Positions 1 through 64,000 are shown, numbered from the stretch's first letter. The stretch: 64,000 bases of DNA from Candidatus Woesearchaeota archaeon (GCA_030750765.1 JASMHM010000002.1:62001-126000), one strand, 5' to 3'. The notes: generated by a model not told the origin, from the sequence alone. Numbers and translations are program-made.

Positions 1-310
1 CTCCGTACACTTGTACGACTTTCACGCCTACAGCCTTTCCAAAGTCTTGGAAAACCTCAGCCACTTGAGAACAGAGTTCTCTGGTAGGTGTTAATACTAA
101 TACTTGTAGTTGTCCTGGTTGTATTCTGTTTAAAACGGGTAGTGAGAAGGCTGCAGTCTTTCCGCTGCCTGTTTTGCTCTTTCCTACGACGTCTTTGCCT
201 TCTAGGATTAAGGGCATGCACTTCTCTTGGATCATGGTCCACTCTGTGTATCCTGCTTTTTTGACTGCCTGCTGTAAAGCTGGCTTTAGTTGTATGCTAT
301 CTATGTTCAA
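1..310 (-). CDS. DEAD-box RNA helicase, N-terminal part (runs off the window edge)
   Basis: Reverse strand from TTG at 310 reads LNIDSIQLKPALQQAVKKAGYTEWTMIQEKCMPLILEGKDVVGKSKTGSGKTAAFSLPVLNRIQPGQLQVLVLTPTRELCSQVAEVF. Contains Q-motif, Walker A (SKTGSGKT) and PTREL. GGAGGT Shine-Dalgarno just upstream. Missed by the ORF track because the start is TTG. Confidence 0.9.
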   Translation of the reverse strand, partial: MNIDSIQLKPALQQAVKKAGYTEWTMIQEKCMPLILEGKDVVGKSKTGSGKTAAFSLPVLNRIQPGQLQVLVLTPTRELCSQVAEVFQDFGKAVGVKVVQVYG

Positions 311-513
311 TTTAACCTCCTCGGTCAAAAGAATTCGTATTTCCGACCATCTTTATGGTTGGTTAATCCTCCTAACCTTCTCTCTACCTGTAAGTAGCAG
401 TTTAGCCTTTATAAACCTTGCTATTGATTAAGGAGGGTGTTCCCCCTCGAGAGTTAGAAAACCCAAACGTTTAAGAAGGGGATCTGAATCAACACCAAAA
501 ACGCGAGTAGAGC

Positions 514-2049
514 ATGGTAAAAAGAGCTAAGAAAAAGGTAGTAAAGAAAAGGCGAATTTCTAAGCCTAGGGCTCAAGCGTTTGCAGCTGAAATTTTTGAC
601 ACAGATCGATCAAGCTCCACCGAAAAATATTGGGCCAAGAGCGCGTGGGATGGACTCTCCCCAGGTGGCGAGGCTGCTGCGCACGCATTTGGTGAACGAT
701 ACAGAAAAAGTCTAGCAAACAAGCATACAAGAATGCGTGTAGACTTTATTTGTAAAAAGCTTGAAAGACATGGATATTTACGCGTGGGAAGTCTTGAGGA
801 CTCCCTAGGCGATCAATGGGATCCGGTTGGAGGAAAGCAAAAATTCTTTGGTGTCAAGGACGAGCAGATGGTGTATGCCATCCATCTAGGAAGTAGGCCC
901 GGTGAGCACGGCATGCACGTAGCTGGAGCACACATAGATTCTCCTGCATTGATCGCGACAGAACATCCGCTCCGACAGAATTTCAATCAGGCATTCATGC
1001 AATCCATGGTTTATGGAGGCGTGAACCCTGCAGATTTTACGAACATACCTCTGTGCATGTATTTGGTTGGCGCAATGAGGGACAAGGACAATCTCGAAGC
1101 TGATCGTGCAATCCTTCTGGGCGGACGTGCAGGAGGGTCTTCGTTTATTGCACCCACACAATCACTCCATTTTGACGCGGAGAGCCCAGACATAAGCGAA
1201 CTTTACGTGTTGCTTGGTAACAAACCCTATCCTTCATTGGATGTCGATGTCAGGAAGAGAATACTCCTCCAAAGCATTGCCAGCCTTCGAGAGCGAACAG
1301 GAATGCAACTCACCGAACAATCATTTGAGGATTTGGACGTGTGGTTCTTCCCTGCTGCACCAGCAAATTACGCAGATCTGTCAAAGAGTGTGATTACTGC
1401 CTATGGTCAAGATAACTGGGCAAGCGCGTATGCACTGCTCGAAGGTTTAATTGATACTAAGAACCCTTCCTACACCAACGTGGCTGTTTGGTACGCTGGT
1501 GAAGAGATTGATGATTCAGGCCCAGGAAGTATCAGCAACAATTTCCTCGCGGACGTGGTAACCCCTGCCATCACCTATATTTTGAAGGAAGATCTTGCCA
1601 GTCACTATGCCGGCCTCATAAACGGCTGGACAATGTTCCTTGATGGCATTGGTCCTGCAAGCCAAAATACGAAAGGCCACCAAGATATGCACAATGCTGC
1701 GTACATGGGTTCAGGCCCAGTCCTTCTCAAACATGGTGGTTCAGAAGGACTCTACGGAGGATACTCGTCTCATCCTGCTCATAGAAAGGCTATTAGAGAT
1801 TTGCTCCGCGACTCAAACGTACCTCACCAGGTAGCCATGATGGGCTCGCAAGACAACAGAATTCCCAACGCTTCGAGCACGTTTCACACTTCGCTAGGAG
1901 CATGGGGTGTGGATTTAGGACCTATAGTGTCATGTATGCACAAAGGAATGGAGGAATCATCTGTTGTTGATGTCCACCTCACCGCGCAAGCAGTCAAAGC
2001 CTTCTATGGTGTAAAGGATCACTCAGACTACCACATTGGACGTGAGTAA
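514..2049 (+). CDS. M18-like aminopeptidase (aspartyl aminopeptidase family)
   Basis: 511 aa; AHIDSPALIATEHPL, WYAGEEIDDSGPGS and KGHQDMHNAAYMGSGPVLLKH motifs resemble M18 metallopeptidases. Confidence 0.65.
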   Translation: MVKRAKKKVVKKRRISKPRAQAFAAEIFDTDRSSSTEKYWAKSAWDGLSPGGEAAAHAFGERYRKSLANKHTRMRVDFICKKLERHGYLRVGSLEDSLGDQWDPVGGKQKFFGVKDEQMVYAIHLGSRPGEHGMHVAGAHIDSPALIATEHPLRQNFNQAFMQSMVYGGVNPADFTNIPLCMYLVGAMRDKDNLEADRAILLGGRAGGSSFIAPTQSLHFDAESPDISELYVLLGNKPYPSLDVDVRKRILLQSIASLRERTGMQLTEQSFEDLDVWFFPAAPANYADLSKSVITAYGQDNWASAYALLEGLIDTKNPSYTNVAVWYAGEEIDDSGPGSISNNFLADVVTPAITYILKEDLASHYAGLINGWTMFLDGIGPASQNTKGHQDMHNAAYMGSGPVLLKHGGSEGLYGGYSSHPAHRKAIRDLLRDSNVPHQVAMMGSQDNRIPNASSTFHTSLGAWGVDLGPIVSCMHKGMEESSVVDVHLTAQAVKAFYGVKDHSDYHIGRE

Positions 2050-2472
2050 TCACTGCGAGGCTTTTCTTTCGCGATAACACTCTAAAACTTTCGCACTAGC
2101 TGAGAACAAGTTTTTTGGTGGCATATCGACGGGGAACCATGCCCACTCGGTGATTTCATCAGGTTCTTTGACAACGGCTTCACCAGAGAAATCTTCTGCT
2201 ACCAGACCTATAGTTACGAAATGAGCGTCGTGCACGACATCATTGTTCACGCAGATCACTGAAGCCGAGGTGAGTTTAATGCCTGTCTCTTCTAGAACCT
2301 CTCTCTTAGCTCCTTCTTCAAACGATTCCCTGAAGTGCAACTTACCACCAGGCATGGTCCAGGTTCCCTCACCATGGAGTGCGCTACTTGCCTTTGATGG
2401 GTCTTCATGACGTTTTCCCAGAAGCATCTTGCCATCTTTAAGCAACAACACTCCAAACCCAACCCCTATCAT
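2050..2472 (-). CDS. Nudix hydrolase
   Basis: Nudix box GGKLHFRESFEEGAKREVLEETGI (GX5EX7REUXEEXGU). Confidence 0.92.
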   Translation of the reverse strand: MIGVGFGVLLLKDGKMLLGKRHEDPSKASSALHGEGTWTMPGGKLHFRESFEEGAKREVLEETGIKLTSASVICVNNDVVHDAHFVTIGLVAEDFSGEAVVKEPDEITEWAWFPVDMPPKNLFSASAKVLECYRERKASQ

Positions 2473-2520
2473 ACGCTTACCACCACTGCATTATTTATAT
2501 GAGTTTGTCAAAATAAGTGT

Positions 2521-2934
2521 ATGCGATGGCTATTACTGTTTTTGTTGGTCGGCTGTGGAACGTTTCCGCATATTGATTTTGAGACGAAAGATTCTACGTT
2601 AGAGATAGAAGTAGAGTTAGCTATTACGTCTATGGAGCAAACGAAAGGATTGATGTTCCGAGACGGCTTAGCACCCGACAAGGGAATGCTGTTTGTTTTT
2701 GATCATGAAGAAACGCGTGCGTTCTGGATGAAGAATGTGAAGTTTCCTATTGACATTATTTTTATGAATGCCAACTGGGAAGTCGTCGACATCCAACAAG
2801 CAGAACCTTGTGTGGAAGAACCGTGTGAGCATTATGTGAGCAAGCATCCCACCGCCTACGTCTTAGAGGTGAACGAAGGCTTTGCAAACAAGCACGGCAT
2901 ACTAGAAGGACACTTCGGAAAATTCCACCCCTAG
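2521..2934 (+). CDS. DUF192 family lipoprotein
   Basis: Signal with lipobox-like LLVGC; MLFVFDHEETRAFWMKNVKFPIDIIFMN is typical of DUF192. Confidence 0.85.
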   Translation: MRWLLLFLLVGCGTFPHIDFETKDSTLEIEVELAITSMEQTKGLMFRDGLAPDKGMLFVFDHEETRAFWMKNVKFPIDIIFMNANWEVVDIQQAEPCVEEPCEHYVSKHPTAYVLEVNEGFANKHGILEGHFGKFHP

Positions 2935-2970
2935 AGTACGTACTAAATCGTTTAATACGGCCATCTTAGC

Positions 2971-3180
2971 TTGAAGTTCGAGGTGAATATAATGCAAGGA
3001 TGCGAAAAATGCATGAAAATGTGTGGCACCATGGTTCTTGTTCTAGGTATACTATTCTTACTTAGAGATTTGAACATATGGCACTTCTGGAATATCCAGT
3101 GGTGGACTGCCATGTTTTTAGTAATGGGCTTAGGCAAACTAGGTTCACAAAACTGCAAAGCATGCAAAACCAAGAAGTAA
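2971..3180 (+). CDS. Small two-TM membrane protein with CxxCxxxC-like N terminus and CKAC C terminus
   Basis: 69 aa hydrophobic ORF: MQGCEKCMKMCGTMVLVLG...NCKACKTKK. The start may be the internal ATG at about 2992. Confidence 0.55.
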   Translation: MKFEVNIMQGCEKCMKMCGTMVLVLGILFLLRDLNIWHFWNIQWWTAMFLVMGLGKLGSQNCKACKTKK

Positions 3181-3237
3181 GGTACTACCTTACTTTTCTT
3201 GGTCCATGTTTATAAATACACGACAAGATAACAATCT

Positions 3238-4134
3238 ATGCGTGTTTTGGTTACTGGAGGGACTGGCTTCATAGGAAGCAATCTCGTCCAAGAACTCATA
3301 AAACAAGGACACGAAGTTCTCATTACAGGGCATGATGCCGAACAGACTATTCCTGACTTCTCTGGGACTATCTTACAACCCTCTCTTGTGGGTATTGACT
3401 TTGAAAGACTAGGGCAGATTGACGTTTGTTTCCACCAAGCAGCCATCAATGACACTACATTAATGGATAGGGATGAAATGTTCCGAGCCAACGTTACCAG
3501 CAGCATACAATTATTCAAGAAGTTGATAGAAAACGGTTGCAAAAGAATTGTTTACGCTTCCTCAACAGCAGCATACGGTGATGCCGCCGTACCCTTCAAA
3601 GAAGATGGGGAGATGCGGCCCATGAATCCTTATGGGGAAAGTAAAAAACGCCTAGAAGAGGAAGCGATGATCCTAGCAGCACAGAATCCTGGCGTAGTGT
3701 TTGTCGGCTTACGATATTGTAATATTTACGGACCTGGAGAAAACCATAAAGGTCCAAGAGCGAGCATGATCTACCAGCTAGCACAACAGATGAAAGAAAA
3801 CAATCCAAAGTTGTTTAAGATGGGCGAACAAAAACGCGAATGGGTATATGTGAAGGATGTTGTCAAAGCAAACCTGTTAGCATCCAAAGCAAGAAGGAAC
3901 AGCATTGTCAACGTGGCAACCGGCACAGCTACAACCTTTAACAAGATCGTGGAAGTACTAAATAACGCCATGGGAACCTCACGAACCATAGAGTACATAG
4001 ATAACCCTCACGAAGCGTACCAAAACCACACAGAATGTGACATGAGTCATGCCAAAGACATGATTGGTTTTGAGGCAGATTACGACGTGGAAGCAGGCAT
4101 TAAAGACTATTTTGAGAGCGGCAAACTCTGTTAA
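3238..4134 (+). CDS. NAD-dependent epimerase/dehydratase (extended SDR)
   Basis: MRVLVTGGTGFIGSNLVQEL Rossmann; YASSTAAYG and PYGESKKRLEE (YxxxK). Confidence 0.9.
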   Translation: MRVLVTGGTGFIGSNLVQELIKQGHEVLITGHDAEQTIPDFSGTILQPSLVGIDFERLGQIDVCFHQAAINDTTLMDRDEMFRANVTSSIQLFKKLIENGCKRIVYASSTAAYGDAAVPFKEDGEMRPMNPYGESKKRLEEEAMILAAQNPGVVFVGLRYCNIYGPGENHKGPRASMIYQLAQQMKENNPKLFKMGEQKREWVYVKDVVKANLLASKARRNSIVNVATGTATTFNKIVEVLNNAMGTSRTIEYIDNPHEAYQNHTECDMSHAKDMIGFEADYDVEAGIKDYFESGKLC

Positions 4135-4137
4135 CGT

Positions 4138-4956
4138 TTATTCTGAATCAGGAGAGTCCAAAGGATGTGCTGGTCGTGCAAAGCGAACGTACATCTCAGA
4201 AAACGTGTCGTCCCGTATTTCTCCTGAAAAACCCGTGCTGGGCTGTATGAAGCGGAAGTTTCTCTCACCCCTTACCAAAGCGTTAGGTCCTTTCAAATTT
4301 TTGAAGGTGGGAACGGTCCTATTTGGCTCCAAAGATCCCTCAGTCAAACAACTCACCTCTCTTGCATAGAAAAGCCCGCAGGGTTTGTCGGTCACCACGG
4401 CGTGGGTGCGCGTGAAGCCCTGTGCGTGCTGGATAGCGTCCATGCATGCCTGAAAAGCACTGCGCTGTTTCGGTATGTCGCGGAGTGCCCGGACATGCTC
4501 TAAGGTTTTTGGTGTATAGATTCCTTCTTGAAAACCTTCAAATTTTGTCAGGGGAGGTGCAGAGACGTCTATGGCTTCTATACTGCATCGAACGGCAATA
4601 GACCAGTCGTTATGTCCTGCTTTGCCTGCGAGTATCTCTCTTCCTGGCCAAAACAACGCGTAGTTTGGGGTGGTAGGAAGAAGGCCTATCTCTTCGTCTA
4701 GATCTCCCACGCATCCATACTTTTCGCGAAGCTCGTCACGCATTGCATCATCTTGTTCTGGATTAGTTGGCCAGTTGTCAACAACGGCCATGCCTGCTTG
4801 GTGTAACCAGTGGTGTGTTGCCGCTTGCCACATGTTCTCACAAAACACATTCGCGCCATATATTGGATCGACTAGTTGTTCTTTTAGCTCTTTACGTGTG
4901 GCAGCAGAATACAATCGATCATCAACTTCTGTTGGCTGCGCAACTTTGATGGACAT
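4138..4956 (-). CDS. Hypothetical protein
   Basis: Long ORF (300 aa from upstream start); likely start is the internal Met (MSIKVAQPTEVDD). Confidence 0.6.
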   Translation of the reverse strand: MSIKVAQPTEVDDRLYSAATRKELKEQLVDPIYGANVFCENMWQAATHHWLHQAGMAVVDNWPTNPEQDDAMRDELREKYGCVGDLDEEIGLLPTTPNYALFWPGREILAGKAGHNDWSIAVRCSIEAIDVSAPPLTKFEGFQEGIYTPKTLEHVRALRDIPKQRSAFQACMDAIQHAQGFTRTHAVVTDKPCGLFYAREVSCLTEGSLEPNRTVPTFKNLKGPNALVRGERNFRFIQPSTGFSGEIRDDTFSEMYVRFARPAHPLDSPDSE

Positions 4957-5081
4957 ATCTGACCTTTGTGTTGTTAGTGTATAAAGATTGGGATTGGCTG
5001 CTTTTGAGCCAAAAGAAAGGCAACCACTATCTAGTAACAATCTAGGTGAAGGTTTATAAGGATGCTCCGCCTCCCTTTGTC

Positions 5082-5447
5082 ATGTTTAAGGATCGGGATT
5101 TGAGAAAGTTATGCGAGGATTCTTTTGAAAATGTCAAGCGTGACATGGAAAACCTCAAAGTAAAGCACACCGATCAGCAGAAAGAAATCGACCAGCTTAA
5201 AGAGAAATTATTGAACCTTTATGGCATTCTAACGGATGTGCAAGCACAAAATGCAGATCCTGTCGCTACACCAGAACCTAAACAAGAAAGAAAATCTAAA
5301 GATTTTGTGGTTAGCATGAAGTCAGGCAAAGTCCATCAGAGAGAATGCTTCTTTGCAAGAAAGATCGATCCTAGACACAGACTACTCTTCGACGCCAAAA
5401 TTGATGCCGTAAATGAAGGCTACGCCGTCTGTAACGCGTGCGCGTGA
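5082..5447 (+). CDS. Coiled-coil protein with C-terminal Cys/His zinc-binding-like domain
   Basis: MFKDRDLRKL... coiled coil, then KVHQRECFFARKIDPRHRLLFDAKIDAVNEGYAVCNACA. The ORF track start is an upstream GTG at 5046; ATG at 5082 is more likely. Confidence 0.6.
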   Translation: MFKDRDLRKLCEDSFENVKRDMENLKVKHTDQQKEIDQLKEKLLNLYGILTDVQAQNADPVATPEPKQERKSKDFVVSMKSGKVHQRECFFARKIDPRHRLLFDAKIDAVNEGYAVCNACA

Positions 5448-7070
5448 GTCCATCTTTTCGTTGACCTCTTCTAAAGAATAACCTCCCCAGCATGAATAAT
5501 AATTATAGTTAGACCATGATGCGCAATTGCTAACACCTAACCGTTCATACTTTCTTTGCAATCGCTTGCACCATTCTTCACGAGCCGCGTCACCGATACA
5601 CAGTTTGCTAGCCAGAGCGTTGGCGTACCGGGGCCGCTTTTCAGCAATCTTATGGAGGATGGTGTACTTGTCATGGTCTTCACGTAGATCTGGAATGCCA
5701 TGCATCCCTCTACCTATGTTACGATACATGGCGGTAGCGATGATAGCATAGACGTCCTCATCCTTGAGGTCTAGTTCAGGAAGCAAATGTTTTTTGGCCA
5801 CTCGTTGTGCGATCGGCAGAGCCTCCAGGATGGCTTCTACATGTTTTCTATCAAAACGTTTTTCCCATTCTTCAATGATGCCGTCAAGCATGACCTCACA
5901 GAACTCGTTCTTCAATCGTAGAAGCCATGCTAAGCTGTCAAGAGGAACATACTGTTCTATCCAGCGATTGACTTGAATAAAGCGGGGTACGATGATGTTG
6001 CGCATGCGGTCAGCAGCGAGCAACAACTCGCCTGCATACGCGGCTTCCTTTGCAAAGCCTTGCTGTTCTGCGTATCTTTCTGCTTCCGCCCATCGATAGT
6101 CTTCCATGAGCAAGCCAAGGTAATGTTTTTGCTGTCGCACCCGGTTTGCCATCTCTTCTGGTGACATCTTCATTCCTGGTTTGTAAGTGTACTCTCCATG
6201 TAATCTGTTCAGGTACTGTCGTGTGACTGCATTTCTTTGGACTGACGAGATAGTTCTTGGATGCGCACTAACTTTTTTGTGCAGCATGGCTGCCCTGAAC
6301 CAGTTCTTTCCCTTTTTTAGGTTGTCAAACGCTCGACCAAAGTCTTTCATCTCCATGTTAATTCTTCCTATGCTCGCCCAGTACTTGCAGTCTGCGTGAA
6401 GGTGCTCTGCGTGATCATAGAACTTTTTCCATTCAGCAAAGCCGTCATGTTTTGCTCTTCGTGCTAGGCCAATAAATATATCAGCTATGCGATGGGGCGC
6501 TCGGTATCCCCAAGATCGTGTGCCCTCGTCCATGGCGCGCAGCTCTTCAAGATAAAAGCCTGCGCCAACATTGGACATGGCGATACTTTTGGCAGCAGGC
6601 CACTCAACTTCCATAAATTTGTTGGCTGCTTTCAGGGCTAGATCAAACTCATGGCTCCACTGGGCAGCAATAGCTGCCTCAATCCAGTCTTCTTCAACAA
6701 ACTTCTTGTCCACCAAATCTTCGTAGATGGGTGCAGAATCCATGCCGTTGTTTTGGAAGGCACGCCCGAGATAGTGGTGGTGGCGGTCAACGTTTTCCAA
6801 CAACTCCTCTAGCGTCCAATCCCCAACATAATAGTGCAAGAATTTTCCTTTGCCGCTATCATTGCCTGGAGGGATGCAATCGTATATGTTTGCTGCGATA
6901 GCGTAGTTCCCAAGACCTTCTGCCACGCGACCTAGCTGACTGATGCTCTTTTCTTTTAAGCGTTGAAAAAAAGGGTGCTCCCTGTCAAACTCTTCATCCA
7001 GCAGCATGAGCTCCCTATAGCGAACCTTGGCAACATGGGTGATCTTACCCACCTTGTGCTCGGTGATCAC
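5382..7070 (-). CDS. Hypothetical alpha-helical protein (TPR-like appearance)
   Basis: 562 aa continuous ORF with repeated A/L-rich helical segments; no family recognised. Confidence 0.6.
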   Translation of the reverse strand: MITEHKVGKITHVAKVRYRELMLLDEEFDREHPFFQRLKEKSISQLGRVAEGLGNYAIAANIYDCIPPGNDSGKGKFLHYYVGDWTLEELLENVDRHHHYLGRAFQNNGMDSAPIYEDLVDKKFVEEDWIEAAIAAQWSHEFDLALKAANKFMEVEWPAAKSIAMSNVGAGFYLEELRAMDEGTRSWGYRAPHRIADIFIGLARRAKHDGFAEWKKFYDHAEHLHADCKYWASIGRINMEMKDFGRAFDNLKKGKNWFRAAMLHKKVSAHPRTISSVQRNAVTRQYLNRLHGEYTYKPGMKMSPEEMANRVRQQKHYLGLLMEDYRWAEAERYAEQQGFAKEAAYAGELLLAADRMRNIIVPRFIQVNRWIEQYVPLDSLAWLLRLKNEFCEVMLDGIIEEWEKRFDRKHVEAILEALPIAQRVAKKHLLPELDLKDEDVYAIIATAMYRNIGRGMHGIPDLREDHDKYTILHKIAEKRPRYANALASKLCIGDAAREEWCKRLQRKYERLGVSNCASWSNYNYYSCWGGYSLEEVNEKMDSRARVTDGVAFIYGINFGVEE

Positions 7071-7157
7071 GCGTTCTTCTTTCCACTGGCTTGAGATAAG
7101 TGGTATGCTCGGTGGAAATTGGGCATGAGACGTACAAAAAATGTCGGGATTTAAACC

Positions 7158-7670
7158 TTAGCTCGTCCACGTGACTGCTTTATATTCTATCTCAACAGGT
7201 TTGCCTTCCTTCAGCAAGCTAACAATGCCGGCCCTGCCAGAGGGTGCAATCTTAACATGTACGGTGATGTCTCTGGTTGGAACATCCGCTTTGTGTTCGA
7301 AGAAGAACTGTTCTATGCCAAAGCGTAATCTGCCACCTTCCATCGTTCCTCGGATGAACATTCCTTCGGGTTTTGTTAACGTGGCTGTCGTGGCTCGAGA
7401 GATGCCTTCAGCATCTGCTTGTAGGCCAATGTAGACATGGTCTCCACTTACCAGACCTTCAGGCTTGTCAACGGTAGCAATCTCATAATTAACGATCATG
7501 TACTGGCCTCGGAACGGATCAAACGGATCTACCGGTCTTGTTGCTAGAACAACATCTTGACCGTTAATCAAGGGCCAAGATAGGTAGGCCCACATTCCTA
7601 ATAAGATTACAAGAAGTACGAGTAAACCTATTGCTAACCGCGTCCTCAGATTACGAGCGTTCGTCTCCAT
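7158..7670 (-). CDS. GDYXXLXY domain membrane protein
   Basis: N-terminal TM; PFDPFRGQYMIVNYEIATV matches the GDYXXLXY pattern; follows a DUF2157 gene as in bacterial pairs. Confidence 0.8.
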   Translation of the reverse strand: METNARNLRTRLAIGLLVLLVILLGMWAYLSWPLINGQDVVLATRPVDPFDPFRGQYMIVNYEIATVDKPEGLVSGDHVYIGLQADAEGISRATTATLTKPEGMFIRGTMEGGRLRFGIEQFFFEHKADVPTRDITVHVKIAPSGRAGIVSLLKEGKPVEIEYKAVTWTS

Positions 7671-8761
7671 TTTTCAATAAAGATCCCACCAAGGATAAGA
7701 ATGATGCCTCCGATGATGAATACCACGGACAATCCTAAGTATCCAGATAGGTTGATGACAAAGCCAACGTATCGGGTAATAACGAATAACGCAAAGAAGG
7801 CAATGGCCAGGTTGATGATGCTGTTCTTGCCCTCAGCAGTTCCATACCCTACCGTGGCAAGGATGGTGCCGATAAGCGTGATGTTGGCAAGTATCCATAT
7901 CGCCCACATGCCTAAGCCCATCTCTCCGTAACTCATGAAGAAGTTTCCGTCTCGCACAAACCAGGCAAGGCTCAAGACGAGTGCTAAAACAACGATCACA
8001 GAAAGCACACCATGCATTTCTTTACTGTCAACCGTGTGTGCGGCAGCGAAAATGCCTGAGACAAGCGTGATTAAGGCAGCAACACCGATGGCTACTAAGA
8101 AAATTACGGGTCCTGTAGACATCGCGGTCTCACTGTGCCACAAGAAGGGAAGTAAACTTTGGAAACTTAAGATATACGCAAACAACAGGAAGTACAAAGC
8201 GCTCCAGAACTCGTAAACGCCTGAAAACGGATGGTCTCTCGAACGGTGCCAAAGACTTAATCCGTACCAGAGTACTCCTGCCAACAGAACGGTATACGCA
8301 AGGATGGCAGGGGTGAACATGTCACGCGCGTTCGATGCAAAAGCAACAAACTGGACACCCATCCACTGCAGTATTTGGATAAATGCTAAGATTAAACTTA
8401 ACTTGCTCTCAAAGATGTACGCTGCGAGTAGCACGCCCAACCAGCACAGCAAGCCGAGCCACGCCACACCCTGAGGGGTGGTGCTTGTCGAAAATATTTG
8501 TGCTATCAAGAACACGCTAGACGTGTATAGTAATGAGCCTAGCAACAGCAAACTTGCCGCGCTGACAGAATAATGATGGATTTTTAGCTCGATACCAGCC
8601 ACGTACGCTGCAGCGGTGACCACGATAAGGATGATGATTTTGGCCACGGCAGGGATTTGGTGCCAGTTCTGTGCCACCAACCAGGCAACACCCAAACCGA
8701 CAAGAATCACGCCGATGATTCCTACAACAGAACCAAACGATTGACCTTTCTTACCTATCAT
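7646..8761 (-). CDS. DUF2157 domain polytopic membrane protein
   Basis: 371 aa multi-TM; GVGWLVAQNWHQIP-like N terminus typical of DUF2157; overlaps the GDYXXLXY gene. Confidence 0.75.
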   Translation of the reverse strand: MIGKKGQSFGSVVGIIGVILVGLGVAWLVAQNWHQIPAVAKIIILIVVTAAAYVAGIELKIHHYSVSAASLLLLGSLLYTSSVFLIAQIFSTSTTPQGVAWLGLLCWLGVLLAAYIFESKLSLILAFIQILQWMGVQFVAFASNARDMFTPAILAYTVLLAGVLWYGLSLWHRSRDHPFSGVYEFWSALYFLLFAYILSFQSLLPFLWHSETAMSTGPVIFLVAIGVAALITLVSGIFAAAHTVDSKEMHGVLSVIVVLALVLSLAWFVRDGNFFMSYGEMGLGMWAIWILANITLIGTILATVGYGTAEGKNSIINLAIAFFALFVITRYVGFVINLSGYLGLSVVFIIGGIILILGGIFIEKWRRTLVI

Positions 8762-8831
8762 AACGCGTACAATTCCTTGCTCCTTTATAAGTGTTTACGC
8801 TCACGTTGATTTCCTGCGGGAGCATAGAAAG

Positions 8832-9773
8832 TTGCGTTTCGATTTCTACAAAAAAGCTTTGGTTGAGCCAATCTTTATTAGTTGCTGGACAATACATGGT
8901 TCCAAGATGCAGTTAGTAGTTGAAGTGGGATACGAAGGGACGATAACGTTTGAGGATGAAGACTTTCCTCGATATCGTATTAGAACGCACCTGATGCAGC
9001 CAACGAAAAGCTTTGTAGACGTTTACGAAAGAGCCATATGTACGACAAGGTCTACGCCCGAGGACGGAAGAAATTGGAAGTTTGAGACGGAGTTTAATAC
9101 TGCCATCTTCACGACGTATCTTGCTAACGCATGGATTGGCGGGCTCATTGTTGATAGTGGTGAAAATGTGGATTTGGTACAAAGGGCTAAGTTATGTGAT
9201 ATTGATGATTCGCCAAGAGTAAGGGATGCTCTTCGTGCAGGCGTGGATACTGACGTCCAAGCACCGGTACCTATCATAAGTCCTGAGAGCACTTGTGACT
9301 ATAACCTGTTTCTCAATGATCTCACAAACTCTAGGGAGAGCGCTATCGCTCGATCTTTGATTAATCGGCGCCCTCGTTTCTTGTACACCCAAGACAGAAT
9401 CGTAACGAATTGTGAATACCAGGCATTTTTTGGTTCGGGAAGGACAAAACTTGTTCCTATTAAGATGGGGAGTGTTGCAGATCAACTTCGAGAAACCGCA
9501 TATGCGATGGAGCACGGCTTTGAATTTCAATATGCATGGACGAATGCACTTGGAAAAATTGGCGAGATAAGAGATAATGAATCTGTGGGCAGGCAATTGG
9601 CAGAACTGCGCTCGCAATTTGACCAGGTAGCGGAAAGAGACACCAGAGAGTGGGCAGACGGAGCACACATACAAACTGCAACGCCCGAGGATACAAGAAA
9701 AAAAGCAGCGTTATTGAGGGCTATGGCTCCCCTTTGCGAGAAGGTAACAATTTTCGACTCTTTGAGAGAATAA
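8832..9773 (+). CDS. Hypothetical protein
   Basis: 313 aa ORF with TTG start; no motif recognised. Confidence 0.5.
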   Translation: MRFDFYKKALVEPIFISCWTIHGSKMQLVVEVGYEGTITFEDEDFPRYRIRTHLMQPTKSFVDVYERAICTTRSTPEDGRNWKFETEFNTAIFTTYLANAWIGGLIVDSGENVDLVQRAKLCDIDDSPRVRDALRAGVDTDVQAPVPIISPESTCDYNLFLNDLTNSRESAIARSLINRRPRFLYTQDRIVTNCEYQAFFGSGRTKLVPIKMGSVADQLRETAYAMEHGFEFQYAWTNALGKIGEIRDNESVGRQLAELRSQFDQVAERDTREWADGAHIQTATPEDTRKKAALLRAMAPLCEKVTIFDSLRE

Positions 9774-9781
9774 AGGATCAT

Positions 9782-10651
9782 CTAAACAATCAATAGCACG
9801 CCCACAATGATGAGAAGTATAGATAAGGACTTTTGTAGGAGTGCTTGCTTGGAGAGCTTTTCTTGGACGATGGAAGGGTGGTACTTGCTTATTGCAGTGA
9901 CCGCAACAAACACGAACATGGGCTCGGCTGCAGGAATGCTGCTCACCAAGGATACAGGTCCTTGCTCAAGCGCTACCGCAAAGAACATCCAGCCGATGGC
10001 TGCTACGGAATTGTTCACAAACAAGTGTTCAACTCCTTTCTTTGCTTTTTTCTTAAGATGAGGATGGTGCAGCAGGAGAAGTATAAGGGCTACGATGCCA
10101 GACCCCACGCCCACCCAGAACAATAGGTTCCAAACGCTCGTTCCAAGAGTTAGGCTTTTCATGAGGGTGTTGCGAACCGCCCAGAATAGGGTGGCAAGCA
10201 CGGCCAACATCAACCCTCCGCTGATGAACTTGTGTTTTCCTTTTTCTACAGAAATAAGCACACCTCCCAACACGAGTAATCCGATACCTGCGTAGGTGGT
10301 GGTAGCAAATCGCTCTCCTAACCAAAAGAACGCTATCAAGGTAACGTATAAGGGCATAGTAGCAACTAACGGAATGATCCTGCTGATCTCTGCCTTTTGC
10401 ACAGCAAAATAGTACAACAACACACCTATACATCCTAGCATGCCCACAAAGATAGGTAGTAACACAGGTCCTTGTGTGGATATGGTTCCTTGGTATAACG
10501 AAGCGATAGTGTACACGCCAAACACGCTGGCACCAAAGGCAAAGCCGGCAAGTATGGGATCTCGCATTTCGTGGCGCATCACGAACTTGTCAAGAATGGC
10601 GACAACGCTCCAGATGAGTGTTGCGGTGAGTGCTAGCGTCAACCAAGCCAT
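9782..10651 (-). CDS. EamA/DMT family transporter
   Basis: About 10 TM, duplicated EamA architecture (LTLALTATLIWSVVAILDKFV ... GLLVLGGVLISV). Confidence 0.85.
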   Translation of the reverse strand: MAWLTLALTATLIWSVVAILDKFVMRHEMRDPILAGFAFGASVFGVYTIASLYQGTISTQGPVLLPIFVGMLGCIGVLLYYFAVQKAEISRIIPLVATMPLYVTLIAFFWLGERFATTTYAGIGLLVLGGVLISVEKGKHKFISGGLMLAVLATLFWAVRNTLMKSLTLGTSVWNLLFWVGVGSGIVALILLLLHHPHLKKKAKKGVEHLFVNNSVAAIGWMFFAVALEQGPVSLVSSIPAAEPMFVFVAVTAISKYHPSIVQEKLSKQALLQKSLSILLIIVGVLLIV

Positions 10652-10743
10652 GAAAGAACCTGCTCCTACTTGTTTAATAATCTTTTGTTGTAATACATCC
10701 CTTTCTTAGTTCTTCATCTAAGGTATACTTTCCAAATAGCGTC

Positions 10744-11664
10744 TCAGCCATGACAGGGCATGCTGGTGGTTGTCATGCTTACTAACTTATAATTTTTACG
10801 CTTATTGGGTAAATACATAACTCCTCTCCAGAGCATATGCACACCGCTCACCAAGCAACCATGCTTTGGCTGTGCTAAGTCCTTGCCGAGCGAGATTAAA
10901 TCTTTTCTCAACTCTTCCATGGATTGATATCTGTCTTTTGGGCGCAGAGCTGTACATTTTTCAATGATGTGTACGTACCGACTATCGTGCTGATCGTTCA
11001 TGATTGGTAGTTTGAAGTCATGGTGTCTCTGTTTGTTTAGTACCTCTGAAACCGATCCGCCCTGGACAAGAGGGCCGCCAAAGCGTAGGTGGTACATCGT
11101 CATACCAAGATTGTAAATGTCTGAGGTAGGGGCCAGAATCCATCCGTGTGATTGTTCTGGAGACATGTATTGTGGCGTACCATGAATAGGATCTCCCTTG
11201 AACGAACGGGTTTGTTTGTCGATGGGAATGGCAAGACCTAAGTCTGAAAGTGCGTACAAATGTTTGTCAACCAAAACGTTGGCAGGTTTGATGTCACGAT
11301 GGAGGATTCCGCTCTTATGGAGCTCGCCACATCCTTCGGCTATGTCCTGGGAGAGTCTAACCACCTCATCTAGTTTGAACGAAGAACTATCTGCTGAATT
11401 ATTCCATAACTCCATAACCATGAATGGCTGTCCGTTCCATTCGCCTGAGTCGTACGCATGCACCAAATTAGAGTGATCAAAGGATGTGCTTAACGTGACT
11501 TCCTCTAGAAACTTTGGCCTAAGATTGTCGAATGTTTCGGGCAGTCTTTTGATCGCGCAATTGACTCCATTGAATTTGTCATAGGCCACAAACGTGACTC
11601 CCATGCCTCCTTGACCGATCTTTTCTATTACCTCATACCGGTCTTTTACCGTCTCCCTCATCAC
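10744..11664 (-). CDS. PknB-like Ser/Thr protein kinase
   Basis: YEVIEKIGQGGMGVTFVAYD, LHRDIKPANVLV, LSDLGLA, GTPQYMSPEQ, SDIYNLGMTMY. Confidence 0.93.
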   Translation of the reverse strand: MMRETVKDRYEVIEKIGQGGMGVTFVAYDKFNGVNCAIKRLPETFDNLRPKFLEEVTLSTSFDHSNLVHAYDSGEWNGQPFMVMELWNNSADSSSFKLDEVVRLSQDIAEGCGELHKSGILHRDIKPANVLVDKHLYALSDLGLAIPIDKQTRSFKGDPIHGTPQYMSPEQSHGWILAPTSDIYNLGMTMYHLRFGGPLVQGGSVSEVLNKQRHHDFKLPIMNDQHDSRYVHIIEKCTALRPKDRYQSMEELRKDLISLGKDLAQPKHGCLVSGVHMLWRGVMYLPNKRKNYKLVSMTTTSMPCHG

Positions 11665-11755
11665 ATCTTCAGTAGGTGTTCGCTTAAAAGGGTGCAGTGC
11701 TTGTCAGATCCCGAAACGCTTAAATAGCTCCACACAGCCCCAAGCATGGGGACAC

Positions 11756-12139
11756 ATGAAGAAAAGATACCTGCTGTTATTGTTGTTGGTCGCGTGCGGT
11801 CAGCTCTTGGAAAATTTAGAGCCAGCAGAGGTAGGAGAACTGTACTACAACGCTATAGGACAGCGCCAGTACACAACCTCGTACGCATTGCTATCTTCGG
11901 ACTATAAAGCAGCAAACGAACATGCCAAGACCATGGCAAAATTCACAGAAGAGGCAGAAAGTCTTCTCAAAACAGAAGGCTCCTTGCGCGTGATGGGTGT
12001 GCAGGAGCTAACAAACGATGGTGTTGATGCAATCATAGACGTTCGCATACGGAGACAGTGGAAGAGCACACAAGCCGTCACCGTACACTTGCATCGTGAA
12101 GGAAAAATGTGGCTAATCACTAACGTTAGAGCGCGGTAA
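11756..12139 (+). CDS. Lipoprotein with NTF2/DUF4878-like fold (putative)
   Basis: MKKRYLLLLLLVACGQ lipobox; VGELYYNAIGQRQYTTSYALLSSDYKA. Confidence 0.55.
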   Translation: MKKRYLLLLLLVACGQLLENLEPAEVGELYYNAIGQRQYTTSYALLSSDYKAANEHAKTMAKFTEEAESLLKTEGSLRVMGVQELTNDGVDAIIDVRIRRQWKSTQAVTVHLHREGKMWLITNVRAR

Positions 12140-12170
12140 TTATATATACCTCGATGTCTATGACTCTTTC

Positions 12171-12575
12171 ATGGCTATAAACTACGTTGCTGTGCTGGTA
12201 AGCGCTGTAGCAAGTATGGCCGTAGGTTTTGTTTGGTACTCGCCAGGCGTGTTCGGAAAGTAGTGGATGCGTTTGACGGGTTTGAGCAAGAAAGACATGG
12301 AGAAGGGAAAGGCAGACATGCCACAAAAAATGATTGTCGGTCTTATCGCCCAACTCATCATGGTCTACGTCCTTACGCTGCTGATCGCTGCTACGGGCAC
12401 AGTCGGAGCAAAGGCCGGAGCAAAATTGGCTGCCTTGGTATGGTTAGGCTTTGTAGCAACCATACTCTTAGGAAACGTGCTTTGGGAAGGAAAACCATCA
12501 AAGTTATGGATTCTCAACAGCGCACAATGGCTAGTCGCTCTTGCTGTCATGGGTGCCATCCTCGCCGCCTGGTGA
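12171..12575 (+). pseudogene. DUF1761-like membrane protein interrupted by an in-frame TAG (12261-12263)
   Basis: Continuous frame MAINYVAVLVSAVASMAVGFVWYSPGVFGK*WMRLTGLSKKDMEKG...VLWEGKPSKLWILNSAQWLVALAVMGAILAAW. Both sides of the TAG match DUF1761 (WYSPxxFGKxWMxLTG). Confidence 0.75.
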
Positions 12576-12686
12576 TTCAATCACTAAAGCGCCGACGTAC
12601 CCGCACGCCTTACATTGGTACTTGCCAAACTGTCCGCCCATGTACAATGTAATGTCAAAAGACTTGCACACAGGGCATTGAAGCAT
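12531..12686 (-). CDS. Small zinc-ribbon protein (51 aa)
   Basis: MLQCPVCKSFDITLYMGGQFGKYQCKACGYVGALVIESPGGEDGTHDSKSD; two CxxC knuckles. Absent from the ORF track (too short). Confidence 0.75.
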   Translation of the reverse strand: MLQCPVCKSFDITLYMGGQFGKYQCKACGYVGALVIESPGGEDGTHDSKSD

Positions 12687-12737
12687 TAATGTTACAAAAA
12701 TAGTAAAGTATTTATAGGTTTTCTCTCTAGCAACGTC

Positions 12738-13079
12738 ATGAAGCGCGTGCGGGTAGACAAAGTATTTTCTCCTTTAGAGCATGATGTTTTACAAATCCTT
12801 TGGAGGCAAAAAAGTCTACGCGTGAGACAGATCTTTGACCAGCTAAAAAAGAAAAGAAAAGTAGCCCTATCCTCGGTAGCAGTCATTCTTGATAGATTAC
12901 ACTCCAAAAAGATCGTCACACGTACGATAGAAAAAGCTAGAGGTGGCGTAAGATATGTCTACAGCGTGGCAGAAGAAAAATCACAGTTCGAACAACAGCA
13001 GATAAGCAACGTGGTTGATCAGTTGGTCAAAAAGTTCGGCAACACCGCCGTCGCGTACTTCCAGGAGCGATTCAAATGA
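12738..13079 (+). CDS. BlaI/MecI/CopY-like winged-helix regulator
   Basis: FSPLEHDVLQILWRQKSLRVRQIFDQLKKKRKVALSSVAVILDRLHSKKIVTRTIE. Confidence 0.85.
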   Translation: MKRVRVDKVFSPLEHDVLQILWRQKSLRVRQIFDQLKKKRKVALSSVAVILDRLHSKKIVTRTIEKARGGVRYVYSVAEEKSQFEQQQISNVVDQLVKKFGNTAVAYFQERFK

Positions 13080-13732
13080 TGGAGACAGCAATGTTAGTGG
13101 CAAGCATCTTAGCAGCTTTGTTGTTCTTTTGGTTGTGGAAGCGAACACGAAGCGTGTGGCTAGCGTATGCACACCTAAGCATGCTCACTTTTACCGGCTT
13201 TATTCTTTCCTTACAATCCTACTGCGCCTGGAGCGGAAACGCCTTAGGCATGTGCACTTGGCTCGTGAGCAAAATCTTAGGGTATGGCGTGCCCATCGCT
13301 GTAGTACTCGCCTTTGTTGTAGGATGGTTGATCCTTCCCTTAATGTACAAAAAAAGATTTGCAGATCTTGGCTTCACACACAAACTGCTCAAGCTAGTAC
13401 CTGGAGCGCGTCTATGGATCGTTGACACGGCAAAACCGTATGCATTCGCACTCAAAAAAGATGTCTTCATAACCGTAGGAATGTTTGACATTCTTACCAT
13501 GAAAGAACAAGAAGCAGTGTTGTTACACGAGTTAGGTCACGTACGACAAAAGACTAGCTTACGAAAGTTCACCACCGCCATCATGAGATTGGTCAGTCCT
13601 ATCAGTGCGTTCTACACTCATAAAGTTCTAAATTCAGAGGAAAAAGATGCGGATGCGTACGCTGCAAGAATGCAAAAAACCAACAAACACGTGCTGAGCG
13701 CAAGAGCAAAGCTCCAAGTTTATAAGGTATGA
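13076..13732 (+). CDS. M56 (BlaR1/MecR1-like) membrane metallopeptidase
   Basis: Multiple TM then AVLLHELGHVRQKT (HExxH); EKDADAYA; overlaps the BlaI-like gene. Confidence 0.85.
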   Translation: MMETAMLVASILAALLFFWLWKRTRSVWLAYAHLSMLTFTGFILSLQSYCAWSGNALGMCTWLVSKILGYGVPIAVVLAFVVGWLILPLMYKKRFADLGFTHKLLKLVPGARLWIVDTAKPYAFALKKDVFITVGMFDILTMKEQEAVLLHELGHVRQKTSLRKFTTAIMRLVSPISAFYTHKVLNSEEKDADAYAARMQKTNKHVLSARAKLQVYKV

Positions 13733-13747
13733 AATCGCGTTTGGGTA

Positions 13748-14425
13748 ATGGGCCACTTAATCGTGTATGATCATGACGGAGTACTTGTCAACCCGTGGAG
13801 TAGAAACTTTGAATTTCTCAAAGACCAGTGTAAGAGGCACAAGAAGAAGATGGCCTTCACCACGCAACAACAGTACGAGCGGACCCTGAGTGCAGAAGGA
13901 ATCACTTATTTGTACACGGCGTGCGGCTTTGAGAGGAGTGACATGCAACGCATCTGGAACGCATGGTTGCAGTACCACACTTCTGCCCCTGTACACGTGT
14001 TTAAGGACATGCACGCATTGCTTAATGATCCCAATACTGCGCACGCGATCGTGTCAGGCAATGCAGACACCATACTACACTACCAACTCAAGCAGTTCAA
14101 TTTAGATAGAGACACTGTAGACGGCTTCAATGGGCACACTCCTGAACAACTACCCGTATACGCAGGATTTAGCAACGGAGCATTCATTCGCAAGGAAGAA
14201 GCCTTTGACCTGCTTATGGAATCAGGTGACACTATGGCGTATGTGACAGACGCGGTCAAGGATTGCGATTGTGTAAGAGCATACAATAAGGACAAAGGAA
14301 CAAACATCATACTAGTTGGAGTTGGGTGGGGACTGGACGACCCAATGGACATGTGGGGTCATGGGGCTGATTACATAGCCAAAGACATACACGAACTCAC
14401 AAACGCAGTCAATGACCTAAGATAA
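13748..14425 (+). CDS. HAD-superfamily hydrolase
   Basis: VYDHDGVLVNPW motif I; AIVSGNADTI motif II; AYVTDAVKDCDCVRAYN. Confidence 0.7.
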   Translation: MGHLIVYDHDGVLVNPWSRNFEFLKDQCKRHKKKMAFTTQQQYERTLSAEGITYLYTACGFERSDMQRIWNAWLQYHTSAPVHVFKDMHALLNDPNTAHAIVSGNADTILHYQLKQFNLDRDTVDGFNGHTPEQLPVYAGFSNGAFIRKEEAFDLLMESGDTMAYVTDAVKDCDCVRAYNKDKGTNIILVGVGWGLDDPMDMWGHGADYIAKDIHELTNAVNDLR

Positions 14426-14437
14426 ATGTGTGACTCC

Positions 14438-14570
14438 CTTCCCGTCCTAAAGGACTGGGCTTCCAGCAAAAATATTGCTGGATGGTTTCCGCTTCATAGA
14501 CCGACTTGCCCCGAAGGGTAGAGGTCCAGTCTCCACAGGCGTGAATTCGGGCAAGTCCTGCCCTACTACT
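14438..14570. mobile_element. Possible orphan IS200/IS605-type end / TnpB-associated structured remnant
   Basis: CCCGTCCTAAAGGACTGGGCTTCCAGCAAAAATATTGCTGGATGGTTTCC... with hairpins GTCCTAAAGGAC and CCAGCAAAAATATTGCTGG. Resembles IS605-like termini; no tnpA/tnpB adjacent. Confidence 0.45.
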
Positions 14571-14693
14571 TACTCATTACGAAATATTTTTTGGGAACAA
14601 TTTCAGCCTTCTGGTTTGTCCTAGTTTTTTGCCATTGTATTCTTCAGTTCTTACCTCACATCTCCCATCACCTCTTCACATCTGTAGAATTTA

Positions 14694-14727
14694 CATCCTA
14701 ATAAGCGCTACGCGTCCATGTCCAGTG
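14694..14727. repeat. Dispersed intergenic repeat, copy 1
   Basis: catcctaataagcgctacgcgtccatgtccagtg; 32/34 identical to 42869-42902. Confidence 0.85.
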
Positions 14728-14871
14728 TCCAGTGGTCATCGACGAGAAAAAACCGGAAATTTTCCGGGAATCTCCTTCATCCCCTGCCTACAGACACACA
14801 CGCTCTCTACGCTCGCGCGTTATGGGATTTCTGGCGGAAAATCTTAAATAACTCATCTCTTTCAAAGCGGT

Positions 14872-16512
14872 ATGAACATCCGTAAATGGGTCCTGCACAA
14901 CGCACTACAATTTGATGGCAAAGCTAGTGCTGGCGCGGTCATAGGCAAGGTTGTTCAGGAAGATGCCCAAGCAAAGAAAGATATGAAGAAGTTAGCCATG
15001 CAAGTGCAAGGTATCATCAAGGAAGTCAATCTTTTATCAGTAGTAGAACAAAAGAAAGAGTTAGAAAAACTAGCGCCAGAATTACTAGAAGAAAAGCCAA
15101 AAGAAAAACAAGATCTAAAACCACTACCTAATGCAGAGGGCAAGATAGTCTTCCGAATAGCGCCCGAACCGAGCAAGTACCTTCATGTGGGTCACGCGTT
15201 AATTTTCATGATCCAAAACCTGTACGCAAAAAAGCACAACGGCACGCTCAACCTGCGCATAGAAGATACCAACCCTGAGAAGAGCGAAGAAGAGTTCCTT
15301 AACGCCATGAAAGAAGACCTGGAATGGTTGGGATTGCGTTTTGACAAGGAAATAGTGGTAAGTGATCACTTAGAGATATTTTACACTTACGCAGAAAAGC
15401 TCATCAAGACAGGAGGGGCGTACGTGTGTAGTTGCAGCCAAGAAGACATCAAAACCTTACGCATGCAAAAACGAGCCTGTCCTTGCCGGCAAAACAACAG
15501 CATGGACGAGTGGAAGAAGATGTTAGACGGTTCTTACAAAGACGGAGAACGCATACTACGCTTGGTGGGGGACATGCAAAGCAACAATGGGGTGCTACGA
15601 GACCCCATCATTTTTCGGCTGAGCAGCACTCCTCACTACAAACAAGGCGACAAGTTCAGAGTGTGGCCAACCTACGACTTTGAGAACGCGATAGCCGACT
15701 CTCACTGGAAGACCACCCACGTCATCAGAAGCAAAGAGTTTGAGCTACGAGAACCCTTACAAGAGATCATACGCGAACGTCTAGGGTTGAAAGGACCCAC
15801 TACCTTAGAAATTGGCAGATTCCGCATTAGCGGAGCAGAAACGCAAGGTAGGGTTATCCGAGCAATGATAGATAAGAAGGAAGTGACCGGCTGGGACGAT
15901 CCACGATTGGTAACTGTGAAGGCTATTCGCAGAAGAGGATTTGTGAAGGAAATGATACAAGAGTTAGCGTTAGTTGTGGGATTAGGCAAAGCAGGAGGTG
16001 CGATTGACATTAAGACATTAGAGGGTATCAACCGCAAGATAGTAGATCCTATAGCACCTCGCTTCTTTTTCATCAGCGAACCCACACTCATCACTATTGA
16101 AAATGCTCCAGAAAAAAGCGTGGAGTTAGACCTGCATCCTGACGCTAAGAAGGGCGGGAGGAGAATGCAGACCACGAACGCGTTCATGGTGGAAAAGAAA
16201 GATCTGGAACGCCTTGAGGATGGTCAAGAATATCGATTGATGGATTGTTTAAACTTTAAGAAGGAAGGGACAAAATTTGTATTTACCTCAGAAACCAACA
16301 AGGAGTTCACCGGCAAGCAACGCATTCACTGGCTGCCAGCAAGAGAGAATGACAAGGCAAGTGTGATGATGCCTGACGCAAAAATAGTGCATGGCCTTGT
16401 AGAGAAAGGAGTCAGCAGTCTGAAAGAGGGAGACATTCTACAGTTCGAACGTTTTGGATTCTGTCGCCTGGACAGCAAGAATGAACTACAATTTAGGTAT
16501 ACACACACTTAG
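14872..16512 (+). CDS. gltX: Glutamyl-tRNA synthetase, archaeal type
   Basis: FRIAPEPSKYLHVGHALIFMIQNLYAKKHNGTLNLRIEDTNPEKSEEE class Ib synthetase signature. Confidence 0.93.
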   Translation: MNIRKWVLHNALQFDGKASAGAVIGKVVQEDAQAKKDMKKLAMQVQGIIKEVNLLSVVEQKKELEKLAPELLEEKPKEKQDLKPLPNAEGKIVFRIAPEPSKYLHVGHALIFMIQNLYAKKHNGTLNLRIEDTNPEKSEEEFLNAMKEDLEWLGLRFDKEIVVSDHLEIFYTYAEKLIKTGGAYVCSCSQEDIKTLRMQKRACPCRQNNSMDEWKKMLDGSYKDGERILRLVGDMQSNNGVLRDPIIFRLSSTPHYKQGDKFRVWPTYDFENAIADSHWKTTHVIRSKEFELREPLQEIIRERLGLKGPTTLEIGRFRISGAETQGRVIRAMIDKKEVTGWDDPRLVTVKAIRRRGFVKEMIQELALVVGLGKAGGAIDIKTLEGINRKIVDPIAPRFFFISEPTLITIENAPEKSVELDLHPDAKKGGRRMQTTNAFMVEKKDLERLEDGQEYRLMDCLNFKKEGTKFVFTSETNKEFTGKQRIHWLPARENDKASVMMPDAKIVHGLVEKGVSSLKEGDILQFERFGFCRLDSKNELQFRYTHT

Positions 16513-18446
16513 AGTAATTGCCGCACTCGAAGTTGTAGCGCGGGTTGGGATTGATTGTGCTCCAATACTTGTGCTTGCAATGTTGCGATCCTTTCATCCT
16601 TCGGCCCAAAAATGTCGCTATAGCTTTGTAGGGCCCCATAATGCTTGAGACGCGGCATCTCAACCTCACCTAGAATGACGTCTTGCTTGGTTCCTTCGAC
16701 TGCAACTGCCGTCTTCATAAAGTCACCCTGCGCTTTGAACTGATAGCTGTGGCTCTCCTTAGGGTTGCTAGGGTCAACCGCGGTAATCTGCATGGAATGT
16801 CCGTCCTTCAGGGCTTGTTCCATTATCAGTCTTGAACCTGGCTCCCACACATCATCAATTGTGTCGTACCCATAGTTTCCTCGATCTATGCTTACTATTT
16901 GGAGTTCAACACGATATGCGTTCTCTTTGTACTTTCCTATGGATCTTGCCTCTGTAATGTTACAATCGTACTGGTGATTGTGCTGTTGGACAACTTCTAA
17001 AGTAGATAGAAGCTCTTCCTTGGTGAGGCCTATAAGCTCGCGTCCTTCTGTTTGGTCCTTCACATCCCAGCCCATGGTGACGCTTCCCTCCCAGTGCTTG
17101 CGCAGGTATCCTAGGAAGGGTTTTAGATTCTTTCCTTGTCCTGCTACAAAGCGCACTCGGTACAAACACGGAGCTTCCCCATTTATGTCGGTGGAGGCGT
17201 GTACGTCTGCAAGGTGCTCGTTTGGCGTAAAGCTTGCCAAATCATCCAGTGTACTGGGTAACGACGCCCAGCTTTCCTCTCGTATGGCATGTCGATTTTG
17301 GATGCCCTTGCGGGTACGGTCATATAGTTCCTTTCTTGCATCCACATCTTCAACTGAGAAACTATTAGTCTTACCAATAACTCCCAATGCCGTGTGTTTG
17401 GATAACCACGAAGGTCCCACGTGCAAAACGTGCTCTGGCTTAGCATAGACATCTTGAGCGGTGATTACATCCTCAACATGGATGCGCAATGCTTTATCGT
17501 TTTTTTCCTGCCAGCTCTCCATCATGTCAAGCAAACCTTGCCATGCTTCAGATCCTGGTTTTCCTGGAAGCATACTGAACGTGCAAGAAGAGAGCACTTC
17601 TGAGGGAGCTCTTTGCAGATACCTTCGCATGTGCAGGGTTTCAGTAGATTCCCAACCATGAGGTTTGACCATCACACCTATGGCTCTTCCTTCTTGTTTC
17701 GCAGTGCGGTAAGCCTCTAGAGAGTCAGGATGGATTAGGTCTTCATCGGACTTGTCTGCTACTTTGGAAACTAAATCTTTGATCTCTTGCACCATTTCCG
17801 GTTCAAAGTACAAACAATCCTCTCCCTTGATGGCGCGCTCAAGATGCTCCCAAGGAATTTTGCCTCTCACATTCTCAGGCACTAGTTTTTGTGCTTCTAC
17901 CAATTCTTGCAAGTCCTTAACACAACTACCCCCATAGAGTGCTGAGAATTCTAAAAAACTCACAGCCGTTTCGGGAATGTCTGCTATCGCTTCATGAACC
18001 CTTTGGACGGTATATAGGTGAGGGAGGTCTGCAATCGCTTCCAGCTGCCCGTGCATTGCAGTAAGATCGATAGTCCCCCCTAGTTCTACATGCGTGGTTT
18101 GGAATTCGGGGCGAACATAACATCTTCCTTTTTCCTCTCTTGCTTTGTTTACTAGATTGGTTAATGATTTTGTTCCCTCAACCTCAACTCCGTACTCTTC
18201 GTCCATCTCTGCCTGTTTCGCGGCGGTATCGTCAACAATTTGGTGAGCAAAGGCATACACTTCGTCTACCTTGTCATTCAAGCGTTGGTCGATCTTTGGT
18301 GGGCGCTTTCGCAGGTGTATCTTACGTAAGAGCGCATCCAAACCATTTGGCCCGGCTATCTTGATGGAATTGGTCATCCTTTGTTCTACCACTTGCTGCC
18401 ATCCAGGCATGCACAACAATGAGGCTTTCTCAATGAAATCCCTCAT
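16509..18446 (-). CDS. Hypothetical protein (645 aa)
   Basis: Long uninterrupted ORF, 4-bp overlap with the upstream 874 aa ORF; no family recognised. Confidence 0.65.
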   Translation of the reverse strand: MRDFIEKASLLCMPGWQQVVEQRMTNSIKIAGPNGLDALLRKIHLRKRPPKIDQRLNDKVDEVYAFAHQIVDDTAAKQAEMDEEYGVEVEGTKSLTNLVNKAREEKGRCYVRPEFQTTHVELGGTIDLTAMHGQLEAIADLPHLYTVQRVHEAIADIPETAVSFLEFSALYGGSCVKDLQELVEAQKLVPENVRGKIPWEHLERAIKGEDCLYFEPEMVQEIKDLVSKVADKSDEDLIHPDSLEAYRTAKQEGRAIGVMVKPHGWESTETLHMRRYLQRAPSEVLSSCTFSMLPGKPGSEAWQGLLDMMESWQEKNDKALRIHVEDVITAQDVYAKPEHVLHVGPSWLSKHTALGVIGKTNSFSVEDVDARKELYDRTRKGIQNRHAIREESWASLPSTLDDLASFTPNEHLADVHASTDINGEAPCLYRVRFVAGQGKNLKPFLGYLRKHWEGSVTMGWDVKDQTEGRELIGLTKEELLSTLEVVQQHNHQYDCNITEARSIGKYKENAYRVELQIVSIDRGNYGYDTIDDVWEPGSRLIMEQALKDGHSMQITAVDPSNPKESHSYQFKAQGDFMKTAVAVEGTKQDVILGEVEMPRLKHYGALQSYSDIFGPKDERIATLQAQVLEHNQSQPALQLRVRQLL

Positions 18447-20933
18447 AACGCTTGTGAAGCCTCCAATCTTTCTGCTTCCTCTTGGTAGGCTGCAGGTTGG
18501 GTGTAGCTGATGTTTGCCTTTTTGGTTACATCTGGACGTTCAAAGGTGTAGATCTCGCTCATGACGCTTTCGCCTCGGATAGTGCAGAGAAGTTCACCGC
18601 TGAACACTTTGAGGCCGGTAACCGTTTTGCGTAACTGTTTCAGGTAGGGTGTCAATTGTGCAGGCTCAACATCCTTGAAATCTCCCTTGCGTAGGGTAGC
18701 ATACACATCCTTGATGGCTGCGGATACGCCTGGTGAGACGTACGTGTGACCATTAAGATCTTTCATCTTGAATCCTAGGTCTTCTACCTCAAATCGTACG
18801 TTTCGATCCCTGGCTAGTTGGTGCAGGTAGGTAAAGGCCGTGCTCAGTTCAGTGCCGGGATGTCTGAAATCCTCATAGCTAGAAACGGTGTTGAGCGCTT
18901 TCTCTAGTTTGGTAGGTGTCTTTCCACGCCTGTGTGCGACTCCCCGTTCCACAATGCCTAACGTGTTGTAGGTCTCGGCTATGCTGCCTAATTCTTCTTT
19001 ATACTCGTTGAAGTCTTTGCCGTTCATGGTTTCCCGGATTTTCTTTGCCTCTAACACGTGGCACTGGCCTACCCTTTCTATAGCCGCATCAATATTCTCT
19101 ACGTCGTCGTTCTTGAACACCACGTCCTCCGCAAGCATGTAATCCTTGCGCATGATGGCGGATGCTTCTAGAGTTTCAGCAGTCACACCATCTTGCGCCT
19201 CGACCTTTTGGTGTAGTTGGACTTGCTTGAGTAACAACGCAGCGTTTTGATACCATGCCAATGACTCCTTGAGTGGTACGTTGCGTATGGCACTGATTCT
19301 TCTGGAGAATCCTTCTCGTTCGTTCACCGGAAGCAAGATGCCCTGTCTCTCAAATCCTTGATCAACAAGTTGTCGTAGCATCTCGTACTGTTCAAAGTCC
19401 GCGATGGGTGCTGCTTTGCACGCCACCTTACGGGTGCTTGCTTGTGCGTCTTCCATTTGTTGATGTATGACGCCTCCGCATGTGTCTCGTAATAACGTCA
19501 ACAACTTGTTTGCTTCTTTGAACTCATCATGTTTTCCTAGATATTCGTTGCTGTTGTGAGTGTTGAAGCTCATTCGTCCTTTGCGGTATCCTTTGAACAT
19601 GGCTTGTTTGTACAAGCTGAAGAGCTCTCCACTTGTGAGCCTTTTCTTGGCGAACTTTTCCGCCACAGTCATGTGGCTACCATCCTGTTTGGTGTCCTGT
19701 TCTTCATGGAATTCTTCCAAGGGGTTGTTTTCGTTTTTTTGGTGGAAGATCTCAGGGTTGAGTAGACGGTACCGTTCAAAGGGTGCAGATACGTCAACAT
19801 CCTTGCCCCAGTATTCAAGAACAGGATGGTCTTCAAGGGTTGAAACCCATGCTGCGTCTTGCTTGAGCAGCTCAATCCGTCCGTCTTCTTCTGGCCGGGC
19901 TTCCATGATGATGGCTTGCAACATGCTCATATCTTCTGTTGTACATGTGGCCGGACTGTTTTGGTATCTTAACCACGCGGTTAGCACGTGAGGGTTGGTG
20001 AAGAGTTTGTCAGCAGGTTTGTCTCCTGACCTTTTCTTGTGCATCTCTGCGTACAGCCAGTTCATGGGGCTGCTTCTCTCGCTGTCTTCTCCTTCCATGG
20101 CTGCGAGCAAGTACTCGATGCCTGACCTTTCGTGATCTTCTATGCCGTCGGCATGTCTTAGCATACTTAGTGCTTCTACAAAATTGTCTGCGTAGATGCC
20201 GTGCCGATTGAGCAGCTCTTTGGCTTCTTCAGTTAGCCCTCTTTTCTGCTCTTTCTCTACTTCTTCTGCTCTCTTCCTCTGGACTCGGATTCTCTGTGCA
20301 GTGTCTTCCTCAAAATCGCGATAGTTAGGATCGCCTAAGGAGGCGAGTAATGCAGGCAGGCCCATCTCACTTTTATGCCGTCTTGCATCTACGTGGATGA
20401 TGTCGTTGCCCAATAACAGACTTCCTCCACACTGTTTGTATTGGTATGGTGCGCCAGCTACCGTTTTTTGGACGTCTCCATCTTTTGTTTCATAGTAGAC
20501 ATCAACATAGTGGCCAAATCGTAGCGATCTTCCAGTGATGCTGGTTCCTAGTTTTTCTCCTGCCTTCTTGGATACTGGAGGTTGGGAGAAGTCCATGTGC
20601 ACGCTTCCCCCTATGAGTGTGCCATCTTCCAAAACTTGGTTTGCTAGCTCATCCTGTCTTTGCTTATTGTTGTATTCGTTATGGGTAAAATTGATCCCTT
20701 TCCATCCTGCGGCTATGAATGCAAAAATGTTCTTCATGGCGCTCGTCCATGCTGTGTTGCCTGTCTGGCGACAATGGCTGTAGAGGTCGATAAGGTTTCT
20801 ATTGGCTCGAGTTCGCATGTCTGTGGTCATCTTGGCCATGAGAATCTCGATTGGTCGTACTTCTTTTTCTGTGATGTCAAATCTGCCTGCTAATTGTTGT
20901 CTTATGTTCCTGATTTCTCGTAGTTCTGGCATT
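18443..20933 (-). CDS. Hypothetical protein (about 830 aa)
   Basis: The ORF track start is further upstream; ATG at 20933 (MPELREIRNIRQQL) is preceded by a GGAGGAG Shine-Dalgarno. Confidence 0.7.
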
Positions 20934-21069
20934 TTTTTGCTCCTCCTATTGTGCCTTGTCGACTTATAAACATTGACGAGGCTATGTAACATGTGTGAAA
21001 GGGCCCCTATAACCATTATCCCCCCACCGGAGGGGGAAGATATATAAAGAGAGGATCTCTTAGCCACCT

Positions 21070-21801
21070 ATGGATATTCCTCTACTTACCACTGGAGAAA
21101 GCAAGGTCTACCAAGCGTTGGTAGAGCTAGGAAGTAGCACAATAGGTAACATCATCTCCCACAGCAAAGTCAGCCACTCAAAAATCTATGACATCCTCAA
21201 AAGACTAGAAAGTAAGGGGTTAGTCAGCAGAATCACAAAACAAGGGAGAATGGTCTTTGAAGCAGCACCCCCATCAAGACTCACGAGCTTGGTGAAGGAG
21301 CAACAACAAACTCTAGAAGAGCACAAGCAAACCCTACAAACACTCATCCCCGAGTTGGAGGGCCGCAAAGAGAATCTTCCCAGCGCACACATCTTCCGCT
21401 CCTTTGAAGGGATTAAAGGCATGCAAGCAGTGCTGGATGAAGTTCTGGGCAGTCTCAAAAAGGGAGACGAAGTGTGCATCCTGGGGACGCCCAAACGCAT
21501 TGTGATGGAGAGTGGAGGCTTTCTAAAGGAGTGGCAACAACAAAGAATAGAAAAAAAGATACCGTGCAAGATACTCGCAGATCCTGATGCCCCCAGCTGG
21601 AAGGAAGATTGGTGGGCAAAAAGCAAGAAAGACAAGCTAACCCTCACAAAAAGAGGTCAAGCACCTGCACCAAGCTTCTTAGTCATCACCAAAGACCGCG
21701 TAGCAACAATCTACTATGCCGGAGCCATACTAAGCGTGTTAATCCACCATCCTGACATTGCCAAGCGTTACCAAAGCATGTTCAAGCAATTGTGGGCGTA
21801 A
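21070..21801 (+). CDS. TrmB family transcriptional regulator
   Basis: LTTGESKVYQALVELGSSTIGNIISHSKVSHSKIYDILKRLESKGLVSR N-terminal wHTH and TrmB middle domain. Confidence 0.9.
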   Translation: MDIPLLTTGESKVYQALVELGSSTIGNIISHSKVSHSKIYDILKRLESKGLVSRITKQGRMVFEAAPPSRLTSLVKEQQQTLEEHKQTLQTLIPELEGRKENLPSAHIFRSFEGIKGMQAVLDEVLGSLKKGDEVCILGTPKRIVMESGGFLKEWQQQRIEKKIPCKILADPDAPSWKEDWWAKSKKDKLTLTKRGQAPAPSFLVITKDRVATIYYAGAILSVLIHHPDIAKRYQSMFKQLWA

Positions 21802-21822
21802 CTTCTTAAGGTAAGCGTAGGT

Positions 21823-22620
21823 ATGACTAACGTGAGATTATTCATCCTTTCAGACATCCATGCCAACCTGAGTGCCCTCCATGCTGTGGCAGATCACATG
21901 ATAGGACAAGGGCTAAACACTAAAACTCCGATTATGTACCTAGGCGACCTCGTAGGGTATGGTCCCTTTGTGAATGAGTGTTGCGACTGGATCTTTGAGA
22001 ACAGCAAACTAGTCCTACCCGGAAACCATGATGTGGGCACAGTAAAATCATGGCACGAAGCTCATGGAGGACCAGAGAAGCCCATGTCGAGTAACGTGCC
22101 TGCAGAGTTTGCGATAGGTTACGCTGCAGATAACCTACGTCCAGACAACATGGATCGATTGAAAACCTTGGTTGCAGGACCTTTTGGCACTGTCGCGGAC
22201 AACATTGTTTTTGCCCATGCCAATCCCAAGGATCCCGAAGGCATGCGTTACATCAATCACGTAGATGACGCCAAGGATACTTTTTTTAGAACAAAAATCA
22301 AACAAGCACACTGCTTTGTCGGCCACACGCACATACAACAATTGTACTTCCAAGAGCCTGGAGGGCCAGTTGCCAACTGGATATTTGCGGACGAGCAAAC
22401 CGAAGAGGTAGCTGTCAAAGGTCTGCGTACAATCACCGTTGTGCCTAGCGTTGGCCAACCAAGAGATCGAAGACCCCAAACAGGCTACGTTGTCTACGAC
22501 ACTGAAAAAGAAACCATCACCATCCATCGTATTGGCTATCCCATCGAAGACCAACAAGCTAGCTTGCGCAATGCAGGATTTCCAGCCTCGCTCGCATCAC
22601 GACTTGAGGATGGAATCTAA
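21823..22620 (+). CDS. Calcineurin-like metallophosphoesterase
   Basis: LSDIHANLSAL, YLGDLVGYGP, LPGNHD, FVGHTHIQ. Confidence 0.92.
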   Translation: MTNVRLFILSDIHANLSALHAVADHMIGQGLNTKTPIMYLGDLVGYGPFVNECCDWIFENSKLVLPGNHDVGTVKSWHEAHGGPEKPMSSNVPAEFAIGYAADNLRPDNMDRLKTLVAGPFGTVADNIVFAHANPKDPEGMRYINHVDDAKDTFFRTKIKQAHCFVGHTHIQQLYFQEPGGPVANWIFADEQTEEVAVKGLRTITVVPSVGQPRDRRPQTGYVVYDTEKETITIHRIGYPIEDQQASLRNAGFPASLASRLEDGI

Positions 22621-22659
22621 GCATCAACCTTTTTAAACAACCCTACCTCTGCTTTCACC

Positions 22660-25600
22660 ATGTATGAGCCCATCAAGGTGGAAACCTCCATCCTGGAATG
22701 GTGGAAGAAAAACAGCATCTACCAAAAAAGCAAGGACCAAGGTAAAGGCAAGACCAAGTTCTACTTTCTAGAGGGGCCTCCCTACACTTCCGGCAACATC
22801 CATCTAGGAACGGCGTGGAACAAGAGCATGAAGGACATGGTGCTACGCTTCAAACGCATGGCCGGCTTTGAGGTGTGGGACCGCGCAGGATATGACATGC
22901 ATGGCCTACCCACCGAACACAAGGTACAAGACAAGTTCCAAGTAAAACTCAAAGAAGAAATCATACAGTTTGGTGTGGCCAAGTTCGTCCAAGAATGTGA
23001 GAAGTTCTGCCTAGAGAACATGCACACCATGAACAAAGACTTCACACGTTTAGGCGTGTGGATGGACTTTGAAAACGCGTACATGAGCATAACACCAGAA
23101 TTCATAGACGGAGTATGGTGGATGATCAAGAAAGCACACGAAAACAAGCGATTATACGAAGGATTACGCACGATGACCTGGTGCAGCCACTGCGAGACAA
23201 GCGTTGCAAAACACGAGCTCGAATACGAGGAAGTAACCGACCAAAGCATCTACGTGAAGTTTCCATCAGACGAAGAAAAAACGTACTACGTCATATGGAC
23301 CACCACACCTTGGACCATACCCTTCAATCTTTGCATCATGGCAAACCCTACCATAACCTACGCCAAAGTACAAGTAGGAGATGAGGTATGGATCATGGCC
23401 AAGGAGCTAGCCACCAAGGTTGCTCCAGAAGGAAAAATCCTAGAAGAATTTGTGGGCGCAACATTAGAAGGGAAGTCCTACACCCACCCACTCAAAGACA
23501 AGGTAGAATACGCGCCTCTGAAGAAGAAGTCACCCAAAGTACACACGATCGTCATGTCAGACCAGCATGTCAACCTGGAGCAAGGCAGCGGTCTTGTACA
23601 CTGCGCACCCGGAGGCGGACCTGAAGATTACGAAGTAGGGCATCAAAACGGCATACCTCCCTTCAACACGCTCAACGAACAGGGAAAGTTCACCACATTC
23701 TTCAAAGGATGGAAAGCAAGAAAGGACGACAAGCTCTTCACTCAGGAGCTAGACCATAAAAGTGCTCTAGCCAAGACAGAAAACTACCCCCACGACTATC
23801 CACACTGCTGGAGATGCCACCAACCCGTCATCTTCCGAACAACCAAGCAATGGTTCTTCTTGATGGAAGATCTCAAAGAAAAAGCACTAGAGGCCAACAA
23901 CCAAATAGAATGGCAACCGCAAGCAGCCAAGAACGCCTTCCATTCGTGGCTAGAAAACCTACGAGACAACAGCATTACAAAGCAAAACTTCTGGGGAACA
24001 CCCCTACCGGTATGGCGTTGTGAAAAATGCCAAAAGTACGATGTTATAGGCTCAATCAAGGAAATAGAAGAGAAAGCGAACACCAAGATAGCAAACGCAC
24101 ACAAACCATGGATAGATGAGATAACCTACCCCTGCGAGTGTGGAGATACGAAAAAGCGGCTACCAGACATCATAGACGTATGGGTGGATGCAGGTTCAGC
24201 AAGTTGGAACTGCCTCGACTTCCCAAAACGAGAAGATCTCTTCAAAGAATGGTGGCCAGCCGACTGGATCATTGAGGGTAAAGACCAGATTAGAGGATGG
24301 TTCAACCTGTTAATGGTGGCAAGCATGATCACCATGGAAAAGCCTTCCTTCAAGAAAGTGTACATGCACGGATTTGTCCAAGATAGCAAAGGAAGGAAAA
24401 TGAGCAAGAGTCTAGGTAATTACATCTCACCAAGTGAAGTAATAGACAAGCACGGCGCAGACACGTGGAGATACTACGCCATAGGCTGTGCTGCACCAGC
24501 ACAAGACATGATGTACAATGAGCAAGATGTGCTATTGAAGTACAGAAATCTTGCCGTACTCTGGAATCTACACAGCTACATCCTCCAACTACGCAAAGAG
24601 GTCGAGCCCTCGGAGGTGCATGACGGCGCAGAAGAGCGCTACATCTTAAGCAGACTCCACTCCACCATCCAAAACGTCACCAAAGATCTTGAGACCTACC
24701 GTCTACCCTCCATACCGCAACATTTGGAGAGCTTCTTCCTCGAACTCAGCAGAGACTACGGACAGTGGACAAGAGATCGTGCCTCGGGAAATGATGAAGG
24801 CAAGTCACAAGTTCTTGGCGCGTTGTACACAAGCTTCCTACCCTTACTGAAAATGTTTGGCACGGTAGCACCCTTCATAAGCGAAAGCATCTACCAAAAT
24901 CTTAAGGGACCGTTCAACCTCAAGGAAGAAAGCCTCTTCCTTCACGAATGGCCAGCCCACGAGCAGGACAAGATAGATCCTGCACTAGAATCACAATTCG
25001 CCACCGCCAAAAGCATCATCGCAGGCGCACTAGCCGTCAGAGACAAGCTAGGCAAGGGATTGAAGTGGCCATTGCAAGAGTTAGTCATCACCGGAGACAA
25101 GGAAGCATTAGAGCAAGCAAAATTGAGCGAAGACCTCATCAAGCAACAAGTCAACGTAAGAGAGATACGCTTTGAGCCTGCGCTAGCAGGATTGAAAGCA
25201 ACGGTGAAAGCAAACTTTGGCACGATCAAGAGAGATTTTGGCAAGGACAGCGCAGCCATAATAGCCAAACTTGCACAAGAGCTATCCTCTGCAGACATCT
25301 ACGACCGCGTACAGCAAAACAAGGTCAAGGTACAAGAATTCCAACTCGTCAAAGAGCACTTCCTTCTGGAAAGGATAGTGCCTAAACCGTTCACCGAGGC
25401 AAGCTGGAGCAAAGGACACGTCTACTTAAACAGCGAGGTGAGCGAAGAACTAGAAACAGAAGGCTTTGCCAGAGAGATCATGCGACGCTTCCAAGTGTTA
25501 CGAAAAGAAGCAGGCCTCACCAAAGACCAAACCATAGAAGCACACATCCAAGCAGACAAAAACATGGTAGAACGACTCCAACATCAGCACGTGCAGATAG

Positions 25601-25713
25601 CGGAAAAGGTCGGAGCAAAAACAGTGACCCTCAATACAGATCCAGTCAATTACCCTCACAAGGCTGACCAAAAAATAAAGGGAAAGGAACTCACATTATA
25701 CATACAACCATGA
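22660..25713 (+). CDS. ileS: Isoleucyl-tRNA synthetase
   Basis: GPPYTSGNIHLGTAWNKSMKD (HIGH), GRKMSKSLGN (KMSKS), 1017 aa. Confidence 0.97.
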   Translation: MYEPIKVETSILEWWKKNSIYQKSKDQGKGKTKFYFLEGPPYTSGNIHLGTAWNKSMKDMVLRFKRMAGFEVWDRAGYDMHGLPTEHKVQDKFQVKLKEEIIQFGVAKFVQECEKFCLENMHTMNKDFTRLGVWMDFENAYMSITPEFIDGVWWMIKKAHENKRLYEGLRTMTWCSHCETSVAKHELEYEEVTDQSIYVKFPSDEEKTYYVIWTTTPWTIPFNLCIMANPTITYAKVQVGDEVWIMAKELATKVAPEGKILEEFVGATLEGKSYTHPLKDKVEYAPLKKKSPKVHTIVMSDQHVNLEQGSGLVHCAPGGGPEDYEVGHQNGIPPFNTLNEQGKFTTFFKGWKARKDDKLFTQELDHKSALAKTENYPHDYPHCWRCHQPVIFRTTKQWFFLMEDLKEKALEANNQIEWQPQAAKNAFHSWLENLRDNSITKQNFWGTPLPVWRCEKCQKYDVIGSIKEIEEKANTKIANAHKPWIDEITYPCECGDTKKRLPDIIDVWVDAGSASWNCLDFPKREDLFKEWWPADWIIEGKDQIRGWFNLLMVASMITMEKPSFKKVYMHGFVQDSKGRKMSKSLGNYISPSEVIDKHGADTWRYYAIGCAAPAQDMMYNEQDVLLKYRNLAVLWNLHSYILQLRKEVEPSEVHDGAEERYILSRLHSTIQNVTKDLETYRLPSIPQHLESFFLELSRDYGQWTRDRASGNDEGKSQVLGALYTSFLPLLKMFGTVAPFISESIYQNLKGPFNLKEESLFLHEWPAHEQDKIDPALESQFATAKSIIAGALAVRDKLGKGLKWPLQELVITGDKEALEQAKLSEDLIKQQVNVREIRFEPALAGLKATVKANFGTIKRDFGKDSAAIIAKLAQELSSADIYDRVQQNKVKVQEFQLVKEHFLLERIVPKPFTEASWSKGHVYLNSEVSEELETEGFAREIMRRFQVLRKEAGLTKDQTIEAHIQADKNMVERLQHQHVQIAEKVGAKTVTLNTDPVNYPHKADQKIKGKELTLYIQP

Positions 25714-26159
25714 AAGTAGAGGAACTTCTCAAGGAAAAAAACGTTGCATACCGTCTCATCAAGCTAGCAGACAAGGCAGTCTCTGTTGAGGATGTCATGC
25801 GGCACGTCCAAGAAAAGATGGATGTGAATGAAATCTGCAAAACCATGGTGGTGACAGATGGAAAAGATAGCTACGCACTCATGCTTAAAGGAAAATCAAG
25901 AGTGGATCTTGCCAAAGCCTCAGCAGCGATAGGAACAAAGGTACGTCTTGTTCCATTCAACCAAGTAAAAGAGGTTGTTGGTCTAGAACCCGGCTGCGTC
26001 TGCCCACTACTACTAAAGATCCCTCTCTACGTCGACAGGCAAGTCTTTGTAACAGAAAAAATCAATTTTGGAAGCGGAGATTTGCTCTATGGCATAGAGA
26101 TAGCCAACAAAGACCTCGGCAAGGCAGCAGACTACACTGAAGCAGACCTGGCTGAATAG
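25710..26159 (+). CDS. YbaK/ProX-like aminoacyl-tRNA deacylase domain protein
   Basis: EELLKEKNVAYRLIKLADKAVSVEDV...ICKTMVVTDGKDSYALMLKGKSRVDLAKA; overlaps ileS stop. Confidence 0.82.
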   Translation: MKVEELLKEKNVAYRLIKLADKAVSVEDVMRHVQEKMDVNEICKTMVVTDGKDSYALMLKGKSRVDLAKASAAIGTKVRLVPFNQVKEVVGLEPGCVCPLLLKIPLYVDRQVFVTEKINFGSGDLLYGIEIANKDLGKAADYTEADLAE

Positions 26160-26203
26160 CACGCATAGAAAGGTATATAAAGGAATTACCAAGGGAATAA
26201 GTC

Positions 26204-26362
26204 ATGTTTCAAGTTTTCATGGTGATCAAGCACATCCAAGTTCGAAAAAAGAACAAAAAACAGCTTGAAAAAATGCTCAGCCCTGTCAGACAGCGCAATG
26301 AGTGGGTGTGGGTGCTAGCCATCGTTGTTCTCTGCGCGCTTATGCTCCTACTAGCAAGATAA
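26204..26362 (+). CDS. Small single-TM protein (52 aa)
   Basis: MFQVFMVIKHIQVRKKNKKQLEKMLSPVRQRNEWVWVLAIVVLCALMLLLAR; TATA box upstream; stop overlaps next ATG (TAATG). Confidence 0.6.
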   Translation: MFQVFMVIKHIQVRKKNKKQLEKMLSPVRQRNEWVWVLAIVVLCALMLLLAR

Positions 26363-27444
26363 TGTACGAACCACAAGAGGATTCCTACCTGTTAGCCAAG
26401 TATGTAAAGAAACTAGCCAAAGGAAAAGTGTTAGACATTGGCACAGGAAGCGGGATCCAAGCAAAGGCAGCAGTAAAATCTGGAACAACAGTAACCGCCA
26501 TAGACCGATTCAAACAAAAACCTTTCACCCACACCAAAATACAATACAAACAAAGCAATCTGTTCTCGAACGTGCGAGGAAAGTATGACACCTTAGTGTG
26601 CAATCCACCCTACCTGCCACAGGAAGGGAAGAAACGCCACGTAGAACTAGAAGGAGGTAAGAAAGGTTGGGAGTACATCAAACGTTTACTAAACAAGCTG
26701 CACGAGCACCTCAATCCCAAAGGAAAGCTACTTTTGGTTTTTTCATCCCTTACTGACAAAGGATTGGTGGATGAGCTCATACACGAACAAGGCTACATAC
26801 GCGATCTACTAGAAGAAGAGAGCATGTTCTTTGAGAAGCTATACTGTTATGTGATATACCGACCAGCATGGTGGCTACAACTTAGCCAGAAGGGCATCAC
26901 AGATATCACGCACTGGATGAAAGGAAAGCGAGGCAGGATCTTTACTGGCAAATACAAAGGCAAAAAGGTGGCCATCAAGGTAAAGCACGAAAAGGTAGAT
27001 AACTCTACTTTGGCAAAAGAAGCAAGATTTTTGAAGCTTGCCAACACCAAAGACATTGGTGCACGATTCGTGATGTCCGGCACGCAGTACGTCGTGTACG
27101 AGTTTGTACCTGGAAAGGTGTTCAAGGAGACCCCTATAACCAAGAAAATACTAGTAAATCTCTTGCAACAATCGCGTCAACTAGATTTGCTCGGATTTAG
27201 CAAGGGAGAGATGCTCCGCCCGTACAAGAACGTGATCATCAATAAAGGCAAGCCCGTGTTGATAGACTTTGAACGATCCAAACCAGAAAAACGACCACAA
27301 AACGTAAGCCAGTTTTGCTCATATTTGGAGAACCGTCACAAGATCCCACTCAGAAAAGAAACAAAAGCGTACAAAGATAATCCTTCAGACAAGACGTTTA
27401 CAACTATCAGTACTCGCGTGAATCAACAGAGTCCTCGAAACTAG
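26362..27444 (+). CDS. HemK-like methyltransferase fused to an atypical (COG2112/Bud32-like) protein kinase domain
   Basis: MYEPQEDSYLLAKYVKKLAKGKVLDIGTGSGIQA...CNPPYLP (NPPY), then GRIFTGKYKGKKVAIKVKHE...VYEFVPGK...NKGKPVLIDFERS. Confidence 0.8.
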   Translation: MYEPQEDSYLLAKYVKKLAKGKVLDIGTGSGIQAKAAVKSGTTVTAIDRFKQKPFTHTKIQYKQSNLFSNVRGKYDTLVCNPPYLPQEGKKRHVELEGGKKGWEYIKRLLNKLHEHLNPKGKLLLVFSSLTDKGLVDELIHEQGYIRDLLEEESMFFEKLYCYVIYRPAWWLQLSQKGITDITHWMKGKRGRIFTGKYKGKKVAIKVKHEKVDNSTLAKEARFLKLANTKDIGARFVMSGTQYVVYEFVPGKVFKETPITKKILVNLLQQSRQLDLLGFSKGEMLRPYKNVIINKGKPVLIDFERSKPEKRPQNVSQFCSYLENRHKIPLRKETKAYKDNPSDKTFTTISTRVNQQSPRN

Positions 27445-27742
27445 GACCCTCGCTCGGAGACCAAGTATTCTATCACGTAGAAGGAGGGCTAACCCGTATC
27501 AAGGACAGAATTTTGTCTACCGAGACACGTTCACAAAACGAGGAGTAACCACTGCGTACCGCAACAAGGCCAACGAGACGTGGCTACAAGCGTACATGTT
27601 TAACGATCCTGCCATCAACGTTCTTGACAGGTTTGCGCAAAAAATTCGGCATACAACTCTTGAAGTCGTGATCGAAGATCTTCCCGACAAGCTTAAGCCC
27701 TCCAAGACCGAACCACCCAAAGCCAAAAAACCTGGCATCTAG
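27381..27742 (+). pseudogene. Frameshifted coding remnant of unknown family
   Basis: Frame B 27381-27548 (SFRQDVYNYQYSRESTESSKLGPSLGDQVFYHVEGGLTRIK) passes to frame C 27422-27742 (YQGQNFVYRDTFTKRGVTTAYRNKANETWLQAYMFNDPAINVLDRFAQKIRHTTLEVVIEDLPDKLK*). Confidence 0.6.
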
Positions 27743-27781
27743 GCCAAAAAGCTTTTATAACAATTTATCTGCCAGCGTCGT

Positions 27782-30700
27782 GTGGGGTTAAGATCGGTCT
27801 ATGTAAGCGTAAGCTTACTCTGCCTAGTAGTATTCGGCATAATTAGTGTTCTCAATCCCAGCATAACAGGATTGGCAAGCTACGCACCCGAAGGAAGAGT
27901 GAGCTTGCTAGATTTCTTTCCCAACACCACAGAAAACACTACTTTTGCGGTAACAAGTACGGAACAAGCCAGCATAGAGGGATTAACACTCATCGTGACT
28001 GCTGAAAGCCTGGTGACACGGCAAGCAAGCGTCAAGGTGATGGCCACCACCCTAGACAAGACAGAAATCCAAGACGTAGTGGTGAGCCTCGCAAAACCAC
28101 CAAAAAAACAAGTGGATGAAATAGTCTTACAAGAGTTGCGCTCAAAAGGATACTCAAGAGTCATAGTCAAGCTCAAAAAGAAGGAGTTAGGAGCAGAACA
28201 GCAAGAGCTCAGGGTAGACAGCATCAAACAAGGACTCATCGAAAAGGGAGCCATCGCAGAAGAGTGGGAGTTTGATGAGGCTGTGGACCTGGAGGATGGC
28301 TTTGCCGGCTACATCACAGATGCAGGTATAGAAAAGCTAGAATTAGACCCTGATGTGGAAGAAATCATCACCGATCGCCCGGTAAGCGCGTTTCTACAAG
28401 ATTCCAAACATCTGACAGGAAGCAAATACGCCAACCACATACTAGATCGAAGGAACACCACGGCAGGAACAGTGTGCATCATCGACACAGGCATAGACTA
28501 CGGCCATGTAGACCTCGGAGGGTGTCTAGGAGAGGGCTGTCAGGTGATTGGAGGCAAAAACTTCTGTCCCAATGCCGAGTGCACAGGCAGTGATGACACT
28601 CCAGCAGATGGGCACGGTCACGGCACCCATGTTGCAGGCATCGTGGCCGGCACGCGCAACAATGGCATGGCACCAGGAGCTAAGCTAGTAGCCGTAAAAA
28701 GTTTGAACAATCAAGGTCAAGGCTACTACAGCACGGTAAGAGCAGGCATCGAGTGGTGCAGGAACAACAAGGAAACCTACAACATAACCGTCATCACCAT
28801 GAGTTTGGGCGATGGGGGCGGCTACACGAGCAGCACATGCCCTAATGCCATTGATGAAAGCATCAACAACGCCAGCCTGGCTGACTTGTACCTCGTTGCT
28901 GCAACCGGAAACAACTTCCGAAAGAACGGCATTAGCTATCCTGCATGCCAGGGAAACATCACCAGCGTTGGCGCCACCACAAAGGCAGACAAAGTAGCAG
29001 GTTACTCTAACAGTGGAGGATTGCTCGACCTGTTAGCGCCCGGATCAAGCATCAACAGCACCAATCCAGGGGCAGCCTATGTCAAGCGCTCAGGAACTAG
29101 CATGGCAGCACCACACGTAGCAGGGATTGTGGCACTACTCAAAGGGTTGAACCTCACCAATGCAGAAGTGCTAAGCTTGCTCCAAGATACAGGAAAGCAA
29201 ATCACAGACACCAACAGCATCACAAGAAGCAGAGTAAACGTTCTAGCTGCATTGCTCAGCCTTCACCACAACATCACCTTTGATGGCAACACCCTCACTC
29301 ACGAGCACGGCAAGGTAAGCTACCCCGACCTAGCTAACCAGCAAGACATTGACCAATGTTTTGCCTTTGATGCAAGAAAGGTGCGCGTCAACTCCTCGTT
29401 ATGTCCACACCTAAACGCTAGCGCCACCATCACCATCCCCACACCGTTCGCAGGCGCACGCCCACACGTACTTGTTGATGGTGTGAGCACGATCTGCGCT
29501 GCAGACACAGACCCTAGCTGTACTAACGCAACATTCGACGGAGAGAACCTAACCTTTGTAGTGTCCCACTTTAGCGAGTTTGAAGCAGTAGAGGCAGACA
29601 TCACTCCTCCTAATGTTTCACTAACCGTGGATCCTGCAAGTGGCGAGGGTAACTTCACCATCCAAGCAACTGTCCAGGACAGCGAAAACGTAAGCGCGGT
29701 ACAAGCTAACATCACGTTTGCCAATGGCACCACACAAACCATTGAAATGGTTCTTTCTGGAGACGTCTACCAAACAATTGTCGAACCTACCAAGACAGGA
29801 GTGCATAACATCACGATTTTGGCCAACGATTCTGACAACAATCTGAACCATAGCGTGGTGGCCAATTTTACCGTACAAGACGTCACGCCCCCTTCAGTAA
29901 GCATGAACTTAAGCAGCAATGAAACCAGCGCCACCAACATCACGGTAACAGCTCAAGTGACAGACAAACACAACGTGAGTAATGTGGTGGTGAACATCAC
30001 ATGGACAAACGGTTCAAGCGAAATACTCACTATGAGCCAGACCAACGATACCCACACCACCAACTTAGAAGCAATAGCCGCAGGCGCCCATACCGCATGG
30101 ATACAAGCGAATGACACCAGCGATAACACCAACCACAGCATAAATGAAAGATTCGTGATCTTCGGTCCACAACCCCCAAGCTTTGTGAGCATCCTTATCG
30201 AGCCTGGTCAGGCCACCCAAGGAAGCTTGATCAACCTGACTGCAAACGTTACTAGCAACCTCAGTCTTGATAGCGTGGTGGCAAACGTCTCCCATCCTGA
30301 TACCAATCAATCCATCATTCCCCTCGTAGGCGGAGAGGTCTACGTAGGCAACATAACTCCCAATGCAACAGGAACGTACACCGTACGCTTCGTTGCCAAT
30401 GACACTGGCGGAAACACTAATGAGAGCTTGGCTAGCTTCAACGTTACTAGCGTTGATCCTCTGCCGAGGGTACACCTGGACGTCAACCCCACGATTGCGT
30501 TCAGGGCTGGTCAAGTTCTCATTACCGCCAATGTTACTGACGACAACCTAGACACCGTGCTTGCCCTCATTACAGGGGTAGAAAGTGCAACGTTGACGAT
30601 GACTAACGTGAGTGCCAACTACACCACTACCTACACACCCTCCACTGTGGGAAGCTATCTCGTCACCATCTTCGCAAACGACAGCTTCAGCGTCAACGAC

Positions 30701-32071
30701 TCGGTAAGCGTTTCTTTCACGGTGACCAACCAACCACCCAGAGCAATCACTGAACTTGGACACACTGGCGGAGGCGCGTATGACTCAGAGGACCTCATAC
30801 TCACCGTGACAAGCACAGACCCAGAGAATGATTCACTACACAACATCACCACGTGGTATGTAGGAAGCACCCCTATCTTGGATTATAATATTCCGTTTGA
30901 GACATCACTAAGGGATTACGCAAGGAGCCACACGCTCACCGGAGGCAACCTAGTGCCAGGTAAGGTAGGTAATGCATACAACGCTAGTACATCGCTCACC
31001 TTGGACAACGCCACTCTGAACGCGATAGACTTCTGGGTTAACGTGTCAGACGGAGCAATTATTCTCCAGCACCCCAGATTGAACCTCACCACTAATGCAG
31101 GCCTCATGACGTTGGTGGTGAACAACTCACAAGTCACCAGACCCTATGTCCAAAACAATTGGACCCACGTCGCAATCATATGGTTAGACTCGTCCATCAC
31201 GTTAGCTCTTGATGGGGTGTTTGCAGGCAACACCACACCCGAGACACAGACCCCTGGCGACGTAACTTTTAGTTTTGACGGCACTATTGACCAGTTACGC
31301 GTGTGGAACTCCCACACCAATGAGCAGATAATCCAAACTCGGTTGCGAGAGCAGTACGGTGACAACGCCCAACTCTTGGTAAGCGAACAGACCTCGGCTG
31401 TCCAGACCTGGACAGCCAACACTACCACCAATGACGGGTATGATGATAGCAACGCCACAATATCCAACGCACTAGGAATAATTGCTTCGCCCACGGCAAG
31501 TACGACTTCAAGCTCAAGCTCAGGAGGCGGAGGTGGCTTTGGCGGCAGTAGAGGGGGCAGCCAAGGAAAGACCCAGACGCCTCCAGCGTATGCAAGAACG
31601 CCTTCAGCAAGTGTCTCACAATCCTTAGCCGTGCGCAAAGAGACACAACAAGCAGCACAAAACGTACAAACAAAGGCGGATGAACCCGCTCCTGTAGAGG
31701 ACAACAGCACGGTAGAGTTAGAAGCTCCCGTTCCCGTGGTCAAGCTGGAAAGCAAGGAACCCTTGTTCTGCGACAGCAAACAAAGAGTTCTGCGAATACT
31801 TTCCTTCCTTGTAGTGCTGTGTGCCTTCGGCAGTCTTGCCCTGGCACTGAAGCACAAGAATGCTCACAGCATTATTGCTGCCATCATACTATTGGGCGTG
31901 CTTGTGACTACCGCCTTCTACCACAGCAACTGCGGACGCACTCCCTACACACCTTATGCTGTGTTGACCATGGCTCTCTTCCTAGTAGCAGGCGCCTTTA
32001 TTTTCAGAAAGAATGAACTACACCAAACGAGTGCACCTCTTGTGCAAGCAAATCCCAAAAGGAAAAGTTAG
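27782..32071 (+). CDS. Membrane-anchored subtilisin-like serine protease with I9-like propeptide, repeated Ig-like domains, LamG-like domain and C-terminal TM helices
   Basis: CIIDTGIDYGHVD, GHGTHVAGIVAGT, GTSMAAPHVAGIVALLKG catalytic triad; GSSSSSGGGGGFGG linker; C-terminal hydrophobic helices. Confidence 0.93.
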   Translation: MGLRSVYVSVSLLCLVVFGIISVLNPSITGLASYAPEGRVSLLDFFPNTTENTTFAVTSTEQASIEGLTLIVTAESLVTRQASVKVMATTLDKTEIQDVVVSLAKPPKKQVDEIVLQELRSKGYSRVIVKLKKKELGAEQQELRVDSIKQGLIEKGAIAEEWEFDEAVDLEDGFAGYITDAGIEKLELDPDVEEIITDRPVSAFLQDSKHLTGSKYANHILDRRNTTAGTVCIIDTGIDYGHVDLGGCLGEGCQVIGGKNFCPNAECTGSDDTPADGHGHGTHVAGIVAGTRNNGMAPGAKLVAVKSLNNQGQGYYSTVRAGIEWCRNNKETYNITVITMSLGDGGGYTSSTCPNAIDESINNASLADLYLVAATGNNFRKNGISYPACQGNITSVGATTKADKVAGYSNSGGLLDLLAPGSSINSTNPGAAYVKRSGTSMAAPHVAGIVALLKGLNLTNAEVLSLLQDTGKQITDTNSITRSRVNVLAALLSLHHNITFDGNTLTHEHGKVSYPDLANQQDIDQCFAFDARKVRVNSSLCPHLNASATITIPTPFAGARPHVLVDGVSTICAADTDPSCTNATFDGENLTFVVSHFSEFEAVEADITPPNVSLTVDPASGEGNFTIQATVQDSENVSAVQANITFANGTTQTIEMVLSGDVYQTIVEPTKTGVHNITILANDSDNNLNHSVVANFTVQDVTPPSVSMNLSSNETSATNITVTAQVTDKHNVSNVVVNITWTNGSSEILTMSQTNDTHTTNLEAIAAGAHTAWIQANDTSDNTNHSINERFVIFGPQPPSFVSILIEPGQATQGSLINLTANVTSNLSLDSVVANVSHPDTNQSIIPLVGGEVYVGNITPNATGTYTVRFVANDTGGNTNESLASFNVTSVDPLPRVHLDVNPTIAFRAGQVLITANVTDDNLDTVLALITGVESATLTMTNVSANYTTTYTPSTVGSYLVTIFANDSFSVNDSVSVSFTVTNQPPRAITELGHTGGGAYDSEDLILTVTSTDPENDSLHNITTWYVGSTPILDYNIPFETSLRDYARSHTLTGGNLVPGKVGNAYNASTSLTLDNATLNAIDFWVNVSDGAIILQHPRLNLTTNAGLMTLVVNNSQVTRPYVQNNWTHVAIIWLDSSITLALDGVFAGNTTPETQTPGDVTFSFDGTIDQLRVWNSHTNEQIIQTRLREQYGDNAQLLVSEQTSAVQTWTANTTTNDGYDDSNATISNALGIIASPTASTTSSSSSGGGGGFGGSRGGSQGKTQTPPAYARTPSASVSQSLAVRKETQQAAQNVQTKADEPAPVEDNSTVELEAPVPVVKLESKEPLFCDSKQRVLRILSFLVVLCAFGSLALALKHKNAHSIIAAIILLGVLVTTAFYHSNCGRTPYTPYAVLTMALFLVAGAFIFRKNELHQTSAPLVQANPKRKS

Positions 32072-32297
32072 CACGTATGGTAGCCTAGCAAAGAAGTTGA
32101 AGAGTGGGCCACGAGCAGTAGGCCAAGCACTCAACAAAAACATTGACCCAAAAGTGCCATGTCACAGAGTGGTCATGAGTGATGGGAGCATTGGAGGCTT
32201 TCGAGAGGGTGTTCAAAGTAAGATCAAAAAGCTCGCTGCAGAGGGCGTGCACGTTTCTAAGGGTAAAGTGCTTGCCTCAGTCATCATTCCAGGTTAG
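32013..32297 (+). CDS. MGMT/ATL family DNA alkyltransferase (DNA-binding domain)
   Basis: VHLLCKQIPKGKVSTYGSLAKKLKSGPRAVGQALNKN...VPCHRVVMSDGSIGGF (PCHRV active site). Confidence 0.92.
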   Translation: MNYTKRVHLLCKQIPKGKVSTYGSLAKKLKSGPRAVGQALNKNIDPKVPCHRVVMSDGSIGGFREGVQSKIKKLAAEGVHVSKGKVLASVIIPG

Positions 32298-32810
32298 CGA
32301 GGCACCACCCTCATTCGAACCTGGCCACGACCCGGTTTTCACTACGGGAAGTTCTCTAGGGTATCCCTCTTTCTTCTTCTTTCGTTGTAAGTTCTTGTGT
32401 ACTCGTTTCTGTTCAGGAGTCATATTTGCTGTTCGATCGTCTGCCCTGCTTGAATACTTATGGTTGATCCTCAGAGAGTAGATCTCATTACCTTTCAGTT
32501 GGAAGTCCACACCCTCATTTCTCCACTTGACGAGTGGCACGATCTCCTTCTTGTCTGTCTTCTTTGTTGAAACTGGGGTCGGCACTGCCTTTTTTTTGGC
32601 CCTAGATACAAGCAATGTGGCACCTTCCAATGTCTTTACAAACCATTCAAGGTCACTGGCACCAAACTCAGGAGGTTCATATTGGGCACAGTAGTTCCTG
32701 ATAGCCTTCCTTGACAAGGTGTACCTACGATTTTTTACAAGAAGTGAATGACCACCGTACGCATCACACGCATCATTTACCGCCTCCTCACTTATACCTG
32801 CGTAACTCAT
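32277..32810 (-). CDS. Hypothetical protein (177 aa)
   Basis: ORF with LSRKAIRNYCAQY segment and SLTWNDD tail; possibly related to the next ORF. Confidence 0.55.
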   Translation of the reverse strand: MSYAGISEEAVNDACDAYGGHSLLVKNRRYTLSRKAIRNYCAQYEPPEFGASDLEWFVKTLEGATLLVSRAKKKAVPTPVSTKKTDKKEIVPLVKWRNEGVDFQLKGNEIYSLRINHKYSSRADDRTANMTPEQKRVHKNLQRKKKKEGYPRELPVVKTGSWPGSNEGGASLTWNDD

Positions 32811-32818
32811 GTTTTCAA

Positions 32819-33352
32819 TTAATCATCAAAAAAGGTCATGGAATCACTGCTTGCGCTCTTTGGAATGTTAACACCCACGCGACCACGAGGAACCATAGAA
32901 TATCCTCCGCCGTTCCTTTTATCCTGGTTTTCTTTGTTGATGCTCGCCTTGGTACGATGTCTTTTCTCTTTAACCCCACCAAGAATGATGGTGCATCCAA
33001 CGACCAATCCTACTAATTTATCATCCAAAGAAAGCACCTGCACTTTACATATGTTCTGGTCACCTGTGTATCTTCGTATTTTTTTCTTTACCCCTACTTC
33101 CTTTGGTGTACCTTGCAGTTCACCCTCTACGGTTACAGCATCTCCAACTGTGAACATATCAGTGCTTTCCTCTTCTCCGTACCATTCATCGACATATTGC
33201 CGTATGGCACGGTCAGTCATAGCAACAGGCAGGTCGTCATGTGCTGACATCCAGCCACCACTGAAGAGGCGGACCTCCTCAAGGAGTTCCTTTTGCCTTA
33301 TTCCCTTAGGATAGTGTACATTTCGGTAGCATGACATGGATGTATCACACAC
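32819..33352 (-). CDS. Hypothetical protein (177 aa)
   Basis: ORF with MTDRAIRQYVDEW segment and SMTFFDD tail. Confidence 0.55.
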   Translation of the reverse strand: MCDTSMSCYRNVHYPKGIRQKELLEEVRLFSGGWMSAHDDLPVAMTDRAIRQYVDEWYGEEESTDMFTVGDAVTVEGELQGTPKEVGVKKKIRRYTGDQNICKVQVLSLDDKLVGLVVGCTIILGGVKEKRHRTKASINKENQDKRNGGGYSMVPRGRVGVNIPKSASSDSMTFFDD

Positions 33353-33365
33353 TTGTGCTTTATAA

Positions 33366-36026
<2,661 letters not shown>

Positions 36027-36122
36027 AAAAAGGTTTGCTTGTTACTCGCATCCGAAACGTTACAAAAAGCGAAAAGTATTAGTACTAGTACCTCTTAAAC
36101 CGGCCCATAGGGGGGATGCTGT

Positions 36123-36353
36123 ATGTGGGAACAGAGAAAAAGCAGATTCTTAGAAAGTGGTGACCGATTTGCCTACTGGTTTGATCCAGCAAATAAGCAG
36201 TCAGCACGTCAACAAGAGGGAGGACAGCGACAGCTCAGCTTCTTCCAACATGGCGTCATGCCTCCACGGCCCAAAGTACGACCAAAGAGCATGCAAAAAC
36301 TGCCGCACACAAACCAGACCGTTCTTGATGGTGCATGGCAAGCTACTGCTTGA
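36123..36353 (+). CDS. Hypothetical small protein
   Basis: 76 aa: MWEQRKSRFLESGDRFAYWFDPANKQ...; G-rich Shine-Dalgarno-like GGGGGG upstream. Weak support. Confidence 0.35.
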   Translation: MWEQRKSRFLESGDRFAYWFDPANKQSARQQEGGQRQLSFFQHGVMPPRPKVRPKSMQKLPHTNQTVLDGAWQATA

Positions 36354-36413
36354 TAACTTTTGTGTCAGGATGATAGGAGTACCAATAACATCTAAGTACA
36401 CGACAGTCTTTCC

Positions 36414-37061
36414 TCAAGCAGACTCGTACGGTACTAACCCTTCAATGAGCATTCTACCTAACATGGAAAGCTCTATGGCGGTTCTTCCTTTCGCCTCTCG
36501 TGTCTCCACCAAGCCCAAATTCAGCAAGCCCTCGCTCTTGAAATTGCCATTCACATGATAGCTGATCAATGGCAGGCTCATCTTGGCCTTTTTGCTAAGA
36601 TCATCCAACGATTGACAGCACGTCTTATCCTTTGCTAATAATTGTAGGATTTTTAGTTTTTTGTCGCTCAACATTTTATAGTACGAAAACTTGAGCACCG
36701 GAAGCAACATTGCTTTGCCGTTGTTCACGCTAAACGCTTTTAGTCCGTTAACAAACGCTGCAGAGGTTGCAGCACAAGTGGTTATCTTGTCTCCAGTAGC
36801 AGTATTAATGATTAGTTCTTTTCCTTTGAGTGCGTGGCTGAGCTCGCTAATCTTCCTAAACATGCTCTCCCATATATCTCCTTCTAACGTGGTTATCGTA
36901 CAGGGTATGCTAAAGCGTTCTAGATCCTTTTTGGTCTTCTCTGCTAAGGCTTTCTTAGACTCAGGAGCCAAGAGTATGATTTCGTTAGTGAGGAACTCTC
37001 TTATCCCTATAAAGAGAGCCTCCATGTTGTCTCCGACCGGTGCAAGAACCACATATCTCAT
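36414..37061 (-). CDS. Putative CARF-domain plus winged-helix regulator (Csa3/HFX_2341-like)
   Basis: MRYVVLAPVGDNMEALFIGIREF...IINTATGDKITTCAATSAA (CARF-like Rossmann), then wHTH KLKILQLLAKDKTCCQSLDDLSKKAKMSLPLISYHV. Confidence 0.6.
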   Translation of the reverse strand: MRYVVLAPVGDNMEALFIGIREFLTNEIILLAPESKKALAEKTKKDLERFSIPCTITTLEGDIWESMFRKISELSHALKGKELIINTATGDKITTCAATSAAFVNGLKAFSVNNGKAMLLPVLKFSYYKMLSDKKLKILQLLAKDKTCCQSLDDLSKKAKMSLPLISYHVNGNFKSEGLLNLGLVETREAKGRTAIELSMLGRMLIEGLVPYESA

Positions 37062-37181
37062 ACAGTATAACAGCAACGCACGCTATATAATATTGATGTT
37101 TAAATAATTAAAGAAAAAGTTTAACCTTAAGAAATAGGTTATTACGGGTAGCTTTATATTCACATAGACGGACCGATCACT

Positions 37182-37856
37182 ATGCACAAAAAAGAGATGG
37201 TAAAATTTGGATTGCTAATCCTGCTGATAGCAGCGGCAGTCTACATCTTCCGCTTTACATCTCTGGCTGACCAACTCAGCTACACCTCGGTAAAGGCCTT
37301 TGTTGAAAGGTTTGGGGTATGGAGTTGGGCCATCTTCATCATCATATACGCAGCCTTAGTCACCGTCTTTGTTCCTGGTACAGTGATGAGTTTTGCCGGT
37401 GCGATCCTGTTCGGTCCCTGGCTCGGCACATTATTGAACGTTGCAGGCGCGACATCAGGAGCAGTCGTTGGATTCTTCATCTCCCGTCTCCTAGGAAGAA
37501 AGTTCGTCCAAACACTGATCGAAGGAAAGATGGACAAGTTCGAGAAAATGGTGCACGAAAACGCCTTCAAAGGTGTTCTTTTCGTCCGCATCGTACCTCT
37601 CTTTCCTTATGTTGCCATCAACTACACAAGCGGACTGCTCAAAATGCATTTCAAAGATTACTTCTTTGGCTCATTGATAGGGATGATTCCAGGAAGCTTT
37701 GCCTACACCTTCCTCTTCGCAAGTCTTGGAGAGCAAGCGCTCACTGAGGGCATCACCTTACAAAGCTTGCTCACCCCATCCATACTAATACCTATTGGAG
37801 TGTTTGCGCTCTTGATCGCCATCCCAATCATACTCAAAAAGAGGGCAAAACTATGA
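37182..37856 (+). CDS. TVP38/TMEM64 (VTT/DedA-like) membrane protein
   Basis: FVPGTVMSFAGAILFGPWLGTLLNVAGATSGAVVGFFISRLLGRKFV...RIVPLFPYVAINYTSGLLKMHFKDYFFGSLIGMIPGSFAYTF. Confidence 0.9.
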   Translation: MHKKEMVKFGLLILLIAAAVYIFRFTSLADQLSYTSVKAFVERFGVWSWAIFIIIYAALVTVFVPGTVMSFAGAILFGPWLGTLLNVAGATSGAVVGFFISRLLGRKFVQTLIEGKMDKFEKMVHENAFKGVLFVRIVPLFPYVAINYTSGLLKMHFKDYFFGSLIGMIPGSFAYTFLFASLGEQALTEGITLQSLLTPSILIPIGVFALLIAIPIILKKRAKL

Positions 37857-39247
37857 CACATGACGTAATAGTGATCGGAGCAGGAAGTGGAGGGTTAAAC
37901 ATGGCTGTCTTCATGAACAAAGTAGGACTCAAAGTGATGCTTATCGACACCAAGGACGAGCACATTGGTGGAGATTGCCTCAACCATGGATGCATTCCCA
38001 GCAAAGCCCTAATCCACGTAGCAAGACAAGTACATGCAGGTCAGCAAGCCCAAGCCTTTGGTGTGAAACAAACTGGAAAGGTAGATCTAAAAAAAGTGAT
38101 GGCCTACATCAAAAGCAAGCAGGACGTCATACGCAAACATGAGAATGCTTCCTACTTCAAAAAACAAGGGATTGATGTGGTGCTAGGCAAAGCACGATTC
38201 TCCTCACCAAAACACGTATCAGTAAATGGCAAAGAGTACACGGCAAAACGAATCATTCTAGCTACAGGAAGCGGGCCTAGACCACTAAAACTTCCAGGCA
38301 TGGAAAATATTAAGGTAGAAACCAACGAAACCATCTTTGGATTAGAGAAACTACCAAAAAACATGGTCGTGATTGGGGGCGGACCCATAGGTGTGGAGTT
38401 AGGGCAGGCATTCCAAAATCTAGGAAGCAACGTCACCGTTATCCAGCGAGGAGCAACCTTCCTCCCTAAGGAAGATCCCGAAGTCGCACGCGTACTCCAG
38501 CACCATCTAGAGAATGAAGGCATGAAATTCTGCTTCGACTGTGAGCCTACTCGCTTCGTAGGAAAAAACAAAGTAGTGGTGAGGGACAAACGAGGCAAAG
38601 AAAGAACCTTGACCTTTGACACCGTGCTGGCCAGCATTGGCAGACAGATAAACCTAGATATGGACTTGGACAAGGCAGGCATCCAGACCGAAGAGCATAA
38701 GATTATCGTCAATGGGTACCTACAAACAACAAACAAACGCGTCTTCACCGTAGGGGATGCAGCAGGAGGGATGATGTTCACCCATGCTGCAGAGGTGCAC
38801 GCAGGTATCGTGCTGAACAACTTTTTCAGCCCTCTCAAGAAAAAGGTCAATAACGATTACTTTTCCTGGGTGACGTACACCTCACCAGAGATCGCGACAT
38901 TCGGCCTCCAAGAAAAAGAAATAAAAAATCGCAAGATTCCTTACGAAAAAAGGGTGATCGACTTCAAAGATGACGATCGCGCCATCGTGGATGAAACAAC
39001 CCATGCCAAACTTATCGTGTACATAAGCAAAGACCTCATCATAGGCGGAACAATGGTGGCAAAGAACGCAGGCGAACTCTTCCAAGAATTGAGCTTGGCC
39101 ATGACAGCCAAAGTGAAGGTGAAGAACATCTTCAACAAGGTCTACCCCTATCCCACCGCAAGCAGGATTAACAAGAGACTCATCACCGAGTACTTCTCAG
39201 AGAAGCTTACAACCGGAAACAAGAAACTACTAAGGTGGCTGTATTGA
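37853..39247 (+). CDS. FAD-dependent pyridine nucleotide-disulfide oxidoreductase (mercuric reductase/dihydrolipoamide dehydrogenase-like)
   Basis: GAGSGGLN, GGDCLNHGCIPSKALI redox disulfide, VVIGGGPIGVELGQAF. Confidence 0.92.
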   Translation: MTHDVIVIGAGSGGLNMAVFMNKVGLKVMLIDTKDEHIGGDCLNHGCIPSKALIHVARQVHAGQQAQAFGVKQTGKVDLKKVMAYIKSKQDVIRKHENASYFKKQGIDVVLGKARFSSPKHVSVNGKEYTAKRIILATGSGPRPLKLPGMENIKVETNETIFGLEKLPKNMVVIGGGPIGVELGQAFQNLGSNVTVIQRGATFLPKEDPEVARVLQHHLENEGMKFCFDCEPTRFVGKNKVVVRDKRGKERTLTFDTVLASIGRQINLDMDLDKAGIQTEEHKIIVNGYLQTTNKRVFTVGDAAGGMMFTHAAEVHAGIVLNNFFSPLKKKVNNDYFSWVTYTSPEIATFGLQEKEIKNRKIPYEKRVIDFKDDDRAIVDETTHAKLIVYISKDLIIGGTMVAKNAGELFQELSLAMTAKVKVKNIFNKVYPYPTASRINKRLITEYFSEKLTTGNKKLLRWLY

Positions 39248-39870
39248 TCAGTATCATCATACCTTCTTACAACGATGGGAAGAATGTCCAGCAACTAGTC
39301 AAACGCATACCAAAAGAGGACATCGTTGTTGTGGAGAGTGGCGAGACAGCATACTTCACTAGCTTACCAAAGCATGTGCGAGCCTACAAAGGAGAGAAGG
39401 GCCGAGCAAAACAGATGAATCTCGGAGCCAACCACGCCAAAGGAGACAAACTACTCTTCCTACACGCAGACAGCAAACTCAGCAAGCTGCCCGTACTGGG
39501 GGGAACATGGGGATACTTCCCTGTTCGGTTTGACCATCCTGGAAAGTACTATCGCTTTATTGAATACTGGAGTAACCTACGAGCAAGCGTACTAGGCCCG
39601 TATGGCGACCAAGGAATCTTCGTAGACAAGAACTACTTCAACAAAGTAGGCCAATATGACGAACGTGCACTCTTTGAAGACATCACACTAGGAAGAAGTC
39701 TCAAGAAACTCCACCCGCCCACTGTGCAAGAAGCTAACATCCTCACCAGCGCACGGCGTTTCGAGCAGCACGGACCAGTCAAGACCCACGCCATCATGGG
39801 TGGCATCCATGTTGCCTACCTTCTAGGCATGCTCACCGTAGCCAAATGGCTCTACACCCTAATACAATGA
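39235..39870 (+). CDS. Family 2 glycosyltransferase, TIGR04283-like
   Basis: SIIIPSYNDGKNVQQLV...GRAKQMNLGANHAKGDKLLFLHADSKL...YGDQGIFVDKNYFNKVGQYDE. Confidence 0.85.
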   Translation: MAVLISIIIPSYNDGKNVQQLVKRIPKEDIVVVESGETAYFTSLPKHVRAYKGEKGRAKQMNLGANHAKGDKLLFLHADSKLSKLPVLGGTWGYFPVRFDHPGKYYRFIEYWSNLRASVLGPYGDQGIFVDKNYFNKVGQYDERALFEDITLGRSLKKLHPPTVQEANILTSARRFEQHGPVKTHAIMGGIHVAYLLGMLTVAKWLYTLIQ

Positions 39871-41012
39871 ACTGTCTCATACTCTTTGCAAAAAACCCAG
39901 ACACCACTCCTGTAAAGACAAGGCTGGCCAAGAGCATAGGCAAGGGAAAGGCAACCAAACTCTACAAACAATGGTTGCATGACCTAATCACGCACAACCA
40001 GCATCAAGGATACGACATCGTTGTCTACACCAAAGGTGGAAGTTCTTATTTCAAACAATACAACGTACGCACGCACAACCAGGAAGGGAAGGATCTAGGG
40101 CAAAGCATGCGCAACGCACTATCAAATGAACTCAAAAAGTACGACAGGGCAATCATCATTGGTTCTGACCTACCCGGATTAGGACCGGAAGTGATCAATC
40201 ACGCTTTCAAACAGCTAGATAACGAAGACATAATACTTGGACCTGCCAAAGACGGAGGGTACTACCTCGTTGGCATGCATACAGATAATGACATTTTTGG
40301 TCTTGCAGAGTGGAGTCACGACAAAGTACTGGAGCAGACACTCACCATAATAAGAAAGAAGCATCTCACCTACAAGCTTCTGGCCAGACGCACAGATATA
40401 GACACGGTCGCAGACCTTCCAAAAGAAGTGTACGGGTTGGTGGCAAAGGTTTACGACATCCTTGACTGGTACTGGGAGAGCACCCGCTATCGACACATCA
40501 GACCCAAGGTGTGGGCAAACGTCAAAGGAAAAGTCTTAGATGCTGGCGTAGGTACTGGCAGAAACATACCGCACTACAAAGGCAACGTGTACGCGATAGA
40601 CAACAGCGACAGCATGCTACAACGAGCAAGAACCCGCGCAAAGAATTATAAGAAAACCATACACTTCAGCAACCAAGACGTCACCAGTCTAGGATTTCCA
40701 GATAACTACTTTGACACAGTCATAGCAACCTTCGTCTTATGCGTGTTGAGCCCTGAACAAGAACAGAAGGCTATCGAAGAATTCAAAAGAGTGCTCAAAA
40801 AAGGAGGGAGCCTCGTGTTCTTACACTACCAGTACAGTCAGCAACCTATGCGTAGAGCTGTCCAAATGTTCTTTTCACCATTAGTGCGCTTCCTTTTTCA
40901 CGCTCGTCTAGGCAATCCCACCATGGATCATCTCAAAAGATGCTTTCATGTGGACAAAAGGGAATCCTTGCACAGCGACACCCTCTTCCTTGTGAGTGCA
41001 ACCAAAAGTTGA
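39867..41012 (+). CDS. TIGR04282/DUF2064-like glycosyltransferase fused to a class I SAM methyltransferase
   Basis: LILFAKNPDTTPVKTRLAKSIGKGKA...IIIGSDLPGL...LGPAKDGGYYLVG; C-terminal VLDAGVGTGRNIPHY...LKKGGSLVFLHY. Confidence 0.87.
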   Translation: MNCLILFAKNPDTTPVKTRLAKSIGKGKATKLYKQWLHDLITHNQHQGYDIVVYTKGGSSYFKQYNVRTHNQEGKDLGQSMRNALSNELKKYDRAIIIGSDLPGLGPEVINHAFKQLDNEDIILGPAKDGGYYLVGMHTDNDIFGLAEWSHDKVLEQTLTIIRKKHLTYKLLARRTDIDTVADLPKEVYGLVAKVYDILDWYWESTRYRHIRPKVWANVKGKVLDAGVGTGRNIPHYKGNVYAIDNSDSMLQRARTRAKNYKKTIHFSNQDVTSLGFPDNYFDTVIATFVLCVLSPEQEQKAIEEFKRVLKKGGSLVFLHYQYSQQPMRRAVQMFFSPLVRFLFHARLGNPTMDHLKRCFHVDKRESLHSDTLFLVSATKS

Positions 41013-41073
41013 ATACTCAACCATAACTAATTATGTCCAAACATCATGAAGGGAGTATGGACGAAGATAACTC

Positions 41074-41113
41074 TTGTGGCGGTTTCGGCGGTCTATTGAC
41101 CGCCCAGCCACAA
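41074..41113. other. Nested inverted repeat (two 7-bp stems) upstream of pgi
   Basis: TTGTGGC-ggtttc-GGCGGTC-tatt-GACCGCC-ca-GCCACAA. Confidence 0.8.
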
Positions 41114-41145
41114 AGATTAAATACGCTAACTGTGAAAGCAGCTCC

Positions 41146-42444
41146 ATGGCCAAACTTGCTTTTGATACAAGGAACAGTCTTGTAAGCAAGGCACAAATGG
41201 ACGCTGGATGGAAAAAACTCCAAAAGCAAGTCCAAGCTGTGCGCAACCATCGCAATCTCAAAGATGAGCACGCATCCTTGCTCATGCCTGATGACACAAC
41301 AACAGCTGAAGCGGTACGGCGAGTGGCTAAAGATATCGGACCAGTACAATTACTCATCGTAGTTGGCATTGGTGGCAGCAATCTCGGAACGTGGGCAGTC
41401 CAAGAAGCAATACTAGGAAAGTTGTACAACACCACAGATCCCACACCAAAGATATTGTACTGCGATACCGTGGATGCAGACAGTGTTAGTAGCATCCAAG
41501 AAAATATGGAGGCACACCTGAAGCAGGGGAACAACGTACTACTCAGCGTGGTCTCCAAGTCTGGAAGCACGACTGAAACAATCGCGAACTTTGAAGTGTT
41601 ACTCCAAACCTTACAAAAGTATAGGAAAGATTACAAGAAGTGGGTGGTGGTAACGACAGATCATGGTTCAAATTTGTGGAATCTCGCCATGGACGAAGAC
41701 TTCCATAAACTTGCCATACCTGCGCTTGTTGGAGGAAGATATTCAGTGTTTAGCGCATGTGGCATCTTTCCCCTAGCCATGCTAGGGTTGGACATCGCCC
41801 AACTAAGAAACGGGGCTGCAGACATGCGCAAGCAATGCTCCAGCACTTCCTTAAAGGAGAACATCGCTGCCCAAAGCGCAATCATACAATACACGCATTA
41901 CCGGAAAGGTATGAACGTGAGCAATCTGTTCTTGTTCTCTAACGATCTAGAGATGGTAGGGAAATGGTACCGACAGCTCATGGGAGAAAGTATCGGAAAG
42001 GATCATACACGGTCGGGGAAAAAGAGCCTAACCGGCATCACCCCCACGGTATCAGTAGGAAGCACAGACCTTCACAGCATGGTGCAATTGTATTTGGGAG
42101 GACCACACGACAAGTTCACCACGTTTGTCACAGTACCCACCAAAAACAAACTAAAGTTGCCAAACTGTAAGGCGTGCGACGGATTAGTCAAAAACATCCA
42201 AAGTAAAAGCATGGGTAGCATCATGGACGCCATACTGAAGGGAGTCAAAACATCCTTTGCAAAACAACAAAGACCCTTCTGTGAGGTAAAACTTCCTGCC
42301 AAGGACGAGTACAACCTAGGAGCACTCCTACAGTTCAAGATGATCGAGATGATGTATCTAGGGGCATTGTTGAACGTGAATCCGTTCAATCAAGAAAATG
42401 TAGAGGCGTACAAGAAGGAGACCCGAAAAATTTTATCACGCTAA
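41146..42444 (+). CDS. pgi: Glucose-6-phosphate isomerase
   Basis: IVVGIGGSNLGTWAVQEAIL, LSVVSKSGSTTETIANFEVL, ALLQFKMIEMMYLGALLNVNPFNQENVEAYK. Confidence 0.92.
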   Translation: MAKLAFDTRNSLVSKAQMDAGWKKLQKQVQAVRNHRNLKDEHASLLMPDDTTTAEAVRRVAKDIGPVQLLIVVGIGGSNLGTWAVQEAILGKLYNTTDPTPKILYCDTVDADSVSSIQENMEAHLKQGNNVLLSVVSKSGSTTETIANFEVLLQTLQKYRKDYKKWVVVTTDHGSNLWNLAMDEDFHKLAIPALVGGRYSVFSACGIFPLAMLGLDIAQLRNGAADMRKQCSSTSLKENIAAQSAIIQYTHYRKGMNVSNLFLFSNDLEMVGKWYRQLMGESIGKDHTRSGKKSLTGITPTVSVGSTDLHSMVQLYLGGPHDKFTTFVTVPTKNKLKLPNCKACDGLVKNIQSKSMGSIMDAILKGVKTSFAKQQRPFCEVKLPAKDEYNLGALLQFKMIEMMYLGALLNVNPFNQENVEAYKKETRKILSR

Positions 42445-42648
42445 GACCGCTTTCATCAACACTTGTTTAGGAAGCAACCTTCTTGCGTTCAAGATTTCTA
42501 CACCCAAGAGCCTTCCCTTTTCGTCCAAATCGATAATGATGTTGTCGTTGACTGGAATCGTTTTCTTTGCCTCACCCTTTTTCACAGGGAACTTAAGGTA
42601 CGCGTATGCTGCATTGGCTTCCTGGTCATACTCCAGCTTCATGATCAT
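42436..42648 (-). CDS. DUF2283 protein (putative antitoxin-like)
   Basis: MKLEYDQEANAAYAYLKFPVKKGEAKKTIPVNDNIIIDLDEKGRLLGVEILNAR. Confidence 0.9.
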   Translation of the reverse strand: MIMKLEYDQEANAAYAYLKFPVKKGEAKKTIPVNDNIIIDLDEKGRLLGVEILNARRLLPKQVLMKAVLA

Positions 42649-42857
42649 AGTACCGTAACCACCTTTATATATGTTCTGTGTGCTGAGATGACAACACGCA
42701 ATTCCCTACCGTTTACTTTTCCCTGTGCAATGCTTAGGCCTCTCGACTTTCTTACTTGATCTGGATATTGTAATACGTGCAAAACTTCCATACGCGTGAT
42801 GCCTCTCTGTCGCAATCTTTCCATGGCATGACGACCCCACTTAACACGCATGTACAA
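42645..42857 (-). CDS. DUF4258 protein (putative toxin-like)
   Basis: VKWGRHAMERLRQRGITRMEVLHVLQYPDQVRKSRG...RVVISAHRTYIKVVTVL; overlaps the DUF2283 gene. Confidence 0.88.
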   Translation of the reverse strand: MYMRVKWGRHAMERLRQRGITRMEVLHVLQYPDQVRKSRGLSIAQGKVNGRELRVVISAHRTYIKVVTVL

Positions 42858-42868
42858 AGAAGTGTTTT

Positions 42869-42902
42869 CATCCTTATATGCGCTACGCGTCCATGTCCAG
42901 TG
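42869..42902. repeat. Dispersed intergenic repeat, copy 2
   Basis: catccttatatgcgctacgcgtccatgtccagtg; 32/34 match to 14694-14727. Confidence 0.85.
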
Positions 42903-43064
42903 GCTTTTTTAGTCACGGAAATCTTCCGGAATGTCCAGTGGGTTCTTCCGGATTCATCGGAAATCCTCCAGAATTTTGTATCCTTTTGTATACCAAACGT
43001 TTAAATAGGCCACTACCTGGATCTCGACTATGGGAAGAAAGATTACTCTCCCGAAGGTGCTGCC

Positions 43065-43739
43065 GTGATTTGGCTGGCCGAATTTATGGCACTCTTTATC
43101 GGAATAGTGGACTACTACAGCCCACAGCTCATCAAATCAATAAAGCAATATCACACAGAGCTCATGTCCATCTCTGCAGGCGTTGCCATAGCCTACATCT
43201 TCATGGAACTTTTTCCAAGATTTGCCAACGGTCTTGCACAAGAACACGCCTCCCTCTTCCTCACCGTATTGATTGGCTTCACCCTACTCCACATTATTGA
43301 GAAATTCCTCTACCAGCACTACTCAAGCAGCAAATTGCGTAAGGAGCTGTCGATAGAGAGTAGCGTCGTCACCGCAGTGTACCATTTCTTTATTGGTATC
43401 GTGCTTGTGTCCCTTGCGGCTCAAAATACTACCGAAGCAATTCTCTTCTTCCTCCCTATCGTGCTCTACACGTCCTTGAGCACGTTACACGTACACCCTC
43501 CTAAGTATAAGCTTATTCGATTTGTGATAGCACTTTCAACCCTGGCAGGAGTGTGGTTTGCCCAACGACAACCCATCAATCCTATCGTTTCCACAGCACT
43601 ACTCGGACTAATCATTGGCGCCCTATTCTACACAGTAACAAGACATTCTATTCCTAAAGGCAAAGCAGGCAAACCCTTCTACTTCCTTATCGGAGCGATT
43701 GCCTATGTCATACTTCTAAAAGCAGTTGGCGGCTGGTAG
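43065..43739 (+). CDS. ZIP-like membrane protein
   Basis: MSISAGVAIAYIFMELFPRF...HFFIGIVLVS; about 7 TM; GTG start. Confidence 0.55.
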   Translation: MIWLAEFMALFIGIVDYYSPQLIKSIKQYHTELMSISAGVAIAYIFMELFPRFANGLAQEHASLFLTVLIGFTLLHIIEKFLYQHYSSSKLRKELSIESSVVTAVYHFFIGIVLVSLAAQNTTEAILFFLPIVLYTSLSTLHVHPPKYKLIRFVIALSTLAGVWFAQRQPINPIVSTALLGLIIGALFYTVTRHSIPKGKAGKPFYFLIGAIAYVILLKAVGGW

Positions 43740-43770
43740 GATTTATAAGTCAACACTAGTTTTTCCCACT

Positions 43771-44172
43771 ATGAGCTTAGCACATAACACACTTTACCGA
43801 GGAGTTGGCGTCATGTGGGGTTTGCTACCCGCAAGAACCCAAATGTGGGCAATGGACGAGGATGTGGAAGAAGCAACCCTTATGAGTGAAGGAAGTAGAA
43901 TGGCCAATATGGCTTTTGGAGTATACGCCGCCAGCAGCATTGTCGCCAGCTTGTGTGGCATCGACTCTGAATACCTTCTAGGAGCTGCATCATCAATAGC
44001 AGGAGTTGTCGTTCTTGGAGATAGCATGGTAAGAGAAATGCAAATAGGCATTAGCAATCTTAGAGACCATGTTGCTAGTGATTCTTCAAGACCGTGCGGA
44101 TCCGCAGTTGTCACCGGTATCGGTGCTTTAGTATTTCCTAAAGCGTATAAATCGCATACCCTTGCAGCATGA
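43771..44172 (+). CDS. Hypothetical membrane protein
   Basis: MSLAHNTLYRGVGVMWGLLPARTQMW..., hydrophobic; TATA box about 25 nt upstream of ATG. Confidence 0.55.
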   Translation: MSLAHNTLYRGVGVMWGLLPARTQMWAMDEDVEEATLMSEGSRMANMAFGVYAASSIVASLCGIDSEYLLGAASSIAGVVVLGDSMVREMQIGISNLRDHVASDSSRPCGSAVVTGIGALVFPKAYKSHTLAA

Positions 44173-45233
44173 AACTCAAACACATTCCTGAAGATTTTGT
44201 TGTAGAAGAACTTATCCGACCCACGTTAGGGGAGGGAGAATTAACCTACTTCTGGCTTACCAAGAAGGGTTGGACTACAGAAGGTGCGCTGCGAGCCATC
44301 GCCAAAGCCATGCGCATCAACTATCGAAGACTGAAGTTTGCAGGCACTAAAGACAAGCACGCAATCACAAAACAAGCAGTGAGTGCCTTCAAAATATCTC
44401 CAGAGCGCTTGGAAGGTTTGAAAATAACAGACTTAACCATTGAGATAATAGGAACAGGAGAGGATCCTCTAAGTTTAGGATCGTTAGAAGGAAACAAATT
44501 CACGATCGTCGTGCGAGATGTTGATGGAGAGCCCGATCCAGAAAAGGTAGAAGAAATACTCACCAAAGGCTTCTTGAACGTGTTTGGAAGCCAACGCTTT
44601 GGAAGGGGAAACACCCACCTAATAGGCAAAGCAATCGTGTTTGGCGAGCTAGAAAAAGCAGCAGAAGAGATATTATGTTTTGTGGCGGATAATGAGTTCT
44701 TGGACAAGAAAGAGTTCCGACAACGCATCAAAGCACACTGGGGAAAGTGGGCAGAATTAGTACCACAACTCCCAAGAGGGATGCATATCGAAGGGGACGT
44801 GCTCAAATGGTTAGAACACAACCCCACAGACTTTGCAGGCGCCATCAGAAACCTGCCAAAACACCTACGAAAACTGTACGTCCACGCCTACCAAAGCTGG
44901 ATCTTCAACAAAGCGTTACTAGAAACACCCAACGCAGAAGGATTACTGCCAGTACCAGGAAGCAAGACCGTGTTGGGAAGGGATGACTTCTCAAAAAACG
45001 TCCAAGCCATTCTCGAGAAGGAAGAAGTGTTGCTCACCAACTTTGAATGTGAAAGAATGCCCGAATTACGCAGTGAAGGAGACACCAGAGAGGCAAGAAT
45101 CAAGATCCAAAAGCTAGAAGTGGGCCCTGCAGAGCCTGACGAAGCGTTTGAGGGCAGGAAGAAGGTCACTGTTAGCTTCAGCCTACCTAAGGGATGTTAT
45201 GCCACCGTACTCCTCGATCAGTTGTTCTCGTAA
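44169..45233 (+). CDS. truD: tRNA pseudouridine(13) synthase TruD
   Basis: IPEDFVVEELI...YFWLTKKGWTTEGALRAIAKAMRINYRRLKFAGTKDKHAITKQ...NVFGSQRFGRGNTHLIGKAI. Confidence 0.95.
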   Translation: MKLKHIPEDFVVEELIRPTLGEGELTYFWLTKKGWTTEGALRAIAKAMRINYRRLKFAGTKDKHAITKQAVSAFKISPERLEGLKITDLTIEIIGTGEDPLSLGSLEGNKFTIVVRDVDGEPDPEKVEEILTKGFLNVFGSQRFGRGNTHLIGKAIVFGELEKAAEEILCFVADNEFLDKKEFRQRIKAHWGKWAELVPQLPRGMHIEGDVLKWLEHNPTDFAGAIRNLPKHLRKLYVHAYQSWIFNKALLETPNAEGLLPVPGSKTVLGRDDFSKNVQAILEKEEVLLTNFECERMPELRSEGDTREARIKIQKLEVGPAEPDEAFEGRKKVTVSFSLPKGCYATVLLDQLFS

Positions 45234-45270
45234 AGAAAACATTTATTAACACCAAGACTACGCAAGGGGT

Positions 45271-47727
45271 ATGCGCGTTGAGGATGGAAAGAAGGTATTT
45301 GGTAACCTGTTTAAGGAAATCCAAAAAGAAGTGATGGGACAAGAAGAAACCATCGCCCAAGTCATGATTAGCCTCATCACAGACAGTCACGCACTCTTAG
45401 AAGGTTTTCCTGGACTAGCAAAGACATTAATGATTAGAACAGTGGCACAACTGGTGGACCTGAAGTTCGCAAGAATCCAAAACACACCCGACCTGATGCC
45501 TTCAGATATTACTGGAACGTATATCATAGAGGAAGCAGGGGGAAAACGCACTTTCAAATTCCAGCCAGGACCCATCTTTGCAAACGTTGTTCTTGCAGAC
45601 GAGATCAACAGAGCAACACCAAAAACACAATCTGCAATGCTTGAAGCAATGCAAGAACGCCAAGTAACCGTAGGTGGAGTTACCTACCCCTTAGAAAGAC
45701 CCTTCTTCGTGTTGGCCACCCAGAATCCCATCGAACAAGAGGGAAGTCTAGCCTTAAGCGAGAGTGTATTCATTAACGGCCAGCTCAAAACAGGCAAAGA
45801 GCTCATCAGCAAACTTACCACCCCTCCCCTTATTGAGGACGAGCGAGGCGTGCGCCTCTATGATATTGACGGTTGGACCATGTGCCTGAACAAGGAAGGC
45901 AAACTTGTCAAGACACCCTGCTATCTGTACACCCTCCCGTATCAAGACGAACACGTAACGGTGAGTACGCGAACAGGAAGAAGTATCACAGTCACCAAAA
46001 ACCATCCCTTCCTAGTAAACGAAAACGGACATATGATCTGGAAAAAGGCCGAAGAGCTGACAAAGGAAGATTATTTGGTCAGTCCCGCTCGTTTGGATGT
46101 TGACGTCGTAGATGCTCCCAAGCACAGCATGACCGCAGGAGTGTCTGAACTGCCGTTTAACGATGATTTCGCGTTCTGGATTGCTTTTGTTCTATCTGAC
46201 GGCAGCATTAATGATAAGAGTGTCCAAGTCTGCCAAAAGAATTATCCTACTGCACTAGATCGTTGGGTAACCATCTCAAACTCATTTGGTTTCAAGACCG
46301 GAGTAAGAACCGACAAGTCAGGGTGCAGGTATGCAACGATCTACTCAAAGTCCCTTGTCCAGTATCTTCAGCAAAGGTTTGATATTAGTATAGGCACAAA
46401 GAAAACGATACCTTCTTGGTTCCTACGCTGGCCACACAACATGCTCAAGGAGTTCGTAAAAACGTTCATTGGATTAGAATCCAGCTACCGAGACAACAGG
46501 ATTACCTTTACCCAGAAGAAGTCGCAAGATGTCAACACGATTTCATATATGCTACTGAGATTGGGTATCCTGAGTTGGATGCGGCATGACGGAAGGGTAT
46601 GGCGGTTGAAAATACAAGGAGAAGACTGCCTCACCTACCTCAGCAAAGTCGGATGGTTAAAACCGACCCCACTTCCTAGCGTTGGCAAAACCACCCACCG
46701 TGTAGTACCGGTAGATAGATCAAGAATCCTTAGGTTGGTTGAGTGTCTTGGCCTCAACAGTTTCCACACGCTCAAGGACAGACAATCAATCACTTCTCGA
46801 TCCTGGTACGGAAGCTACAAAGGAATTAAAGAAGGAGAAACCCTCATGGCCCGAGATAGTCTCCGAGAATTTATTGCGGACATACAAAAAGAGGTCAAAA
46901 CCAGAGAAAAACAAGAGTTCAAACAGAACAGTACAAGTGATGTACGCACATTCGCTGCAGGAATTGGAACACCCATTACTGAGGTTGCTGATGAGCTCAA
47001 ACTTTCAAAATACACCGTAGCGGAGGTCTACGCAGGACGCCAAACTCACCAACAAGTAAGCCAGTGCCTGCTGTCAAAACACCAGAACGTACTGCAAGAA
47101 GCTAGACAGATCCTAGGCTATTGTGAAACACTCCTTAGCACGGACATTTTCTATGATCGTGTGAAAACCATCCATTACACCGAACAAGAACCCATGGCTT
47201 TTGGACTCACCGTGCCAGAAGTGCACAATTATGTTGCGGGATTTGGAGCTTGTGGTATCAACAAGAATACATACCCGTTACCAGAAGCACAAGCAGACAG
47301 ATTCTTACTCAAGATACTCGTGGGCTACCCATCCTTTGAAGAAGAGTTAGAGATAGTGGAAAAGTACGCAGAAGACGTTAAACCTCCCGTACTCAAGCCA
47401 GTCTTAACAAAGAAAGATCTGACAGAGGCCCAAGCATTGTGCAGACAGATTCCAGTAGCAACAGACATGAAAAAGTATGCCGTAACTCTTGTGGATAACA
47501 CAAGAAAAAAGAAAGATCTTATCGAGTTTGGTGCTTCACCCAGAGCAAGCATAGGATTGGTGCTAGCAGCCAAAGCACGAGCACTCCTTGCAGGCAGAAA
47601 GTACGTAGTCAAGGAAGATATTAACGCGGTAGCATTACCCGTACTAAGACACCGAATCATTCTCACGTTTGAGGCAGAAAGACAAAATATGAATTCCGAT
47701 GACGTGATCAAAAAGCTTTTGCGATGA
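45271..47727 (+). CDS. MoxR-family AAA+ ATPase interrupted by an intein
   Basis: [56 protein letters not shown] | intein | [16 protein letters not shown]. Confidence 0.95.
45745..47268 (+). other. Intein (508 aa, Ser1...Lys-Asn / Thr+1) with LAGLIDADG-type endonuclease region
   Basis: Insertion between NPIEQEG and [12 protein letters not shown]; block [14 protein letters not shown], block [14 protein letters not shown]-like [15 protein letters not shown]-terminal block [17 protein letters not shown]. Confidence 0.93.
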
Positions 47728-48599
47728 TTACAACAGACTTTTTACGCCACCTAGATAGGCTAGCAGTCATTATTAACAAGCAAGTCACCAGCGAATACGT
47801 TGGAGATAGAATAACCCAAGAGCAAGGAGAAGGGCTAATTTTCAAGGATTACGTCATCTACAGTCCTGGAGATGACTTCCGAGCAGTAGACTGGAAAGTG
47901 TTTGCAAGAACAGACAAACTATTCTCAAAAAGATATGAAGAAGAAAGAAATCTTACCGTACACGTTATTCTGGACCATTCTGGCAGCATGAACTACGGAA
48001 GCAAGAAGATGAAGAAGAGCGAGTTTGCCAGCATGGTGGCCATTGGCTTCTGCTACATGGCCCTAAAGAACAACGAGCGATTCGTGCTATCCACCTTCTC
48101 AGACAAACTCCGAGTGTTCCCCGCTCGACGAGGAAAACGACAACTAATGATGTTGTTGGATGATTTGAACAAAAAAGAAGCCACAGGAGACAGCAAGTTT
48201 GAAGAATCTTTAATCAAGTACCGTAACCTAATCAACTCCAAAAGTTTTGTGGTTATAGTTTCTGACTTTTTGTATCCTCCAGAAGAAATCCAAAGAATTA
48301 TTCATCGCTTCAGAAAACACGACCTACGGTTGATACAAGTGCTTGACCCAGTCGAGAAAGATTTGAACATTGAAGGAGATTATAAACTCCAAGATTTAGA
48401 GAGCAAAGGCTTCCTACGCACCTACGTTAGCCCTTGGTTACGAAAACGCTACAAGGACAACATGGAAAGTCACCAAGCAAAGATCACCAGAGCGTGTGAT
48501 GAGGTTGGCGGCAAGTTTTATGGTTTTAAGACAGATGAAGAGATCTTTGACGTTTTCTACCAGATACTACAACACGGCCATGGCAAGCACATGGGTTAG
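47724..48599 (+). CDS. DUF58 domain protein
   Basis: [56 protein letters not shown]; follows moxR. Confidence 0.92.
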
Positions 48600-48603
48600 T
48601 TTT

Positions 48604-49824
48604 TCAAGTGGCATTCACCGCGAATGTGGAAAAGGGAAGCACATTTTGTAGCAATTTATCTTCATCCACTCTCGGTTTCTTTCCCACAAAGGCGTGGTTT
48701 CTTCCAACAATTATTGCTGTTTTCTTAAAACCATGATCACGCATAATTGCAGGGATGGTTTCTTGCCATGCATCATTTCTCTTGTTACCTGTGTATTCGT
48801 TATCACGTGCTAGAAGATCTTCATACTGTTGTAGCAATGTTGCTCTATGCTCTCTTAACTCGGATTGATTGCGTAAAGGTTCCTTAATCGGGCATTGTGC
48901 GCCAAATTGTTCATGATGTTTGTCGTGCCAATAATGAAAACCTTTAGAAGTATCATGCTCGGCATTAATGTCGTGTGCAGTAACAAAATCATAAGGACAG
49001 AAATGTGGCAGGTCCACGTCTCCATTTCTCTCTCTTGTACGATTCAAAACTTCCTCAAGAGCGTCCATAGTGATTTTGGGAAACTTATGGAATCTATGGA
49101 TGCCTCCTTTTCTTTTTGTAAGTTGTAGTATGTTGAACAGTGCGTGAACATACAAATCCACAGCCCGCGTCTTTAGAAAGACATCTTTATCTTCAATACC
49201 AAAAGTCGGCAAGATTTTTTGATCATACAAATCCGCATACTCTACAGGATTGATTCTTTGGACAAGATTTTCCCCAAAAATAACAGAACCATCCTCCCGT
49301 TTCACAAAAGAACCATCAGCATTTGTGAGTGGTTGGTGGCCGCCAGGGCATTCTACAAAAGTGTCTCCCAGGTGTGTCCTAACCACCTCATCTGTCTGTT
49401 GTACTAACGTAGTAGAAGGATCGCCAATATATCCTTCAACTGCTACCGAATCAAATCCATAGTGAGACGCAAGTCTGTCTACTAGCGGACGTACGCCTCT
49501 AGGAGAGGTAACATGGTCTTCGGCAAACACTATTGCTTCTTCAGCAGTTCCTTTTTGCGTAAGATTTTGTACTGAGAATCCTCTACGTGTTGTTTGTGCA
49601 GGAAATCCACGATAATTTAATTTTACTGGCATCCCCATAACTGTGGTTGTCGGCGTGTTTTTCTCGTTAAAAATTTGGGCTATCGAATACTGTTGTGTTG
49701 CTGCACGCTTACCTGTTTTGAAATCTTTAGCAGCTTGTTGTCTAACTAGTGTGCATCCAAAGCCCCCCAAACTACCTAATATGCCCAAAGCTCCTGTTTT
49801 ACAAAGGTTTCTTCGATTTAACAC
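48604..49824 (-). CDS. Exported TraB/ChaN/erythromycin-esterase-like hypothetical protein
   Basis: N-terminal NRRNLCKTGALGILGSLGGFGC (Tat/lipobox-like); AIVFAEDHVTSPRGVRPLVDRLASHYGFDSVAVEGYIG; AIIVGRNHAFVGKKP. Confidence 0.5.
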   Translation of the reverse strand: MLNRRNLCKTGALGILGSLGGFGCTLVRQQAAKDFKTGKRAATQQYSIAQIFNEKNTPTTTVMGMPVKLNYRGFPAQTTRRGFSVQNLTQKGTAEEAIVFAEDHVTSPRGVRPLVDRLASHYGFDSVAVEGYIGDPSTTLVQQTDEVVRTHLGDTFVECPGGHQPLTNADGSFVKREDGSVIFGENLVQRINPVEYADLYDQKILPTFGIEDKDVFLKTRAVDLYVHALFNILQLTKRKGGIHRFHKFPKITMDALEEVLNRTRERNGDVDLPHFCPYDFVTAHDINAEHDTSKGFHYWHDKHHEQFGAQCPIKEPLRNQSELREHRATLLQQYEDLLARDNEYTGNKRNDAWQETIPAIMRDHGFKKTAIIVGRNHAFVGKKPRVDEDKLLQNVLPFSTFAVNAT

Positions 49825-49904
49825 CTTTAAATAAGGGATTTAGAGTATTTAAACCTTTCGCTATTTACTACTAGTTAGTGAATGTTTTGAAGTCTGCTTC
49901 CCTC

Positions 49905-52067
49905 TTAAATTTTCACTCTTTTTAGCAACAAACTGCTCGTCACCACGCTTATACTACTTAGCGCCATGGCTGCTCCTGCAATCATAGGATTCAGCAACCA
50001 TCCTGTGAACGGATACAGAACGCCTGCAGCTAGAGGTATGGCAAGAACATTGTACCCCATTGCCCACAAAAGGTTTTCTCCAATCTTATGCATGGTGTGC
50101 GTGCTCAACCGCATAACTCTTACCACGTCTCTCAGATCATCCCGTACGAGCACAATGTCTCCGGATTCTCGAGCGATATCAGTACCACTACCTACGGCAA
50201 TACCTACATCTGCTTGAGTCAGAGCAGGTGCGTCATTAACGCCATCTCCAACCATAGCAACCTTTCCTTTCTTTTGTAGTTCCTTTATGGCGTTTGCCTT
50301 CTCTTGTGGCATTACCTCTGTAACCACGTGATCAATCATGAGTTGCGCACCGATAGCTCGGCCGGTTCTTTCGTTATCTCCCGTAATCATCACGACCTTT
50401 TTGCCTTCTTCCTTCAGCCCATCTATAACTTCGCTTGCTCGGAAGCGTACGGTGTCTGCTACAGCGATCAATCCTAAGACCTTGTTGTGAGCCAGAACCA
50501 TAACTGTCTTGCCTTTGTCTTCCAAGGCAGCAATCTTATCTTTGTACTCCTCGTACGGGATCTTTCGTGCTTTCAACATTCTCAAACTACCCAACACGTA
50601 CTGCTTCCCTTGCATGGTTGCTTGCACCCCTTTCCCCACCACCGCTCTAAACTCTTTGGGGGTGGAGGTCTTGATTTTGGATCGTCTGGCTTTTTCCACG
50701 ACTGCTTTGGCAAGAGGGTGCTCGCTCTGGTTTTCTAGACTGGCAGCAATGCGAATCACTTCTGCTTCCTTAACTGCCCCTGCAACAACATCAGTCACTT
50801 CTGGCTTTCCTGTAGTCAGCGTGCCTGTCTTATCAAATACGACTGTTTGGACTTGGTACATATTTTGGAAGGCTGCAGCACTCTTTACTAGAATACCGTT
50901 CTGCGCTCCTTTGCCTGTGGCAACAACAATAGCAGTAGGTACTGCTAGCCCGATAGCACAAGGACAAGCTATAATCAAGACACTAATGAGTATGGTTAGC
51001 GCGAAGGAAAACGGTTGGCCAAAGCCGTACCAAATGATGGCGGCAGCAAAGGCCATGCCCACTATAACAGGAACAAAAATCTTGGCAACCCTGTCTGCAT
51101 GATTTTGGATGGGTGGTTTGCTGTTTTGTGCTTGCTCCACCATCTCAATGATGTGTGCGAGCATGGTATGCTTGCCAACAGCAGTAGCTTTCATGGTAAA
51201 AGAACCTTCTTTGTTCAAGGTGGCACCAATAACTTTGTCTCCTTTCAATTTATCTTTAGGCATGCTCTCTCCTGTCACCATGCTCTCATCTATGCTGCTC
51301 TGTCCTTCAAGAATAACCCCATCTACAGGCACCTTCTGTCCTGGCTTTACGATAAGCGTGTCACCTTGGACGACTTCAGAAAGTGGAACCTCCACCTGTT
51401 TCTTGTTCTTGATAACTATAGCTATGGGAGGTGCCAGATTCATCATCTTCTCTATTGCCCCGCCGGTCTTTCTTCTTGCTCCTGCCTCCAAGTATCTTCC
51501 TAGTAAGATGAACGTAATCAAGACGCCTGCAGTCTCATAATACAAGTCACTAAATCCGTAGCCAGGCATGCCCAACCAGATACCGATGCTTGCCGCAAGA
51601 CTGTAAACAAAGGCAGCGCCAGTACCTAGGGCTACTAAGGTGTCCATGCTCGCTCCATTCTTGAGCTTAAATCCTGTCTTGTAGAAACTTCTGCCTGCGT
51701 AGATTATAGGGAGCGTAAGGAGCAACTGTACTAGTGCAAGATTCTGTCCCACCCAATAAGGCAAGCCCAAGCCGAGGTGTGGACCCATCGCAACGATCAG
51801 CAAAGGGATGGCAAACACGATGCTCAGTGTGAGACGACGCTTCAAACCTCGGTCTTCACTATCATGACCTCCCACGCCGTATCCTAAACTAGTCACAATC
51901 TTGTGTAAGTCTTCCACAGGCAGTAACTTATCCGCGGTTATGGTGGCCGAGGACGTAGCAAAGTTTACAGCAGCTTTCTGAACGCCACGATGAGCGGTCA
52001 AGGCTTTCTCTATCGTGCCTGCACAGCTCACACAGTGCATGCCTTTGATACGAATGACCCTATCCAT
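49905..52067 (-). CDS. copA: Copper-translocating P1B-type ATPase
   Basis: HMA GMHCVSCAGTIE; ACPCAIGLAVPTA; VVFDKTGTLT; MVGDGVNDAPAL. Confidence 0.95.
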   Translation of the reverse strand: MDRVIRIKGMHCVSCAGTIEKALTAHRGVQKAAVNFATSSATITADKLLPVEDLHKIVTSLGYGVGGHDSEDRGLKRRLTLSIVFAIPLLIVAMGPHLGLGLPYWVGQNLALVQLLLTLPIIYAGRSFYKTGFKLKNGASMDTLVALGTGAAFVYSLAASIGIWLGMPGYGFSDLYYETAGVLITFILLGRYLEAGARRKTGGAIEKMMNLAPPIAIVIKNKKQVEVPLSEVVQGDTLIVKPGQKVPVDGVILEGQSSIDESMVTGESMPKDKLKGDKVIGATLNKEGSFTMKATAVGKHTMLAHIIEMVEQAQNSKPPIQNHADRVAKIFVPVIVGMAFAAAIIWYGFGQPFSFALTILISVLIIACPCAIGLAVPTAIVVATGKGAQNGILVKSAAAFQNMYQVQTVVFDKTGTLTTGKPEVTDVVAGAVKEAEVIRIAASLENQSEHPLAKAVVEKARRSKIKTSTPKEFRAVVGKGVQATMQGKQYVLGSLRMLKARKIPYEEYKDKIAALEDKGKTVMVLAHNKVLGLIAVADTVRFRASEVIDGLKEEGKKVVMITGDNERTGRAIGAQLMIDHVVTEVMPQEKANAIKELQKKGKVAMVGDGVNDAPALTQADVGIAVGSGTDIARESGDIVLVRDDLRDVVRVMRLSTHTMHKIGENLLWAMGYNVLAIPLAAGVLYPFTGWLLNPMIAGAAMALSSISVVTSSLLLKRVKI

Positions 52068-52142
52068 GCCCTGCTTTCACGTCTTAGAGTATTTATAGGT
52101 TTCGAGGACAAGACATAAAAGGGGAACAAGTCTTGAAAGATC

Positions 52143-52349
52143 ATGAGATGGATACTCGCGGTAACACTGGCCGCAATGCTTACAGGTTGTGCAGCGCCAC
52201 AAAAGGCGCCTGAGAAAACAAAGCCTCCGAAGCAAGAGCAAAAAAAGGATGAGCCCACCGGCGTCAGTTACGGACCAACCCAATTAGCCTATGAAAGCAA
52301 CGCTTACCTGCCCAGAACACCGGCAAGCCACTACATTCATAAAGTGTGA
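52143..52349 (+). CDS. Small lipoprotein
   Basis: MRWILAVTLAAMLTGCAAPQKAPEKTKPPKQ. Confidence 0.7.
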   Translation: MRWILAVTLAAMLTGCAAPQKAPEKTKPPKQEQKKDEPTGVSYGPTQLAYESNAYLPRTPASHYIHKV

Positions 52350-52384
52350 TCCTTTGTTAAACGATAAATTTATAAACAAAAGCA

Positions 52385-52399
52385 TTACACCTAGTGTAA
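52385..52399. promoter_or_regulatory. Palindromic operator TTACA-CCTAG-TGTAA
   Basis: Perfect palindrome TTACACCTAGTGTAA between a TATA box (atttataaac) and the Shine-Dalgarno/ATG of 52416. Confidence 0.75.
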
Positions 52400-52415
52400 C
52401 ACATAGGAGGAAACA

Positions 52416-52667
52416 ATGAAAGCAATGATTATTATCGGGATTATTATCGCGATCCTAGGAGCAGTCTACGCCATGCTACCTCATGACATGCACCCGCAAC
52501 TAAGCGGAGAGCAGAGCGACAAGATGACTATGGGCGAAGATCATGATGAGGGTATGGCAAATGAAGGCATGGATCACGCCTCTCACGCAAAAAACCAAAC
52601 CTTTGGCTGGGTGATGAGCGTAGTCGGAATCGGCCTCGCGCTCGCTGGCTGGAAAATCTTTTCATGA
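52416..52667 (+). CDS. Met/His-rich two-TM protein
   Basis: MLPHDMHPQLSGEQSDKMTMGEDHDEGMANEGMDHASHAKN loop between two TM helices; AGGAGG Shine-Dalgarno. Confidence 0.75.
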   Translation: MKAMIIIGIIIAILGAVYAMLPHDMHPQLSGEQSDKMTMGEDHDEGMANEGMDHASHAKNQTFGWVMSVVGIGLALAGWKIFS

Positions 52668-53365
52668 AGCACAAGCATACAAAGGGGAAAAAACACTATC
52701 TAGAGGCAGGCATACTTGGTGGGTTAACCGCAATCGTCTGCTGCGTGGCACCTGTGGTGCTCATCATACTTGGTGTGGGAGCGGCAACAGCCATGGCATT
52801 CATGCACGAATTCCACACGCCAGCAGTTGTAGCAGGCATCATTCTCGTATTGTTAGTATCTTTGTACGCAATTAAACAAAAAGCAGGCGTGTGCAACATG
52901 AAAACCATAGGCCAGCACTGGCAGCAGATTGTCTTTGCGTTTGCCATCATGCTCGTAGCCGCGTATGGATTGAACTTCTTCGTTGTAGAACCCATAGCTG
53001 ATGCCGTGTACGGCAATCTTGAGATAGAACAAAAACCACTAGGAAACCTTGTGGAAATGGCAGAAAGCCACGGCATGCCAGAAATGGCAGACATAGAGGT
53101 GGTACCCGAAGGGAAAGGCATCAAACAAGTAACTCTAGAGATTGATGGACTGTACTGCGGCAGTTGTGGACCTGCAATCATGTTTGATCTGAAATCCATC
53201 AGCGGAGTCCAAAACGTAGACAGAGTGGGCAACAAGGCCGTGATCACGTATGATTCGGATGTAACAAGCAAAGATATATTAGTGGCGACTGTTCACACAC
53301 CATACACTGCGTCAATAATAGGTGAAGTATGTATAGATACACATGGATCGGAATCGTCCTGCTAA
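52664..53365 (+). CDS. MerT-like membrane protein with C-terminal heavy-metal-associated domain
   Basis: AGILGGLTAIVCCVAPVVLIILGVGAA (MerT CC-P); C-terminal VTLEIDGLYCGSCGPAIMFDLKSISGVQNVDR. Confidence 0.8.
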   Translation: MKHKHTKGKKHYLEAGILGGLTAIVCCVAPVVLIILGVGAATAMAFMHEFHTPAVVAGIILVLLVSLYAIKQKAGVCNMKTIGQHWQQIVFAFAIMLVAAYGLNFFVVEPIADAVYGNLEIEQKPLGNLVEMAESHGMPEMADIEVVPEGKGIKQVTLEIDGLYCGSCGPAIMFDLKSISGVQNVDRVGNKAVITYDSDVTSKDILVATVHTPYTASIIGEVCIDTHGSESSC

Positions 53366-54207
53366 TACTACCGTTAGCTCTAGCACACTCGGAAGGAGAG
53401 CATCTTTCGGTAGAAGGACAAAATTTTGAACTCATAAACGACGGCAACAGTTTCGGTCTCGTAACCGAATATGAAAATCTCAACGTACAAGCACAGATAA
53501 TGGATGCTGGCGGAAGAGAAATCTTTTACACCGCAGCAAAAGAGTTAAACAAAACGTACTGGATGACGTGGAAAGGAATACCTGGAGACTACCAAATCCA
53601 GTTCATCACACGCATTGATGGCGCTTTGTTAAAGCCAACCTACAACATCACCATCTCACGCCTACCTTGGGAGATCATCCTTTGCGTTCTAGGAATCTTG
53701 TTTGCAGTAGGAAGATGGCGTCTTAAGCGCAAGATGTGGTACGGTTACCCTGTTGCCATCATACTCATCGTGATAGCCATGGGCATCTATCTATATCCCC
53801 CACAGTTGTTGGATTGTGACAAAGAAGGCTGCATGCTCCCTATCCACTGGCACGCGGAACTCAACATTAGCGTTTGTGGTAAAGAAGTATTCTTACCTGA
53901 GGAAGCAGGCGATCTTAACACCCAGCACACCCACAATGATTCTAACAGGCTACACCTGCACGCCATGACCAAAATGAATGGCGAGCAGACAGCGTTGCTC
54001 ACACCAGAGATCCACCATCTAGGGAACGTCTTCCAACAGACAGGTATTGCTTTCAACAGCACCTGCTTTAGCAGTTATTGTAATGGAGATAGCTGCATCG
54101 GCAGTAATCCAGGAAGCTTACGCATGAAAGTCAATGGTGAAGTTAATGCAGAATATGACAAATACGTTTGGATAGACGGTGACGAGATAAGGATTGAGTT
54201 CGGATAA
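53329..54207 (+). CDS. Membrane protein with His-rich exported C-terminal domain
   Basis: Signal peptide, TM hairpin, then HWHAELNISVCGKEVFLPEEAGDLNTQHTHNDSNRLHLHA. Confidence 0.65.
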   Translation: MYRYTWIGIVLLILPLALAHSEGEHLSVEGQNFELINDGNSFGLVTEYENLNVQAQIMDAGGREIFYTAAKELNKTYWMTWKGIPGDYQIQFITRIDGALLKPTYNITISRLPWEIILCVLGILFAVGRWRLKRKMWYGYPVAIILIVIAMGIYLYPPQLLDCDKEGCMLPIHWHAELNISVCGKEVFLPEEAGDLNTQHTHNDSNRLHLHAMTKMNGEQTALLTPEIHHLGNVFQQTGIAFNSTCFSSYCNGDSCIGSNPGSLRMKVNGEVNAEYDKYVWIDGDEIRIEFG

Positions 54208-54209
54208 CT

Positions 54210-54544
54210 TTATGACGCAGGGAATTTCTCGGTTGAGCAAGAGTATCTACCTTTCGCAGGATGCGTGCCCGTATATGATGAACCTGATGCAACACTCACA
54301 AAAACCCTAACATGATCGTGCACGCTAGGAGGTTCCTCATCCTCAGCTATTCTCGAGTGGTAACCACATGAAGGCAAGAATCAGTAGGTTGTTCTTGTGG
54401 TTGGAGTAGAAAGTCTTCACCCGTCTTGGCCATCTCTGTAAGGGTGGAAACACCATGCTCCTTGACTATTCCAGAGTTAGCAGGAATCCAATGTTTACAA
54501 AAAAAGGCATATGATTTCCTAGCAAACGCTTCAGATACGAGCAT
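54210..54544 (-). pseudogene. Frameshifted small protein gene
   Basis: MLVSEAFARKSYAFFCKHWIPANSGIVKEHGVSTLTEMAKTGEDFLLQPQEQPTDSCLHVVTTR continues in the -1 frame as IAEDEEPPSVHDHVRVFVSVASGSSYTGTHPAKGRYSCSTEKFPAS*. Confidence 0.6.
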
Positions 54545-54578
54545 AGGAATAGGGTAACATCTGCCTATAAAAACTTAC

Positions 54579-55493
54579 TCATCTAAGACTCTTATACATA
54601 TACCTTACAAACATAGCCAGGATCACTATCGCGAGTAGCACGGCAAACCAAGAACGAACGCCCGGAAGGACCATAAGCCAATCTTGGGCATCATACAACC
54701 ACTGCACCGTCCAGTCGTACTTCATAAAGAACGTCTCAAAAGGTGAAGTTCCTTTGGCAAGCGCCATTATAGCACCCACCCACAGCAAGAGCAAAGCCCC
54801 AATAATGTTGAAAACAGGTTTTCCCTTCCATTCTAGCTTTGCCAGCTTGTCCAACCAAGAAAGCTTGGAGGCCCTGCTTGCTAACAACACCATAGGGATG
54901 GCCACGCCAACCCCATACAACACCAAAAGCAAGGCGCCGTTGAGCAGCTTGCCACTCATGCTCGCGAGTACGATGATGCCACCAAACACTGGGCCCACAC
55001 AAGGACTCCAGCCAAGAGCAAAGGCAGCTCCCAACAACACAAAACCCCACACACTCTTGGGAACGAACCGCACATGGACTCCCTTGAAACCTTTCCCTAC
55101 GAAGAGCAAGCAAGCAAAAATGATGAGAACAAGCCCTGCGGGTCTGGACATGTTAATCTTGAAAGCGTTAAAGAACGTCCCCACAGAAGCAGCAAGTAGT
55201 CCCAGCAAGGCATACACAACAATCATGCCGACAACAAAAGCAGCAACCCTTTTTCCTGCCTCTCTAGGTTCTGAGAGCACCAAAGAAAGCCATACAGGCA
55301 AGATAGCGAAGGCGCAGGGCGAAACAAAGGTGAGCACCCCAGCAAACAACGCGATTAGCATGGTTAAGCTAAGAGCCGAGGCCTCCTCTGCATCAACAAG
55401 CTTTTGAAGGTTGGGTGGAAGTTGTAACGAATCAAGATCTTGCGCCAATACTACAGGGATTAGCAGCAAAAACAGGAGGACAGACCAACGCAT
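54579..55493 (-). CDS. CcdA/DsbD-like thiol-disulfide membrane transporter
   Basis: SPCAFAILPVWLSLVL and GWSPCVGPVFGGIIVLAS; signal peptide and about 6-8 TM. Confidence 0.9.
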   Translation of the reverse strand: MRWSVLLFLLLIPVVLAQDLDSLQLPPNLQKLVDAEEASALSLTMLIALFAGVLTFVSPCAFAILPVWLSLVLSEPREAGKRVAAFVVGMIVVYALLGLLAASVGTFFNAFKINMSRPAGLVLIIFACLLFVGKGFKGVHVRFVPKSVWGFVLLGAAFALGWSPCVGPVFGGIIVLASMSGKLLNGALLLVLYGVGVAIPMVLLASRASKLSWLDKLAKLEWKGKPVFNIIGALLLLWVGAIMALAKGTSPFETFFMKYDWTVQWLYDAQDWLMVLPGVRSWFAVLLAIVILAMFVRYMYKSLR

Positions 55494-55550
55494 GATTTGA
55501 GCAGAAAGTGGAAGCTATAAAAACATTTGGTTTAATCGACGAGTATTGAT

Positions 55551-55565
55551 TTACAATGGATGTAA
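55551..55565. promoter_or_regulatory. Palindromic operator TTACA-ATGGA-TGTAA
   Basis: TTTACAATGGATGTAAA in the divergent ccdA/55611 intergenic region, just upstream of the TATA box tttatata. Confidence 0.7.
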
Positions 55566-55610
55566 AGCAACCAAAAAGTTTATATACGAGAGCAAGCTCA
55601 CAACCAAACT

Positions 55611-56378
55611 ATGGACGAAGGGCATAAACATAAACATCATGATGGTGTGCACTCCACGCACCACAAAAGCCATCCTAAGAAGGATGACAGAACCATGTTG
55701 TACGTATGCCTCACCGTGGCAGCAGTACTATTATTGTTTAACCAATACCAACTATCACAATTAAGCCAATACGCACCTGCATCCTCAGGATCGTACACGC
55801 CCGGACAAAAAATCAGCCTATCCGGAGGCGACCTAGAAAATGTAAACGTGGAGAATTTGAAAAGCACGGCGCAAACCATTGCCGCGGTGTTTCCATTAGA
55901 CGAAGTAAATTCAGCGCAAGACGCAATCAACATGATGGTACCAACAGGCATTCCATCGTATGGTCAAGAGATGGGCGTGACTTTTGACGACGCACAAGGA
56001 TCCTTAGACGTTATAGCAAAAAAAGTATATTACGAAGAATTAGCACTCATCAAAGCAGAACCCGAAAATTGGGAAAGATACCTACACCTAGCAGCAAGAC
56101 CATCAGGAATTGACTGTGAGTTTTGCTGCGGAATAGGCGCACAAGGCATCACCGCCAATGGAGAGATGAAATGCGGATGCGCACACAACCCAGGACTGTT
56201 AGGACTAACCATGTGGCTGATACGCCACACAGACATGAATGACGGAGAAATCATGAGAGAAGTCATGCTCTGGAAGACATTATGGTTCCCACGAGGCATG
56301 ATTGAAACAGCACTTAAAATTACCGGCGGAGATGCATCCGCATTAGCAGACGCACCCGGAATGGTAGGAGGATGTTAA
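55611..56378 (+). CDS. Membrane-anchored protein with His-rich N terminus, Cys motif and C-terminal PGMVGGC
   Basis: MDEGHKHKHHDGVHSTHHKSHPKK, TM, DCEFCCGIGAQGITANGEMKCGCAHN, ...ADAPGMVGGC. Confidence 0.85.
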   Translation: MDEGHKHKHHDGVHSTHHKSHPKKDDRTMLYVCLTVAAVLLLFNQYQLSQLSQYAPASSGSYTPGQKISLSGGDLENVNVENLKSTAQTIAAVFPLDEVNSAQDAINMMVPTGIPSYGQEMGVTFDDAQGSLDVIAKKVYYEELALIKAEPENWERYLHLAARPSGIDCEFCCGIGAQGITANGEMKCGCAHNPGLLGLTMWLIRHTDMNDGEIMREVMLWKTLWFPRGMIETALKITGGDASALADAPGMVGGC

Positions 56379-56379
56379 C

Positions 56380-56589
56380 ATGGAAATAAACAACAACGTA
56401 ATAATCGCAGTGGTGTTAGGCGTACTCGTCGTCATCGCAGGCGTACAAGCTTTCCAGATGGCAAGCTTGAAAGGTAATGTACAGTCAGGTGGCGGAGCAG
56501 TAGCTCAGCCAGTAGCAAGCGGAGGCGGCGGTGGAGCACAACTACCAAGCAACCTTCAAAACTTGCCAGGAATGGTAGGCGGCTGCTAA
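56380..56589 (+). CDS. Small single-TM protein with C-terminal PGMVGGC
   Basis: MEINNNVIIAVVLGVLVVIAGVQAFQMASLKGNVQSGGGAVAQPVASGGGGGAQLPSNLQNLPGMVGGC. Confidence 0.8.
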   Translation: MEINNNVIIAVVLGVLVVIAGVQAFQMASLKGNVQSGGGAVAQPVASGGGGGAQLPSNLQNLPGMVGGC

Positions 56590-57638
56590 TGACTAAGTGG
56601 AAACAGGTCCACAAATACCTAATGGTGGCCCTGTTTGTACTCTTAGCCATAAATCTCTTTCTGGCCATGAGCAGCACAAAGAAGCTCATGCCTATTCCAG
56701 TAGAGCCCCAAATTCTTAGCTTAACAACAATAACTGTAGATTGTGACGAATGTTTTGACGTAAGCAAAGTCACCACTGCCCTCAAGGAAGGGTCAGGAAT
56801 GATTATCGAAGAAGAGACACTAGCCTGGGAAGACGCAGGAGAGCTAATAACCAAATACAGCATTGAAAGACTGCCCGCAGTAATAGTGAATGGACAAGTC
56901 ATCGACGGCATGGACCAAGTGGAAGGATCAAGCGTGTTCCAAAGCCCACCACCCTACAAAGAAGCCAGCACAAGAAAATTACGAGGCATCGTTGATGCCA
57001 CTATTTTGACTGCAGGATGTGAGGAGTGCACAGATATGAACGATCTAGTAAGTCAGCTCACCCAAGCACAGATCAATTTTGGCGAGATCAAAAGCATACC
57101 TGCAGACGAAGGAGAAGGCAAACTCTTGGTGGACGCACACAATATAGACACATTACCAAGCATAGTGCTGTCAGAAGAAGCAGGCGTGTACGAATTCATC
57201 ACCGAAGTATGGTCAGAAGTAGGAACCTCAGACACCGGAGCATTCGTGTTGCGGAAGATCCCTGCACCGTACGTTAAGGATGGCAGAGTACACGGATTGG
57301 TAGAACTCACCCTCCTAAAAGATGATACCTGTGTGGAATGTTACAACGTAACACTACACCAAGCATTACTAACACAAAACTTTGGGATGAAATTCCAAAA
57401 CGTGGAGTATGTTGACGTGGGAAGCACACGCGGCAAACGCCTAGTAAGCAAGTACGATATTGACAAAGTGCCAACCTACCAGCTAGACAAGGAAGCAGGC
57501 GCGTACGAGCTCCTAGACCAGCTTTGGGGAGACGTAGGTTCTATCGAGGATGGCGTCTACACCTTCCGTAAAGTGGAAGAGCTAGGCATTGCGTACAAGG
57601 ATTTGAAGAATGGTACCGTTATTCAAGCATCGTCTTGA
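56589..57638 (+). CDS. Membrane-anchored protein with three tandem CxxC thioredoxin-like repeats
   Basis: VDCDECFDV, TAGCEECTDM, DDTCVECYNV; repeats 2 and 3 share ID..P...(S/D)(E/K)EAG.YE....W..VG. Confidence 0.85.
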   Translation: MTKWKQVHKYLMVALFVLLAINLFLAMSSTKKLMPIPVEPQILSLTTITVDCDECFDVSKVTTALKEGSGMIIEEETLAWEDAGELITKYSIERLPAVIVNGQVIDGMDQVEGSSVFQSPPPYKEASTRKLRGIVDATILTAGCEECTDMNDLVSQLTQAQINFGEIKSIPADEGEGKLLVDAHNIDTLPSIVLSEEAGVYEFITEVWSEVGTSDTGAFVLRKIPAPYVKDGRVHGLVELTLLKDDTCVECYNVTLHQALLTQNFGMKFQNVEYVDVGSTRGKRLVSKYDIDKVPTYQLDKEAGAYELLDQLWGDVGSIEDGVYTFRKVEELGIAYKDLKNGTVIQASS

Positions 57639-58006
57639 GGGTTTACCACTTCTAGAGTTATATCATACTCTGCCATAATAGAAGGCCAATAATGGTCATT
57701 TTTGATGCCATCATAATGCCACCAACCATCATCATCGCATTTGTGCAAAGTACACCCTTTGAAGATTGTTGAGAAGGCAGAAAAAGTGGTATCGTCTGTA
57801 GACAGAACCTTCTTCACGCCCTTCTTTACTAACCACTCAAGAGCGAGTTCGCTGACTGCCATACAAAGTTCATCCTGTACATGGTGATCGCAAGGGTTCC
57901 ACAGGCTAACCAGCTAACCATCTTGCTCTTGCATGACTGCCAAAGCGCTCGTTTCACCAGTGTAATCTGCGTAATGATTGAACACCCAGTAATCACCCTC
58001 TGCCAT
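57623..58006 (-). pseudogene. Hypothetical protein gene interrupted by an in-frame TAG (57914-57916)
   Basis: MAEGDYWVFNHYADYTGETSALAVMQEQDG*LVSLWNPCDHHVQDELCMAVSELALEWLVKKGVKKVLSTDDTTFSAFSTIFKGCTLHKCDDDGWWHYDGIKNDHYWPSIMAEYDITLEVVNPQDDA in a single frame. Confidence 0.6.
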
Positions 58007-58077
58007 GTCAGCTGTGAACTACCATCACTATTAAATCTTGCCATGAAGCTTAAATACTCTGATAGACTCATGAGCTT

Positions 58078-58662
58078 ATGCAAAAGATCGCTCAAGGAGC
58101 AGAAGCCATCCTGTACGAAGACAAGGACACCATCGTAAAGGAACGGCCTGTTAAGGCGTACAGAATCAAAGAGATTGACGACAGGCTTAGGAAGCAAAGA
58201 ACCAAGAGAGAGGTAAAAGTCTTGCAAACGCTCGCCAAGGCAGGCGTGGATGTGCCTAAGATCATCTCCCATGACGATTACACAATAAAATTAGAAAACA
58301 TCCAGGGAAAAAAGCTAAGAGATGTCATCACACCCTCTCAAGGCGAGGATTTTGGCAAACTTGTTGCTGATTGCCATGCTGCAGGCGTCATTCATGGAGA
58401 TTTAACCACAAGCAACGTCATGGTTACAGACAATCTAACGCTGATCGACTTTGGCCTAAGCTTTTTCTCAGACCACGAAGAACACAGAGCAGTAGACCTG
58501 CATGTACTTCACCAAGCTCTCGCAAGCAAGCACCACGAACACTGCGAAACCATCATGGAAGGGGTGCTAAAAGGCTATGGTGAGACGCTTGCTGATGCAA
58601 AAGTAGTACTTGATCGTCTTGCGGTTGTAGAAAAGCGTGGAAGATACAAGAAGAAAACCTAG
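58078..58662 (+). CDS. Kae1-associated kinase Bud32
   Basis: IAQGAEAILYEDKDTIVKERPVKAYRIKEIDDRLRKQRTKREVKVLQTLAKAGVDVP...GVIHGDLTTSNVMV...LIDFGLSFFS. Confidence 0.95.
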   Translation: MQKIAQGAEAILYEDKDTIVKERPVKAYRIKEIDDRLRKQRTKREVKVLQTLAKAGVDVPKIISHDDYTIKLENIQGKKLRDVITPSQGEDFGKLVADCHAAGVIHGDLTTSNVMVTDNLTLIDFGLSFFSDHEEHRAVDLHVLHQALASKHHEHCETIMEGVLKGYGETLADAKVVLDRLAVVEKRGRYKKKT

Positions 58663-59054
58663 AAAGCAGCATATTGGGTCGCAATGTCAGAAAGAACCAG
58701 GCATTGCCCAATTGCATGCGTAGTATCCTTGAATCGATCCTCTAATCCCTTAACCCCAGGAGGTTCTTCGTGGACCGCTGCCTTGATCGCGCCAATACCT
58801 GCTTGCAATGTTAGTGCTGGTTGGACAAGTTTGCCACTTTGAGTATCCAACGGCGGAAGAGCATCCAATACCTCGCTGGCACGATCTATGGATGTTCTCA
58901 TCCCATCCACGGTGACTGTTGTGTCCCCTCCCGCTTGCTTTTGGTAGGTTCCAAAACCAACTCCGCAACCGTGGACCATTTCTAAAATCTTATGAAAACC
59001 CGTTTGTATAGGTTTTCCGGCCTTGTAAAAATCCCATGTGGCTTGGTCGCTCAT
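58659..59054 (-). CDS. Hypothetical protein
   Basis: 131 aa ORF overlapping the bud32 stop; no family recognised. Confidence 0.5.
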   Translation of the reverse strand: MSDQATWDFYKAGKPIQTGFHKILEMVHGCGVGFGTYQKQAGGDTTVTVDGMRTSIDRASEVLDALPPLDTQSGKLVQPALTLQAGIGAIKAAVHEEPPGVKGLEDRFKDTTHAIGQCLVLSDIATQYAAF

Positions 59055-59095
59055 GGAGCTTCAAAAAAGAACGAGATATAAAAAAATGGTTGTGC

Positions 59096-59929
59096 TCAAT
59101 AATCTGCTTTCTTATACGCTTTAAACTTAGGTCCGGGTAGGCTCATCCCGGTGATGGCCCGGTAGCCCGCATTAACGCATACGGTTTTACTAATTTTGAT
59201 CTTGGCGAACGGCGAGTGCATGTGGCCGCCCACACAAACTATCGGCTTGTATTTTTTTACCAGCTCCTTAACAATAACACTTCCAAAGTGTTCTTTGTAG
59301 CGAGGACTATTCTTGTCCAAGACCATGTCTAGTTTGGTTCCAAACGGTACGTTGTGGGTTAAGAAAATGACTGGCTTTTTGGCCTTCTTGAATAATTGTT
59401 CTAGCTTTCCTTTGGTGTATCGATAGTCTTGCTTCAACAAGTCCATGACGTCGTTGTCCCTAGCGCGCTTCTTGTCCTTTTTATTTTGTGGGAGTTCTGG
59501 ACCTGAATGGTCCCCATACCCTATGATCGTGTAGTCACCCGCCACTCTTGCTTTCATGTGCACGTCAACAACATTCTTCAATCCCTTCACCATTTCTGCA
59601 TACGTTTTGTACTTCCACGGCAGCCCGTTGGGCGTCCAATCCCAGTTGCCAGGAACAAGATATGTCTTTTTTCCGGTCTTGTTAAACGCTTCTAACACCT
59701 TCCTTCCCTTGCTCCAGGACTTTTGGACCAACCGTTTAGCCTTAGCCTTGCCGATGATATCCCACCAAGTGAGGTCAAGCTCCGGATGCCTCATTCTAAG
59801 TTTGAGTGCTCTGAAAATCCGTGGCCGTAGTTCAGATGAGCACACATCCCCCACGCACAAGATTTCCCCTGGTCTGGACTTTACAGAAGGCTTCCACCCG
59901 TGCAGATCTCCGACTACAATGAAATTCAT
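59096..59929 (-). CDS. Calcineurin-like metallophosphoesterase
   Basis: MNFIVVGDLHGWKPS, CVGDVCSS, LVPGNWDW, CVGGHMHSPFAK. Confidence 0.85.
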   Translation of the reverse strand: MNFIVVGDLHGWKPSVKSRPGEILCVGDVCSSELRPRIFRALKLRMRHPELDLTWWDIIGKAKAKRLVQKSWSKGRKVLEAFNKTGKKTYLVPGNWDWTPNGLPWKYKTYAEMVKGLKNVVDVHMKARVAGDYTIIGYGDHSGPELPQNKKDKKRARDNDVMDLLKQDYRYTKGKLEQLFKKAKKPVIFLTHNVPFGTKLDMVLDKNSPRYKEHFGSVIVKELVKKYKPIVCVGGHMHSPFAKIKISKTVCVNAGYRAITGMSLPGPKFKAYKKADY

Positions 59930-59967
59930 ACACACAAAGAAGTTTGGGCATTTATAAAAGCTTCGCA

Positions 59968-60927
59968 CTACTCAGTAACGCCTGCTTCTTCGGGCGTGAG
60001 TTCCTTGTCAAAAATTATGCGGTACTGTCCTTGTAATTGTTCAAAAGTACCTCCGCAACTCTCGAACGTTTCCATGAACGGCGTTTTTCCTCTGTAGATC
60101 CCATTCTCTAGCGAAAACATGGCTAGCTTGCGGCCTTCTCCTTGATCGTGAAAGTTATCTGTGCCCTCTGCAAACATCATCCAAACATCCCCCGAGCCTG
60201 TTTGATCCCACAACCTCTGCGCACATATCTGGCCATAGCGCCTGTGTTCAGGATTGGTGACCAAATAGATGTCATCGCGCTGTGGCTTACCTCTTTTTAC
60301 CTCCCCCATAAATGCTGGCAAAAAGTCTTCAACTTTATTAACGCGCAAGAACGAGACCTCGTCCAAGTCCTTAGCCATCCCCCAGCCCCAATACGCAGCA
60401 AACGTACGCACGCCAGCCGCATGTCCAACCATAATTCCTGGGGGCGTGTCATCAATATAGATAGTCTCATGAGGGCCAACACCTATCTCGTCCATGCATA
60501 GCTTTATGCATTCTGGATCGGGTTTTGGTTTCGTTACCTCATCCTTTGTTACTATAGAAACAAACCTTCCATCTAGGTCGTTTTCTGCAAGCATGGAATC
60601 CACGCTACGCCGCACGTTGGAGGTGGCAATACCTAACTTGTACCCTTGAAGACCGTCGAGCAATTCCCGTATTCCTAGGAAAAGTGGGGAATAAAATGAT
60701 CCGACCTCGCTTGCATAATGCTCCACCAGAGAATCTATCTGACCTTCAGGAAAACCTAGAGTTCTGTAATACTCTGCCATAGGACTGGCAGCCTTGGCTT
60801 GGAATTCATTAATAGTAAAGTTAAACGGAAGTCCCAAGCGAACGGCATGATCTCGACAGTGATCCCTATGTGCAGTAAGAGAATCCTGCAGCACGCCATC
60901 GACTTCAAAAATAACCGCTTTGATCAT
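59968..60927 (-). CDS. HAD-superfamily phosphatase-like protein with about 100-aa C-terminal extension
   Basis: MIKAVIFEVDGVLQDS, LGIATSNVRRSV, KPDPECIKLCMDEIGVGPHETIYIDDTPPGI. Confidence 0.85.
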   Translation of the reverse strand: MIKAVIFEVDGVLQDSLTAHRDHCRDHAVRLGLPFNFTINEFQAKAASPMAEYYRTLGFPEGQIDSLVEHYASEVGSFYSPLFLGIRELLDGLQGYKLGIATSNVRRSVDSMLAENDLDGRFVSIVTKDEVTKPKPDPECIKLCMDEIGVGPHETIYIDDTPPGIMVGHAAGVRTFAAYWGWGMAKDLDEVSFLRVNKVEDFLPAFMGEVKRGKPQRDDIYLVTNPEHRRYGQICAQRLWDQTGSGDVWMMFAEGTDNFHDQGEGRKLAMFSLENGIYRGKTPFMETFESCGGTFEQLQGQYRIIFDKELTPEEAGVTE

Positions 60928-61032
60928 GCTCTGTTTTAGGTAAAAGGGCCTAATAAAGTTTTAGGTGCCCAAAACTCGCTTTTCCATAATCTATGCAGAC
61001 CAGAATCCAACAACACCCCTTTTTAAAGCTAA

Positions 61033-61236
61033 AAAATTACTACCGTACTAATTATTCAGGGTGACAAAGACACAACAATACCTAAAGAAATGTCAGAATC
61101 TGCTATAAAGAAGCTGAACAAACAATCAAAACTTTGCATACTCAAAGGTGCAGATCACAAATTCAAAGGACATGAACAAAAAGTCATTGAACTTTCGCTA
61201 AGCTGGTTCAAGGACCACCTCGCATCCGCATCGTAA
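61033..61236 (+). pseudogene. 5'-truncated alpha/beta hydrolase
   Basis: KITTVLIIQGDKDTTIPKEMSESAIKKLNKQSKLCILKGADHKFKGHEQKVIELSLSWFKDHLASAS*: typical C-terminal catalytic Asp and His segments with no N-terminal part upstream. Confidence 0.75.
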
Positions 61237-61245
61237 TAAGGTCAA

Positions 61246-61277
61246 GACCGCCAGGGGATCTGAACCCCTGACTTCGA
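61246..61277 (-). other. tRNA 3'-half fragment (T-arm plus 3' acceptor strand)
   Basis: Reverse strand CGAAGTCAGGGGTTCAGATCCCCTGGCGGTC with 5-bp T-stem AGGGG/CCCCT. Confidence 0.55.
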
Positions 61278-61351
61278 TGGGGTCGGGAGGATTCGAACCC
61301 CCGACCACGCGGCCCCCAGCCGCGCATTCTACCAAGCTAAACTACGACCCC
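61278..61351 (-). tRNA. tRNA-Pro (GGG anticodon)
   Basis: GGGGTCGTAGTTTAGCTTGGTAGAATGCGCGGCTGGGGGCCGCGTGGTCGGGGGTTCGAATCCTCCCGACCCCA; full cloverleaf, anticodon loop CTGGGGG. Confidence 0.95.
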
Positions 61352-61356
61352 AAGAC

Positions 61357-61977
61357 TTAATCCGGATTGTTGGGCGCATATAAAGGTTGTGATTGTACTA
61401 CGTTTGGTTTTACAGGGTCATCCACCACATGATAGAGAAAGCTAGTTGCCAGTAGAGAGGCAGTCACAAGACCTGCTGCGATACCTCGTTTCACATAGGC
61501 TCCCTGTCTGCGTACTATCTCAGGGAACCATGATCTCTTGCACTCCCCAATACCCATCAACTCCTTGAAGCCATCCGTGAATCCACCAATAAACGGACCA
61601 GATGCAGACCCAATGACAACCATACCAAACGTTCCCAAAGCTATCTCCTTAGGATCTCTCGCACCCATCATGTAATAGATAGGCGGACTAGATACACCAA
61701 AAGCGGTAGCACAGTACACAAAATCGTAAGCTCCTTGCACCCACTCACTAGAATTATCCGTAATATCTAGCATCCTCCGACCGGCTTTCCGGCCCCTCTC
61801 GTAAAGCCAACCCAGACCAAAATACAACAATCCCCCCGCAAACATTCTGGTCTTGATAGACGCCTCGTCCGGCATATCCGCGATGAGTTTTTCCGAAGCA
61901 GCCAACAAAGGAAGGGGAACAACGATTTGCGTGGTCGTGTCACAAATGTGTTCCTTGAAAGCTTGCAATTTTGGCAT
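61357..61977 (-). CDS. AlaE-like (L-alanine exporter-like) membrane protein, tentative
   Basis: Four TM; ...GRKAGRRMLDITDN...YDFVYCATAFGVSSPPIYYMMGARDPKEIALGTFGMVVIGSASGPFIGGFTDGFKELMGI resembles the AlaE layout. Confidence 0.4.
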   Translation of the reverse strand: MPKLQAFKEHICDTTTQIVVPLPLLAASEKLIADMPDEASIKTRMFAGGLLYFGLGWLYERGRKAGRRMLDITDNSSEWVQGAYDFVYCATAFGVSSPPIYYMMGARDPKEIALGTFGMVVIGSASGPFIGGFTDGFKELMGIGECKRSWFPEIVRRQGAYVKRGIAAGLVTASLLATSFLYHVVDDPVKPNVVQSQPLYAPNNPD

Positions 61978-62048
61978 GTATTATGTGCATGAACAGGACT
62001 TAAAAAGGTTGGGAAGGGGTTTATAAAGACAGCGTCGATAACAAGATC

Positions 62049-63893
62049 ATGACAAAAAAGCGCTGGAGCGTTCGATCTATCGCGACACTGATGGGAATCA
62101 CCATTGTCGGAGCGGCGGGATTATTCCTAGCAACTAGTGGTCTCGTCCAAAGAGCCACGCGACGTGCTCCTGTCCAACAAGCAGCACCACCCGCGCCTGC
62201 CGAGAGAGAGCACGCCCTGTCTGAACCTGTCCAAACACACAGGGGAGAGGCAAGACTCACCCTAGAACAAGGAGGAATATATGACTTCATCTGGGACGAT
62301 CCAAACAGAAAGCCACTCGGACCTAACGAGTTCCTAGACAATGGCTTCATCTACAAATTCGAACAGTTCTATAGTGGAGAGTGGACTAGCAAGCCTAAAG
62401 GGATAATTGATTTAGGCGTGAACAACACACCTTACGAAGTGTCACCCGTCGTGACCGGCCTAGAATTGGAAGAAAGACTCAGCCCGCACAAGGTTCCAAA
62501 ACAGGCAGTGATCAATTTTTGGGACAACATAAGCAATGTTGTTGGATTGAAACTCAAGGAAAAATTCAACACGCAAAGTTATGGCATCGCAAACTCCCGG
62601 GCAACGGATACCGAGTTCTGGGAAACCTTTGCAGAAGTACTCAGATTAGCTAACGTCGCCTACAAACCCGTAACGCTAATGAGCAGCGCGTTCAGCACCG
62701 ACCTACACCGCCGGGGCTGCAGAAGTCTAGATTGTGACACCATCGCAGAAGGTGGGGCTCACGTGGCAATGCGGTACGGTAGAAAGCTCGAGCTTTCCCT
62801 ACAACCCGAGCACATGTTTGGAATAGCCACCAACAAAGAGGTAGAATTCACCGCCTTCCGCGAGGTGGAACACTCCACAAAACAGGTGCCAAAGGGAGAT
62901 GGCACAGGTATGGTAGAATGGAAGGTCGAAACCCATACAGACCGGCCAAAAGATCTGCTCATCCAACACCAAGCATTTCACTTTGAGAACTGGTGCAGAG
63001 AAAATGGGTATCCTGCCATCGACCACAATCGCACGGTAACGTCCCGCAGAGGGCTATTCACACCCCTATCACAGAGAGACATCAAAGAAGTACAAGAAGC
63101 AGAAATTCGGAAAACAATATTCGTTGAGACCATGGATGCCGGAGACAAAGAAAAATCATTAGCCTTGCTTGAAGACTACATCACCTTCGCAGAGGGCTGC
63201 CAACAAAACCAAGTCATGCTCAGAGGATTAAGCGTTCTTGGTGCATGGTCAGAGCAAGCCATAGCAGACTACACCTATGCAAACAGTTCTTCCGAGTACA
63301 CAGCAGCATCACTAGAGAAAGTGTTACGCGCAGTGACCGCCTTTGAGGAAAAAGGAGGCGCGGCACTACACAACGCAAAACTTCACCATCAGAGAACAGA
63401 ACTTCGACTGGAGTACGTCCGTAACCCCAACGTTGCAACTTCGGTTAGCCGAGCAAGCGGGTACTTCGTAGATCGAGCATGGGCAAGTATTGAAACAAAC
63501 AAAACTCGAATGGTCGAACTCGACCGGAGAGGAAAGATAGGCCAGCTCATACACGAAGCAGCGATTAAGGGAAGCGACATCAACAGCAAAATGTTTGACC
63601 TGTACTGCGAGTACGTCTGCCGTCATGAACCAAAAAAGGCAGAACGCATCAAAGGCGGTCTGTTGCTAGGCGTAAAAGCATGGTATCAAACCTTGAACAA
63701 CTCACCACAAAACACGGAGAGACAAAAACGTGCGCACGCTATGATCTTGGAGAACGCTCGAAACATGGTAAACGGAGAAAAGTACTCAAAAGAGCCAAGC
63801 ATGTGGGAACCCTTGAAAGGATTTTTCGAACCTCTAGAACGCATGAGAAGCGCTTACCTTGCGTTGGGCAACAAGGGAAAGATGGTTGAGTAA
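62049..63893 (+). CDS. Hypothetical exported/membrane-anchored protein (614 aa)
   Basis: N-terminal TM ATLMGITIVGAAGLFLATSGLV then a large soluble domain; no family recognised. Confidence 0.65.
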   Translation: MTKKRWSVRSIATLMGITIVGAAGLFLATSGLVQRATRRAPVQQAAPPAPAEREHALSEPVQTHRGEARLTLEQGGIYDFIWDDPNRKPLGPNEFLDNGFIYKFEQFYSGEWTSKPKGIIDLGVNNTPYEVSPVVTGLELEERLSPHKVPKQAVINFWDNISNVVGLKLKEKFNTQSYGIANSRATDTEFWETFAEVLRLANVAYKPVTLMSSAFSTDLHRRGCRSLDCDTIAEGGAHVAMRYGRKLELSLQPEHMFGIATNKEVEFTAFREVEHSTKQVPKGDGTGMVEWKVETHTDRPKDLLIQHQAFHFENWCRENGYPAIDHNRTVTSRRGLFTPLSQRDIKEVQEAEIRKTIFVETMDAGDKEKSLALLEDYITFAEGCQQNQVMLRGLSVLGAWSEQAIADYTYANSSSEYTAASLEKVLRAVTAFEEKGGAALHNAKLHHQRTELRLEYVRNPNVATSVSRASGYFVDRAWASIETNKTRMVELDRRGKIGQLIHEAAIKGSDINSKMFDLYCEYVCRHEPKKAERIKGGLLLGVKAWYQTLNNSPQNTERQKRAHAMILENARNMVNGEKYSKEPSMWEPLKGFFEPLERMRSAYLALGNKGKMVE

Positions 63894-63923
63894 CTCTTAA
63901 GTACCTCCCCTCTAAACATAATC

Positions 63924-64000
63924 CATGAGCGAGCAATGGATAGGTAACGAAGTCATCATGGACATGCACACGTTCTTAGACGTTGCCAACCAAACCTTGG
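63924..64000 (+). CDS. Hypothetical protein, N terminus (runs off window edge)
   Basis: ATG...MSEQWIGNEVIMDMHTFLDVANQTL. Confidence 0.4.

Follow-up and report, generated by a model that had tools for sequence, protein, structure and literature searches.

Described copper and thiol systems and the present locus

In the bacterial systems of CuA maturation that combine a CcdA-type donor with TlpA, Sco and PCuAC proteins, a membrane-anchored thioredoxin reduces extracellular copper-binding thiols. TlpA reduces the cysteines of CuA before metallation (PMC7558416). The gene module described here would resemble these systems in its use of a tethered thioredoxin, and CuA proteins are found within some of its operons. 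However, its thioredoxin is triple, no Sco or PCuAC was recognised at its loci, most of its carriers have no detectable CuA protein, and the two proteins with a common C-terminal tail, GGC255 and GGC69, have no counterpart in those systems. The bacterial cop/cut islands are comparable in that CopA and DUF411 occur together at several of the loci marked by this tail (MVGGC loci), but neither a multicopper oxidase of the CueO kind nor CusCBA was recognised there, the core proteins are unrelated to named copper proteins, and our source genome lacks DUF411. With the CopY/BlaI repressors and their M56 (BlaR1) partners the locus shares the pairing of repressor and metalloprotease and the TTACA...TGTAA half-sites. 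The known CopY/BlaI operator is TACA-N2-TGTA, with a 2-base spacer (PMC7253601), whereas our sites have N5; the BlaI proteins found here also have no C-terminal CxC copper motifs like those of CopY. MerT-HMA and MerTP fusions have, like the product of our gene 52664 (genes are cited by their start positions), a CC pair in the first transmembrane (TM) segment and a C-terminal HMA-like domain. Unlike them, 52664 scores below the curated cut-offs and has a fixed neighbour, MH2TM, and no mercuric reductase was noticed.

We analysed a stretch of 64,000 nucleotides from Candidatus Woesearchaeota archaeon (GCA_030750765.1), hereafter the window, which represents positions 62001-126000 of contig JASMHM010000002.1 in a genome of 1.14 Mb. 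Within the genus, the record named Candidatus Woesearchaeota archaeon ARS49 is the sister species. An earlier note, made from the sequence alone, had proposed that about 7.7 kb of the window form a single trafficking or reduction pathway for a soft metal (copper or mercury) or for exported disulfides, and all the ORFs that it listed were present where it had placed them (Table 1). GGC255 and GGC69 are separated by one base, the stop codon of GGC69 overlaps the start of 3CXXC (TAATG), and 52416 and 52664 overlap by ATGA. No match was obtained for 53329, 55611 (GGC255) or 56380 in domain searches of Pfam and NCBIfam.

Table 1. Features of the module and its candidate regulators, in window coordinates.
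Feature	Position	Strand	Basis or remark
CopA, copper-translocating P1B-type ATPase with N-terminal HMA	49905..52067	-	TIGR01511; CPC motif in sequence
Small predicted lipoprotein	52143..52349	+	genus-only; module membership doubtful
Operator-like palindrome TTACA-CCTAG-TGTAA	52385..52399		upstream of 52416; motif enriched at related loci
MH2TM, two-TM Met/His-rich protein, accessory	52416..52667	+	adjoins MerT-HMA gene in 6 genomes
MerT-HMA, MerT-like membrane protein with C-terminal HMA-like domain (CxxC), accessory	52664..53365	+	MerT, HMA below cut-off
HWH protein, accessory: signal peptide, predicted beta-sandwich domain, two TM, His-rich HWH domain	53329..54207	+	
CcdA, transmembrane thiol electron carrier	54579..55493	-	PF02683; conserved C60, C165
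Operator-like palindrome TTACA-ATGGA-TGTAA	55551..55565		between divergent ccdA and GGC255
GGC255: cytosolic His-rich N-terminus, TM, all-helical domain, C-terminal MVGGC	55611..56378	+	alignment, AF2
MVGGC-stop of GGC255	56361..56378	+	codon-degenerate pattern
GGC69: TM anchor, flexible Gly/Ser/Ala linker, LPGMVGGC tail	56380..56589	+	MVGGC invariant in family
MVGGC-stop of GGC69	56572..56589	+	codon-degenerate pattern
3CXXC: TM anchor and three thioredoxin-like CxxC domains	56589..57638	+	invariant C52/55, C144/147, C248/251
BlaI/MecI-type winged-helix repressor, candidate regulator	12738..13079	+	PF03965 2.1e-16
BlaR1-like metallopeptidase, HELGH motif, candidate sensor partner	13076..13732	+	ORF and motif

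The MVGGC tail and the conserved core

GGC255 and GGC69 are unrelated in sequence and have identical ends, PGMVGGC. A codon-degenerate pattern for MVGGC followed by a stop had exactly two matches in the source genome, which are the ends of these two proteins. The pattern was present in 118 of the 353 genomes of the order, while its reversed control had three matches in the whole order set, and the tail is therefore more than a product of chance. All but about nine of the 118 genomes had at least two MVGGC-stops, mostly near each other and on the same strand, and a phylum-wide sample gave 76 positive genomes out of 279. The 251 different MVGGC tails make free use, at each position, of the four codons for Val and the four for Gly, which points to selection on the peptide; upstream of it only a loose LPx is kept, and there are a few distant variants (QVGGC, NTGGC). 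A literature search for 'MVGGC' returned unrelated uses only. The earlier note had named a GGC tail on the mini-protein only; the 255-residue protein shares the MVGGC. Of 96 related genomes, 33 had GGC255 and 33 had an MVGGC-stop, and these were exactly the same genomes.

In 70 aligned GGC255 sequences, which were picked as tail-bearing so that the non-tail columns alone are an independent observation, C169xxC172C173, C188xC190xH192, G113, P115, P227 and the tail were kept without exception. Judged by its sequence pattern, this CxxCC...CxCxH arrangement is typical of metal sites and not of a CxxC redox pair. Compared individually with Pfam, the 70 members gave scattered matches at chance level only; the Pfam PCYCGC family, considered as a possible relation, matched none of them. 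The GGC255 profile met only weak leucine-rich-repeat noise among PDB sequences. The AF2 model is all-helical, with a pLDDT of 86 that exceeds 95 in the core, and Foldseek found no fold match for it in the PDB at E<=0.001. Residues 241-250 have a pLDDT of 92 and residues 251-255 one of 77, so that the tail is predicted to be ordered. No relative was found in viral contigs, and within that collection GGC255 is thus not a viral gene. Paralogues of GGC255 that are without the tail keep the Cys/His site, and in two genomes with a tail-less GGC255 (G005 and G020) the sole MVGGC is that on GGC69. Seven loci encode a fusion of GGC255 with a membrane protein that has a GCPSCG motif; CcdA lies near none of them, and several are short contigs.

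All three CxxC pairs of 3CXXC were invariant in 39 relatives, each followed after 44-47 residues by a conserved Pro as in thioredoxin, and domain 1 matched Thioredoxin_3 (PF13192, 28.6 against a cut-off of 24.8). CcdA scored 45.7 bits for PF02683 (gathering cut-off 27.1), and its redox cysteines C60 and C165 were kept in 98% of 46 relatives. Thiol reduction by the two proteins follows from what is established for these families.

GGC255 was found at all 77 of the MVGGC loci and GGC69 at 74, followed in frequency by 3CXXC (43), CcdA (42), a membrane-bound DUF7343 winged-helix regulator (37), an AHCPLCT membrane protein (29), DUF411, cupredoxins and a thioredoxin-like protein (24 each) and HWH (22). 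3CXXC and CcdA were missing near about 40% of the loci, some of which are contig ends. The order GGC255 > GGC69 > 3CXXC > CcdA recurs among the 80 named genome loci, and what follows GGC255 is most commonly GGC69 > 3CXXC > CcdA. The named loci come from Woesearchaeota, Pacearchaeota, Aenigmatarchaeota, Diapherotrites, Micrarchaeota, Altiarchaeota and Nanoanaerosalina records. Two MAGs labelled 'Patescibacteria' have two tails each and are without the archaeal ribosomal protein S8e, for which transfer to bacteria and mis-binning are both possible explanations; L174, also labelled as a bacterium, is archaeal by its S8e. Taken from sequence comparison, the conserved core is GGC255-GGC69-3CXXC with CcdA, a previously undescribed set present in many DPANN lineages.

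Copper genes, a candidate operator and the accessory half

DUF411, which we take to be the CopG family, was present in 18 of the 96 related genomes, and 17 of these 18 also had GGC255 (p 5e-9), that is, 17 of the 33 GGC255 genomes; CopA was found in 30 of the 33 carriers against 34 of the 63 others (p 2e-4), CuA/COX2 in 13 of 33 against 7 of 63 (p 0.003) and 3CXXC in 27 of the 33 (p 3e-9), all of these p-values being optimistic because related genomes are not independent. A subset of 70 genomes, one per family, retained the association with copper genes. CopG, which has a CxCC motif, is described in a review as a copper-cluster (Cu4) protein of anaerobic copper resistance (PMC7558416). The gene association suggests that copper would be the metal handled by the module. 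Neither DUF411 (PF04214) nor COX2/CuA had a match in the source genome of the window, so that the role here is more likely to be general copper handling than CuA assembly.

The palindrome TTACA-N5-TGTAA occurs twice in the 64-kb window, where 0.14 occurrences are expected, once at 52385 before the MH2TM/MerT half and once at 55551, in the gap from which ccdA and GGC255 diverge. Among 132 distinct related loci, 31 occurrences were counted against 4.8 expected, including 14 before GGC255 and nine before BlaI genes; other spacings of the half-sites occurred at most four times, and the spacing of 5 is therefore specific. As the same operator precedes both halves of the island, they probably belong to one regulon. 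A strong BlaI match was present in 19 of the 96 genomes, 18 of them GGC255 carriers, in many cases on the same contig, and we assume that BlaI would bind these sites. Relatives of the BlaR1-like gene at other loci match M48 and M56. A CxxC general to the M56 sensor was also considered; it was found in some members only and was dropped.

Several of the identities proposed in the earlier note held well. CopA scored 604.9 bits for TIGR01511 (cut-off 397) and 57.4 bits for its HMA domain, which has a CxxC, and the scores and redox cysteines of CcdA and the triple CxxC protein given above likewise agree with their assignment. The His-rich domain that the note had read from HWH/HTHND/HLHA is conserved in its histidines, with H173, H175, H200 and H209 invariant in 42 relatives; in a Foldseek comparison of the HWH AF2 model with the PDB, its N-terminal domain was fibronectin-III-like only, with nothing at E<=0.001. 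For 52664, described as MerT-like with an HMA domain of its own, the resemblance to MerT is real but below the cut-off (PF02411, 19.1 bits against 32.9), and the HMA score falls just short of its own (PF00403, 24.5 against 24.8). Most of its relatives have CGSC, and full-length ones were found in seven genomes. MH2TM and MerT-HMA were paired at six loci, which had been selected by their GGC255. The proposal of one unit has to be redrawn in part. Co-occurrence in related genomes is very strong for the core, and the accessory half shares its loci and has the same operator, so that the lack of co-occurrence which would have told against the note was not observed. However, the conserved part is the core with CcdA, 52416 and 52664 form a less common accessory pair that was present in 6 of the genomes inspected, and the lipoprotein at 52143-52349, whose relatives at the loci inspected were in the genus sister species only, falls outside any conserved set.

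A possible copper(I)/thiol relay and its alternatives

We suggest that in DPANN archaea the module serves as an inducible copper(I)/thiol relay at the cell surface, and we put the probability of this reading at about 0.5. Its sequence-based part consists of gene content, invariant residues, co-occurrence, gene order and operator enrichment; metal binding, docking of the tail, the direction of flow, the physiological role and regulation by BlaI are what we infer. CcdA would pass electrons outward across the membrane to the triple thioredoxin 3CXXC, which would maintain in a reduced state the Cys/His cluster of GGC255 together with the MVGGC ends of both tail proteins. The cluster would bind a soft metal, most likely Cu(I), and would also be the docking site of MVGGC, both for the tail of GGC255 itself (in cis) and for that of GGC69 (in trans); with its long, flexible linker, GGC69 would be a thiol on a tether. 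Docking may complete the site, or may hand copper or electrons to lineage-specific partners such as CopG/DUF411, CuA cupredoxins, the MerT-HMA/HWH proteins and CopA. The BlaI-type repressor and the BlaR1-like protease would probably control both halves through TTACA-N5-TGTAA. Docking as a hypothesis is consistent with the ordered tail in the AF2 model, with the co-occurrence of GGC255 and MVGGC and with the tail-less paralogues; a tail-less GGC255 beside a GGC69 tail, as in G005 and G020, fits docking in trans. It is possible, and we propose it tentatively, that GGC255 is a metalloprotein of a new fold in which MVGGC, supplied in cis or in trans from the tethered mini-protein, completes or gates the site.

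The partners of the tail proteins could also be read without a metal. CcdA and the three-CxxC thioredoxin are their most frequent companions, and further Trx and DsbA-like genes are found at MVGGC loci, as would be expected if CcdA, 3CXXC, GGC255 and GGC69 formed a thiol cascade that reduces disulfides of exported proteins, with copper genes nearby because copper oxidises thiols. However, the Cys/His pattern of GGC255 is of the metal-site type, DUF411 is almost confined to GGC255 genomes, and many class-level loci retain DUF411 without CcdA and 3CXXC, and we therefore regard a metal-free cascade as rather unlikely. The tail itself raises another question, since the full conservation of Val and Gly-Gly goes beyond the need of a metal ligand and could instead reflect recognition by an enzyme. 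MVGGC would then be a tag for post-translational modification, for example lipidation of the C-terminal Cys, that fixes the proteins to the surface; two unrelated proteins, both predicted to face outward, carry the five residues without variation. But at most loci no dedicated enzyme accompanies the pair, GGC255 and GGC69 each have a TM anchor already, and tail-less paralogues of GGC255 exist, which makes such a tag improbable.

Nearly the same low weight is given to maturation of CuA cupredoxins by an analogue of TlpA/Sco/PCuAC, in which 3CXXC would be the reductant of the CuA cysteines and GGC255/GGC69 would insert the copper. CuA proteins occur at 25 of 49 cupredoxin-bearing loci and are often placed between 3CXXC and CcdA. 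Full-motif ones (CxxxCGxGHxxM) have this position in several operons and are part of the operon in several lineages, and CuA/COX2 is enriched in GGC255 genomes; DPANN CuA proteins have been reported from oxygen-deficient zones (PMC10936187). Against this, 20 of the 33 GGC255 genomes, including the source of the window, are without a COX2/CuA match, and these carriers contradict CuA maturation as the general role. The choice between copper and mercury that the earlier note left open falls on the side of copper through CopA, DUF411/CopG, cupredoxins and CuA, while specific evidence for mercury is absent (neither MerA nor MerB was noticed in the local gene clusters). A soft metal or metalloid other than copper (mercury, silver or arsenic) could be the target of resistance through the MerT-like and HMA-like domains of 52664, but MerT is below its cut-off, MerT-HMA is rare at the loci and the neighbours are copper families; we consider this explanation very unlikely.

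DPANN archaea are reduced and mostly uncultured, and the biochemistry of their surface is largely unnamed. If the relay with its docking tail is true, MVGGC would represent a plug-and-socket transfer of Cu(I) or electrons between membrane proteins that is ancient in DPANN, and the mechanism would perhaps be common to some Patescibacteria too. Ultra-small cells coated with Cu2O were reported in a chimney dominated by Pacearchaeota (PMC9209642), and the module may bear on these cells. The MVGGC tail is a precise and cheap target for peptide-binding and mass-spectrometry tests, and a module with such an absolutely conserved tail is a handle on copper handling and extracellular thiol reduction in DPANN archaea.

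Genes to the left of CopA in the window

The open reading frame for a MoxR-type AAA ATPase is interrupted by a block, inserted between EQEG and TYPLPEAQ, that appears to be an intein, and it is followed by a vWA/DUF58-like gene. One neighbour of the copper ATPase CopA is a 406-aa protein with an N-terminal signal and, among the loci inspected, its relatives were found in the sister species only.

Cysteine motifs and tails at the MVGGC loci

Two further families at these loci, unrelated to each other, share a second C-terminal tail, CC[KR]x(W). One is a soluble protein of 160 aa, in which 19 of 20 members have CC close to the C-terminus; the other is a small membrane protein, for which the figure is 12 of 14. 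A small lipoprotein (cluster 64) that lies close to GGC69 at about 20 loci carries a conserved internal motif, VGGGCGV, similar to the MVGGC tail.

Two MAGs labelled Patescibacteria (G466 and G467, loci L212 and L243) had two MVGGC tails apiece, and the archaeal S8e protein was absent from both; transfer to bacteria or mis-binning of the contigs may account for this.

Candidate sensors and distant relatives

Membrane-bound DUF7343 winged-helix regulators (cluster 74) are common at MVGGC loci, and in several of them the two TM segments flank a Cys-Pro. They are a possible alternative sensor. The archaeon GW2011_AR15 encodes a protein that is GGC255-like, though very distantly so, and that carries the motif PCCCKCW; this suggests a Cys-rich superfamily of broader extent.

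Location of the features discussed
Feature	Position or loci	Detail
MoxR-type AAA ATPase	window 45271-47727	
406-aa protein	window 48604-49824	
CC[KR]x(W)-tail families	L057, L060, L137, L144, L147, L158 and others	clusters c49, c45
VGGGCGV lipoprotein, examples	L064:6874-7083; L149:8969-9178	
DUF7343 regulators, examples	L057:8696-9253; L128:7571-8062	
Distant GGC255-like protein	L148, L202	200 aa; contains PCCCKCWHWY
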